A stretch of 40,569 nt of DNA from Candidatus Komeilibacteria bacterium RIFCSPHIGHO2_01_FULL_52_14. Lineage in GTDB: Bacteria > Patescibacteriota > Patescibacteriia > UBA1558 > 2-01-FULL-52-15. Both the position numbers and the translations under genes were made by a program. The notes beneath the pieces were generated by a model that saw only the letters and a list, made by a program, of their open reading frames with translations, made no database searches and was not told the origin of the DNA. Positions 1 to 40,569 of this stretch are shown here, one piece after another (position 1 is the stretch's first letter; each line of letters opens with the position of its first letter). The stretch covers positions 5,636 to 46,204 of the forward strand of contig MHKK01000022.1 in assembly GCA_001818365.1 (NCBI GenBank), in the 5' to 3' direction.

Positions 1-368
1 TGTATGTCTTCGGGAGCTGGTACGATACCGTGTATCGTCAATACGTCGAGAAAAGATTCCGTTCAAGCGGCGCTTTGGATAAACGGAACGGCGTGCGCTT
101 GCTGTGTTTTCAGAACTACCCGAATCTCGATAAAGGCGCGAGTTGCAACGTGGATCCGCCGAGCAGTCGCATGAGCAGACAAGACCTGACCGATCCATTG
201 CATCTGTTCGTCGGGCCAACCGATCTGACTTTCGCAACGACGACCGTCGGCTCGGGATCGGCCGTGGAGTCCCTCCTGAACATCCGGTACCGCGGAGGAT
301 CGTCGCTTAATTTCGGTATTGCGACCGTCACGGCGAGTACAACGGCTCTATTCCAGGTAACCCCATGA
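1..368 (+). CDS. C-terminal end of a pilin-like protein (partial)
   Basis: The reading frame is open from base 3, so the true start lies upstream of the window; about 121 residues are visible. No catalytic motif is seen. The end is rich in Thr, Ser, Val and Gly, as in the beta-strand C-terminal part of type IV pilin-like or minor pilin proteins. The stop codon overlaps the next start as ATGA (365-368), which indicates translational coupling. The next genes encode a one-helix pilus-type protein and a PilM-like ATPase, so a role in the type IV pilus machine is inferred from context only. A GTG at 30 could start a short protein, but the open frame before it argues against that. Confidence 0.55.
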   Translation, partial: YVFGSWYDTVYRQYVEKRFRSSGALDKRNGVRLLCFQNYPNLDKGASCNVDPPSSRMSRQDLTDPLHLFVGPTDLTFATTTVGSGSAVESLLNIRYRGGSSLNFGIATVTASTTALFQVTP

Positions 369-781
369 ACACGCAACATCAATCGGAGAAGGGAATCATC
401 GCGATTACGCTGGTTTTGATCGTGGCGTCGATCATAACGGTGTTCGGTTTGTCGGTAGCGCTCATGGCAATCGACGAGACACGAACGGCGACGACGCAGC
501 TCTCCGCGTCCCAGTCGGCGGCGTACGATGACGCATGCGTTACCAATGCGCTGAGCGTGCTTATCAATAATAATTCCTATACCGGGAATGCGAATATTTC
601 CGTCGGAAACGTCAACTGTATCGCCGTCATCGCGAACCCCGGCGGTAACGTGCGCTCGATTAAGACCAGCGCGACCGCAACCGATGCTTTTGCGCGCAGC
701 ATCGTTGATCGTTCGTTCGTGAACGTGAATATCGCAACGAATCCATTTACCGTTCTGTATTATAAGGATATACTGGATTAA
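365..781 (+). CDS. One-helix pilus-associated protein (PilX/minor pilin-like)
   Basis: This 138-residue protein has a short basic and polar N-terminus, then a hydrophobic helix at about residues 10-33, then a Thr/Ser/Asn-rich outer domain with two Cys. That matches the plan of PilX-like or GspK-like minor pilins, although the classic prepilin G-F-T-x-x-E motif is not evident; the sequence EKGIIAITLVLIV is the closest equivalent. It overlaps the previous gene by 4 nt and ends 8 nt before the PilM-like gene, so the three are probably one operon. A function as a minor pilin or pilus assembly factor at the cytoplasmic membrane is inferred from position and topology. It has no visible enzyme motif. 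Confidence 0.6.
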   Translation: MNTQHQSEKGIIAITLVLIVASIITVFGLSVALMAIDETRTATTQLSASQSAAYDDACVTNALSVLINNNSYTGNANISVGNVNCIAVIANPGGNVRSIKTSATATDAFARSIVDRSFVNVNIATNPFTVLYYKDILD

Positions 782-789
782 CCTCCGCT

Positions 790-2655
790 ATGAAACGAAC
801 CGTTGCCATCAATTTTTCCGACTACTCGATCGAAGCGCTGGAGCTTGACCAGGAAAAGCGCCAGCTCATCGTCAAGGCGCAGAGCCGCATTACGTTAGCA
901 CCAGGTATCATTGAGAACGGCAAGATCATTCAGTATGACATTTGTGCGGCCGCGGTGCAGCAGCTCCTCGCGAACGCGCAGCCGTCGCCGGTCGAAGGCC
1001 ATGACATCGCCATAACGATCCCCGAGTCGCGTATGTTCGCGCAAACATTCTCGCTTCCGAGGTCGATACCGCAACAGCAGGTGCCGTCGGCGTTGTTCTC
1101 GGAGGCGCGCGAATCGATGCCGCTCGACGTCAAGGCCGTCGCGGCGGATTTCCGTCTGACGGGAAGAACCGATACAGCCGATCAATACTTGTTCGCAGCA
1201 ACCTACGATGAGCTCGTCAAGGAGTATGTCTTGTTTTTTCAGAAACTGCGGCTGAAAGTCACACTCATAACGATGGAATCGCTCGCGCTGGGCGCGGCGG
1301 TGCTTGACGAAACGGTTGACGAGACCGTCTTACTGCTCGATATCGGTGCCCGGACCACGATCGCGTCCATTTTTCAGAAAGGGGAGTTGCGGGAATCGAT
1401 CAACATAAATATCGCCGGGAATGCCATTACGGCCGCACTGGCCGAAAAGTTGCGCCTTGCCCTGGAGGAAGCGGAACAGCGAAAAATTACTATGGGACTT
1501 ACGCCCGGCACGGACGGCGGCGCCGAGATGCTCGTGATCCAGGGTCAGTTGCAACCGCTCAAAGACGAGCTTGCGACATTCATCCGTTATTATGAGCAGC
1601 GGAGCGGGGACCTGGTTGACAGGATCATGCTTTCCGGCGGCACGGCGTCGATGGTCGGGCTTTCCGATTATTTTGCGGCAAATCTGAACCGGCCGACTGT
1701 TGCGGCGGAAGCGCTTCCGCTGTTCGCCGTTGATCGCGACCGTACGATGCTGCCAAAATTCTTGGTCGTATTGGGGCTCGCTCGAATCGCCATGGGCGGC
1801 CGTCAGGAGCGCATTAATTTTTTGGAACATAAAGAGAAGGATTGGCAACCGACAAAAAAAGCCATCCGCGGAACCGTTGCGACCGGATCTGTCGGCTCCG
1901 CGGTATCGAAGCGGGCCATGCCGTCCAGGAAGCGTCTGCTTTTACTTGCGGCGGTATTGGTTCTCGCCGGAGGGCTCGTGGGATTTTTATGGTGGCTGCG
2001 CTCAAGTTCGTCGGTGAAATTCCCGGTAGCGAACCTCCCGGAATCAGAATCGGCGCCGCAGGTCGTTATTGTTGCCCGGCCGTTTGCAGAGGTGACCAAC
2101 GGACGCCAGGTATCGTTCACGTTCTGGGCATCGTTGCAACCCGATCCGGCGCACCCCGGCGACATCCCGGGGAGAATCGAGAACCTTTCGCCGCGAGCGA
2201 CCGTCGCGTATGACGACGCAATACTTGATTACGTTCGCCGGACGCTGACTGCCGCGGGAACGACAGTGACCGACGATGCTCTGCAACAAGGCCTCCGGGA
2301 ATATCTTTCCGATCAGGTGTGGCAGGAAAAACAGGCGTTACTCCAGCAGACCGCACGGAACGAGGGGCTGCGGGTTTTGGATGATTATGCCTCAAAGGAA
2401 ATTGTAACCGCCGAAGCCCTCACGGAGACAAAGGCGGACGGCAGCACGGTGCGCCAGCTTAACTTTTCTCTCGTTTTTCGCGCGTTGCTTGTGAAGGAAT
2501 CGGCATTTGCTCCGCTCGAGCAGCAGCAGGTCGCCGATTTTCAGGAACTGAATCCGGGGTGGGTGCCCACGAGGAGACAATACCGCATGAAACTGGAGGA
2601 AGGATCGACGCGCGTGCTTGTTTCTGCACTGTATACGTTTTTGCAGCAACCATAA
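790..2655 (+). CDS. pilM: Type IV pilus assembly ATPase PilM-like, with membrane anchor and C-terminal extension
   Basis: The N-terminal ~350 residues resemble PilM, the actin-fold protein that links the cytoplasmic side of the type IV pilus machine to PilN. Phosphate-binding-type loops are visible at about residue 181 (LLLDIGARTT) and about 278 (IMLSGGTASM). Unlike stand-alone PilM (about 350 residues), this protein runs to 621 residues. A basic linker leads to a transmembrane helix at about 383-402, followed by an external region of about 215 residues with no motif I recognise. The extension could replace PilN/PilO, which are also single-pass proteins; that is inference. It is the third gene of the pilus cluster at the window start. 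Confidence is high for PilM, low for the role of the extension. Confidence 0.85.
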   Translation: MKRTVAINFSDYSIEALELDQEKRQLIVKAQSRITLAPGIIENGKIIQYDICAAAVQQLLANAQPSPVEGHDIAITIPESRMFAQTFSLPRSIPQQQVPSALFSEARESMPLDVKAVAADFRLTGRTDTADQYLFAATYDELVKEYVLFFQKLRLKVTLITMESLALGAAVLDETVDETVLLLDIGARTTIASIFQKGELRESININIAGNAITAALAEKLRLALEEAEQRKITMGLTPGTDGGAEMLVIQGQLQPLKDELATFIRYYEQRSGDLVDRIMLSGGTASMVGLSDYFAANLNRPTVAAEALPLFAVDRDRTMLPKFLVVLGLARIAMGGRQERINFLEHKEKDWQPTKKAIRGTVATGSVGSAVSKRAMPSRKRLLLLAAVLVLAGGLVGFLWWLRSSSSVKFPVANLPESESAPQVVIVARPFAEVTNGRQVSFTFWASLQPDPAHPGDIPGRIENLSPRATVAYDDAILDYVRRTLTAAGTTVTDDALQQGLREYLSDQVWQEKQALLQQTARNEGLRVLDDYASKEIVTAEALTETKADGSTVRQLNFSLVFRALLVKESAFAPLEQQQVADFQELNPGWVPTRRQYRMKLEEGSTRVLVSALYTFLQQP

Positions 2656-2659
2656 GATC

Positions 2660-4153
2660 ATGTCCTATTTCTTAAAAGCTTTAAAGCTCGACGTCGAAAC
2701 CGGTTCGCCGAAAATTGCGCTTTTGAATGAGAAAGAAGCGTGGCATTACGGTATCCACGCGGGAGACCATCTCAAACTGACGCTGAACGGCAAACCGCTG
2801 TACGTATCGGCGAATACGAGCAAGCAGCGCGTAAAGCCAGGCAGGATAGGGCTCTATAAGGACATCTGGGAAAAGACCAGGATAACGAACGGCGACATCG
2901 TGCAAGTCGCTTTTCAGGAAAGCGCCCATTCGATACAGGCGATAAAGCGGCGTCTTTTGGGGAAGCGTCTGAAGTATGAGGAGATCTATTCCATTATTTC
3001 TGATATTGCGACTGATCAATTGAGCAAAGTTCAGATAACCTATTTTGTCGCATCCGGCTTCATGCACGATTATACGAACGAAGAATTGTATTTCCTGACG
3101 AAAGCGATGGCCGAGACGGGGGACATGTTGCATTTCCCGGGGCTCGTGGCCGACAAGCATTCTGTCGGCGGCCTTGCAGGTAACCGAACAACGATGATCG
3201 TCGTCCCGATTCTTGCCGCGCTCGGCATCAAAATCCCCAAGACGTCGTCCCGGGCGATAACGTCGCCTGCCGGCACCGCGGACACGATGGAAGTTCTGGC
3301 ACCGGTGACCTTTACCGTCGATGAGATAAAAAAAATCGTCGGAAAGACGAACGGATGCCTGGTGTGGGGCGGCGGGCTTTCGCTGGCGCCGGCCGATGAC
3401 AAGATTTTACAGGTAAGCTATCCGATGTCACTTGAGCCGTACAGCAAGATGATCGTGTCCATTATGGCCAAGAAAGTGGCGACCGGCGTCAATCATTTAA
3501 TCATTGATATGCCCGTGGGTCCCACCACAAAGATACCGGACATGGAAACGGCCCGCATGCTTGAAAAAAAGTTTCAGTACGTTGCCGCGAAATTCAGCAT
3601 CAAGCTCAAGGTCAGTATGATTAAAACAAGCGATCCGGTCGGCTTCGGCGTGGGGCCTGCTCTTGAAGCACGGGACGTGTTGCGCGTGTTGCAGCAAAAA
3701 AAAGAACGCCCGGGGGATTTAAGCAGAAAAGCCGTCCATCTTGCAGGCCAGCTTTTGGAGCTTGTTGACTATTGTAAGCCGGGAGCGGGCGCTACGATAG
3801 CGTGGAAAGTTCTTGATTCCGGCCGTGCGTGGCGGAAGATGCGCGAGATCATCAAGGCGCAGGGCGGCGACCCGAACATTGATTCCGAGCAGATTACGCT
3901 GGGTGCCTACAAAAAGTATTACACGGCGGCAAAGACCGGGCAGATCGTATTTACCGACAATAAGTCGCTGAACCTCGTGTGCCGGACGCTTGGAGCACCG
4001 TCGGTGAAACTTGCCGGCGTCTACCTGAATAAGGAATACGGCGTGAGCGTACGAAAAGGAGAGCGCTTGTTTACGATCTATGCGGAGAACAAGGAGCGTC
4101 TTAATTTGGCCTCAAAAGCCCTGGAGAAACTGCGTATATTTCATATCAAGTGA
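2660..4153 (+). CDS. AMP phosphorylase / thymidine phosphorylase, archaeal type
   Basis: This 497-residue enzyme belongs to the archaeal-type branch of the thymidine/pyrimidine phosphorylase family. The first ~85 residues form the extra N-terminal domain of that branch. The phosphate- and nucleoside-binding core follows, with DKHSVGG at about 163 and the signature SSRAITSPAGTAD at about 196. Family members release the base from AMP or nucleosides with phosphate. In archaea and many CPR bacteria they feed ribose 1,5-bisphosphate to a RuBisCO-based AMP salvage pathway. The isomerase and RuBisCO are not in this window. I chose ATG 2660 because an upstream in-frame ATG at 2618 lies inside pilM and adds residues with no family match. 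It lies 4 nt after pilM, probably in the same transcript. Confidence 0.9.
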   Translation: MSYFLKALKLDVETGSPKIALLNEKEAWHYGIHAGDHLKLTLNGKPLYVSANTSKQRVKPGRIGLYKDIWEKTRITNGDIVQVAFQESAHSIQAIKRRLLGKRLKYEEIYSIISDIATDQLSKVQITYFVASGFMHDYTNEELYFLTKAMAETGDMLHFPGLVADKHSVGGLAGNRTTMIVVPILAALGIKIPKTSSRAITSPAGTADTMEVLAPVTFTVDEIKKIVGKTNGCLVWGGGLSLAPADDKILQVSYPMSLEPYSKMIVSIMAKKVATGVNHLIIDMPVGPTTKIPDMETARMLEKKFQYVAAKFSIKLKVSMIKTSDPVGFGVGPALEARDVLRVLQQKKERPGDLSRKAVHLAGQLLELVDYCKPGAGATIAWKVLDSGRAWRKMREIIKAQGGDPNIDSEQITLGAYKKYYTAAKTGQIVFTDNKSLNLVCRTLGAPSVKLAGVYLNKEYGVSVRKGERLFTIYAENKERLNLASKALEKLRIFHIK

Positions 4154-4273
4154 GTTTTGTGTTGATGCTGGAGCTTTCTTTAAAAAAGTGGTATCCTTAT
4201 TACAAGCTAAATTCACAATTAAGATATGATTTCAATATCATAATAATAAAAATAACTAAGATTAGGCAAAAAT

Positions 4274-4822
4274 ATGCATGCTGACATACAAAAAGGGATA
4301 CGTTTTGGGAAGCAGGTCTTTATTACTATCGTCTCAGGTTTTCTGGTGGGCATGTTATCAGTGTACGCGGCAACAACCATCAGTAATAATATTGTGACCG
4401 GGGGCACGCTTGATGTCACCGGTGTCACAACACTTACAACGATGACGAGCACGCAGGCAACCTCGTCAACATCTTTTTGGATAGGCAGCGGCGGAACCGC
4501 AACATGGCTGAATCTTGCCGGAGGCGATTTGTTTGTGCAGGATGATCTGCAGCTCGGTGACCGGTTAACAGTCGGTGGCACTGCATCCTCAACGGCGCTG
4601 ATTGTTGGCGGAACAGCGACATCAACCAATTTAACGATTGGCGAACGGGCGGCTGCCAATGCGACCACAACGCTTACCCTTGGCGATCTTGTGGCAGAAG
4701 CGGCAACGTGCATTAAGATGCGAACCACAGCGGGTGAATGGGTCTATGCGTATGCAACTTCTTCGAGCGCAATGACTGCTCCCGGCTGGGGTCTGCGGTG
4801 GACCGCCACAAGCTGTGAGTAA
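4274..4822 (+). CDS. Exported TST-repeat surface protein
   Basis: The 182-residue protein has one hydrophobic segment at about residues 12-33 ending in a plausible signal peptidase site (VYA-AT). It continues as a low-complexity beta-type domain rich in Thr, Ser, Gly and Ala. Short repeats of the form TA(S/T)ST-x-L-x-(V/I)G recur (around residues 100-120). The C-terminal ~50 residues have two Cys and a compact WVYAYATSSS segment. Such repeats are common in predicted surface or fibre proteins of Parcubacteria, but I know of no defined function. It is followed 21 nt later by another exported protein on the same strand. The 120 nt upstream are AT-rich with a small inverted repeat (GATAT/ATATC). 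I see no Shine-Dalgarno site. Confidence 0.7.
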   Translation: MHADIQKGIRFGKQVFITIVSGFLVGMLSVYAATTISNNIVTGGTLDVTGVTTLTTMTSTQATSSTSFWIGSGGTATWLNLAGGDLFVQDDLQLGDRLTVGGTASSTALIVGGTATSTNLTIGERAAANATTTLTLGDLVAEAATCIKMRTTAGEWVYAYATSSSAMTAPGWGLRWTATSCE

Positions 4823-4843
4823 TCGCACAGCTATTCATAGCGT

Positions 4844-5998
4844 ATGATCATGAAACGTTTAATCGGCATAGTAGCGGTTGCTCTTTCTCTAGTCGCTGTC
4901 CCGGACCTGCTTAAGGCGCAGGATGTGCAGCTAACGGCAGGGGCGACAATTGAAATCACCCTGACGAGCCCATCGGTCACCTATACCTTGAGTTCGACAA
5001 CAGGCATCAACGCTCTTGCGGTGAGCGACAGCACTCTGACCTTGACGCTTGATGCTGGCGATACCATCACGGTAACGCAGAACAATGGTTACGTGATTGA
5101 TAATAACTTAGGTGTTGGCACCAGTTGTATTGGCGCAATTACCCGTGCAACTTTTACCGCCAGCGTCATTATAACGTCAGGAGCAACGGCACAAGGCTGC
5201 CAGACCGGTGGGTCGGGGAGCCCTATTAGTGACGCGAGTATACGGATTAACAATGGGGCTTCGCAAACATCATCGAGAAATGTGACACTGAGCCTTCAGG
5301 CCGGCAATGCGAAGCAGATGATACTCTCGCACCTGGTTAATTTTGCTGATGCACAGTGGGAGCCGTACGCTGAAGCAAAAGCATGGACGCTGACGGACGG
5401 TTTAGGAGAAAAAAGAGTATACGTAAATTACTTGAGCACTGGAGGAGAGCAGTCGCAGCCAATGAGTGCGGTGATAACACTTACAGAGGGAGTAACTGCC
5501 GCTCCGGCACCAGACGGGTCGGTACCGTCATCACAACCCCAAGCAACTCAGACACCTGTGCTGCAACAGACGGGTGTTCCGTCGGAAGGTGCGCTGGTTA
5601 AATTACTCAATGATCCAAGAGTCTATCTCATCTCTCAGGGGTTGAAACGATGGATTCAAGATGAACAAGCATTTACACAGCAAGGGTATAGCTGGAGTAA
5701 TATCGTCGTGGTTTCTGATACAGCCTTGCAGCAGTATTGGGATGGACCGAGGATAGAGAGCGCGGTAGCAGCCGCTGCTTACAAATTTACGAGATATCTG
5801 GCGTCTGGCTCAGTGGGTACGGAAGTTAGTGCATTACAGAAGATCCTGAAGGCGTTGGGGTTCTTTCCGCAGCAGGTTAAGGAAACGGGATACTACGGAA
5901 CGACGACTCGGAGTGCTGTCATCGCTTTCCAAAAGGCACGAGGGATTACGCCTCTCGGCGTTGTCGGACCTCAGACCCGAGCAGCTTTAAATCGATAG
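4844..5998 (+). CDS. Exported protein with peptidoglycan-binding domain
   Basis: The protein has 384 residues. A signal peptide is visible (basic start, hydrophobic core, cleavage near LLKAQ-DV, about residue 26), followed by a Thr/Ser-rich beta domain. Next, near residues 246-305, comes a segment of the type VYLISQGLKRWI...FTQQGY, which in CPR proteins precedes wall-associated domains. The last ~65 residues form a PG_binding_1 domain: LQKILKALGFF, then GYYGTTTRSAVIAFQKARGI, then VGPQTRAALN. It is probably anchored to peptidoglycan outside the membrane. The start could be ATG 4844 or ATG 4850; both give the same signal peptide. It may share a transcript with the preceding exported protein. 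Confidence 0.82.
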   Translation: MIMKRLIGIVAVALSLVAVPDLLKAQDVQLTAGATIEITLTSPSVTYTLSSTTGINALAVSDSTLTLTLDAGDTITVTQNNGYVIDNNLGVGTSCIGAITRATFTASVIITSGATAQGCQTGGSGSPISDASIRINNGASQTSSRNVTLSLQAGNAKQMILSHLVNFADAQWEPYAEAKAWTLTDGLGEKRVYVNYLSTGGEQSQPMSAVITLTEGVTAAPAPDGSVPSSQPQATQTPVLQQTGVPSEGALVKLLNDPRVYLISQGLKRWIQDEQAFTQQGYSWSNIVVVSDTALQQYWDGPRIESAVAAAAYKFTRYLASGSVGTEVSALQKILKALGFFPQQVKETGYYGTTTRSAVIAFQKARGITPLGVVGPQTRAALNR

Positions 5999-6107
5999 TG
6001 CTGAAGTGAGCAAATAACGCATCGCGCAGCCATTTTTTATATTAGAATAGTTGCATTGAAGTAATTGAAAGTATTGGAGAGAATCGGAATTTTTGCATCT
6101 CGTGAGC

Positions 6108-6136
6108 TTGTGGAGCGGCGAAAGCTCTGGTATAAC
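6108..6136 (+). promoter_or_regulatory. Candidate promoter of mnmA
   Basis: TTGTGG at 6108-6113 and TATAAC at 6131-6136 are separated by 17 bp. The -10 box matches consensus at five of six positions, the -35 at three. The predicted start near 6143 leaves about 10 nt before ATG 6154. Confidence 0.5.
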
Positions 6137-6153
6137 AAAGCTCCTTTTTGTAT

Positions 6154-7221
6154 ATGAAAAAAAGGAAAAAAATTGTCGTTGGCCTGTCCGGAGGCGTCGA
6201 CAGCGCCGTGGCCGCCTATCTGCTTCAGAAGCAGGGGTACGCGGTTCGTGCGGTCTTCATGAAAAATTTTTCGGAGAGAGTCGCACGCGCGTACGAATGT
6301 CCCTGGCGCGAGGATCGTTTGTCCGCATACCGTGTAGCGGCTTTTTTGGGTATTCCCATCGTCACGTGGAATTTTGAACGCGAGTACCGCGATCGGGTAC
6401 TCAAGTACCTGTTTCGCGAATACGGTGCGGGGCGAACCCCGAATCCGGATGTGATGTGCAATAAGGAGATAAAATTTTCCGTTTTTTTGCGGCGTGCGAA
6501 AGCGATGGGTATACCGAGAATTGCTACTGGACATTACGCCCGTATTCGACGGAGTGCCGACGGAGTGTCTCACCTGCTGAAAGCGAACGACGCTACCAAG
6601 GATCAGTCGTATTTTCTCGCTGCGCTGAATCAACGGCAGCTCGCGGCTGTCTCGTTTCCGGTCGGAGGAATGACGAAGAAACAGGTACGTGCGCTGGCGC
6701 GGAGGATCGGGCTCCCGAATGCGGAGCGGCCCGATAGCCAAGGTATCTGTTTCGTCGGTCCCGTCACGATGAAGGCTTTTTTGAAGACGCGCATCAAGCC
6801 GAAGCCCGGCGACATCGTTACGACGAAGGGGGTTCTCATCGGCCGCCATGACGGCGTGCACTACTACACGATCGGGCAGCGCCGGGGTATCAATCTGGGC
6901 GGCGGTCCCGCATTATACGTTATCGGCAAAGACATGAGACGCAATCGGCTTATCGTCGGGACAAAGAATCAGCTGGAGCTTTTTACGAACACCGTGAAAC
7001 TGGGATCGTGGCATTGGGTTGCGTCTCCGCACAAATTTCCTTTGCGGTGCACCGCAAAGATACGGTACCGGCAGCGCGACGAGCGAGTCATCATCAGACG
7101 AACGGACAAAAACGGAATTGTTGCGCACTTCAGCCGCCGGCAACGTGCCGTGGCGCCGGGACAGACCTTTGCCGCCTATCAAGGCAGTGAGCTTATCGGG
7201 AGCGCTACCATTGTCGAATAG
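6154..7221 (+). CDS. mnmA: tRNA-specific 2-thiouridylase MnmA
   Basis: MnmA uses ATP and a persulfide to put sulfur at position 2 of the wobble uridine in tRNAs for Lys, Glu and Gln. The 355-residue length fits the family. The PP-loop SGGVDS lies at residues 12-17. The two catalytic cysteines are seen in NPDVMCNKEIKF and in DSQGICFVG. The family segments ATGHYAR and KDQSYFL are present, and the C-terminal beta-barrel region ends normally. ATG 6154 is chosen; a TTG two codons upstream is less likely. No Shine-Dalgarno site is visible. The stop lies inside the predicted alaS promoter, so the two genes can be transcribed separately. Confidence 0.96.
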   Translation: MKKRKKIVVGLSGGVDSAVAAYLLQKQGYAVRAVFMKNFSERVARAYECPWREDRLSAYRVAAFLGIPIVTWNFEREYRDRVLKYLFREYGAGRTPNPDVMCNKEIKFSVFLRRAKAMGIPRIATGHYARIRRSADGVSHLLKANDATKDQSYFLAALNQRQLAAVSFPVGGMTKKQVRALARRIGLPNAERPDSQGICFVGPVTMKAFLKTRIKPKPGDIVTTKGVLIGRHDGVHYYTIGQRRGINLGGGPALYVIGKDMRRNRLIVGTKNQLELFTNTVKLGSWHWVASPHKFPLRCTAKIRYRQRDERVIIRRTDKNGIVAHFSRRQRAVAPGQTFAAYQGSELIGSATIVE

Positions 7222-7239
7222 GACGATTTTCAGTATAGT
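7211..7239 (+). promoter_or_regulatory. Candidate promoter of alaS
   Basis: TTGTCG (7211-7216) and TATAGT (7234-7239) are 17 bp apart and overlap the end of mnmA. The predicted transcript would have a leader of about 100 nt that contains two palindromes. Confidence 0.5.
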
Positions 7240-7250
7240 TGATACTGCTC

Positions 7251-7282
7251 GGTTAATCCCCGAGCGTGTCGAGGGGTTAACC
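7251..7282. repeat. Palindrome in the alaS leader
   Basis: GGTTAATCCCC (7251-7261) pairs with GGGGTTAACC (7273-7282), with one bulged T and an 11-nt loop. No T-run follows, so it is not a standard terminator. It could fold in the alaS leader RNA. Confidence 0.6.
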
Positions 7283-7296
7283 GGTTTATGTCAATT

Positions 7297-7333
7297 AAAA
7301 TTTATCCTTCGACAAGCTCAGGAAATAAATTTT
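7297..7333. repeat. Palindrome with CTTCGACAAGCTCAGG-type core
   Basis: AAAATTTATCCT and the AGGAAATAAATTTT arm flank TCGACAAGCTC. The core CCTTCGACAAGCTCAGG belongs to a dispersed palindromic family. Related cores occur at 13508-13557, 35239-35260 and 36062-36113 in this window. Confidence 0.65.
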
Positions 7334-7349
7334 CATTGTTCTGCTTTCT

Positions 7350-9155
7350 ATGACTTCAAAACAGCTTAAGCATTTATACTTCAAATTCTTTCAGGATCGC
7401 GGCCACAAGCTGATCCCGTCGGCATCCCTGGTGCCGGAAAACGATCCGACGGTTTTGTTTACTCCTGCGGGTATGCACCCGTTGACGCCTTTTCTGATGG
7501 GTGAGAAGCATCCGCAGGGCACGCGGCTTGTTGATGCGCAGAAATGCATCCGTACCAGCGATATCGATGACGTGGGAGATGCGTCGCACCTGACTTTTTT
7601 TGAAATGCTGGGCAACTGGTCTTTAGGCGATTATTTCAAGAAAGAATCGATCGCGTGGAGCTACGAGTTTTTGACCGACAAAAAATATCTGGGATTTGAT
7701 CCGTCAAAGCTCTGGGTAACGGTATTTGCCGGCGAAGACGCCGTGTCTGGCCAGCCTGGCCGGCAGGCAGGCGGCAGGCAGGGGATTCCTCGCGACGAGG
7801 AATCGGCCGGCATATGGAAGTCGCTCGGTATTCCTGTCGAACGTGTCTTGTATTTTCCCCGTAAGGATAATTTTTGGGGGCCGGTCGGAGAAACCGGGCC
7901 GTGTGGTCCGGATACGGAGATTTTCGTCGATACCGGGAAAGATCCCTGCGGTCCGAACTGCGGGCCCGGATGCGGGTGCGGCAAATACTTTGAGGTGTGG
8001 AACAATGTATTTATGGAGTTCGAGCGGACGAAGGATGGGAGATACATACCGCTGAAGCAGAAGAACGTCGATACCGGCATGGGTGTCGAGCGTACCGTTG
8101 CCATGCTGGACGGTGCAAAGACGGTGTATGAAATAGATACGTTTCAGCCGCTCGTCAAAATGGTTCGCGAGCGCTCTGCGCAGTTTAACGAAAAATCGAT
8201 GCACATCATCGTGGATCATGTCCGCGCAGCCGTTTTTCTGCTCGCCGATGAACGCGGTGTCAAGCCCTCCAACGTCGATCAGGGATATGTTCTGCGACGC
8301 CTGATCCGCCGCATGATACGTCATGCGAAAATGATCGGCTTCGATCTGGACAATCTTCCCGAGCTCGCAAAAATCGTCATTCGCGAGTATCACGTGGACT
8401 ACCCTGAACTGGTCCGTAACGTTCGGGTTGTCGAAGAGGAGCTGATTAAGGAGAAAGACAAATTCCTGAAAACGCTTGAGCAGGGTATCAAGGCATTCGA
8501 AAAATCGACACGAAGCGGATCCATTTCCGGCAAGGACGCTTTCGTGTTGTTCTCGAGTTATGGATTCCCGCTTGAAATGGTTCAGGAGCTCGCCGCGGAG
8601 AAAAAGATCTCAGTCGATGTTGGCGGTTTCCAGCGGTTATTCGAGGAGCATCAGGAAAAATCACGTACTGCCGCAGCCGGAAAATTCAAAGGCGGTTTGG
8701 CCGATCACGGCGAGATGACGACGAAGTATCATACGGCGAACCATATGATGCTCGAAGCTCTGAAGCGCGTTCTCGGGCGGGACGTCGTCAATCAGAAGGG
8801 GAGCAATATTACCGCCGAGCGGCTTAGGTTCGATTTCACCTACCCGGGAAAAATGACAGCGGAGCAGATCAGGCAGGTCGAGGACATTGTGAACGGCGAG
8901 ATTAAAAAAAATCATCCCGTGCATTTTGAAGAGATGAGTGTTGCAGCAGCAAAACAGATTGGCGCAACTGGCGTCTTTGAACATAAATACAGCGATACGG
9001 TAAAGGTGTATTTTGTCGGCGACTACAGCACTGAGATTTGCGGCGGACCGCACGTTCAGAACACGAAAGGAATGGGGCTTCTTAAGATTGTAAAAGAAGA
9101 GGCAAGCTCCGCGGGCGTCAGGAGGATTAAGGCGGTCCTTACGCCGGACAAGTAA
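7350..9155 (+). CDS. alaS: Alanyl-tRNA synthetase, short form without C-terminal domain
   Basis: This class II enzyme charges tRNA-Ala. The catalytic core is complete (FTPAGMHPLTPF, FFEMLGNWSLGDYFK, GPCGPDTEI), with a Cys-rich loop CGPNCGPGCGCG near 200. The editing domain has its metal-binding pairs: HTANH near 460 and CGGPH near 564. The protein stops at 601 residues, just after the editing domain, so the oligomerisation/C-Ala part of the usual ~870-residue enzyme is missing. Residues 132-145 (VSGQPGRQAGGRQG) are an in-frame insertion encoded by a palindromic repeat. ATG 7350 has no Shine-Dalgarno site. The reading frame is intact, so I regard the short form as genuine. Confidence 0.95.
   Translation: MTSKQLKHLYFKFFQDRGHKLIPSASLVPENDPTVLFTPAGMHPLTPFLMGEKHPQGTRLVDAQKCIRTSDIDDVGDASHLTFFEMLGNWSLGDYFKKESIAWSYEFLTDKKYLGFDPSKLWVTVFAGEDAVSGQPGRQAGGRQGIPRDEESAGIWKSLGIPVERVLYFPRKDNFWGPVGETGPCGPDTEIFVDTGKDPCGPNCGPGCGCGKYFEVWNNVFMEFERTKDGRYIPLKQKNVDTGMGVERTVAMLDGAKTVYEIDTFQPLVKMVRERSAQFNEKSMHIIVDHVRAAVFLLADERGVKPSNVDQGYVLRRLIRRMIRHAKMIGFDLDNLPELAKIVIREYHVDYPELVRNVRVVEEELIKEKDKFLKTLEQGIKAFEKSTRSGSISGKDAFVLFSSYGFPLEMVQELAAEKKISVDVGGFQRLFEEHQEKSRTAAAGKFKGGLADHGEMTTKYHTANHMMLEALKRVLGRDVVNQKGSNITAERLRFDFTYPGKMTAEQIRQVEDIVNGEIKKNHPVHFEEMSVAAAKQIGATGVFEHKYSDTVKVYFVGDYSTEICGGPHVQNTKGMGLLKIVKEEASSAGVRRIKAVLTPDK
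7743..7784 (+). repeat. Palindromic element inserted in frame in alaS
   Basis: This 42-nt GC-rich stretch contains GCCGGCAGGCAGG followed by a second GGCAGGCAGG unit. The same sequence is half of the perfect 20-bp palindrome CCTGCCTGCCGGCAGGCAGG at 38734-38753. It encodes 14 residues (Gly/Gln/Arg-rich) absent from usual AlaRS, between VFAGEDA and IPRDEE. Confidence 0.7.
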
Positions 9156-9164
9156 CGTATCGGA

Positions 9165-9404
9165 AATGAAAGAGGGCGATGCGCACCGGCGCATCGCCCG
9201 AAAGTTGTCGTGAGTACGGTGTTACACGAGCGATCTCCTTTTCATTGGTTGTTGGTGCACGACGAAGTTCTTCGTTGAATCGATAGCGAGCCCTGAGGCA
9301 TCGCGCTGTAGCTTCGAGGAGTGCATCCGCTTAACCGCCCCGCATAGGAGGAGGTTGGTACCATTTCGCTGCAAGTTCCAGAAAACACTGTCATTTGTAG
9401 CGAA
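9165..9404 (-). ncRNA. Structured RNA of unknown family (about 240 nt)
   Basis: The unit lies between alaS and infA on the minus strand. A near-consensus promoter (9411-9439) predicts a start near 9404, and a strong hairpin (9174-9199) followed by TCTTTCATTT ends it. No convincing protein frame exists inside. Several helices can be drawn from the sequence. TTCGCT/AGCGAA closes a 5' hairpin. TGCAC/GTGCA encloses a branched centre that includes ACGAAG-AA-CTTCGT and a GCC/GGC hairpin. TCGTG/CACGA forms a 3' hairpin before the terminator. The unpaired-looking ACCUCCUCCU (9346-9355) resembles the anti-Shine-Dalgarno end of 16S rRNA. I looked for the SRP RNA, RNase P and tmRNA signatures and found none; 6S RNA cannot be excluded. 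Confidence 0.6.
9174..9199 (-). terminator. Hairpin terminator of the minus-strand RNA
   Basis: GGGCGATGCGC and GCGCATCGCCC form a perfect 11-bp stem with a 4-nt loop. Read on the minus strand it is followed by TCTTTCATTT. On the plus strand no T-run follows, so it serves the minus-strand RNA better than alaS. Confidence 0.75.
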
Positions 9405-9410
9405 TGTGCA

Positions 9411-9439
9411 ATAATAGCATATTGCTTTTTATTTGTCAA
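9411..9439 (-). promoter_or_regulatory. Strong promoter of the minus-strand RNA
   Basis: On the minus strand, TTGACA (9439-9434) is followed after 17 bp by TATTAT (9416-9411). A TG one base before the -10 makes it an extended -10 as well. It is one of the best promoter matches in the window. Confidence 0.8.
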
Positions 9440-9533
9440 TATTCATATTTTGCTAATATTAAGGGAAAAATTGTGCCTTTTTTATATATTCAGCCAAATG
9501 CGATGAAAGTGCATCCTTTTCAACCGTTGTTTC

Positions 9534-9561
9534 TTGACACGGAAAGATAAAACTGTATAAT
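9534..9561 (+). promoter_or_regulatory. Consensus promoter of the infA ribosomal operon
   Basis: TTGACA (9534-9539) and TATAAT (9556-9561), both perfect, are 16 bp apart. The predicted start near 9568 gives a leader of about 55 nt before infA. Confidence 0.85.
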
Positions 9562-9578
9562 TATGGCCAGTTTATTAT

Positions 9579-9602
9579 GCCGAAAGCTCATAGCTTTGCG
9601 GC
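9579..9602 (+). promoter_or_regulatory. Hairpin in the infA leader
   Basis: GCCG-AAAGCT pairs with AGCTTT-G-CGGC across a 3-nt loop with one bulged G. It lies between the predicted transcription start and ATG 9624, so it may affect initiation or mRNA stability. No T-run follows. Confidence 0.5.
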
Positions 9603-9623
9603 TTTCATGTCTAAAAGCACTGA

Positions 9624-9857
9624 ATGGCAGTACAGCCAGAAGATCAGTCAAAGGGGTTTATTGAGATGGAAGGTGTTGTCGCGGAGCTTTTGCCGAGCGC
9701 AACATTCCGTGTCACCCTCGACAACGGTCACGAGATACTCGCACATCTGTCCGGGAAGATGCGATTGAACCGCATCCGTTTGTTACCCGGCGATCATGTG
9801 CGTCTTGAGATCAGTCCGTACGATTTAACGAAAGGCAGAATAGTGTATCGCAGATAA
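9624..9857 (+). CDS. infA: Translation initiation factor IF-1
   Basis: IF-1 is a single OB-fold protein that binds the A site of the 30S subunit during initiation. The 77 residues include the hallmark [23 protein letters not shown] and [19 protein letters not shown]. The N-terminus is about five residues longer than usual ([12 protein letters not shown]), which fits ATG 9624. No Shine-Dalgarno site precedes it. It is the first gene of the ribosomal operon and ends 2 nt before rpmJ. Confidence 0.97.
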
Positions 9858-9859
9858 CC

Positions 9860-9973
9860 ATGAAGGTTCGTGCATCGGTCAAAAAGATATGCGCAAAATG
9901 TCAGATCGTCCGGAGAAAGGGACGAGTTGTTAATATCTGCGAGAATCCCAAACACAAACAGCGTCAAGGATAG
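9860..9973 (+). CDS. rpmJ: 50S ribosomal protein L36
   Basis: This 37-residue protein ([19 protein letters not shown] at the start) is the small zinc-ribbon protein of the large subunit. The metal ligands are visible as C-x2-C (CAKC) and then C-x4-H (CENPKH). The length is exactly that of the bacterial family. It follows infA by 2 nt, the usual bacterial order infA-rpmJ-rpsM. Confidence 0.97.
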
Positions 9974-9974
9974 A

Positions 9975-10004
9975 TAACTGTTAACCATTTGCCGTTAACA
10001 GTTA
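9975..10004. repeat. Perfect 11-bp palindrome between rpmJ and rpsM
   Basis: TAACTGTTAAC (9975-9985) and GTTAACAGTTA (9994-10004) flank an 8-nt loop, right after the rpmJ stop. No T-run follows. More GTTAA/TTAAG-like units continue up to the rpsM start, so this looks like a small intergenic repeat element and not a classic terminator. Confidence 0.75.
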
Positions 10005-10046
10005 CAAAAATCGTTACATGTTAAAAGTTAATAGCTAAGAGTTAAG

Positions 10047-10436
10047 ATGGCACGCATTGCAGGAGTAAATATTCCGTCAGAAAAGCGCGTTGAGATCGCG
10101 CTCACATATATTTTTGGCATCGGCCTACCGACGTCGAAGAAAATTCTTGTCCAGCTTTCCATCAATCCGGATACGCGCGTCAAGGATCTCACCGATGACG
10201 ACGTCAACCGTCTGCGACGAATCATCGAAGATACGTTTAAGGTTGAGGGAGATCTGCGACGCGAGGTCCTGACCAATATCAAACGGCTGAAGGAGATTAA
10301 CTGTTATCGTGGTACCCGACATGCCAAGCATCTGCCGGCGCGAGGCCAGCGAACAAAGACGAATACACGAACGGTTCGTGGCAACGTCCGTAAGACCATG
10401 GGCAGCGGTCGTAAATCGGCGGCACAAAAGACATAA
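10047..10436 (+). CDS. rpsM: 30S ribosomal protein S13
   Basis: The 129-residue protein matches S13, which contacts 16S rRNA in the head and forms bridges to the large subunit. It begins [21 protein letters not shown] and has the YIFGIG and [21 protein letters not shown] motifs of the family. The basic C-terminal tail is present. No Shine-Dalgarno site is seen before ATG 10047. The gap to rpsK is 1 nt. Confidence 0.97.
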
Positions 10437-10437
10437 T

Positions 10438-10869
10438 ATGGCATCCGAAGAACAGGCAAAAAAGCCGACTACCGAAGGCGCGGCTGAACCCAAGGCAAAG
10501 GTCCGCAAAAAAAAGAAGCGGATCGTACCCCGTGGCTGCGCATACGTTCAGGCGACGTATAATAATACGATCGTCACGCTCACCGATCTTGAGGGCAATG
10601 TTTTGTCATGGTCGTCAGCCGGAAGAAATGGATTCCGCGGACCGAAAAAAGCGACTCCCTACGCAGCGGGCATTATCTCCCGCACGGCCGTTGAACGGGC
10701 GCGAGAATACGGGCTCCGGGAAGTCGACGTATTCGTCAAAGGCGTCGGATCCGGTCGCGAGGCGGCGGTGCGAGGGCTGCACGGTAACGGCCTCGAAGTC
10801 CTTTCAATAAAGGATGTTACGCCGATCCCGCACAACGGACCGCGTTCTAAGAAACCACGTCGCGTATAA
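10438..10869 (+). CDS. rpsK: 30S ribosomal protein S11
   Basis: S11 forms part of the 30S platform around the mRNA exit channel. The family core is clear: AYVQATYNNTIVTLTDLEGN, SSAGRNGFRGPKKATPYAA and VKGVGSGREAAVRGL, ending IPHNGPRSKKPRRV. The N-terminus carries a charged Ala/Lys/Glu-rich extension of about 20 residues, making the protein 143 residues against the usual ~129. ATG 10438 is chosen because it follows the rpsM stop by 1 nt; an upstream in-frame start lies inside rpsM. Confidence 0.97.
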   Translation: MASEEQAKKPTTEGAAEPKAKVRKKKKRIVPRGCAYVQATYNNTIVTLTDLEGNVLSWSSAGRNGFRGPKKATPYAAGIISRTAVERAREYGLREVDVFVKGVGSGREAAVRGLHGNGLEVLSIKDVTPIPHNGPRSKKPRRV

Positions 10870-10879
10870 ATTAAAATAA

Positions 10880-10941
10880 TGAATGATGAATAAGGAAAGA
10901 GGAAGGAAACTCTTAATTCATAATTCCTAATTCTTCATTCA
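10880..10941. repeat. AT-rich inverted repeat between rpsK and rpsD
   Basis: TGAATGATGAAT (10880-10891) pairs with ATTCTTCATTCA (10930-10941) with one mismatch. Inner AGGAA/TTCCT arms extend the structure. It fills nearly the whole 79-nt gap in an otherwise compact operon. No T-run is present. Confidence 0.65.
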
Positions 10942-10948
10942 CTACACT

Positions 10949-11563
10949 ATGGCACGCAAGATCGGACCAAAGCATAAACTCTGCAGAACGCTCGGCGTCA
11001 AGCTGTGCGACAGTTTTAAATGTCCCGTGACAAAGCGGAACTATCCGCCGGGGCAGCATGGTCCGCGCAAAATGCGAACAAAACTTTCGAACTACGGAAA
11101 ACAGCAGCGCGAAAAGCAGAAGGCAAAATTTATCTACGGTTTGCTGGAGCGGCAGTTTCACACCACGTTCGAACGCGCCCGAAGATTGCCCGGAAGCACC
11201 GGCACGAACCTTTTGGTCTTGCTCGAAAAGCGTCTCGATAACGTCGTGTATCGATCGGGTTTGGCGACGACCAAGCAGGCCGCGCGTCAGCTCGTCAATC
11301 ACGGACACTTTGCCGTCAACGGAAAGAACCTGGACATCCCGTCCTATACGGTTCGCGTTGGCGATACGATTGCGGTTAAGGAGACAAAGCGGAACTCCGG
11401 TTACTGGAAGAGCGTACTCGAGAATACGAAGAAGACGGAGATCCCGGGCTGGCTGACCGTTGACCCGAAGGCGCTGTCGATCAGAATCGTTTCCGAGCCG
11501 AAACCGGAAGAGCTGCCTCAGAATATCGAATTGAGTTTGATCGTTGAATTTTACTCGCGTTAA
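10949..11563 (+). CDS. rpsD: 30S ribosomal protein S4
   Basis: S4 is a primary 16S rRNA binder that nucleates 30S assembly. The 204-residue length is normal. The start MARKIGPKHKLCRTLG and the S4 RNA-binding domain (LEKRLDNVVYRSGLATTKQAARQLVNHGHFAVNG split over residues 91-125) are clear. The N-terminal region has the Cys residues CRTLG...LCDSFKC, which may be a zinc site as in many bacterial S4 proteins. The end ELSLIVEFYSR is typical. The gene sits between rpsK and rpoA as in most bacteria. Confidence 0.97.
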   Translation: MARKIGPKHKLCRTLGVKLCDSFKCPVTKRNYPPGQHGPRKMRTKLSNYGKQQREKQKAKFIYGLLERQFHTTFERARRLPGSTGTNLLVLLEKRLDNVVYRSGLATTKQAARQLVNHGHFAVNGKNLDIPSYTVRVGDTIAVKETKRNSGYWKSVLENTKKTEIPGWLTVDPKALSIRIVSEPKPEELPQNIELSLIVEFYSR

Positions 11564-11589
11564 TTTTAATTTTTTAAAACAAATCTCGT

Positions 11590-12375
11590 ATGGCCAGTAT
11601 CTCTGTACCGTCGAACATTACGTATCGTGAAATCAAGGCGAATCTGACCGAGGTCACGATAGAGCCGTGCTATCCGGGGTACGGGACGACAATCGGCAAC
11701 GGGCTACGCCGCGTTCTTCTCTCGTCACTTGCGGGGAGCGCCGTGTCCGCGGTAAAGATCGAGGGTATCCAGCACGAGTACGACACGATCGAGAACATGA
11801 AGGAAGATATCGTGGAGATAATGATGAACCTCAAGAAGCTTCGTGTTGTATCGCACTCAGACGAACCGGTTGTTTTGGAACTTCACGCGAAAGGCGAAAA
11901 GGAAGTGACCGCGGGCGATATCAAGAAGAATTCCGACGTTGACGTCGTCAACAAAGATCTCGTCATCGCAACGCTCACCGACAAGAAAGCTGAACTGAAT
12001 ATGGAGATCACGGTCAAAAAGGGTATCGGGTATGAGCCGATCGAGGAGCGTACGGTGGATAAAAAAGAGATCGGTCTGATGCAGATCGATTCCATTTTCA
12101 GCCCCATCCAGAATGTCGGGTTTAACATCGAGAGTGTCCGCGTCGGACAGCGTACCGATTATGAGAAGATCGTCCTGACGATCACGACCGACGGGTCCAT
12201 GACCGCCGAGGCAGCGGTTGCAGCCGCCGTCGTGATTTTGCAGGATCAATTTGCAGCCATCACCACGGCAGAGGTGAATAAAGAGAGTGCCAAAGAGAGC
12301 AAGAAAAAGGCAAAAGCGGCAGCGGCTGAAGCCGCGGAGAAGGCGGAAGAAGCATCCGAAGCCGCACAGGCATAA
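11590..12375 (+). CDS. rpoA: RNA polymerase alpha subunit lacking the C-terminal domain
   Basis: The alpha dimer is the scaffold on which beta and beta-prime assemble. The N-terminal domain is complete: EPCYPGYGTTIGNGLRRVLLSSL, the insert domain, and a second dimerisation part ending near residue 225. After that comes only a low-complexity Lys/Ala/Glu tail of about 35 residues. The helix-hairpin-helix C-terminal domain, which contacts UP elements and activators in other bacteria, is absent: 261 residues against about 315-330. The stop is followed directly by rplQ (12 nt), so no lost domain is visible downstream. No Shine-Dalgarno site precedes ATG 11590. Confidence 0.96.
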   Translation: MASISVPSNITYREIKANLTEVTIEPCYPGYGTTIGNGLRRVLLSSLAGSAVSAVKIEGIQHEYDTIENMKEDIVEIMMNLKKLRVVSHSDEPVVLELHAKGEKEVTAGDIKKNSDVDVVNKDLVIATLTDKKAELNMEITVKKGIGYEPIEERTVDKKEIGLMQIDSIFSPIQNVGFNIESVRVGQRTDYEKIVLTITTDGSMTAEAAVAAAVVILQDQFAAITTAEVNKESAKESKKKAKAAAAEAAEKAEEASEAAQA

Positions 12376-12387
12376 TCGATTCATCGC

Positions 12388-12738
12388 ATGCGTCATCGAA
12401 AAAAAAGAGTAAAGCTGGGACGGGAATCGGGACCGCGGAGAGCGCTGCTCAAGAATCTGGCGACGCAGGTTATTTTGTATGAAAAAGTACGGACGACGCA
12501 GGCAAAGGCAAAAGCAATACGACCGATCGTCGAAAAAATTATTACCCGGGGCAAGGTGAAAAGCGTGCACACCAAACGCATGATCGGCCGGTATATCCGT
12601 CAGCCAAAAGCAGTCATGAAGGTTTTGGATGTCTTGGGCCCGCGCTATAAGGATCGAAAAGGCGGATACACGCGCATCATCAAAATGGGGCAGCGGGCGG
12701 GCGACGGAGCACCGATGGTTTCCATAGAATTTGTATAA
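12388..12738 (+). CDS. rplQ: 50S ribosomal protein L17
   Basis: L17 lies near the exit tunnel of the large subunit. The 116 residues start MRHRKKRVKLGRESGPRRAL and have LATQVILYEKVRTTQAKAK, typical of the family, ending GDGAPMVSIEFV. It follows rpoA by 12 nt in the classical rpoA-rplQ order. Its stop is 1 nt before the rplM start. Confidence 0.97.
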   Translation: MRHRKKRVKLGRESGPRRALLKNLATQVILYEKVRTTQAKAKAIRPIVEKIITRGKVKSVHTKRMIGRYIRQPKAVMKVLDVLGPRYKDRKGGYTRIIKMGQRAGDGAPMVSIEFV

Positions 12739-12739
12739 T

Positions 12740-13099
12740 ATGCAGAGAAACACACATACCCTTGATGCAAGCGGTAAGATCGCAGGGCGGTTTGCCAGCA
12801 GCATTGCCGTGCTTTTGCAGGGTAAGCATAAACCCAGCTATCAGGCGCACACCGATTGCGGCGATCTCGTGGAAGTTTCCAACGTCGGAAAGATGGCCTT
12901 TTCGGGCCGCAAGCTGACGCGGAAATTTTATCACCGTTTTACCGGATACCCGGGCGGTATCAGGAGCGTTCGGCTCGACGAGCTGTTCCAGAAGAAACCG
13001 GATCTGCTTCTCAAAAAAATGGTTTTCAATATGCTGCCCAAGAATAAGCTTCGGGCAAAGATGCTGAAGCGTTTACGCTTTGTACAGGATAAAAAGTAA
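12740..13099 (+). CDS. rplM: 50S ribosomal protein L13, short form
   Basis: L13 is an early assembly protein of the 50S subunit. Family motifs are present: LDASGKIAGRFAS, LLQGKHKPSY, and GYPGGIRS followed by MLPKNKLRAKMLKRL. At 119 residues it is shorter than the usual ~142-147. Both the N-terminal arm and the last ~20 residues are missing, a trimmed form that I associate with CPR ribosomal proteins. ATG 12740 is chosen; a TTG at 12731 would overlap the rplQ stop. rpsI follows after 3 nt. Confidence 0.96.
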   Translation: MQRNTHTLDASGKIAGRFASSIAVLLQGKHKPSYQAHTDCGDLVEVSNVGKMAFSGRKLTRKFYHRFTGYPGGIRSVRLDELFQKKPDLLLKKMVFNMLPKNKLRAKMLKRLRFVQDKK

Positions 13100-13102
13100 G
13101 TT

Positions 13103-13507
13103 ATGGTCAAAAAACACGATTATATATCGGCAGTCGGTCGCCGCAAATCGGCGATAGCGCGTGTGCGGCTTTCAGCGAAGGAAGCGGACGGGCTTAAAAT
13201 TACTGTCAACGGGCGCGACATGAAGGATTTTTTCATGTATCAGGAATGGCAGAACGTGGTGACAAGCCCCTTGACGCTGACCGGAAATCTGAAGCGGGAG
13301 GTATCGGTGCTGGTGCGGGGCGGAGGAACCAACGGACAAGCGGAAGCGATCCGTCACGGTATTTCACGCGCACTCGTTTCGCTCGACGAGACGTTAAAGG
13401 CAACTCTTCGTAAGGCGGGTTATTTGACTCGCGATCCTCGCGCAAAGGAACGGAAGAAGCCTGGGCTCAAGCGCGCGCGCAGAGCCCCGCAGTGGAGCAA
13501 GCGGTAA
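13103..13507 (+). CDS. rpsI: 30S ribosomal protein S9
   Basis: S9 has a long C-terminal tail that reaches the P-site tRNA. The 134-residue protein shows the family features: [15 protein letters not shown] near the start, [21 protein letters not shown] in the middle, and the C-terminal [20 protein letters not shown] ending in SKR. The order rplM-rpsI is the standard pair. A large stem-loop repeat (13508-13557) starts right after the stop codon. Confidence 0.97.
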
Positions 13508-13557
13508 CGCTTGCGACACCCTGAGCGAGCGAAGCGAGCCGAAGGGTGGTCGAAGCG
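13508..13557. repeat. Stem-loop repeat after rpsI
   Basis: CGCTT-(G)CGAC-ACCCT pairs with AGGGT-GGTCG-AAGCG around a GAGCGAGCGAAGCGAGCC core. It belongs to the CCCTGAGC...GAAGGG palindromic family seen elsewhere in the window. It begins at the first base after the rpsI stop. No T-run follows, but it could protect the mRNA 3' end. Confidence 0.7.
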
Positions 13558-13567
13558 CTAGCGTAGA

Positions 13568-13594
13568 CCCGCCGAAGCTTTACGCGAAGGCGGG
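13568..13594. repeat. Short inverted repeat next to the previous stem-loop
   Basis: CCCGCC (13568-13573) and GGCGGG (13589-13594) flank GAAGCTTTACGCGAA. It is probably part of the same composite element as 13508-13557. Confidence 0.5.
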
Positions 13595-13651
13595 AGTAGC
13601 GTTAGTTTTAGAGTGAGGTCTTGCGGCGAACACCAAACCGTTCTTTACATT

Positions 13652-13657
13652 AGGGAG
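13652..13657 (+). promoter_or_regulatory. Shine-Dalgarno site deciding the start at 13665
   Basis: AGGGAG lies 7 nt before ATG 13665. It favours this ATG over the GTG at 13659, which would be too close to the site. Confidence 0.6.
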
Positions 13658-13664
13658 CGTGCTT

Positions 13665-13952
13665 ATGCGTTTTCAGGTGATCGACTACGACGCGGAGGCC
13701 AGTGCATTCTTCGGTCCGATCACGTTCAGCATTATGTTGCTCGTGGGAAAGATATTGCTCGGCTGCATCGATGTTTGGAAGTTCGACTACACAGTGCGAC
13801 AGGCTGTCGTCGAGTTCATCTGGTTCGCGGGGATTCTATTTTCGCTCATCGCACTTACGGCGATACTGCGCTTTCTATACCTCGTCGCTGTCAAGGCGCC
13901 TCGTCTCCGGAAGGAAATTATGAGGGCTGAGTCCTCACGCGCGGACATGTAA
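13665..13952 (+). CDS. Small membrane protein, two helices, unknown function
   Basis: The 95-residue protein has two hydrophobic segments, about residues 18-38 and 48-70, joined by a short loop containing DVWKFDY. A basic C-terminal tail follows (VKAPRLRKEIMRAE). I do not recognise a family. Unlike the neighbouring ribosomal and glycosyltransferase genes, it has a Shine-Dalgarno site and is followed by two hairpins, the second ending in a T-run. It therefore looks like a separate single-gene transcript, of the same style as the orphan genes at 34.7-40.5 kb. Confidence 0.65.
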   Translation: MRFQVIDYDAEASAFFGPITFSIMLLVGKILLGCIDVWKFDYTVRQAVVEFIWFAGILFSLIALTAILRFLYLVAVKAPRLRKEIMRAESSRADM

Positions 13953-13984
13953 ACAGCTTGGGGTTTCACGCCCCGATCCTTAAG

Positions 13985-14014
13985 ACGCCATCGGGCATCG
14001 ACCGACGGCGTTTT
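13985..14014 (+). terminator. Terminator after the small membrane protein gene
   Basis: ACGCC-A-TCGG pairs with CCGA-C-GGCGT around a 7-nt loop and is followed by TTTACTTTA. A smaller GGGG/CCCC hairpin precedes it (about 13960-13974). Confidence 0.75.
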
Positions 14015-14038
14015 ACTTTATGTAGAATTTAGAAGTTT

Positions 14039-14070
14039 GAATTTAGAATGGCATTCCAGATTCTAAATTC
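14039..14070. repeat. Perfect 11-bp palindrome before the flippase gene
   Basis: GAATTTAGAAT (14039-14049) and ATTCTAAATTC (14060-14070) flank a 10-nt loop. Further copies of TAGAATTTAGAA and CCAGATTCT surround it. It resembles the AT-rich palindromes at 9975 and 10880 in size and placement. Confidence 0.7.
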
Positions 14071-14107
14071 CAGATTCTGTCTTCTTTTTTGTATCCAGCG
14101 CGCATGT

Positions 14108-14113
14108 TATACT
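14108..14113 (+). promoter_or_regulatory. -10 box for the flippase, predicts a leaderless mRNA
   Basis: TATACT ends 7 nt before ATG 14121, so transcription would start at or next to the A of the start codon. No clear -35 hexamer is found at the expected distance. Confidence 0.5.
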
Positions 14114-14120
14114 TATATAA

Positions 14121-15560
14121 ATGACGCTTACGGGGAGCACTATTGCGAGAAACACCTTGTTTTACAGCGCAGCGCTGACGGTGCAAAAGCTGCTCTCTTT
14201 TTTTTATTTTTCGTTCCTGGCTCGCTCTCTGGGTAGTGTTACTACCGGTAAATACTTTTTCGCGCTTTCCGTTGGCGGTATCGTTGCGGGCATCATAGAC
14301 GTCGGCTTGACGCCGGTCCTTGTCAGGGAAACCGCAAAGGACACGCAGCAGGCATCACGGCTCGTAAGCACGATCATCACTTTCAAACTCATACTCGTTT
14401 CGATGCTGACAGTCCTTGCCGTACTTTTTGTCCATCGCTTGTTTCCCGATCCGGTGACGCGTCAGCTTGTTGTCGCGGCGCTTATCATAGCGGTGTTTGA
14501 CAGCTTTGCCATGACTTTTTTTGCGACGATCCGCGCGCATCAAAATCTTTTGTACGAGAGCATCTCGGCCATTCTTTTCTATTGCATCGTGATCGCGCTG
14601 GGAACGTACGCGATTATCCAGCGATATGACGTCCGGGTTATCATTCTTGCCCTGCTTGCCGCGAGCTTCTGGAACATGCTTTTCGGTTATCTGATGCTGA
14701 CGAAAAAGATAGGAACCCGTGTTCGTGTCTTTTGGGAAAGTGTTTCGGCCAAGAGCATCGCCTACGCCGCAATCCCGTTTGCGATCGCTGCCGCGTTCAT
14801 TAAGGTGTATGCGTACCTCGATACGGTCATGCTCAAATATTTTGTCGGAGATGCGGCGGTCGGTATCTACAGCGTACCGTACAAGATTACGTTCGCGTTT
14901 CAATTTATTCCGATGGCGCTTGTCGCGGCGCTGTATCCCGCATTTTCGTATTACTGGAAGCATAACGCGGAGGAGCTGGGCAGAAGTTTCGCCAAATCGT
15001 TCCGGTATTTGCTTATCGTGTCGTTACCGATAGCGGGCGGGTTGTTCGCGGTTGCACCGGCTCTCATTCCCTTCGTGTACTCCGATGCCTATACGTATTC
15101 CATCGCGCCGCTTATGATTCTTCTCGTTTCGTTGCCGTTCCTGTTTATAAATTTTCCCATCGGGTCGCTTCTGAATGCATGCAATCGCCAAACGCGGCAA
15201 ACGATACATTTGGGAGTGACCATGCTTTGTAACGCGGCGCTTAATTACGTGCTTATTCCGCGCTACGGGGTCATCGGTGCCGCGGTTGCATCGACGGTAA
15301 GCACCATTTTCATATTTTTTCTCGGAATGTTCGTTGTCGCAAAACTCGTGCGCGTCGAATGGTCATCCGTTCTGCGTTTTTCCGCGGGCGCGATCGCCGT
15401 AACGCTCGCCATGGTTGCGAGCGTATTCTTTTTTTCCACTATCATGCCGTGGTTTTTGGCGGTCGTACCGGCGGCGATTGTGTATTGCGTAGGATTGTAT
15501 ATACTGCGGGTAGTTACGAAGAATGATGTTGTGGAATTCATGCAACTATTTAAACGATGA
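14121..15560 (+). CDS. Polysaccharide flippase (Wzx/MATE-like)
   Basis: This 479-residue protein is almost entirely hydrophobic, with about 12-14 predicted membrane helices. It has the N-terminal pattern of the O-antigen/polysaccharide exporters of the MVF/Wzx superfamily (IARNTLFYSAALTVQKLLSF then FLARSLG...TGKYFFAL). It would flip lipid-linked sugar repeat units across the cytoplasmic membrane. It opens a run of glycosyltransferase genes, which fits that role. The start ATG 14121 has a TATACT box 7 nt upstream and no Shine-Dalgarno site. The substrate cannot be told from the sequence. Confidence 0.9.
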   Translation: MTLTGSTIARNTLFYSAALTVQKLLSFFYFSFLARSLGSVTTGKYFFALSVGGIVAGIIDVGLTPVLVRETAKDTQQASRLVSTIITFKLILVSMLTVLAVLFVHRLFPDPVTRQLVVAALIIAVFDSFAMTFFATIRAHQNLLYESISAILFYCIVIALGTYAIIQRYDVRVIILALLAASFWNMLFGYLMLTKKIGTRVRVFWESVSAKSIAYAAIPFAIAAAFIKVYAYLDTVMLKYFVGDAAVGIYSVPYKITFAFQFIPMALVAALYPAFSYYWKHNAEELGRSFAKSFRYLLIVSLPIAGGLFAVAPALIPFVYSDAYTYSIAPLMILLVSLPFLFINFPIGSLLNACNRQTRQTIHLGVTMLCNAALNYVLIPRYGVIGAAVASTVSTIFIFFLGMFVVAKLVRVEWSSVLRFSAGAIAVTLAMVASVFFFSTIMPWFLAVVPAAIVYCVGLYILRVVTKNDVVEFMQLFKR

Positions 15561-15626
15561 ATCTCTCTCGACAAATTCAACTCATATTCAATTGCTTACG
15601 TACAACCTACTATTTTGTCTAACGGG

Positions 15627-16721
15627 ATGAAAAAAACACTTCTCTTAACACATGAGTATTATCCCTACCGCGGCGGTATCGCGCAGTACTGCTATCAGAT
15701 ATTCAGGCGCCTGCCGGCGGACCGGTATGTGGTGCTCACCGATCAGCGCGACGTCGCCCGAAAGCAGCCGGTCATCGTAAAGTCGCTGATCTCGTCGTTC
15801 GTGCGCCCGAGCTGGCTGAAGGGAATTCGCGTTGTCCAGCGGATCGTAAAAAAAGAGGGCATCGAAGTCATCGTGACGCCGCACCTGTTGCCGCTGGGGA
15901 ATATCGCACTGGCAATGCGCCGGCTGCACAAGATCCCGTATATCGTTTCCTTGCATGGGCTTGACGTCAATCTCGCACTCGAGAAAAAAAGGCACCAGGC
16001 CGTCGGTATCCTCACGGCGGCGCAACACGTGATCGCGAATAGCCAGGCCACGCTGTCGGCGGTCCGCGCCGCGTGCGGCGAGATCCCGGCGACCGTCATA
16101 ACGCCCTCCTATGATGCGGAGAAGCTGATAGTTCATGAGCCGTCACGGCAGATGCTCTTGCGTCGCTATGAGGGCCGGCCGGTCATTTTGACCGTGGGAC
16201 GTTTGGTGCGTCGTAAGGGGCAGGATACGGTGATCCGGGCCATGCCGCAGATAGTTCGCAACGTCCCTGATGCGCAGTACGTGATCGTCGGAAATGGTCC
16301 CGATTACGCTTATTTTTCCCAGTTGATTACCGAGCTGCGGTTACGCAGGTTCGTGGACATCGTTACCGACGTTTCCGATACCTCGCTTGGTGCTTATTAT
16401 TCGATAGCATCGATTTTTGCGATGCCCACGCGAGCCATCGGCCCCGACGTGGAAGGATTCGGTATCGTGTATCTTGAAGCGGCGCATTTCAAGCTCCCCA
16501 TTGTTGCAGGCAAGGGCGGAGGAGCGGAGGAAGCGCTGGGCGGTGACAAGAACGGCATCCTGCTTTCGGGAGAAAGCGCCGACGAGGTTGCCGACGCTAT
16601 CGTGAATTTATTGCATGATCGTGAGCTTTCGGCATATCTCGGCTCGCAAGCCCAGAGTCGCCTTGCATCGCTTCCGACATGGGATGACCAGGCACAGCGG
16701 TTCTCCGCTTTGTTAAAATGA
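15627..16721 (+). CDS. Glycosyltransferase, GT4 family
   Basis: A GT-B fold retaining glycosyltransferase of 364 residues. The N-terminal half has the acceptor-side motif HEYYPYRGGIAQY. The C-terminal donor-binding half has ILTVGRLVRRKGQDT near 190 and the E-x7-E region EGFGIVYLEAAHFKLPIVAG near 276. It probably adds a sugar to a lipid-linked glycan at the inner face of the membrane. ATG 15627 is preferred to a TTG four codons upstream because the sequence from MKKTLLLTHEYY is the typical family start. The donor and acceptor are unknown. Confidence 0.9.
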   Translation: MKKTLLLTHEYYPYRGGIAQYCYQIFRRLPADRYVVLTDQRDVARKQPVIVKSLISSFVRPSWLKGIRVVQRIVKKEGIEVIVTPHLLPLGNIALAMRRLHKIPYIVSLHGLDVNLALEKKRHQAVGILTAAQHVIANSQATLSAVRAACGEIPATVITPSYDAEKLIVHEPSRQMLLRRYEGRPVILTVGRLVRRKGQDTVIRAMPQIVRNVPDAQYVIVGNGPDYAYFSQLITELRLRRFVDIVTDVSDTSLGAYYSIASIFAMPTRAIGPDVEGFGIVYLEAAHFKLPIVAGKGGGAEEALGGDKNGILLSGESADEVADAIVNLLHDRELSAYLGSQAQSRLASLPTWDDQAQRFSALLK

Positions 16722-16739
16722 TTCGACGCAGAAGCACGT

Positions 16740-17906
16740 ATGAAGACATTTGATGTCATTATGGTTAACATGTCCTCGTATGCCGAATGGCAGCGCGGGA
16801 CCAGCAATCGGAACTATCATGTGCTTCGCGAGCTTGCCCATGACAGTCGCGTTGGAAAAATTCTGGCCGTCGATTACCCTCCCCTCACGATAAAGCGCGG
16901 GATACGGAATTATATGGAAAATATTTTTCCCACTCTTTCGGGCGGATCGGTTCTCACGTTCGGCGCCGCCGACAAACTGACGAAACTGGGCGACAAGTTG
17001 TTCGTGTATACGAACAGCGCCTTTTTTCTTTCTCCGGATCGCTTTATCAAACGACTGAAAGCCATGGCGCATATCTGCGGACTCTCGGATTACCTTCTCT
17101 GGTCTTTTTTCCCGCCGGTCATGGAGTACACGCAGACCCTCGGTCAGAAGCTGACGGTCTTCGACGCCGTGGACAACTGGATCGAGCACCCCTCGTACGT
17201 CAAGTTTAAGGAGCGTTTGAAGCGCAATTATCAGTACGTTAAGCAGCACAGCGACGTTATTTTTACCGTCGCGCAGGATTTGATGCGTTTGTTCGACAAT
17301 CAGCCCAACGTGTACTGGATACCGAACGGCGTCGAGCTTTCGCACTATCAGAGCAAGCACATTCTGATCAATCGTGACATCGCGAATATTCCCAAACCGA
17401 TTGTCGGGTACATCGGCGTCATACAGGAACGCGTCGACACGGAGCTCATCGTACAGCTTGCCTCAAAGAACCCCACGAAGTCATTCGTGCTCGTCGGCCC
17501 GGTCTGGCGGGAGGAAGACAAAAAGACGCTGGCGCGCGCTTCGAACATTTTCTTGCTCGGCTACAAGAGCTACGATGAAGCCCCCGCGTACATACAGCAG
17601 TTCGATGTCGCAATGATTCCGCACCGGCGCTCGACGTTCATCGAATCGACGAATCCCATGAAGATGTACGAATACCTGGCATGCGGCAAACCCGTCGTGG
17701 CAACACGCGAATCCGGAGCCGCGCTGTTCAACGAGTTCGTGTATCTCGCGGACGATGCCGAGGATTTTAACCGTAAACTCTACCACGCGTTACAGGAGGA
17801 TTCGCCTGAAAAACAAAAAGCACGCAGGGCCGCGGTTGAAGAGCACTCGTGGCAGAATGTCGTGAAACAGATGCTCGACATTATCGAGAAAAAAATGGGG
17901 TATTAA
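16740..17906 (+). CDS. Glycosyltransferase, GT4-like (TuaH-type)
   Basis: The 388-residue protein has the GT-B layout. Its C-terminal half has IVGYIGVIQERVD near 220, then VLVGP, and the donor-site segment STNPMKMYEYLACGKPVVAT near 303. The central segment TVFDAVDNWIEHPSY, followed by TVAQDL and WIPNGVE, is typical of the TuaH-like branch involved in cell-wall polysaccharides. It follows the previous glycosyltransferase by 18 nt and is 1 nt from the next one, so the cluster is an operon. The sugar specificity is not evident. Confidence 0.87.
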   Translation: MKTFDVIMVNMSSYAEWQRGTSNRNYHVLRELAHDSRVGKILAVDYPPLTIKRGIRNYMENIFPTLSGGSVLTFGAADKLTKLGDKLFVYTNSAFFLSPDRFIKRLKAMAHICGLSDYLLWSFFPPVMEYTQTLGQKLTVFDAVDNWIEHPSYVKFKERLKRNYQYVKQHSDVIFTVAQDLMRLFDNQPNVYWIPNGVELSHYQSKHILINRDIANIPKPIVGYIGVIQERVDTELIVQLASKNPTKSFVLVGPVWREEDKKTLARASNIFLLGYKSYDEAPAYIQQFDVAMIPHRRSTFIESTNPMKMYEYLACGKPVVATRESGAALFNEFVYLADDAEDFNRKLYHALQEDSPEKQKARRAAVEEHSWQNVVKQMLDIIEKKMGY

Positions 17907-17907
17907 C

Positions 17908-18768
17908 ATGGATTGTTCGATCATCATCGTGACCTGGAACGTGCGCGAGCTTGTCGATGCCTGTATCCGTTCACTGCGGGATGGCGCAGGCGCTCTTTCG
18001 TATGAGATTATCGTGGTCGATAACGCTTCGTCGGATGGGACCGCGGAGCATGTCCGCAAAACATTTCCGAACGTAATGGTACTGGCGCAGAAACATAATC
18101 TGGGTTTTGCGGCAGCGAATAATCGCGGTTGCGAGCATGCACGCGGCAGGTTTTTTGTTTTTTTGAACCCAGATACGGAAGTCAGGAAGGGTGCGCTTGA
18201 ACGTCTCGTTCGCTTTATGGACGCAGATCAAAAGGTTGCCATTGCCGCTCCGAAGATCGAGAATCCCGACGGTTCTTTTCAGCAGGGATCGATCCGCAGG
18301 GATCCGTCGCTGCCGGCGCTGCTGCTGATTCTCCTGAAGGTTCAGCGCCTGTTTCAGGGGGGCCGTGCGCTTTCCTCGTATTACTACCGGGATTTCGATC
18401 CGGGAAAGACGCAAGACGTTCCGCAGGCGATGGGGGCGTGTCTCTGTGTCCGCGCGGACGTTATGCGGTCGCTGCGGTATTTCGATGAGCGGTTTTTTCT
18501 GTGGTTCGAGGAGGTCGATCTGTGCCGGCGTGTCCGCGCGGCGCAGTACCGCGTCGTCTTCGTTTCGGATGCCGTTGTAATGCATCACGGAGCACAGAGC
18601 TTTCGACAGCAACTCCCGCTCCGCAAACAGCTCGAATATAACCGGAGCGCTTTCCGCTATTTTTATAAGTACCACGGTGCGGGAGCCGCGTTGCTCCTCG
18701 CCTGCACGATGCCGTTTAATCTGCTGATCTCCGTTTGTTATCAGGCGGTAAAAAAATATGCGCATTGA
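17908..18768 (+). CDS. Glycosyltransferase, GT2 family (rhamnosyltransferase-like)
   Basis: A GT-A fold enzyme of 286 residues. It starts with SIIIVTWNVRELVDAC and has VVDNASSDGT near 33, and the metal-binding DXD-type motif FLNPDTE near 87. The acceptor-side segment FFLWFEEVDLCRRVRAAQY near 195 matches the WbbL-like rhamnosyltransferase branch. A C-terminal hydrophobic stretch may tether it to the membrane. It overlaps the next gene by 11 nt, which supports coupled translation. Rhamnose as donor is only a suggestion from the family. Confidence 0.9.
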   Translation: MDCSIIIVTWNVRELVDACIRSLRDGAGALSYEIIVVDNASSDGTAEHVRKTFPNVMVLAQKHNLGFAAANNRGCEHARGRFFVFLNPDTEVRKGALERLVRFMDADQKVAIAAPKIENPDGSFQQGSIRRDPSLPALLLILLKVQRLFQGGRALSSYYYRDFDPGKTQDVPQAMGACLCVRADVMRSLRYFDERFFLWFEEVDLCRRVRAAQYRVVFVSDAVVMHHGAQSFRQQLPLRKQLEYNRSAFRYFYKYHGAGAALLLACTMPFNLLISVCYQAVKKYAH

Positions 18769-20224
18769 AGAGCTGGTTCGAACCGATTGGGCCGTCGTAA
18801 CCGGACTCAGTTTAATCCTGCTGGACGTCGTCTCGCTTGCGGCGTATGTTTTTCCTTTCGTCAACTGGGTAGTGCTTCCGGTCATTGTCGTGGCTTACGC
18901 GTGCGCTCTGTATCTGAAACCGAAGGCCGCTCTGGCGGTGCCTTTGGCCGAATTGGCCTGGGGATCTTTTGGCGCATCCCTGGCATGGGACCTGGGCATG
19001 TTTCACGTAACGCTGCGCACCCTGCTTTTTGTATTGACGCTCGGCATGTTCCTGTTCCGTATCCGCTCGTTGTCGTTTCCGCGTTTTTTCCGGTCACAAT
19101 CCGGCGCGATTGCCCTTTCGATAGCGGCTGCGGTCGCCTGGGGGCTCGCGGTAGCTCTTGTTCGCCAGCAACCGTTCAACCAATTGTATCTTGATGTGAA
19201 CGCATACCTCTTTGGGCTGTATGTCCTGCCCTGGGCGGCGGTGCTGAGACGCGAAGATCTGCCGATGCTCGCATCGGTAGTAGTCGGAGCTGCGATGGCG
19301 CTTGCCGGCAAAACTCTTTTTTTGTTTCATGTTTTTGCAAGCGGTTACGAGTTTCTGAACCCCCACTACCTGTACCTGTGGATCCGTGATACGCGGATCG
19401 GAGAAATAACGCTTGCAGGAAGCGTATGGAGGATTTTTATCCAATCGCAGCTCTATATCGGCATCGTGCTTCTTGGAGCGATTCTCGCCGCGGGTTTTTC
19501 ACGGCGGATGTCCTTCAAATATCTTACCGCGGTAAGCATACTTGCGGCGGCGCTCCTTGCGAGCTCGTCCCGTAGTTATTGGCTCGGATTTGCGGTTGCC
19601 CTTGTTTCCATCGCTGCCGTGTCGGCTGTCCTGAAATTGCGAATGTCATATGCGCGGACCGCAGTGGCGCTCGGGTCCTCCTTGGTGTGTGCGATTCTGC
19701 TGCTTGTTGTTCTGGTCCTTCCCTCGGGCGGCAGGGGAGCGGCGATGTTCTTGGCAGGTCGCATTTCACTGAACGATGCAGCCGGCAGTTCCCGGATGCA
19801 GCAGCTTCCGCCGCTTCTGCGTGCGATAGGCAAGCACGTGATAGCCGGAAGCGGTTTCGGGCAGACCGTTACCTTCTCGTCAAGCGATCCGAGGATCCGG
19901 ACTCCACAGAACCCTTCGGGTACCGTGAACACGTACGCGTTCGAGTGGGGGTATCTTGATCAGCTTTTGAAAATGGGGTTCATTGGTTTCGCGGTCTTTG
20001 CGGGCGCGCTCCTGTATCTCGCCTACTGCCTTGCTTCGGCCCTGAAGCGCGCCGGTGATCGTGCGGCACCCATGACCGTTCTTTTCTCCGGTCTCATTTT
20101 TATCGCCGCGGTCCATATGACCAGTCCCTATCTGAATCACCCCCTGGGAATCGGCTACCTGGCGCTTCTGCTGGCGATTCTGTATGCTCGTACTGAAAAC
20201 GCATATGCCCCGAGTCTCCATTAG
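18758..20224 (+). CDS. O-antigen polymerase/ligase-like membrane protein
   Basis: The 488-residue protein has about 11-12 hydrophobic helices and one large external loop between the helix ending near residue 325 and the one near 405. The loop carries SSRMQQLPPLLRAIGKH and GSGFGQTV. This arrangement and the SSSRSYWLGF segment just before it are characteristic of the Wzy/WaaL (Wzy_C) superfamily, which joins lipid-linked glycan units or transfers them to an acceptor. Whether it is polymerase or ligase cannot be decided. It sits inside the glycosyltransferase operon and overlaps both neighbours. Confidence 0.85.
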   Translation: MRIEELVRTDWAVVTGLSLILLDVVSLAAYVFPFVNWVVLPVIVVAYACALYLKPKAALAVPLAELAWGSFGASLAWDLGMFHVTLRTLLFVLTLGMFLFRIRSLSFPRFFRSQSGAIALSIAAAVAWGLAVALVRQQPFNQLYLDVNAYLFGLYVLPWAAVLRREDLPMLASVVVGAAMALAGKTLFLFHVFASGYEFLNPHYLYLWIRDTRIGEITLAGSVWRIFIQSQLYIGIVLLGAILAAGFSRRMSFKYLTAVSILAAALLASSSRSYWLGFAVALVSIAAVSAVLKLRMSYARTAVALGSSLVCAILLLVVLVLPSGGRGAAMFLAGRISLNDAAGSSRMQQLPPLLRAIGKHVIAGSGFGQTVTFSSSDPRIRTPQNPSGTVNTYAFEWGYLDQLLKMGFIGFAVFAGALLYLAYCLASALKRAGDRAAPMTVLFSGLIFIAAVHMTSPYLNHPLGIGYLALLLAILYARTENAYAPSLH

Positions 20225-21203
20225 TTTGGCCACGTACAACAGTGAGCGGTATGCACGGACCTTTTGCCGCAGTTTACTCTCACAAACGTTTACCGATTGG
20301 GAGCTTTTGATCGTTGATAACAATTCATTCGATCATTCCGTTGAGATCATTCAGGAGCTGATTCCCAACGCGCGCATTTTTCGCCAGAAAAAAAATTTGG
20401 GGTTCGCTCGCGCGCATAATCTGGTAATCGGTTGGACCAGCAGCCCGTACGTGTTCGTCGTCAATCACGACATGATATTCGAGCCGGATTGTCTGGAAAA
20501 AATGGTGGCCGCAATGGATCGCGTGGATGACGTCGCGGCGGTGGGCGGCGCGCTTCTGTATTGGGATTTTGAAGAGCACAAGACAACGCGGCAGATCGAC
20601 AGCATGGGGCTTTCAATTATGAAGAGCTACCGGATCGTGGACCGGCTTCAAGGGGAGCAGATGACGCAACGCGAGGCGGAGCAGGTGTTTGGAGTGAGCG
20701 GTGCCATGGTGCTCTTGCGCCGCGCGGCGCTTGATGCGGTCAAGATCCCAGTGCGGAATACGGGCAGTGCACACGGTTTTGAATTTTTTGATGAGGATTT
20801 TTTTTGCTACAAAGAGGACGCGGATCTCGCATGGCGTCTTGCCATTGCCGGCTGGAAAAGTTACGTGGACCCTGTTGCGGTTGCCTATCATCACCGGAAC
20901 GTAACCGGGCAATCAGCCGGATGGCACGACCGGAAGCAGCGCCGCGAGATTAACCGTTACTCGTACCGGAACCACTTACTGATGATCTATAAAAATCATT
21001 TTTGGCCCGTTACGCTCCGTCACCTGCTGGCGATCAAATGGTTCGAGTTCCAAAAATTTTGGTATCTGCTGTTTCTGGACCGGTCAAGTTTGACGGGTTT
21101 GGGCGAAGCGCTGCGTTTCTATCCGAAGATGCGGAGAAAGCGTCGGCAGATACAGGCGAAACGGCGCCTCACGACACGGGAATTTAACGAGTGGTTGCAA
21201 TGA
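20205..21203 (+). CDS. Glycosyltransferase, GT2 family
   Basis: A 332-residue GT-A enzyme: VSISLATYNSERY at the start, LLIVDNNSFD near 34, NLGFARAHN near 64 and the metal-binding region VVNHDMIF (an NHD variant of DXD) near 83. The acceptor motif FCYKEDADLAWRLAIAGWK lies near 200. The C-terminal ~90 residues are basic and aromatic, probably lying on the membrane. I chose ATG 20205; the ATG at 20184 would add seven residues without family similarity. It overlaps the polymerase gene before it by 20 nt and the next gene by 4 nt (ATGA). Confidence 0.88.
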   Translation: MPRVSISLATYNSERYARTFCRSLLSQTFTDWELLIVDNNSFDHSVEIIQELIPNARIFRQKKNLGFARAHNLVIGWTSSPYVFVVNHDMIFEPDCLEKMVAAMDRVDDVAAVGGALLYWDFEEHKTTRQIDSMGLSIMKSYRIVDRLQGEQMTQREAEQVFGVSGAMVLLRRAALDAVKIPVRNTGSAHGFEFFDEDFFCYKEDADLAWRLAIAGWKSYVDPVAVAYHHRNVTGQSAGWHDRKQRREINRYSYRNHLLMIYKNHFWPVTLRHLLAIKWFEFQKFWYLLFLDRSSLTGLGEALRFYPKMRRKRRQIQAKRRLTTREFNEWLQ

Positions 21204-22015
21204 ACATCGACGTCTCAATTATCGTTTTGAATTATCGGGCTCGCAATCTGATTAAGGAGCAGCTGCGACATTTTTTGTCACAGCAAACGAAGTGCCTATA
21301 CGAAGTGATCGTCGTCGATAACGATTCGGGAGACGGGATACAGGACGTTCTGGCAAAAGATTTCCCGGGCGTAACTTTTATTCAGACCGGGAAGAACCGT
21401 GGCTATGCTGCCGGCAACAACGCCGCTCTTCGGGTCGCAGGGGGGCGGTACTGTCTCATCGTCAATCCCGATATCGTGCTCACTGCCGAAGCCGTTGATC
21501 GTCTTTTTACGTTCATGGAAGCTCATCCGCGCGTGGGGCTTGCGGGACCCATGCTCACCAACGCGGACGGCTCATTGCAATACTCCTGTTTGCGCTTTCC
21601 GACGGTAGTACTTCCGTTCATGCGAAGAACGCCGTTTGCCCGGACCGCGTGGGGGAAGCGATGGCTTGCCTCGTATTTTATGGAGGACTGGGATCATGCG
21701 GCAGCACGGGACGTTGACTGGCTGTTCGGCGCATTCCTGATGGCGCGGCGAAAGGCCGTTGACGAGGTAGGAATGCTCGACGAGCAGTTTTTTCTGTACA
21801 TGGAGGACACGGACTGGTGTCGCCGTTTCTGGCAGCACGGCTGGGCGGTCTACTATGTTCCGGAAGCAAAACTAATACATTTGCTGCGCCGGTCCTCGGA
21901 AGGATCGTTGTGGTCGATCGCCAGTAATCCGCTTGCGCGCGTGCACCTCGGCAGCTTTTTCCGTTACACGAGAAAATATTTTCGGGCGAAAAATCCGCAC
22001 AGCGGAAGCGTTTGA
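21200..22015 (+). CDS. Glycosyltransferase, GT2 family
   Basis: A 271-residue GT-A enzyme with VSIIVLNYRARNL, VVDNDSGDG, NRGYAAGNNAAL and the DXD-type LIVNPDIVL near 88. The acceptor segment FFLYMEDTDWCRRFWQHGW near 195 is typical of WbbL-like members, as in the enzyme at 17908. It starts with ATGA overlap at 21200-21203 and is the last gene of the glycan cluster. The next gene has its own -10 box. Confidence 0.9.
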   Translation: MNIDVSIIVLNYRARNLIKEQLRHFLSQQTKCLYEVIVVDNDSGDGIQDVLAKDFPGVTFIQTGKNRGYAAGNNAALRVAGGRYCLIVNPDIVLTAEAVDRLFTFMEAHPRVGLAGPMLTNADGSLQYSCLRFPTVVLPFMRRTPFARTAWGKRWLASYFMEDWDHAAARDVDWLFGAFLMARRKAVDEVGMLDEQFFLYMEDTDWCRRFWQHGWAVYYVPEAKLIHLLRRSSEGSLWSIASNPLARVHLGSFFRYTRKYFRAKNPHSGSV

Positions 22016-22021
22016 TTGTGG

Positions 22022-22027
22022 TATACT
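22022..22027 (+). promoter_or_regulatory. -10 box for the VIT-family gene, predicts a leaderless mRNA
   Basis: TATACT ends 6 nt before ATG 22034, which places the transcription start on the start codon. A good -35 hexamer is not obvious upstream. Confidence 0.5.
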
Positions 22028-22033
22028 TACTCG

Positions 22034-22759
22034 ATGGAACAGCATAAGCGAGCCGGATTCATTCATCACGAAAATTCGCGCATCATGTCGGTTTTGCGCG
22101 AAGTGGTTTTTGGCTCCGAGGACGGCATGGTGTCAACTCTGGGAGCTCTGACGGGGATTGCTGTCGGTACCAGCAATCATTTTACCGTTGTGCTGGCCGG
22201 GTTCGTCATCATTCTGGTCGAATCCATTTCCATGGCCGTCGGCGCGTACTTATCGGAGAAATCGGAAAAAGAGGTTGAACAGCGTAAACTGGACGAGGAA
22301 CGCATCGAGCTCCGCGAAATGCCGGATCACGAACGTGAGGAATTGGTCGAGATGTATGAGCGTGACGGATGGCCGAAGGATCTGTCGAGCAAGATGGCGG
22401 AGGTCGCATCCAAGAACGAGGAGCTTTTTTTGAAGGAAATGGCGTACCGCGAATTGTCGATCGCGCACGGAAAAGAAGAGGCGACGGCGCTTCGCGGCGG
22501 TGTATACATGTTTTTCGCGTACATGATCGGTGGTGCAATCCCGCTGGTACCCTACATTTTTTTGCCGATAGCGACCGCCATGCTTGTCTCCATCGTCGTA
22601 ACGTTCACCGGGTTGTTTCTGCTTGGAGTTGCAACAACGCGTTTCACGCGCCGGGTCTGGTGGCGGGCAGGTTTTGAGATGCTGGTCCTTGCCAGCGCAG
22701 CCGCCATAGCCGGCACGATCATCGGCACGCTCGCTAACAAATATATTGCCGGCGCATGA
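22034..22759 (+). CDS. VIT1/CCC1-family membrane protein (probable Fe/Mn transporter)
   Basis: The 241-residue protein has the VIT family plan: helix 1 starts with VVFGSEDGMVSTLGALTGIAVG near residue 24, helix 2 carries VESISMAVGAYLSEKSEKE, then a charged cytoplasmic region (residues ~75-155), rich in Glu and Met, and three C-terminal helices. In plants and yeast these proteins move Fe2+ or Mn2+ out of the cytoplasm; the Glu-rich middle part is the metal-binding domain in that family. The substrate here is inferred. ATG 22034 is preferred over a TTG at 22016, because a TATACT box lies between them. Confidence 0.88.
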   Translation: MEQHKRAGFIHHENSRIMSVLREVVFGSEDGMVSTLGALTGIAVGTSNHFTVVLAGFVIILVESISMAVGAYLSEKSEKEVEQRKLDEERIELREMPDHEREELVEMYERDGWPKDLSSKMAEVASKNEELFLKEMAYRELSIAHGKEEATALRGGVYMFFAYMIGGAIPLVPYIFLPIATAMLVSIVVTFTGLFLLGVATTRFTRRVWWRAGFEMLVLASAAAIAGTIIGTLANKYIAGA

Positions 22760-23118
22760 ATACGTTTAACGTTCCGAAGAAACGCTCGGTACTCTTTCAG
22801 GCCTGGCTCGCGCTCGGAATTCTTTCATGCTTCGCTTTTTTTATATTTCTCGCGAGCGAATCGGTTTTCTTGCGTTCGAGCTGCTGTTCCTGCCCTCAGA
22901 ACCAGTGGAAACTCGGCTCGGCTGTTTTTGAGGTCGCGTCGCTCGTTTCGTACCCTCCGAATTCATGTTCGGAAGCGCGGTGCAGCCGTTACGGCTGTAC
23001 GTTCGCCCGGAACATTTTTCCCGTCGATCTGTTCGTGACCGCGCTCGTGGCACTGAACGCGGCAACCATACTGCATGCCAGACGAAAGAGGACCGTTGTG
23101 CTGCCGATGAACGGTTGA
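22756..23118 (+). CDS. Small Cys-rich membrane protein, unknown
   Basis: The 120-residue protein has one hydrophobic helix near residues 14-33 and a second near 93-108. Between them lies an outer or inner loop of about 55 residues with seven Cys (SSCCSCPQN, then SCSEARCSRYGC). I do not recognise the family. It overlaps the VIT-family gene by ATGA, so the two are probably translated together. A link to metal handling or to disulfide chemistry is possible but unproven. A lysS promoter starts right at its stop. Confidence 0.6.
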   Translation: MNTFNVPKKRSVLFQAWLALGILSCFAFFIFLASESVFLRSSCCSCPQNQWKLGSAVFEVASLVSYPPNSCSEARCSRYGCTFARNIFPVDLFVTALVALNAATILHARRKRTVVLPMNG

Positions 23119-23143
23119 TTTTTAGGTTCGGTACGGGTATAGT
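23115..23143 (+). promoter_or_regulatory. Candidate promoter of lysS-serS
   Basis: TTGATT (23115-23120) and TATAGT (23138-23143) are 17 bp apart. The predicted start near 23150 gives a leader of about 17 nt to ATG 23167. Confidence 0.55.
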
Positions 23144-23166
23144 GAACGCTGCAGCGGCCTTTTTTT

Positions 23167-24756
23167 ATGTTTTGGGCATATCGCATGCGCGACGAAATCA
23201 TCGCGCGCTATCAACCGGTTATCAAGAGGGGAGAGCCCCTTATTATTCGTGATGAGAAAACAATGTCCGGCAGGGTCCATATCGGTTCGCTGCGCGGTGT
23301 TGTTATTCACGGGGTCATCTCCGAGGTTTTAAAAGAGAAAAAAATAAAGAATCAGTATCTGTTCGAGATCAATGATTTCGATCCGATGGACGGACTGCCG
23401 GTCTACGTGGATCAGGAGCGCTTTCGCCCTTACATGGGGAAACTGCTCTGTGATGTGCCGTCTCCAGACGGGAAGGCAAAAAACTTTGCGGATTACTGGG
23501 CCAGGGAGTTCCTGGGCATTATTGCAACGCTCGGATTTTCACCAAAGCCGTATTATTCCAGCGACGAATACCGGGCTGGTGCCTATAACGAGACGATTCG
23601 CCTGGCGCTCGATAACGCCGCAGCCATTCGGGCGATCTACAAGGAAGTTTCGGGCTCGGTCAAAGACGCCGATTGGTATCCGCTCCAAGTCGTGTGCGAG
23701 TCGTGCGGCACGGTCGGAACGACAAAGGTTAACGGATGGGACGGGAACAAGGTCACCTATCGGTGTGAAGAAGCCCTTGTGAAGTGGGCGGCTGGTTGCG
23801 GCCATTCCGGCACCGTAAACCCGTTTGACGGTCGCGGAAAACTGCCGTGGAAGGTGGAATGGGCTGCAAAATTCAAGGTGCACGGCGTGCATATCGAAGG
23901 CGGAGGGAAAGACCATTACACGAAGGGCGGCGCCCGACAGATCGCAGCCAGAATTTGCAAAGAAATCTTCAAGTATGAGCCGCCGTACGATATTCCGTAT
24001 AATTTTTTCGTCGTGGGCGGGAAAAAGATGTCATCGTCCAAAGGAATGGGATCAAGTTCCAAAGAGATCGCCGATCTTTTGCCGCCGCGGCTGCTTCGAT
24101 TTTTGATGCTCCGCGAGCCAAGCAAGGAAATCGATTTTGATCCGTACGGCGACACCATACCGATTTTGTACGATACATTCGACACGTATGCACGGGCATT
24201 TTTTGAAAAGAAAGATGATGATTTTGCGGCGTTATTTCCTTATGCGTTTCCCGCCGGTGAACGGGCAAAGCTGAAGAAGATTTTTTTACCGAGGTTTTCC
24301 CAAATCGCCTACTTAAGCCAGATGCCGCACATTACGTTAGACCAGGCCGTTGCGGAAATGAAAGGATCGAAGCTGACGGCGGCCGAGCGAACGGAGATGA
24401 ATGCACGCTTTACCCGGGCGCTTGGTTGGCTCGAGAAATACGGCCCGGAGAAATACAAGCTTACGATACAGACAGAACTGCCGGAACAAACCAAATCGTT
24501 TAGCCCGCTCCAAAAAAAAGCGTTGGCGAGTATCCTGCAGTACATGCGGGAGAACAAGAAGTTTTCTGGAGCGGAGCTTCACGAGAAGATTCACGCGATC
24601 AAATCGGAACTCGGCATCCCTCCGGTGGAACTTTTCTCGGCGCTGTATCTGACATTTTTGGCAAAGACATCGGGCCCGCAGGCAGGATGGTTCTTGACGG
24701 CGCTTCCGCGGGAGTTCGTTCTCAACCGACTTGAGGAAGTATCAAAGCTCAAGTAG
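23167..24756 (+). CDS. lysS: Lysyl-tRNA synthetase, class I
   Basis: This 529-residue enzyme is the archaeal-type, class I LysRS and not the common bacterial class II form. The Rossmann signatures are visible: HIGS near residue 37 (HIGH motif) and KMSSSKG near 287 (KMSKS motif). Cys pairs VCESCG and RCEE...GCGH near 178-218 may bind zinc. The C-terminal helical anticodon-binding part is complete. Class I LysRS is scattered in bacteria (spirochaetes, some alphaproteobacteria, many CPR). ATG 23167 has no Shine-Dalgarno site. serS follows after 12 nt, probably in the same transcript. Confidence 0.95.
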   Translation: MFWAYRMRDEIIARYQPVIKRGEPLIIRDEKTMSGRVHIGSLRGVVIHGVISEVLKEKKIKNQYLFEINDFDPMDGLPVYVDQERFRPYMGKLLCDVPSPDGKAKNFADYWAREFLGIIATLGFSPKPYYSSDEYRAGAYNETIRLALDNAAAIRAIYKEVSGSVKDADWYPLQVVCESCGTVGTTKVNGWDGNKVTYRCEEALVKWAAGCGHSGTVNPFDGRGKLPWKVEWAAKFKVHGVHIEGGGKDHYTKGGARQIAARICKEIFKYEPPYDIPYNFFVVGGKKMSSSKGMGSSSKEIADLLPPRLLRFLMLREPSKEIDFDPYGDTIPILYDTFDTYARAFFEKKDDDFAALFPYAFPAGERAKLKKIFLPRFSQIAYLSQMPHITLDQAVAEMKGSKLTAAERTEMNARFTRALGWLEKYGPEKYKLTIQTELPEQTKSFSPLQKKALASILQYMRENKKFSGAELHEKIHAIKSELGIPPVELFSALYLTFLAKTSGPQAGWFLTALPREFVLNRLEEVSKLK

Positions 24757-24768
24757 TATTAAATAACT

Positions 24769-26031
24769 ATGTTAGACATCAATTTCATCATTGAAAACAA
24801 AAAGAAGGTTGAGGAGGCGATCAGGAACAAGGGCATTAAATGCGATTTGAAGGCCTTGCTTTCCGCCGATAAGGAGCGCCGGTCGCTGCTCCAGAAAGTG
24901 GAGGAGTTGAATCGGAAGCGCAACGAAAACGCGGCATCAATGAAGCCGAAAGGCGCCAAACCCGATCCCCGGCAGATCGAGGAAGGCAAACGAATCAAGG
25001 AGGAACTTGCAAAGCTCGATCCGGCGCTGCGCGAGGTTGAAGCACGGTTTAACGACGTCATGCTCCGCGTGCCGAACGTGTATTCCGATGACACGCCGGT
25101 CGGCAAAGACGATTCCGAAAATAAAGAACTCCGGACCTGGGGAAAAATTCCAAAGTTCGATTTTCCTGCCAAGGATCACCTGCAACTCGGCACCGAGCTT
25201 GATTTGATTGATACCGAACGCGGCACTAAAGTTGTCGGTTTCCGCGGGTACTTCCTTAAAAACGATCTTGCGCGGCTGCACTGGGCAGTCATGACCTATG
25301 CGTTCAACAAAATGATTGCAAAGGGCTATTCGCCTTTCATCACACCGTCACTGGTCAATGAGATCGGGCTCACGGCAACCGGCTGGTTTCCTCTCGTTAA
25401 GGACCAGGTGTATCCGGTAGAGGATAAGTTTTTATCCGGAACTGCGGAAGTTGCGCTCATGGGGTATCGTGCGAATGAGATTATTGAAACCAAGGAGCTT
25501 CCGCTGAAGTATTGCGGATTCTCGCCGTGCTTCCGGCGCGAAGCCGGCAGCTACGGCAAAGACACAAAGGGCCTGTATCGCGTTCACGAATTTTGGAAAG
25601 TTGAGCAGGTTGTTATATGCGAAAACGATCTTTCGGTGTCCCTCGCGTTATTCGAGGAGCTGCTGCACATTGCCGAGGAGATATTGCAGGATTTGGGGCT
25701 TGCATACCGCGTACTCGCCATCTGTACCGGTGATATGGGAGCGGGGAAGTATAAGATGTACGATATCGAGACGTGGATGCCTTCACGGAAGAGCTACGGT
25801 GAAACCCATTCATGTTCTTTGCTGACCGACTGGCAAGCGCGCCGCGCGAATATCCGCTACCGCGCTTCCGACGGTTCCGTCCGTTACCCGCATACCATGA
25901 ATAATACAGTGATCGCATCGCCGCGGATTTTGATTGCGCTTTTGGAAAATTATCAGCAGGCTGACGGCACGATTGCCGTTCCAAAGGTTTTGCAGCCCTT
26001 GATGGGTGGGCAGAAAAGTATCGGAGCTTAA
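24769..26031 (+). CDS. serS: Seryl-tRNA synthetase
   Basis: A class II synthetase of 420 residues, the usual bacterial length. The N-terminal coiled-coil arm that grips the long variable loop of tRNA-Ser spans about residues 25-105 and is Lys/Glu-rich. Motif 2 is FRREAGSYGKDTKGLYRVHE near 253, and motif 3 lies in NNTVIASPRILIALLENYQ near 377. The serine-site segment TGDMGAGKYKMYDIETWMP is intact. It is co-directional with lysS. No Shine-Dalgarno site. Confidence 0.97.
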   Translation: MLDINFIIENKKKVEEAIRNKGIKCDLKALLSADKERRSLLQKVEELNRKRNENAASMKPKGAKPDPRQIEEGKRIKEELAKLDPALREVEARFNDVMLRVPNVYSDDTPVGKDDSENKELRTWGKIPKFDFPAKDHLQLGTELDLIDTERGTKVVGFRGYFLKNDLARLHWAVMTYAFNKMIAKGYSPFITPSLVNEIGLTATGWFPLVKDQVYPVEDKFLSGTAEVALMGYRANEIIETKELPLKYCGFSPCFRREAGSYGKDTKGLYRVHEFWKVEQVVICENDLSVSLALFEELLHIAEEILQDLGLAYRVLAICTGDMGAGKYKMYDIETWMPSRKSYGETHSCSLLTDWQARRANIRYRASDGSVRYPHTMNNTVIASPRILIALLENYQQADGTIAVPKVLQPLMGGQKSIGA

Positions 26032-26104
26032 GAGACGGCCTATGGCGGCGGGCACGCAGCTCATGTCGGTGCTTATGTCCGGCAGTGTTGCCTAGTTTTC
26101 ACGT

Positions 26105-26944
26105 ATGCGATTTTCAGGATCACAAAAATTGTTTCGTCCAAAAAAAGCACCGTCCTCGCCGGTGTTTACGGCTTCCCGCCGGTCGCTTGTATACCGGGAT
26201 CATTATGCAAACGCGGACAAGAAGCAATTCAGGCGGGCCAAGATCATCATCGGGTGTATTGCGGCGATTTTGCTTATCCAGAGTATTTTTCATATTCCTG
26301 CTTTTCGGCTCAGCGCGATAGACGTGCGCGGGCTGCAGTATCTTTCTGCCGATGAACTTCGTCCGTTTATCGACTCACAACTGATGCGCCGCCGATTCGT
26401 GCTGTTCAGGAACGACAATTATTTTCTCTTTAACGCGAGGTCGCTGGTACAGGAGCTCGAGCAGTCGTATTTCATGAGCATACGCGGCATTCATAAAATA
26501 TTTCCCAACAAGCTCGTTCTTGACGTTCATGAGCAGGTCGGCGGCTTCGTAGTTCAGGAATCCGACGGCTATTTTACGGTTGATCGCAGGGGAGCGAGGA
26601 TAGAGGATACGCCCGCGCCGCCGCAGGGCATGACCGTACTTGCCGATGAACGTGTGGACCGCTCAAAGCCGGTTGCGGTGGCTTATTTGGAGCAGGCCGC
26701 GGCGCTTCATGAGCTATGGAATGAGCGGGTCCCCCGGGGGTTTATCATTGCCGCTTTCAATATGAATGACGAAAACGACCGCATGACACTGACGACGGAC
26801 AAGGGATTCAAGGTGTATTTCAACACGCAGCTTCCGATCGATGTGCAGGTGGACCGGTTCGCTTCGTTCGTCTCGGATGCCAGCTATGAGCAACCGCGGG
26901 AATACGTCGATCTGCGTTTCGGAGAGAGCCTGTATATCCGATAA
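26105..26944 (+). CDS. FtsQ/DivIB-like protein with POTRA domain
   Basis: The 279-residue protein has a basic cytoplasmic N-terminus of ~45 residues, one membrane helix near 47-64, then a POTRA-type domain starting FRLSAIDVRGLQYLSADEL and continuing with LEQSYFMSIRGIHKIFPNKLVLDVHEQ split over residues ~115-145. The C-terminal beta domain (residues ~150-275) follows. This is the layout of FtsQ/DivIB, which links FtsL/FtsB into the division complex. The FtsQ assignment rests on topology and POTRA resemblance, and no other division gene is adjacent. An S41 protease gene follows 88 nt later. Confidence 0.75.
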   Translation: MRFSGSQKLFRPKKAPSSPVFTASRRSLVYRDHYANADKKQFRRAKIIIGCIAAILLIQSIFHIPAFRLSAIDVRGLQYLSADELRPFIDSQLMRRRFVLFRNDNYFLFNARSLVQELEQSYFMSIRGIHKIFPNKLVLDVHEQVGGFVVQESDGYFTVDRRGARIEDTPAPPQGMTVLADERVDRSKPVAVAYLEQAAALHELWNERVPRGFIIAAFNMNDENDRMTLTTDKGFKVYFNTQLPIDVQVDRFASFVSDASYEQPREYVDLRFGESLYIR

Positions 26945-27032
26945 ACGCTTACGGTATATCCGGCCCCCGGATAAACGGCATCGGGTTCTTTTTTTTCCGT
27001 ACCTGTGATACGCTACGTCCACAATTTTATCT

Positions 27033-28625
27033 ATGATGAATCGACGCTTTTTTTTCTTCATCATCGGCGCATTTGCAGCCATCCTCTTTTTTGCAGGACG
27101 GCCGGCACTCGCCGATGAGCTTACCCGCGTCCGTTATGCGGGTTCGTTTCTGAGACAGGATTACCAGGGCCGGCTTTTCTACTGGTATGTGGATCCGGTT
27201 ACGCAAAAGCGATTCGCGCTGAGCGATACGAACGCGTTCGCCCGCCTGTTGCGTATTCACTCGGTCGGCATAACCACGCGGAATTTGAACAAGATCCCCG
27301 ATGCGACCGGGTCAACAGCGAAATCGGATGCTGCGCTTATTCAGCGGATGCGCGGATATCTTCTGCTGCAGGTTGACGGTCACGGTAAGACATGGTACGT
27401 CAATCCGCTCAATGACCGACGGTACGCGCTGGAACCGACCGACGCCGGTTTTGACGTCATGAAAACCCTTGCGCTCGATATGCGCGATGATCGTCTCGGT
27501 GACATCCCCGTGACGCTGGAGAACGGATTCAATCTGATGAGTTTCGGCCAGACCTCTGCGGAAGACGCCGATCTGGTTAATGATCAGACCTATGACACCA
27601 TGCTGAACCTCCTGTCGCAATTTCATTTGCACAACGATACATTCTCCCGTCAGGATCTGTTCTACGCATCGTTAACTGGCATGGCTGCGGGTACTCATGA
27701 TCCGTACACGGAGTTCTATACCCCGAAACAGAACCAAAGGCAGAAAGCCGTATTTCAGGGTGATTCGAGTACCATCGAAGGCATTGGCGCGTACATCCAA
27801 TCAAAGGACAAGAGCATTTACGTCGTTTCCGTTATCAGCGGAAGTCCAGCTGAGCAGGCCGGGCTGTTGCCGAAAGATCAGATACTTGCCATCGACGGCC
27901 AGTCGACCGACGGCGTCTCGGTGGACTTCGCGGTTTCTCTGATCAGAGGAGCCGCCAATACGACGGTGCGCCTGTCGATATACCGGCCTTCAAGCGGCGT
28001 TACCCAGGAGTATGTCGTAACGCGGAGGCGCATCGACATCCCGACGGTGGACGCAAGTGTGCTCGATAACTCGATCGCATATCTTAAATTTTCGCTCTTC
28101 AGTGCCGATCTACCAGGTAAATTCAGTGACGCACTGGCGAAGGTTGTGAGTTCCAATACGCAAGGTGTCATCGTCGATCTGCGGAACAATCCGGGCGGCT
28201 TGACGCAATCGGCGGCCCTGGTGGCCGATCTGTGGCTGACGAGCGATCAGGTCATTTATACGGCGCGCGAACGGGGAACGAACACCAGGTACGTCGCATC
28301 CGACGGAAGACAGGTCCCTTTGGTACCGACCGTACTTTTGGTGAACGAAGAAACGGCGTCGGCCGGAGAAATTTTAGCATCGGCACTGCACGAGTATCAC
28401 GCCGCGACGATCATCGGAGCGAGGACCTACGGCAAGGGCACCGGCCAGACGCTTGAAACGTTCGAAGACGGCTCCGGCCTTAAGTTTACGACGTTCGAAT
28501 GGCTGCCGCCGGACGGACAGAGCATTGACGGAAAAGGAATAACGCCGGATATCGCGGTCCAGGACACCGGATCCGGCGACTCGCAGCTTGATCGTGCAAA
28601 GCAGTTTATCCGTTTTGGTTTCTGA
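27033..28625 (+). CDS. S41 family C-terminal processing protease
   Basis: An exported serine protease of 530 residues. A signal peptide ends near residue 28. Two copies of a module (WYVDPVTQKRFALSD and WYVNPLNDRRYALEP) occupy about 50-150. A PDZ domain lies at about 248-328 (SGSPAEQAGLLPKDQILAIDG). The protease core has DLRNNPGG near 382. The catalytic Ser443 (ETASAGE) and Lys468 (TYGKGTG) are 25 residues apart, as in CtpA. It probably trims proteins outside the membrane. The N-terminal modules also appear in other CPR exported proteins. The start may be ATG 27033 or 27036. Confidence 0.92.
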   Translation: MMNRRFFFFIIGAFAAILFFAGRPALADELTRVRYAGSFLRQDYQGRLFYWYVDPVTQKRFALSDTNAFARLLRIHSVGITTRNLNKIPDATGSTAKSDAALIQRMRGYLLLQVDGHGKTWYVNPLNDRRYALEPTDAGFDVMKTLALDMRDDRLGDIPVTLENGFNLMSFGQTSAEDADLVNDQTYDTMLNLLSQFHLHNDTFSRQDLFYASLTGMAAGTHDPYTEFYTPKQNQRQKAVFQGDSSTIEGIGAYIQSKDKSIYVVSVISGSPAEQAGLLPKDQILAIDGQSTDGVSVDFAVSLIRGAANTTVRLSIYRPSSGVTQEYVVTRRRIDIPTVDASVLDNSIAYLKFSLFSADLPGKFSDALAKVVSSNTQGVIVDLRNNPGGLTQSAALVADLWLTSDQVIYTARERGTNTRYVASDGRQVPLVPTVLLVNEETASAGEILASALHEYHAATIIGARTYGKGTGQTLETFEDGSGLKFTTFEWLPPDGQSIDGKGITPDIAVQDTGSGDSQLDRAKQFIRFGF

Positions 28626-28627
28626 CC

Positions 28628-29941
28628 ATGAAAGTAGCGGTTATCGGTACCGGATACGTCGGTTTAACGGTCGGAGCATGTTTTGCCGAAACCGGGCACG
28701 AGGTCATCTGCGTCGATATTGACGATCGGAAGATCAAGGGTCTGAAAAGAGGAAAGTTGCCGATCTATGAGCCGGGGCTTGGCGACCTTGTCGAGCGTAA
28801 TACACGGGAAAAGCGCCTTTCATTCGGCACGGATACCGGGGACGCGATCGAATGGGCCGATGTCGTATTTTCCGCCGTCGGTACCCCACCCGACAAGGAT
28901 CATCGCGCGGATGTTACGGCGATCAAGGACGTTGCCCGGCAGTTCGGGGCGCACTTGAACGGCTATAAAATATTTGTGAATAAATCGACGGTACCGGTCG
29001 GCACCGGAGCCGTCTGTCGGGAGTTGATTGCGACTGAAGTGCGCAAGCGTAACGCTCAGCATGAATTTGACGTGATCTCAAATCCGGAATTCCTGCGCGA
29101 GGGTGTTGCGGTGGCGGACAGTTTGAAGCCGGATCGTATCGTCATCGGTGCCACGTCGGATCGGGCCGTGCAGGTCATGAAAAAATTATATCTTCCGATC
29201 ATTGAGAAAGGATCGTTGTTCTTTGTGACCGATAGTGCAAGCGCCGAGATCATCAAGTACGCGTCAAATGCGCTTCTTGCAACAAAAATATCCTTCATGA
29301 ACGAGATCGCCCAGCTCTGCGAACGCGTCGGAGCTGACATCACCGCGGTCGAAAGGGGAGTGGGACTCGATAATCGCATCGGGCGCAGGTTTTTGCATGC
29401 GGGCATCGGTTTTGGCGGCAGCTGCTTTCCGAAGGACGTCGATGCATTGGCGCAGACGGGAAGGGATAACGGGTACGAGTTTCGCATTGTGCGGGCCGTG
29501 CAGGAGGTGAATGAGCGTCAGAAAGTGCATCTCTACGAAAAACTGGTGCAACATATCCCCGCCATTGACGGCAGCGTCGTTGCTGTTTGGGGCCTTGCAT
29601 TCAAGCCGAAGACCGACGACATGCGGGAAGCGCCTTCGATCGGCATCATACAAAAATTGCTCAAAGCAGGGGCGCGGGTGCAGGTTTTTGATCCGGCCGC
29701 CATGGACGTTGCAAAAAAACACTATTTCCCCAAAATTCGATACGCAAAAAATCCCATGGAAGCTGTTGTGGGTGCCGACGCGCTGCTGCTTTTGACGGAT
29801 TGGGACGAGTTCCGGGGCGTCGATTTCGTCGAAGTGAAGAAGCGCATGCGGGGAACCCTCATCGGCGACGGTCGCAATATCTGGCAACCTGAAGAGGTAC
29901 GTGCAGCCGGATTGGTATATTTTTCGATTGGGAGGCCCTAG
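28628..29941 (+). CDS. ugd: UDP-glucose 6-dehydrogenase
   Basis: The enzyme oxidises UDP-glucose to UDP-glucuronate with two NAD+. The 437 residues are typical. The NAD-binding GTGYVGLTVGACFAETGH starts at residue 7, and the catalytic Cys266 lies in GFGGSCFPKDV. The second Rossmann-like domain begins with VVAVWGLAFKPKTDDMREAPS near 317. A family member using UDP-ManNAc or GDP-mannose cannot be fully excluded. It follows the protease gene by 2 nt and could supply a charged sugar for the glycan cluster at 14-22 kb. No Shine-Dalgarno site. Confidence 0.92.
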   Translation: MKVAVIGTGYVGLTVGACFAETGHEVICVDIDDRKIKGLKRGKLPIYEPGLGDLVERNTREKRLSFGTDTGDAIEWADVVFSAVGTPPDKDHRADVTAIKDVARQFGAHLNGYKIFVNKSTVPVGTGAVCRELIATEVRKRNAQHEFDVISNPEFLREGVAVADSLKPDRIVIGATSDRAVQVMKKLYLPIIEKGSLFFVTDSASAEIIKYASNALLATKISFMNEIAQLCERVGADITAVERGVGLDNRIGRRFLHAGIGFGGSCFPKDVDALAQTGRDNGYEFRIVRAVQEVNERQKVHLYEKLVQHIPAIDGSVVAVWGLAFKPKTDDMREAPSIGIIQKLLKAGARVQVFDPAAMDVAKKHYFPKIRYAKNPMEAVVGADALLLLTDWDEFRGVDFVEVKKRMRGTLIGDGRNIWQPEEVRAAGLVYFSIGRP

Positions 29942-29975
29942 CACGGTTCGTCTGTAGCGACGAGCAAATTCATGT

Positions 29976-30000
29976 TATACTTAGCGGGTATTTTTATAAT
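29976..30000 (+). promoter_or_regulatory. Two -10-like boxes before the DsbA-fusion gene
   Basis: TATACT (29976-29981) and TATAAT (29995-30000) precede ATG 30015. TATAAT is perfect but no matching -35 is clear for either. Confidence 0.35.
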
Positions 30001-30014
30001 GGTAACAAATTCTT

Positions 30015-32909
30015 ATGGATCAACAACCCATGCCAGTGCCCGGTCGTGAGCCGGTACCGATTATGCCGACGCCGGCGCAACAGCCGGTGCAGTCGTCAAA
30101 GATTACGGCCATGCCCGAACAAACATGGACGGGGGAGCAGGGGAGAGGGGGCATAGGCAAGAAACTTCTTATCATCGGTGCGGTGATTATCCTCGCAGGA
30201 GCCGGGTATGCGGCTGCAGCGTATTTTACGAAACTCTGGCCGTTTCAAACTTCCGGATTCATCGACAAACAGCTTGTATTTGCAGGGCTCTTTGGAAAAA
30301 TACAGGAGATCAATTCCGCAACGTACGCTTCGACGCTCAGCGTGAAGGCCGATGCACGGGAAGCGGGAGCAACACCTTTGACGCTATCCAGCTTTCCGGA
30401 ATTTCAGGCCGAGGAGCAGATGTACGAGCGTGATGCAAACAGATTTCGCGATGTCAACCGCATCCAGGGGGAATTACGTACCTACCGCGACCGCTATAGT
30501 TCGTATCCGGCCCGGTTGGCGGATATCGCCGCACTCGGCATGCTGAGCGTCGCCGAGTATACGTATGTGCCTGATACGCCACGGCAGCAGTATGCGCTCA
30601 CGGTAACGTTTGAAACCGACGAGGCGCTCAAAGCAGCGCAACTTACCGGAAATAAGAACGCAACAAGCACGACGGGAAAAACGGTCACGTTTACCGCCGG
30701 CAGCGGCACTTATTTTTATTTTTCGGCAAAACCGCCGCGCCCGAACTGGGTGAGTTTTTTCGAACAGGGAGAAGCGACCAATTACTTCGACTTTCTTCCT
30801 GCCGATTTTGCCGTTCAGGTGAACGTCGGGGGAACGTCCCAGCGCAATGCCGATGCCAAAGCCGATGCGAGCTTCACCCTGGGAGGGGGTGTTGCTTTCG
30901 GAGATTTTACTGCCGCTGCCAACGTTGAGGTCCGCAAGAAAGGAGATGTGTGGTATGGGATCATTACCAAATTCCCGTCCCTCTTTTTTATGGATCTGGC
31001 CAGTATCAAGAATACATGGGTGCAGATAACGCGTGAGGATCTGCTGTCGTATGGGCAACTGCCGGAGATCGCTTCGTTCGTGGGCGACAAACAGGAGAAG
31101 AACAGGAACGCGCTTGAGCAGATCCAGACCATATTCAAGAGCATGGGTGATGAGAAGGTTTTGGTTCCTGATTTTTCATTACCCGACGAAGTGGTCGCCG
31201 AAGTTCCGATGTATGCATATGCGGTGTCCTACGATGAGAATAGGGTCGTGGGGTGGTATGAGAAACTCTCGGGAGAGCTGAAGAATAAGTACGGAGACGA
31301 TGCGCTCATCAAGCTCGACGAGACATCGTTGAAATACATGAAGACCGCGTCGTTCCAGCAGTTCCTGTCGTACATTAAGAATAATACGGTTTTTAAGATC
31401 CTCGTCGATAAAAAAACGGGATATCCGTCGCAATTCTCGTACCGGTTCCGTCTTGTACCGGCCGCAAACGTCGCCAAATTCAAGGATAAGCAAGTTACCG
31501 TGGAGGTAGTGACAAACCTCACGGATGTGAATCAGCCGGTCGTTGTCGAAGCGCCGAAGGATTTTATGACGTTCGAGGAGGCGCAGGTTGCACTGACCGG
31601 CGTAACACCGGAGCTCTATCGCTTCAATACGCAAGTCAGCCGCATCGCCGCGATCCGGCAGGCGCTTTCTTACTATTACAATTATACGGGTATCTATCCT
31701 GCGACGCTTGATGATCTGACGAAAAAGAGGGGCGAGGTAACCAAGAAAACAACATTCATGCGGTCTCTTTGGAACGGATACATCGCATTCGGTGATTCCG
31801 TTCAGAAACTCTTCGGACTGAGGAAAGCCCAAGCACAGGTATCCCTTGATTTCCCGAACAGCTTCGATAATTATTGGGATTTGCACCCGGAGATCCCGTT
31901 CATTGTCTCGGTACCAAAGGATATCTATTCCGGAAACCCATATGAGTATGCGCAGTCCGGCACGGGCGATTATACGCTTCGCTACACGATGCATCTTCCA
32001 AAACGCATCACGAATGATGACCCTGAATCCGCGCGAGCGAGGAGTGGGCCTGACATGGACAACGTATTGCTTTATGTTGAGGGTCAAAATACGGCGAATG
32101 CAAAAACACTTTCGGTTGAAGGTTCCGCGTCGCTCAAAGTTGATACGGATAGTGACGGTTTGCCCGATACGGCAGAGGCGTACTATGGTTCGGATGCGCG
32201 TGCCGCGGATACCGATCATGACGGTTATTCCGATCTCGAGGAGGCAAAGAACGGGTATGACCCGGCAGGACCCGGACAGCTGCCCTATAACGACAGGTGG
32301 TCTTCGCAGCTTCAGCCGCCGACGGTTCAGCAGCCGAATGCGAGCACATACACGCCGCCGATTCCCACTGAGAGCAATGCTTTGAAGATTCGCGCAGTAA
32401 CTACGAGCGATCACATCCGGGGCACCCAGTCGGCACAGGTTACGCTTATCCAATACAGCGATTTTCAGTGCCCTTTCTGTACCCGTTTCAAGACGACGCT
32501 CGATCAGGTTTTGAAGGACTATGCAGGCAAAGTCCGGCTTGTATATCGGCATTTTCCTTTACGCTCAATTCATCCGCTGGCGCAAAAGGCAGCCGAGGCA
32601 TCCGAATGCGCGGCAGACCAAGGAAAATTTTGGGATATGCACGACGAGCTTTTTGCCCTTAATGATGGCGGTAGTTTGACTCTCGATGCCATCAAAAAAA
32701 CAGCAGGCGATCTTAAGCTCGATACCACGAAGTTCAATGCCTGCCTTGACGGAGGGACGAAAGCGGCAATCGTCGAAGTGGATTATCAGGACGGACTTGC
32801 AGGGGGCGTAAACGGAACACCGGCGACATTCATTAACGGTCAGTATGTTGCCGGCGCGTTGCCATACGAGCAGATAAAGATGGTTATCGATCAACAACTG
32901 GAGCTATGA
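30015..32909 (+). CDS. Large membrane protein with calcium-repeat segment and C-terminal DsbA-like thioredoxin domain
   Basis: The 964-residue protein begins with a Pro/Gln-rich cytoplasmic tail and one membrane helix near 50-70, so the rest lies outside the cell membrane. Two helix-plus-SYP/IYP segments near 135-165 and 540-575 resemble the outer half of pilin helices. Residues ~710-752 have DTDSDGLPDTAE and DTDHDGYSDLEE, thrombospondin type 3-like calcium-binding repeats. From about 795 comes a DsbA/thioredoxin-like domain with active site CPFC (Cys819, Cys822) and the cis-Pro loop NGTPATF. I infer an anchored disulfide oxidase or isomerase. I know of no exact architecture like this; the middle ~500 residues are unassigned. 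Confidence 0.85.
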   Translation: MDQQPMPVPGREPVPIMPTPAQQPVQSSKITAMPEQTWTGEQGRGGIGKKLLIIGAVIILAGAGYAAAAYFTKLWPFQTSGFIDKQLVFAGLFGKIQEINSATYASTLSVKADAREAGATPLTLSSFPEFQAEEQMYERDANRFRDVNRIQGELRTYRDRYSSYPARLADIAALGMLSVAEYTYVPDTPRQQYALTVTFETDEALKAAQLTGNKNATSTTGKTVTFTAGSGTYFYFSAKPPRPNWVSFFEQGEATNYFDFLPADFAVQVNVGGTSQRNADAKADASFTLGGGVAFGDFTAAANVEVRKKGDVWYGIITKFPSLFFMDLASIKNTWVQITREDLLSYGQLPEIASFVGDKQEKNRNALEQIQTIFKSMGDEKVLVPDFSLPDEVVAEVPMYAYAVSYDENRVVGWYEKLSGELKNKYGDDALIKLDETSLKYMKTASFQQFLSYIKNNTVFKILVDKKTGYPSQFSYRFRLVPAANVAKFKDKQVTVEVVTNLTDVNQPVVVEAPKDFMTFEEAQVALTGVTPELYRFNTQVSRIAAIRQALSYYYNYTGIYPATLDDLTKKRGEVTKKTTFMRSLWNGYIAFGDSVQKLFGLRKAQAQVSLDFPNSFDNYWDLHPEIPFIVSVPKDIYSGNPYEYAQSGTGDYTLRYTMHLPKRITNDDPESARARSGPDMDNVLLYVEGQNTANAKTLSVEGSASLKVDTDSDGLPDTAEAYYGSDARAADTDHDGYSDLEEAKNGYDPAGPGQLPYNDRWSSQLQPPTVQQPNASTYTPPIPTESNALKIRAVTTSDHIRGTQSAQVTLIQYSDFQCPFCTRFKTTLDQVLKDYAGKVRLVYRHFPLRSIHPLAQKAAEASECAADQGKFWDMHDELFALNDGGSLTLDAIKKTAGDLKLDTTKFNACLDGGTKAAIVEVDYQDGLAGGVNGTPATFINGQYVAGALPYEQIKMVIDQQLEL

Positions 32910-32956
32910 TGATGCGGCGGCGTAAGCTGCCCGAAGAAGTAGGGGAGTCCGAGCGT

Positions 32957-32985
32957 TTGCATTTATCCTGTTTTTTGCTTATCAT
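32957..32985 (+). promoter_or_regulatory. Candidate promoter of the tyrosine recombinase gene
   Basis: TTGCAT (32957-32962) and TATCAT (32980-32985) are 17 bp apart. A second -10 candidate, TATAAT, lies at 32995-33000 with a TG two bases before it. Confidence 0.5.
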
Positions 32986-33025
32986 ATAACTGAGTATAAT
33001 ATCCCAAACACTCGGTTTAAGACCT

Positions 33026-34000
33026 ATGAAAAAGCAGGTTAGCGAAAAAGCCCGGGCAGACACCCCTCTCCCCAAAAAGGAGACATTTCTGCGTTTTCTG
33101 CAGAGCAACAACTATTCCGACGAAACGCTGCAGAATTACGAGCGCGACCTCACATCGTTCGAAAACTTTCTGCTGTATCAAAAAACGAGGTTCGAAGGCA
33201 TCATGAAGTCCACTATCGAGGATTACAAGGCCTACCTCTTCTCTATCAACCGCAAGACCGCGAAAGGGGCCAGAGCCATGCAGCGCCTTTCCAGCTTTTC
33301 GGTGAACCGGATGCTTTCTTCGCTGCGTAATTATCTGAAATTCATGATAGACATGGATGAGTTCGTTCCAATCCCGCCGGAGGCCATTAAACTCGTCAGA
33401 ACCGAAAAAAAGCATCCTCGCGTTGCCGAATTCGTGGATCTGGTCAGATTGATAGAATCGCCCGAAAAGCTCGAAAAAAATAAATTCACCGGATGGCGGA
33501 ACCGCGCGATGCTCGAGATGTTGTTTGCAACGGGCATGCGTATCTCGGAGCTCGTCAATTTGCGAAAGGATCAGATCGATTATTCGCACGGCAAGATATT
33601 TATCAGAGGCAAGGGTAAAAAAGAACGGTTCGTGTATCTGACCGAACGGGCTTTACAGCAGCTCGACCGGTATATGAAGGAACGCGGTGAGGACCGACTC
33701 CCCCACTTGTTTATTCCGGCGCGGGGCAGAAATACCGGTAGCATGTTTAAAGGTATTTCGCCGAACTATTTGCAGTCAAAGATAAAAGAATATCGCGAGC
33801 TTTTGAATATCAACGTGCCGACAAGCGCGCATTCGTTGCGGCACGGTTTTGCGACCTATCTTGCCGAATCAGGGGCAAACCCGGCCGCCATTCAGGTTCT
33901 CCTTGGCCATGAGTCGCTCGATACGACGACTCGGTATGTGCATGCGTCCGACCGGTATGCGGCTAAAGAACATCGCAAGTTTCATCCGCTGAAGAAGTGA
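33026..34000 (+). CDS. Tyrosine recombinase, XerC/XerD-like
   Basis: This 324-residue site-specific recombinase has an N-terminal SAM-like DNA-binding domain (residues ~18-125) and a full catalytic domain. The active-site residues are Arg172 (GMRISEL), Lys196 (GKGKKER), His269 and Arg272 (HSLRHG), His295 (LGHES) and Tyr304 (TTRYVH). Their spacings equal those of XerD. Family knowledge suggests chromosome dimer resolution at dif, but it could serve a mobile element: gene order changes to an accessory style just downstream. No attachment site was recognised. No Shine-Dalgarno site. Confidence 0.93.
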   Translation: MKKQVSEKARADTPLPKKETFLRFLQSNNYSDETLQNYERDLTSFENFLLYQKTRFEGIMKSTIEDYKAYLFSINRKTAKGARAMQRLSSFSVNRMLSSLRNYLKFMIDMDEFVPIPPEAIKLVRTEKKHPRVAEFVDLVRLIESPEKLEKNKFTGWRNRAMLEMLFATGMRISELVNLRKDQIDYSHGKIFIRGKGKKERFVYLTERALQQLDRYMKERGEDRLPHLFIPARGRNTGSMFKGISPNYLQSKIKEYRELLNINVPTSAHSLRHGFATYLAESGANPAAIQVLLGHESLDTTTRYVHASDRYAAKEHRKFHPLKK

Positions 34001-34041
34001 GCGGCCTCTGTTTTACCGGGTGAGCGCTCATCAGTGTATTG

Positions 34042-34590
34042 TTAGTCGGCAATACCTGGAGGGCAATCAGCCGGAAGCCCCGGTTCGTCCGGTGGTAAAT
34101 TGTACGGGTTACTCGGGCACGGAAGCGGCTCAGGATAAAACATATGGCAGTGCTGTGTCCCAACTGCACGCGCGAAAGGTTCAGGCGGACATACTATTGG
34201 TGCACCCTCGCTGTAAATACCGAAATACGCAATCTGCCCGCATGCTCCTCCGGTCGTTTTTTTGAATGTTCTGAATTCGTAGGTGGTCGCCCAGCTCGCG
34301 TTTATAGGATCCTTAGGATTCGTTTTTAAGTATCCTCTGTCCACTAGAAACTGCATAAAGGTACCCGGTGTCTGGAACGAAGCCTGCAGCGACGTGCACG
34401 GAAAGCTTCCATCAGTAGTATGAATATCAATAAGAGCAGATAGAATGTTGCGTGCTGCGGCGGTGCGTTGTATGTCCCGAGCTTTCACCCGCGCGGCTCT
34501 AAGATTGACCAGTATAATTGTTGAGAGAAAACCAATAATAGCAATAATGACAAGCAACTCAACTAACGTAAAACCACCTGCTCGTTTCAT
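34042..34590 (-). CDS. Type IV prepilin-like protein
   Basis: The 182-residue protein has a canonical class III signal: a short basic leader (MKRAG), then G/F-T-L-V-E at the PilD cleavage site, and a hydrophobic helix LLVIIAIIGFLSTIILVNL. The outer domain has a GspG-like ARDIQRTAAARNILSALIDI helix, four or more Cys, and an unusual Pro/Cys-rich tail of about 40 residues. It lies alone, convergent to the recombinase gene and far from the pilus genes at the window start. A TATACT box 6 nt before the ATG predicts a leaderless mRNA. Confidence 0.9.
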   Translation of the reverse strand: MKRAGGFTLVELLVIIAIIGFLSTIILVNLRAARVKARDIQRTAAARNILSALIDIHTTDGSFPCTSLQASFQTPGTFMQFLVDRGYLKTNPKDPINASWATTYEFRTFKKTTGGACGQIAYFGIYSEGAPIVCPPEPFARAVGTQHCHMFYPEPLPCPSNPYNLPPDEPGLPADCPPGIAD

Positions 34591-34596
34591 TAATTC

Positions 34597-34602
34597 AGTA
34601 TA
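34597..34602 (-). promoter_or_regulatory. -10 box of the prepilin gene, predicts a leaderless mRNA
   Basis: On the minus strand TATACT ends 6 nt before ATG 34590. No convincing -35 is present. Confidence 0.5.
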
Positions 34603-34662
34603 CTACTAAATTAACTATTGAGCTGTCTCCCCTCGGTCACCGCTGGCCTGGTCCTTAGTGAT

Positions 34663-34694
34663 TAAAAAAGAAAAGAGACCCGTTTCCGGGTCTC
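34663..34694 (-). terminator. Terminator of the 120-residue orphan gene
   Basis: GAGACCCG (34675-34682) and CGGGTCTC (34687-34694) form an 8-bp stem with a 4-nt loop. On the minus strand it is followed by TTTTCTTTTTT. Confidence 0.88.
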
Positions 34695-34717
34695 CTGTAT
34701 CTCTCCTTTGCCGATCA

Positions 34718-35080
34718 CTACTCCTCTATCGGCCAGGCGTTGGCCTTGCGCATGATGCGTTCGATCTGGGACGTCGTGTGCACCGACTCCGGCACCGATT
34801 CATCACTCCGACTGTACAGAGCGAGAAAGACCCAGGTGCCTCCATCGTTCGTGCCCCGCACGCAACACTGTGCTCGTTCGACGAGCGTCGTGCTGTACGG
34901 CATCCGATATTCCTGGACCGGCAGCTCACTCTCCGGGTTCAGCAGCAGATGCAAGTCGTTCCGCCTACTCGGTGTCGCGTCGCGGATGTGCTGGAGCGCC
35001 CAACTGTTGAGGCCCACGATTGTGATCTGCGGGCCTGGCCTCGAGCCGAGATGCATGGGAGCATCCGTCATTGTCTGCAT
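34718..35080 (-). CDS. Orphan 120-residue soluble protein, unknown
   Basis: I do not recognise a family. The predicted protein is soluble, without signal or membrane helix, and has three Cys-free thirds and a central CCVRG motif. A Shine-Dalgarno site AAGGAGAG (35091-35098) precedes ATG 35080 by 10 nt; ATG 35071 is an alternative start. The gene has a near-consensus promoter (35153-35181), a leader of about 65 nt and a strong terminator, so it is a complete single-gene unit. Its coding style (strong ribosome site, high GC) is unlike the core genes and like the orphan genes at 35743 and 38905-40124. Confidence 0.65.
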   Translation of the reverse strand: MQTMTDAPMHLGSRPGPQITIVGLNSWALQHIRDATPSRRNDLHLLLNPESELPVQEYRMPYSTTLVERAQCCVRGTNDGGTWVFLALYSRSDESVPESVHTTSQIERIMRKANAWPIEE

Positions 35081-35152
35081 GGGTAGCTCTCTCTCCTTGA
35101 AAGGGGAATAGCGTTCAATGCATGTAGAGGGCCTGTAATGAACAATCGGAGC

Positions 35153-35181
35153 AGTTTAGACCCTGCATGGCAAAGTGTCAA
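35153..35181 (-). promoter_or_regulatory. Promoter of the 120-residue orphan gene
   Basis: On the minus strand TTGACA (35181-35176) is followed after 17 bp by TAAACT (35158-35153). Predicted start near 35146. Confidence 0.72.
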
Positions 35182-35196
35182 TATGGTGTCGAGGAA

Positions 35197-35223
35197 ACAA
35201 AAAACTCTCCCTTGCCGGAGAGT
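35197..35223 (-). terminator. Terminator ending a minus-strand unit
   Basis: ACTCTCC and GGAGAGT (35204-35210 and 35217-35223) form a stem with a 6-nt loop, followed on the minus strand by TTTTTTG. The unit it ends lies at 35223-35505. Confidence 0.82.
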
Positions 35224-35356
35224 GATTGCAGTCTCATGCCCTTCGACTTCGCTCAAGGCACTCGATTCGCTGATCACGGTCGAAGGTCGAGGTGTAACAC
35301 CGAGACCGTAGACCACGAGTGAGCCCTAGGCGAGAGCCGAGGGCGAATCGAGTGGT

Positions 35357-35397
35357 GGGAACAGGCGAGCTGTCAGCTCGAATGCTCGCCTGTTCCC
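35357..35397. repeat. Perfect 14-bp stem-loop
   Basis: GGGAACAGGCGAGC (35357-35370) and GCTCGCCTGTTCCC (35384-35397) flank a 13-nt loop that itself contains AGCT repeats. No T-run follows on either strand. Confidence 0.75.
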
Positions 35398-35506
35398 TGT
35401 ATGAAGTCGGACGTTTCTCCAAAGGTCCCTCCGTGGTTTCTCTGGTTTGTGCTGCTCGTGCAGTCGCCCCGGCTGAATTGCCAGGGCCGCATCCGACCTC
35501 ACTTTG

Positions 35507-35534
35507 AACTTAGCACCGGCGAAATAGTTGTCAA
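35507..35534 (-). promoter_or_regulatory. Candidate promoter of the 35.2-35.5 kb unit
   Basis: On the minus strand TTGACA (35534-35529) is followed after 16 bp by TAAGTT (35512-35507), a weak -10. Confidence 0.4.
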
Positions 35535-35541
35535 GCAGTAT

Positions 35542-35672
35542 GTCATCGCGAGGTCCAATTCCGCTAGCAGGCGGATATTGGACCGTGGCGATCCCGCCGA
35601 GTAGTCGACTAACCAGCGAGATTGCCGCGTCGTCGCCCTGACTGAAGCGTCGTGGCTTCTCCTCGCAATGAC
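35542..35672. mobile_element. MITE/REP-like element with GTCATTGCGAGG-type ends
   Basis: Ends are GTCATCGCGAGG (35542-35553) and CCTCGCAATGAC (35661-35672), inverted repeats with one mismatch. Inside is GGTCCAA/TTGGACC plus GATTGCCGCG-type sequence. The same ends border the element at 38721-38826. It has no coding capacity and lies directly after the T-run of a terminator. Confidence 0.7.
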
Positions 35673-35679
35673 GGTATAG

Positions 35680-35711
35680 AAAAAACCAGCGGTAGAGCGA
35701 GTCCGCTGGTT
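35680..35711 (-). terminator. Terminator of the 71-residue orphan gene
   Basis: AACCAGCGG (35684-35692) and CCGCTGGTT (35703-35711) form a perfect 9-bp stem with a 10-nt loop, followed on the minus strand by TTTT. Confidence 0.85.
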
Positions 35712-35742
35712 GTCGAGCGCTGCCCTCCTGCTGCGGTTGCAG

Positions 35743-35958
35743 CTAGTCGGTGACGGTTCTGATGGTCCGCTTGCCCTTATCGGTGTCGATGGACACCGTT
35801 CCCTCCTCCGCATGGGCGACCTTGATGTGGTTCGCCACGATCTGTCCGATGGTGTCGCCGTCAAGGATCGGCATCTCTTTGACAGAGGCATCCTGGATCT
35901 CGGAGTCGAGAGCCCTTTCCCGTCCCCGTTGACGCTCGTCGGTGAACCGTTTCTTCAC
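35743..35958 (-). CDS. Orphan 71-residue charged protein, unknown
   Basis: The protein is small, soluble and highly charged: a basic N-terminus rich in Arg, then an acidic to mixed part (PILDGDTIGQIVANHIKVAH) and a Thr/Lys-rich end. I do not recognise a family. The GTG start at 35958 is chosen because AAAGGAGG (35963-35970) lies 4 nt before it. A candidate promoter (36007-36035) and a perfect terminator frame it. It is the clearest example of the strong-ribosome-site gene class in this region. Confidence 0.65.
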   Translation of the reverse strand: MKKRFTDERQRGRERALDSEIQDASVKEMPILDGDTIGQIVANHIKVAHAEEGTVSIDTDKGKRTIRTVTD

Positions 35959-35962
35959 TGCC

Positions 35963-35970
35963 CCTCCTTT
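35963..35970 (-). promoter_or_regulatory. Strong Shine-Dalgarno site fixing a GTG start
   Basis: AAAGGAGG on the minus strand is 4 nt before GTG 35958. Confidence 0.75.
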
Positions 35971-36006
35971 CGTGGTGGGCGTGCGGTTTGGTGTACGTTG
36001 ATTAAT

Positions 36007-36035
36007 AATCTAACAGTTATTTTTGAAATAGGCAA
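36007..36035 (-). promoter_or_regulatory. Candidate promoter of the 71-residue orphan gene
   Basis: On the minus strand TTGCCT (36035-36030) and TAGATT (36012-36007) are 17 bp apart. Confidence 0.45.
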
Positions 36036-36061
36036 TGTGTATTGAAAGCCCACCCGGCACT

Positions 36062-36113
36062 ATTTGACCTCTCGACTTCGTCCCGCTCAGCGGGACTTCG
36101 CTCAAGGTCAAAT
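36062..36113. repeat. Nested palindrome of the CTTCGAC...GCTCAAGG family
   Basis: ATTTGACCT (36062-36070) and AGGTCAAAT (36105-36113) are perfect outer arms. Inside are CTCGACTTCG and ACTTCGCTCAAGG, and an inner hairpin GTCCCGC/GCGGGAC. It looks like a dispersed repeat into which a second palindrome has been inserted. Confidence 0.7.
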
Positions 36114-36189
36114 CCCGCTTCAAGGTGTTTGACCCCCTTCGCTTAGCCATTTGGCGGCAGCTTCGGGGATCTGCGGTCGCTGCGCGATC

Positions 36190-36219
36190 TTGACAGGTGA
36201 ACGAACGTTCACCTATACT
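36190..36219 (+). promoter_or_regulatory. lexA promoter with SOS operator in the spacer
   Basis: TTGACA (36190-36195, perfect) and TATACT (36214-36219) are 18 bp apart. The whole spacer is the palindrome GGTGAACGAACGTTCACC, which contains GAAC-GAAC-GTTC and fits the Gram-positive LexA box core GAACRNRYGTTY. Repressor bound there would block polymerase. TATACT ends 6 nt before ATG 36226, so the mRNA is predicted to be leaderless. Confidence 0.88.
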
Positions 36220-36225
36220 ATATAT

Positions 36226-36792
36226 ATGAGCACAAAACAGTATGGCAAAATAATGGCTTTTTACGAGCAGCATAGGCGGATGCCCACCTATAGCGAGATC
36301 ATGCGTCTAATGGGCTTTAAATCGAAAAATTCGGCCTATAAGCTGGTGAATACCATGGTTGAAAAAGGCCTTATTCAGAAGGATACAAGCGGCAAGATCG
36401 TCCCCCGCCAGCTGACCTTGCCGGTACGGGTTTTGGGAACGGTCGAGGCCGGGTTCCCCTCCCCTGCCGAAGAAGAACTTTCGGACACCATGACCCTGGA
36501 TGAGTACCTTATCGAAAAGCGCGAGGCAACGTTTCTCTTAAAAGTTTCCGGCGATTCGATGTTTGATGCAGGCATTATGCCGGGTGATCTGGTCTTGGTC
36601 GAGCGAGGCAAAGATCCCAAAGCGGGCGACATCGTGATCGCCGAAGTCGATCATGAGTGGACCATGAAGTATTTCCAGAAAGTGAACGGACAGGTTACCC
36701 TCGTTGCGGCCAACAAAAAGTATCCACCGATCGTGCCGAAAGATGAGCTCAAAATTGCGGCTGTGGTGAAAGCCGTAGTGCGTAAATATTAA
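36226..36792 (+). CDS. lexA: LexA repressor
   Basis: LexA represses DNA-damage genes until RecA triggers its self-cleavage. The 188-residue protein has an N-terminal winged helix (TYSEIMRLMGFKSKNSAYKL near 22-42). It also has the cleavage site Ala75-Gly76 (VEAGFPSP), the catalytic Ser111 in VSGDSM and Lys148 in TMKYF. The Ser-Lys distance of 37 equals that of E. coli LexA. ATG 36226 starts 6 nt after the -10 box. An upstream in-frame start at 36151 would run through the promoter and is rejected. A Nudix gene and a phosphatase-like gene follow on the same strand (10 and 5 nt gaps) and are probably co-regulated. Confidence 0.95.
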   Translation: MSTKQYGKIMAFYEQHRRMPTYSEIMRLMGFKSKNSAYKLVNTMVEKGLIQKDTSGKIVPRQLTLPVRVLGTVEAGFPSPAEEELSDTMTLDEYLIEKREATFLLKVSGDSMFDAGIMPGDLVLVERGKDPKAGDIVIAEVDHEWTMKYFQKVNGQVTLVAANKKYPPIVPKDELKIAAVVKAVVRKY

Positions 36793-36802
36793 TAGTAAGT
36801 GT

Positions 36803-37330
36803 ATGTTGTACGATCAAATTTCCAAGACGCTGAATAGTTCCTTGTGTGATAGTGAAAGTACCTACAAGCGATTTTTAAAAAGAGCGGAAGAAGGAGCTCT
36901 GACAAGAGACGAAAATCCCCAAACGCATTTTTGCGTTTATTTTTTGCCGTATAATCCTAAAAATAAAACGTTTTTTATTGTTCACCATAAAAAGTCCGGC
37001 TTATGGCTCTCCCCTGGCGGGCATATCGACAAGGGCGAGGGGATTTTGGAAACGCTGAACAGAGAAATAGAGGAAGAACTCGGTGTAAAAAAATACTTCC
37101 AAGACACTCCCCTGCCTTTCCTGTTTACCATTGTCCCTGTCGACAAAAAAGTTCGGCCTTGCACAATGCATTATGATATGTGGTATCTGATGCGCACCGA
37201 CGGAGCGAACTTTAACGTTGATCCTCGGGAGTTCCACGACACGAAATGGATGACATTGGAAGAGGCACGGAAAATTATTGTTGATCCTGCAAATCTGCGG
37301 GCGTTAGAAATAGTGGCGAGGAAGTATTAA
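36803..37330 (+). CDS. Nudix hydrolase
   Basis: The 175-residue protein has a perfect Nudix box (G-x5-E-x7-RE-x2-EE-x-G-V) at about residues 73-95: the segment begins GGHIDKGE and contains REIEEELGV. The box binds the metal ion that helps hydrolyse a nucleoside diphosphate linked to another group. The substrate cannot be told. It follows lexA by 10 nt and precedes a phosphatase-like gene by 5 nt. A role in cleaning damaged nucleotides in the SOS response is a reasonable inference from its place, not shown by the sequence. No Shine-Dalgarno site. Confidence 0.92.
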   Translation: MLYDQISKTLNSSLCDSESTYKRFLKRAEEGALTRDENPQTHFCVYFLPYNPKNKTFFIVHHKKSGLWLSPGGHIDKGEGILETLNREIEEELGVKKYFQDTPLPFLFTIVPVDKKVRPCTMHYDMWYLMRTDGANFNVDPREFHDTKWMTLEEARKIIVDPANLRALEIVARKY

Positions 37331-37335
37331 TTTTT

Positions 37336-37668
37336 ATGAAGAAACACCTTCTGTTTGTTTGCAGCGGTAATCTTGATCGCAGTCCTACCGCCGAGGCGCT
37401 TTTTAGCGATTCAAAACAATACATGGCAAGATCAGCCGGTACGCATGAAGAAGCCGTTCGGAGAATAAATCAGGAATTGATTGACTGGGCCGATAGTATT
37501 TTTGTGATGTCGGAAAAAGAAGACGGCCATCTGACATTTCTCAAGACGCACCTTGACCTGAAAGGCAGATCGGTCTATGACCTGGATGTTCCTGATCGAT
37601 GGGATCGCGACGATCCGGAGCTGATTCAGCTGCTTATAAAAAAACTGAGGGCGTATCTGACACTATGA
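37336..37668 (+). CDS. Low-molecular-weight protein tyrosine phosphatase-like protein
   Basis: The 110-residue protein begins with the P-loop C-x5-R-S: LFVCSGNLDRSPTAEALF (Cys9, Arg15). A C-terminal LDVPDRWDRDDPE segment would supply the general acid Asp. It fits the short predicted phosphatase group (COG4551-like), which is smaller than the usual ~150-residue LMW-PTP. It may act on a phosphoprotein or a small phosphorylated compound. It is probably the last gene of the lexA transcript. Confidence 0.8.
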   Translation: MKKHLLFVCSGNLDRSPTAEALFSDSKQYMARSAGTHEEAVRRINQELIDWADSIFVMSEKEDGHLTFLKTHLDLKGRSVYDLDVPDRWDRDDPELIQLLIKKLRAYLTL

Positions 37669-37766
37669 ATTATTATCGGGGCTTTGTTATTGAGGAAGCT
37701 GTTGATTTTCACTCCTGAGGTTACGCAACGGGAGCGGTAGTACCTTAAAATATTTTACGCGAGCTA

Positions 37767-38036
37767 CTACGCGGCTGAGAGGCCTCGCGCCTCGTCCATA
37801 GTAAGTATGCGTTTTCCAGCAAGAGTGGTTACCAGGCGATTTTGCGTTATGTTGAGATTGCGGAAACCGGAGCGAAGATCAGCGAGATGTGCTTCGACAT
37901 GATCCAGACGACGCCCGTGTTCATCAAGGCGTTGTTCAAGGCGTGCGATATCATCTTTCGTGGCCATGTGGGCAACGACATCATTCTGTATGATGAGAGC
38001 AAGATCTTCGACGGTCATTCGCTTTTTCTTTGGCAT
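37767..38036 (-). CDS. Small coiled-coil protein, unknown
   Basis: The 89-residue protein begins MPKKKRMTVEDLALIIQND and continues with DIARLEQRLDEHGRRLDHVE, a heptad-like coiled coil, then a short basic end. Such proteins are common in CPR genomes but have no assigned function to my knowledge. ATG 38036 is chosen. The longer frame from 38075 would overlap the promoter TTGACC-16-TATGCT (38048-38075), which predicts a start near 38041, only a few nt upstream of the ATG. Confidence 0.7.
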   Translation of the reverse strand: MPKKKRMTVEDLALIIQNDVVAHMATKDDIARLEQRLDEHGRRLDHVEAHLADLRSGFRNLNITQNRLVTTLAGKRILTMDEARGLSAA

Positions 38037-38047
38037 AGTGAGATATA

Positions 38048-38075
38048 AGCATAACGAACTGGTCAGCATGGTCAA
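38048..38075 (-). promoter_or_regulatory. Candidate promoter of the coiled-coil gene
   Basis: On the minus strand TTGACC (38075-38070) and TATGCT (38053-38048) are 16 bp apart; the mRNA would have almost no leader. Confidence 0.5.
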
Positions 38076-38152
38076 GAGGATTTATGCTCAGGAAAGAGAG
38101 CCGTCTTGTGATGCGACGGCCTTAACCGTTTGTAAGTGACTTCTGCTCTGCT

Positions 38153-38668
38153 CTACGCTGATGCTTTAGTTAACGTAAGCGCTTTGTGTATGATCGCAAC
38201 ACTATCAACCGGATTGAGGAATTTAAGAGCCTCAATCTTATCGAGATCGATCCACTCGGCAATTTTGGCATATGCTTTCTCGGTTTCGTCAAATCCGTCT
38301 GTCGAGAGCCGTCCTTTTACAAGAGTAACGGTATAGTAAATCAGTACGGTGTTTGCGGGTTGCGTGCTCAGTTTTGAGTATTTAGGATAAAAAAATGACG
38401 ATTCGCAGGCGATCAATTGTTGCGGTTGGACAGTGAACCCGGTTTCCTCAAGGAATTCTCGTACAAGACCTTCGTGTACCGTTTCATGCAGTTCCATGCC
38501 GCCACCGGGAAAATCGTACCCGTCCCACTGCGGCGAGAGAAGAATTTTATTATCTTTGATGAGTATGCCGTATACCGAAGGACGGAAGCGCAGTTCGCTG
38601 CTGTCGAATTCGTATGTCTTGCCGTCGATGTCATGGCAAATAACTTTTTTTGAATTTTTTGATGGCAT
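38153..38668 (-). CDS. Nudix hydrolase
   Basis: A 171-residue protein with a perfect Nudix box at about 56-78 (GGGMELHE ... VREFLEETGF). A beta-strand pair before it (VYGILIKDNKILLSPQW) is typical of the fold. The substrate is unknown. ATG 38668 is the first good start. The open frame runs on upstream through the MITE-like repeat at 38721-38826, so any longer form would be repeat-derived. It is the second Nudix gene in the region, on the opposite strand to the first and not closely similar to it. Confidence 0.9.
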   Translation of the reverse strand: MPSKNSKKVICHDIDGKTYEFDSSELRFRPSVYGILIKDNKILLSPQWDGYDFPGGGMELHETVHEGLVREFLEETGFTVQPQQLIACESSFFYPKYSKLSTQPANTVLIYYTVTLVKGRLSTDGFDETEKAYAKIAEWIDLDKIEALKFLNPVDSVAIIHKALTLTKASA

Positions 38669-38720
38669 GAAGGTATTTTGGCAGATACTGGTTCTTTGGT
38701 CTAGTTCATTGAAATGGTCT

Positions 38721-38826
38721 GTCATTGCGAGCGCCTGCCTGCCGGCAGGCAGGAAGCGAAGCAATCCCGTTGAGATTGCCACGCCCCGCACTACTCGAAC
38801 TCGAGTAGTGCGGGGCTCGCAATGAC
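38721..38826. mobile_element. MITE/REP-like element with GTCATTGCGAG ends
   Basis: Perfect inverted ends GTCATTGCGAG (38721-38731) and CTCGCAATGAC (38816-38826) enclose the 20-bp palindrome CCTGCCTGCCGGCAGGCAGG (38734-38753) and a 15-bp stem CCCCGCACTACTCGA/TCGAGTAGTGCGGGG (38784-38815). It has no coding capacity. Its ends match the element at 35542-35672. Confidence 0.78.
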
Positions 38827-38830
38827 GGAA

Positions 38831-38888
38831 TAAAAAACTCCCCGGCTCTCCTCCACTCACGTTGTTCGTGAATGGGATTGAGCCGGGG
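38831..38888 (-). terminator. Terminator of the minus-strand operon
   Basis: CCCCGGCTC (38840-38848) and GAGCCGGGG (38880-38888) form a 9-bp stem around a loop with its own hairpin (ACTCACG/CGTGAAT). On the minus strand it is followed by AGTTTTTTATT. It ends the operon that begins beyond 40569. Confidence 0.82.
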
Positions 38889-38904
38889 TGGATACCCCGC
38901 GTCC

Positions 38905-39117
38905 TTAACGGACGTTGGGTCGAGCCGGGACGGTCCGCAAGCGGTGGTCGCCCCAGAGCAGGATGTTTGCCGCGATGAGAAACGCGAGGCTGATGCTGCT
39001 CACGGAGTACACCTCGACGGTTGACGTCGCGGAGAATAGGAACAGCAGACTTGCCGAGCCGCACGCTGACATGAGGAACTGCAGAGCGGTCAGATGGCGA
39101 GCGACGAAGCGTCTCAT
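38905..39117 (-). CDS. Small membrane protein, two helices, unknown
   Basis: The 70-residue protein has two hydrophobic helices at about 12-30 and 35-55 and a basic C-terminus (HRLRTVPARPNVR). I do not recognise it. AAAGGAG (39121-39127) lies just before ATG 39117. It is the last gene of the minus-strand operon, 48 nt after the secreted-protein gene, and is followed by the operon terminator. Confidence 0.6.
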   Translation of the reverse strand: MRRFVARHLTALQFLMSACGSASLLFLFSATSTVEVYSVSSISLAFLIAANILLWGDHRLRTVPARPNVR

Positions 39118-39165
39118 GGTCTCCTTTCTATTGATTGAGCCGGGGTACAGGAGCCCTTGCGAGCG

Positions 39166-39603
39166 TTAATGAACGGTGAGCTTGCCTCTGCCGCCGGCCT
39201 TGCCATCATCTGTGATCGTGACCCAGTAAGGGTCGCGAGCATAGAGTTCATATTCGAGGCGCTTGAAAGGAAGCATCTTGTCGGCTTCGAGATACAATAC
39301 AACTCGAAGCCCTCCTCCTTCCAGCTTGAGGTCCTCGTATACTGCAACCTTGATGGCCGCGCAGGAGAGCACAGATCCGTGCAAGCCCTGGTCCGTGGGC
39401 GGGGTCAGCTGTTCTTTGAAGCAGGCGGTCTTGCCGACGATCTCGCCGAGGTTTTTTGGCAGGCCTGCCTTCCCCAGAATGCGGGCCTGTAGAGCGTCCT
39501 CGAACTCGGTGCCGGTGGGTGGTGGTGCGGGATTGTCCGCCCAGACGATCGCGAATATCGCGGGAACGAGCAGAATGACGGAAAACGTTGCTAACCTCTT
39601 CAT
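39166..39603 (-). CDS. Secreted protein of unknown function
   Basis: The 145-residue protein has a clear signal peptide (MKRLATFSVILLVPAIFAIVWA, cleavage after A22) followed by DNPAPPPTG. The mature part of about 120 residues has two Cys (TACFKEQ and SVLSCAAIK) that may form a disulfide, and a predicted beta-rich end. I do not recognise a family. GAGGAG (39610-39615) lies 6 nt before ATG 39603. The open frame continues upstream, but that part is the antiframe of neighbouring genes. It is probably co-transcribed with the genes on both sides. Confidence 0.7.
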   Translation of the reverse strand: MKRLATFSVILLVPAIFAIVWADNPAPPPTGTEFEDALQARILGKAGLPKNLGEIVGKTACFKEQLTPPTDQGLHGSVLSCAAIKVAVYEDLKLEGGGLRVVLYLEADKMLPFKRLEYELYARDPYWVTITDDGKAGGRGKLTVH

Positions 39604-39650
39604 CGGTTTCTCCTCTGTTGAGGGTTGAGTGCGAGTTGGAGTTGATGGCG

Positions 39651-40124
39651 TCAGCTTGTCGCTTGCGCTGACCATTCCTCGGTCACGTCCTTGATGGCCG
39701 ACCAGCGTCGGTGTCCGATCGGCTGGTCGATCGGCATGAAGACCAGGTAGAACTTGTTGTCCCATGTCTTCACGACGCGCCAGTCGAGCGCCAAACTGCA
39801 CCGTACGATCTTCCCTTTGGCCTTGGCGCCGCCGGGGAGTTCGAAATCCATCGTGCAGCCGATCATGCTCTGGCCCATGTAGGTGCCGCTCGCCGCTATC
39901 CCGCAGAACAACTGGTGGAGCGCCCAGCGGTAGCTGGGCAGCTGGCGGTACAGGATGATCAGCAGACCGATGGCCGCAATGAACAGGACGGGATTGTCGT
40001 GCTTGATGCTCAGGCCTGATCCTGCGGCGAAGGTCATGATGGTCACGATGCTCCACCACAGGAACAGCAGGAGTTCCTTGCCGGTCGCGGTGATGGTCTG
40101 CTTCTCGGTGTCGAGTTTTGGCAT
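39651..40124 (-). CDS. Membrane protein with cytoplasmic or outer domain, unknown
   Basis: The 157-residue protein has two hydrophobic helices (about 17-37 and 45-62) and a soluble C-terminal half of ~90 residues with two Cys (LFCGIA and MIGCTMDF, RCSLALDW). I do not recognise a family. AAAGGAGG (40130-40137) lies 5 nt before ATG 40124 and overlaps the upstream gene's stop codon, so translation is probably coupled. It is 47 nt from the secreted-protein gene. Confidence 0.7.
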   Translation of the reverse strand: MPKLDTEKQTITATGKELLLFLWWSIVTIMTFAAGSGLSIKHDNPVLFIAAIGLLIILYRQLPSYRWALHQLFCGIAASGTYMGQSMIGCTMDFELPGGAKAKGKIVRCSLALDWRVVKTWDNKFYLVFMPIDQPIGHRRWSAIKDVTEEWSAQATS

Positions 40125-40129
40125 GGTGC

Positions 40130-40137
40130 CCTCCTTT
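40130..40137 (-). promoter_or_regulatory. Strong Shine-Dalgarno site of the 157-residue membrane protein gene
   Basis: AAAGGAGG on the minus strand is 5 nt before ATG 40124 and touches the preceding stop codon. Confidence 0.75.
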
Positions 40138-40569
40138 CAGAGTTTCGTTGCGATCTTGTCGCGGTTGATCCACAGCGCCGAAATGCCGTAGAAAATGGTG
40201 AGTGCGACTGCGGCCGGATGCGTGTGCCAGGCCATCCAGAGGCCGACTGCTGCGACCGGTATGACGCCGAACCAAAAGTTGCCTTTGGCGATGTACCAGG
40301 CGACGAAGTGTTTTCCGGTCTGCGTACATACCCACCAGAAGATGAACAGCGTTGCGGCGAGCATAAGGATCCACACAAGGTCCCCGGGCGGCAGATGTGC
40401 CTGCCACCAGAGGTTGTACTTCTGGGAGTACCAGTACGCCGACGGGACAAAGACCCAGTAGATGGCAATGTCCGAGTACAGATCGGCTGCAACGCCGAAC
40501 TGAGTCACGACATTCCATCTGCGTGCGAGCTGTCCGTCAACAACGTCGGTTGCAACGCTCACCATGAAC
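40137..40569 (-). CDS. CDP-alcohol phosphatidyltransferase (5' end outside window)
   Basis: About 144 residues are visible. The family signature D-G-x2-A-R-x8-G-x3-D-x3-D is complete: DGQLARR, then G and the two Asp of VAADLYSD. It binds the metal ions and CDP group, and the enzyme exchanges CMP for an alcohol to make phospholipid head groups (for example phosphatidylglycerol phosphate). Five or so membrane helices follow. The family normally has ~40-60 residues before the motif, and the frame is open to the edge, so the ATG at 40565 is probably not the true start. It is the first visible gene of the minus-strand operon. Confidence 0.85.
   Translation of the reverse strand, partial: FMVSVATDVVDGQLARRWNVVTQFGVAADLYSDIAIYWVFVPSAYWYSQKYNLWWQAHLPPGDLVWILMLAATLFIFWWVCTQTGKHFVAWYIAKGNFWFGVIPVAAVGLWMAWHTHPAAVALTIFYGISALWINRDKIATKL

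Follow-up and report, generated by a model that had tools for sequence, protein, structure and literature searches.

The window analysed here, a stretch of 40,569 nucleotides that forms part of contig C22 of a Candidatus Komeilibacteria genome, contains three closely spaced genes on the forward strand headed by lexA. The lexA promoter has a perfect -35 hexamer, TTGACA (36190..36195), and a -10 hexamer, TATACT (36214..36219), and the whole 18-bp spacer between them (36196..36213, GGTGAACGAACGTTCACC) is a perfect 8+8 inverted repeat with a 2-bp AA centre, which we read as the predicted LexA operator, GGTGAACG-AA-CGTTCACC. The core of the spacer, GAACGAACGTTC, matches GAACRNRYGTTY and has the form GAAC-N4-GTTC. 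In a promoter scan this was the top site in 3 kb, with 11 of 12 consensus bases, and direct reading of 36190-36219 bore out the initial annotation, which had described the spacer as a palindrome within a promoter of perfect -35. As the ATG of lexA (36226) lies only 6 nt 3' of the -10 hexamer, the lexA mRNA is probably leaderless.

The lexA gene (36226..36792, 188 aa) is followed on the same strand, after 10 nt, by a gene for a Nudix hydrolase of 175 aa (36803..37330) and, after a further 5 nt, by a gene for a COG4551-like low-molecular-weight phosphatase-fold (LMWPc-like) protein of 110 aa (37336..37668). The coordinates of these two co-directional genes are those given earlier, and they are indeed not usual lexA partners. 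By sequence and Pfam, the Nudix protein has a complete Nudix box (GHIDKGEGILETLNREIEEELGV) that conforms to GX5EX7REUXEEXGU and scores 61.7 bits with PF00293, and the phosphatase-like protein, whose fold is predicted, has an intact P-loop, CSGNLDR, of the form CX5R (PF01451, 28.5 vs 23.2 bits). Roughly 0.5 kb past the phosphatase gene, the reverse strand encodes a second Nudix-domain protein (38153-39064), whose true start probably lies internal to the listed one and follows a repeat-like stretch.

Profiles, structure alignment and tree assign the lexA product to LexA, with a winged-helix domain followed by an S24 autopeptidase. It scores 123.8 bits with the TIGR00498 equivalog, above the cut-off of 110.95, and the cleavage pair A75-G76 and the Ser111/Lys148 dyad are all in place, such that the earlier description of a complete LexA, predicted to be self-cleaving, holds. 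The N-terminal winged-helix DNA-binding domain is covered by the alignment with solved LexA structures and is also matched by LexA_DNA_bind, just below the Pfam cut-off of 23.7 bits (22.5 bits, E 9.8e-5). The protein passed the UmuD model PRK10276 as well (113.6 vs 110); however, UmuD is an S24 protein without a DNA-binding domain and here the HTH domain is present, so that this identity was discarded. The genome also has recA.

In a search of 91 relatives, besides the LexA of the window itself, nine LexA proteins showed 49-61% identity to it, which we call close-type, and the remainder 23-41%. No second LexA match was found in seven of the ten close-type genomes of that search, the window genome included, and close-type LexA occurs in 38 of 380 genomes of the class. 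The named carriers are mostly Patescibacteria (Uhrbacteria, Yanofskybacteria, Magasanikbacteria and others), together with some records from Omnitrophota, Nitrospirota and Kiritimatiellota, some of the relatives' records being metagenome bins that may be mis-binned. A branch of 1.45 with support 100/100 parts the close-type proteins from the usual Patescibacteria LexA in the tree, and the window LexA belongs to a lineage well apart from the latter. The usual protein has the same LexA architecture and its strongest site is likewise at the lexA promoter, but it is about 31-36% identical to that of the window and its operator is of another kind. The GAAC-N4-GTTC palindrome was absent upstream of all 20 usual LexA genes examined, and the upstream regions of many of them (L041-L060) carry not a palindrome but a direct repeat, GTTCGGT-N4-GTTCGG, with units of GTTCGGT or close forms placed 11 bp apart. 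These direct repeats agree with a passage of PMC7739468 that names Patescibacteria among direct-repeat LexA cases (its reference 52, Sanchez-Osuna 2017). In several usual lexA promoters the repeat sits directly after TTGAC. The repeat was rejected as a sign that the usual LexA has a wider regulon, since with one mismatch allowed most genomes had no more copies than the control, and the clear sites were those at lexA itself.

Outside the window, LexA (HTH plus S24 peptidase) was also found fused in frame to DNA methyltransferases, at L162-L172 (genomes G016, G012, G062, G029, G068, G067, G044, G079, G058, G024 and G059), which suggests damage-cleavable repressor-methyltransferase proteins. Pfam assigned the methyltransferase part of 9 of the 11 fusions to N6_N4, D12, C5-cytosine and Eco57I/TaqI types, and in the tree nine of the ten fusions placed form one LexA branch, with one apart. 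Several of them have direct repeats in the promoter. These long reading frames had been candidates for LexA-polymerase fusions, which was ruled out by their partner domains, and a limited literature search returned no match for LexA-methyltransferase fusions.

The operator-in-spacer layout recurs beyond chance across 57 non-redundant close-type lexA genes. When the best upstream palindrome of each gene was taken and promoter hexamers were scored on either side of it, bracketing hexamers of at least 9/12 were present in 51 of the 57, against 2.2% with shuffled flanks, and the -35, the operator and the -10 of the window are all kept in relatives. The spacer is 17 bp long in 39 of these relatives and 18 bp in 17, and the operator varies among them (GTGTAC...GTACAC, TAGAAC...GTTCTA, GAGAAC...GTTCTC); upstream of one lexA of the 57 scanned, L114, a convincing operator was not found. 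A distance of 6-11 nt between the -10 and the ATG is seen in 23 of the 57 genes, the lexA of the window among them.

A Y-family polymerase gene lies less than 500 bp behind lexA, on the same strand, in 51 of the 57 genes, for all of which 500 bp or more of downstream sequence was available, and the one polymerase scanned has IMS and IMS_C domains. The divergence of LexA correlates with that of the polymerase (r 0.64, 48 pairs), a value as high being reached in none of 2000 permutations. In the window genome the operator is inside the lexA promoter but the polymerase is not directly behind lexA: the first 34 codons of polY occupy C22:47270-47373, in the orientation of lexA and stopped by the contig end, and their product begins MSFGSHSSFPRAILHIDGDAFFASCEQSLKPELA, with 79% identity across 24 aa. 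As assembled, polY starts 4.8 kb 3' of lexA, across a scaffold gap of about 100 N near C22:46200-46300. Because the polymerase is not adjacent, we regard the window as an interrupted variant of a lexA-polY cassette. The Nudix and phosphatase genes were probably inserted between lexA and polY, since no relative has either of them there and their GC3 (0.48 and 0.47, respectively) is below that of lexA (0.61; the nearby recombinase gene, 0.63). We infer this insertion from such comparisons because a very close relative with an empty site between lexA and polY was not found. In two relatives, L036/L074 and L088/L112, lexA and polY are separated by gaps of 754 and 1343 bp that hold an HTH antitoxin-like gene and other frames, which likewise points to a junction that takes insertions. 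A 30-nt repeat, CGAAGCAATCCC...GAGATTGCCACGCCC, occurs twice between lexA and polY in the window genome, at C22 44392-44421 and 47203-47232 (L175 4393-4422 and 7204-7233), and is a possible trace of rearrangement.

The initial annotation had proposed instead a damage-response operon of three genes. On such a view, LexA would induce a Nudix enzyme that cleans the nucleotide pool and a phosphatase, both kept by selection for this function in the lineage. Since the 10-nt gap behind lexA is too short to hold an internal promoter, read-through from lexA into both genes is likely, and no terminator-like site was found from lexA to the Nudix start. Nudix enzymes are plausible nucleotide-pool cleaners and this one is possibly such an enzyme, but it reached none of the MutT equivalog models at cut-off. 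The proposal found no support in conservation, as the order lexA-Nudix-phosphatase was seen in no other genome searched and the conserved partner of lexA is the Y-family polymerase. Relatives of the Nudix protein occur in nine other genomes of the class at 41-63% identity, with more at about 30%, and those of the phosphatase in one other of 380 genomes and one other of 322; none of these adjoins lexA, and Nudix and phosphatase relatives were not found beside each other in the genomes searched. With the GC3 of both genes also unlike that of lexA, we consider a true three-gene damage operon unlikely.

The assembled genome amounts to 860 kb and is 80% complete. The initial annotation had called for a scan for further operators, recA included, and had named their lack as evidence against its proposal; that lack is what was found in the assembled part, because TGAAC-N4-GTTCA occurs there once, at lexA, and the upstream region of recA that was read has no operator. 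Operators at recA and at several repair genes, as in a multi-gene SOS regulon, were not seen in this 80%. The shorter GAAC-N4-GTTC is at control level genome-wide (19 vs 18), and its other 18 sites all fall within open frames, including one in a tRNA-like stretch. Two candidate operators were rejected: GAACATTCGTTC, near recA, falls inside a flippase-like reading frame, and a promoter-like match on contig C58 falls inside a frame of 156 aa. Among the 38 close-type genomes, GTGAAC-N4-GTTCAC is found at lexA in 17, once per genome, with one further match in those 38, and the number of remaining matches over 380 genomes is close to that of a reversed-pattern control. Over the 38 genomes, TGAAC-N4-GTTCA is somewhat more frequent than its control, also when the lexA sites are left aside, for which reason a few secondary LexA targets may exist in close-type genomes; the non-lexA sites that we inspected lay within open reading frames.

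Further operators may also be missing from the assembly, since a fifth of the genome is, and one could suppose that LexA controls a larger SOS regulon, with degenerate operators elsewhere or with operators in that missing part. There are, in fact, 30 sites against 20 in the control at two or fewer mismatches to TGAACGNNCGTTCA, but the extra sites inspected fall within open reading frames and have poor promoter scores. We find such a regulon improbable given also the single strong site in 860 kb, the scarcity of non-lexA sites in 37 further genomes, which are mostly more than 90% complete, and the recA gene without an upstream site; the regulon appears to be one lexA promoter and not a multi-gene SOS network. 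It is very hard to sustain that the window LexA is a LexA/CI-type repressor of a prophage or mobile element and not a chromosomal damage regulator. A gene for a tyrosine recombinase is present 2.2 kb upstream (33026-34000) and the close-type distribution is patchy across phyla, but a peptide-pattern search of 2.9 million viral contigs found no relatives, no viral relatives of LexA, Nudix or phosphatase came up in the searches, the TIGR00498 score is above the cut-off, and the conserved partner is a translesion-type polymerase.

We therefore favour, with good though not full confidence, the reading that a Patescibacteria lineage has a lexA-polY mutagenesis cassette under autoregulation and that the window genome carries an interrupted copy of it. 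For this reading the recurrent operator-in-spacer promoter, the polymerase behind most close-type lexA genes and the correlated divergence of the two proteins argue together. A LexA dimer on an operator in the spacer excludes RNA polymerase, and RecA-stimulated self-cleavage frees the promoter. In the cassette, LexA dimers would sit on the palindrome between the -35 and the -10 and keep RNA polymerase from the promoter of their own gene; upon DNA damage, RecA filaments would bring about self-cleavage of LexA at A75-G76, such that the repressor would be released and the promoter would fire. In the relatives the output would be LexA and a Y-family translesion polymerase, whereas in the window genome the Nudix hydrolase and the small phosphatase-like protein would be read through first, the polymerase starting 4.8 kb on. 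Much more tentatively, some Patescibacteria may have exchanged their ordinary LexA for one of a second lineage that uses another operator, with the whole of SOS cut to one self-regulated mutagenesis promoter, a landing site at which inserted genes, here those for the Nudix and phosphatase proteins, would turn damage-inducible. One class of candidate-phylum bacteria holds two LexA lineages with unrelated operator codes. The cassette suggests that the SOS response has contracted to one promoter, which is controlled by its own product and drives an error-prone polymerase; a similar case is reported for HdiR of Streptococcus uberis. Should transcription run on into the genes inserted behind lexA, the lexA promoter would be a natural site for bringing new genes under damage control.

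The Gram-positive LexA (DinR) box has the consensus CGAACRNRYGTTYG. Compared by sequence, it shares with the operator of the window the GAAC-N4-GTTC core and an RNRY centre, but C/G flank the core in the DinR box, whereas T/A flank it in the window and the arms are extended to GGTGAACG and CGTTCACC. By analogy, the cassette would operate much as do the lexA-polY operon of Geobacter and the cassettes of HdiR and umuC (PMC6511836, PMC8565304). In the Geobacter operon, as in the window type, lexA leads a Y-family polymerase, is autoregulated and leaves recA outside the regulon. However, the Geobacter operator is GGTT-N10-AACC (PMC8565304) and the close-type operator GTGAAC-N4-GTTCAC; moreover, in most relatives polY is directly behind lexA, with no room for an ImuB-C gene, and in the window two other genes adjoin lexA. 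HdiR-umuC cassettes are found in Lactococcus and S. uberis, and in the latter HdiR regulates the mutagenic cassette only (PMC8565304). HdiR is a LexA-like repressor and not LexA, whereas the protein of the window passes the LexA equivalog model; what both arrangements share is a self-cleaving repressor, predicted to be so in the window, that controls itself and a UmuC-type polymerase.
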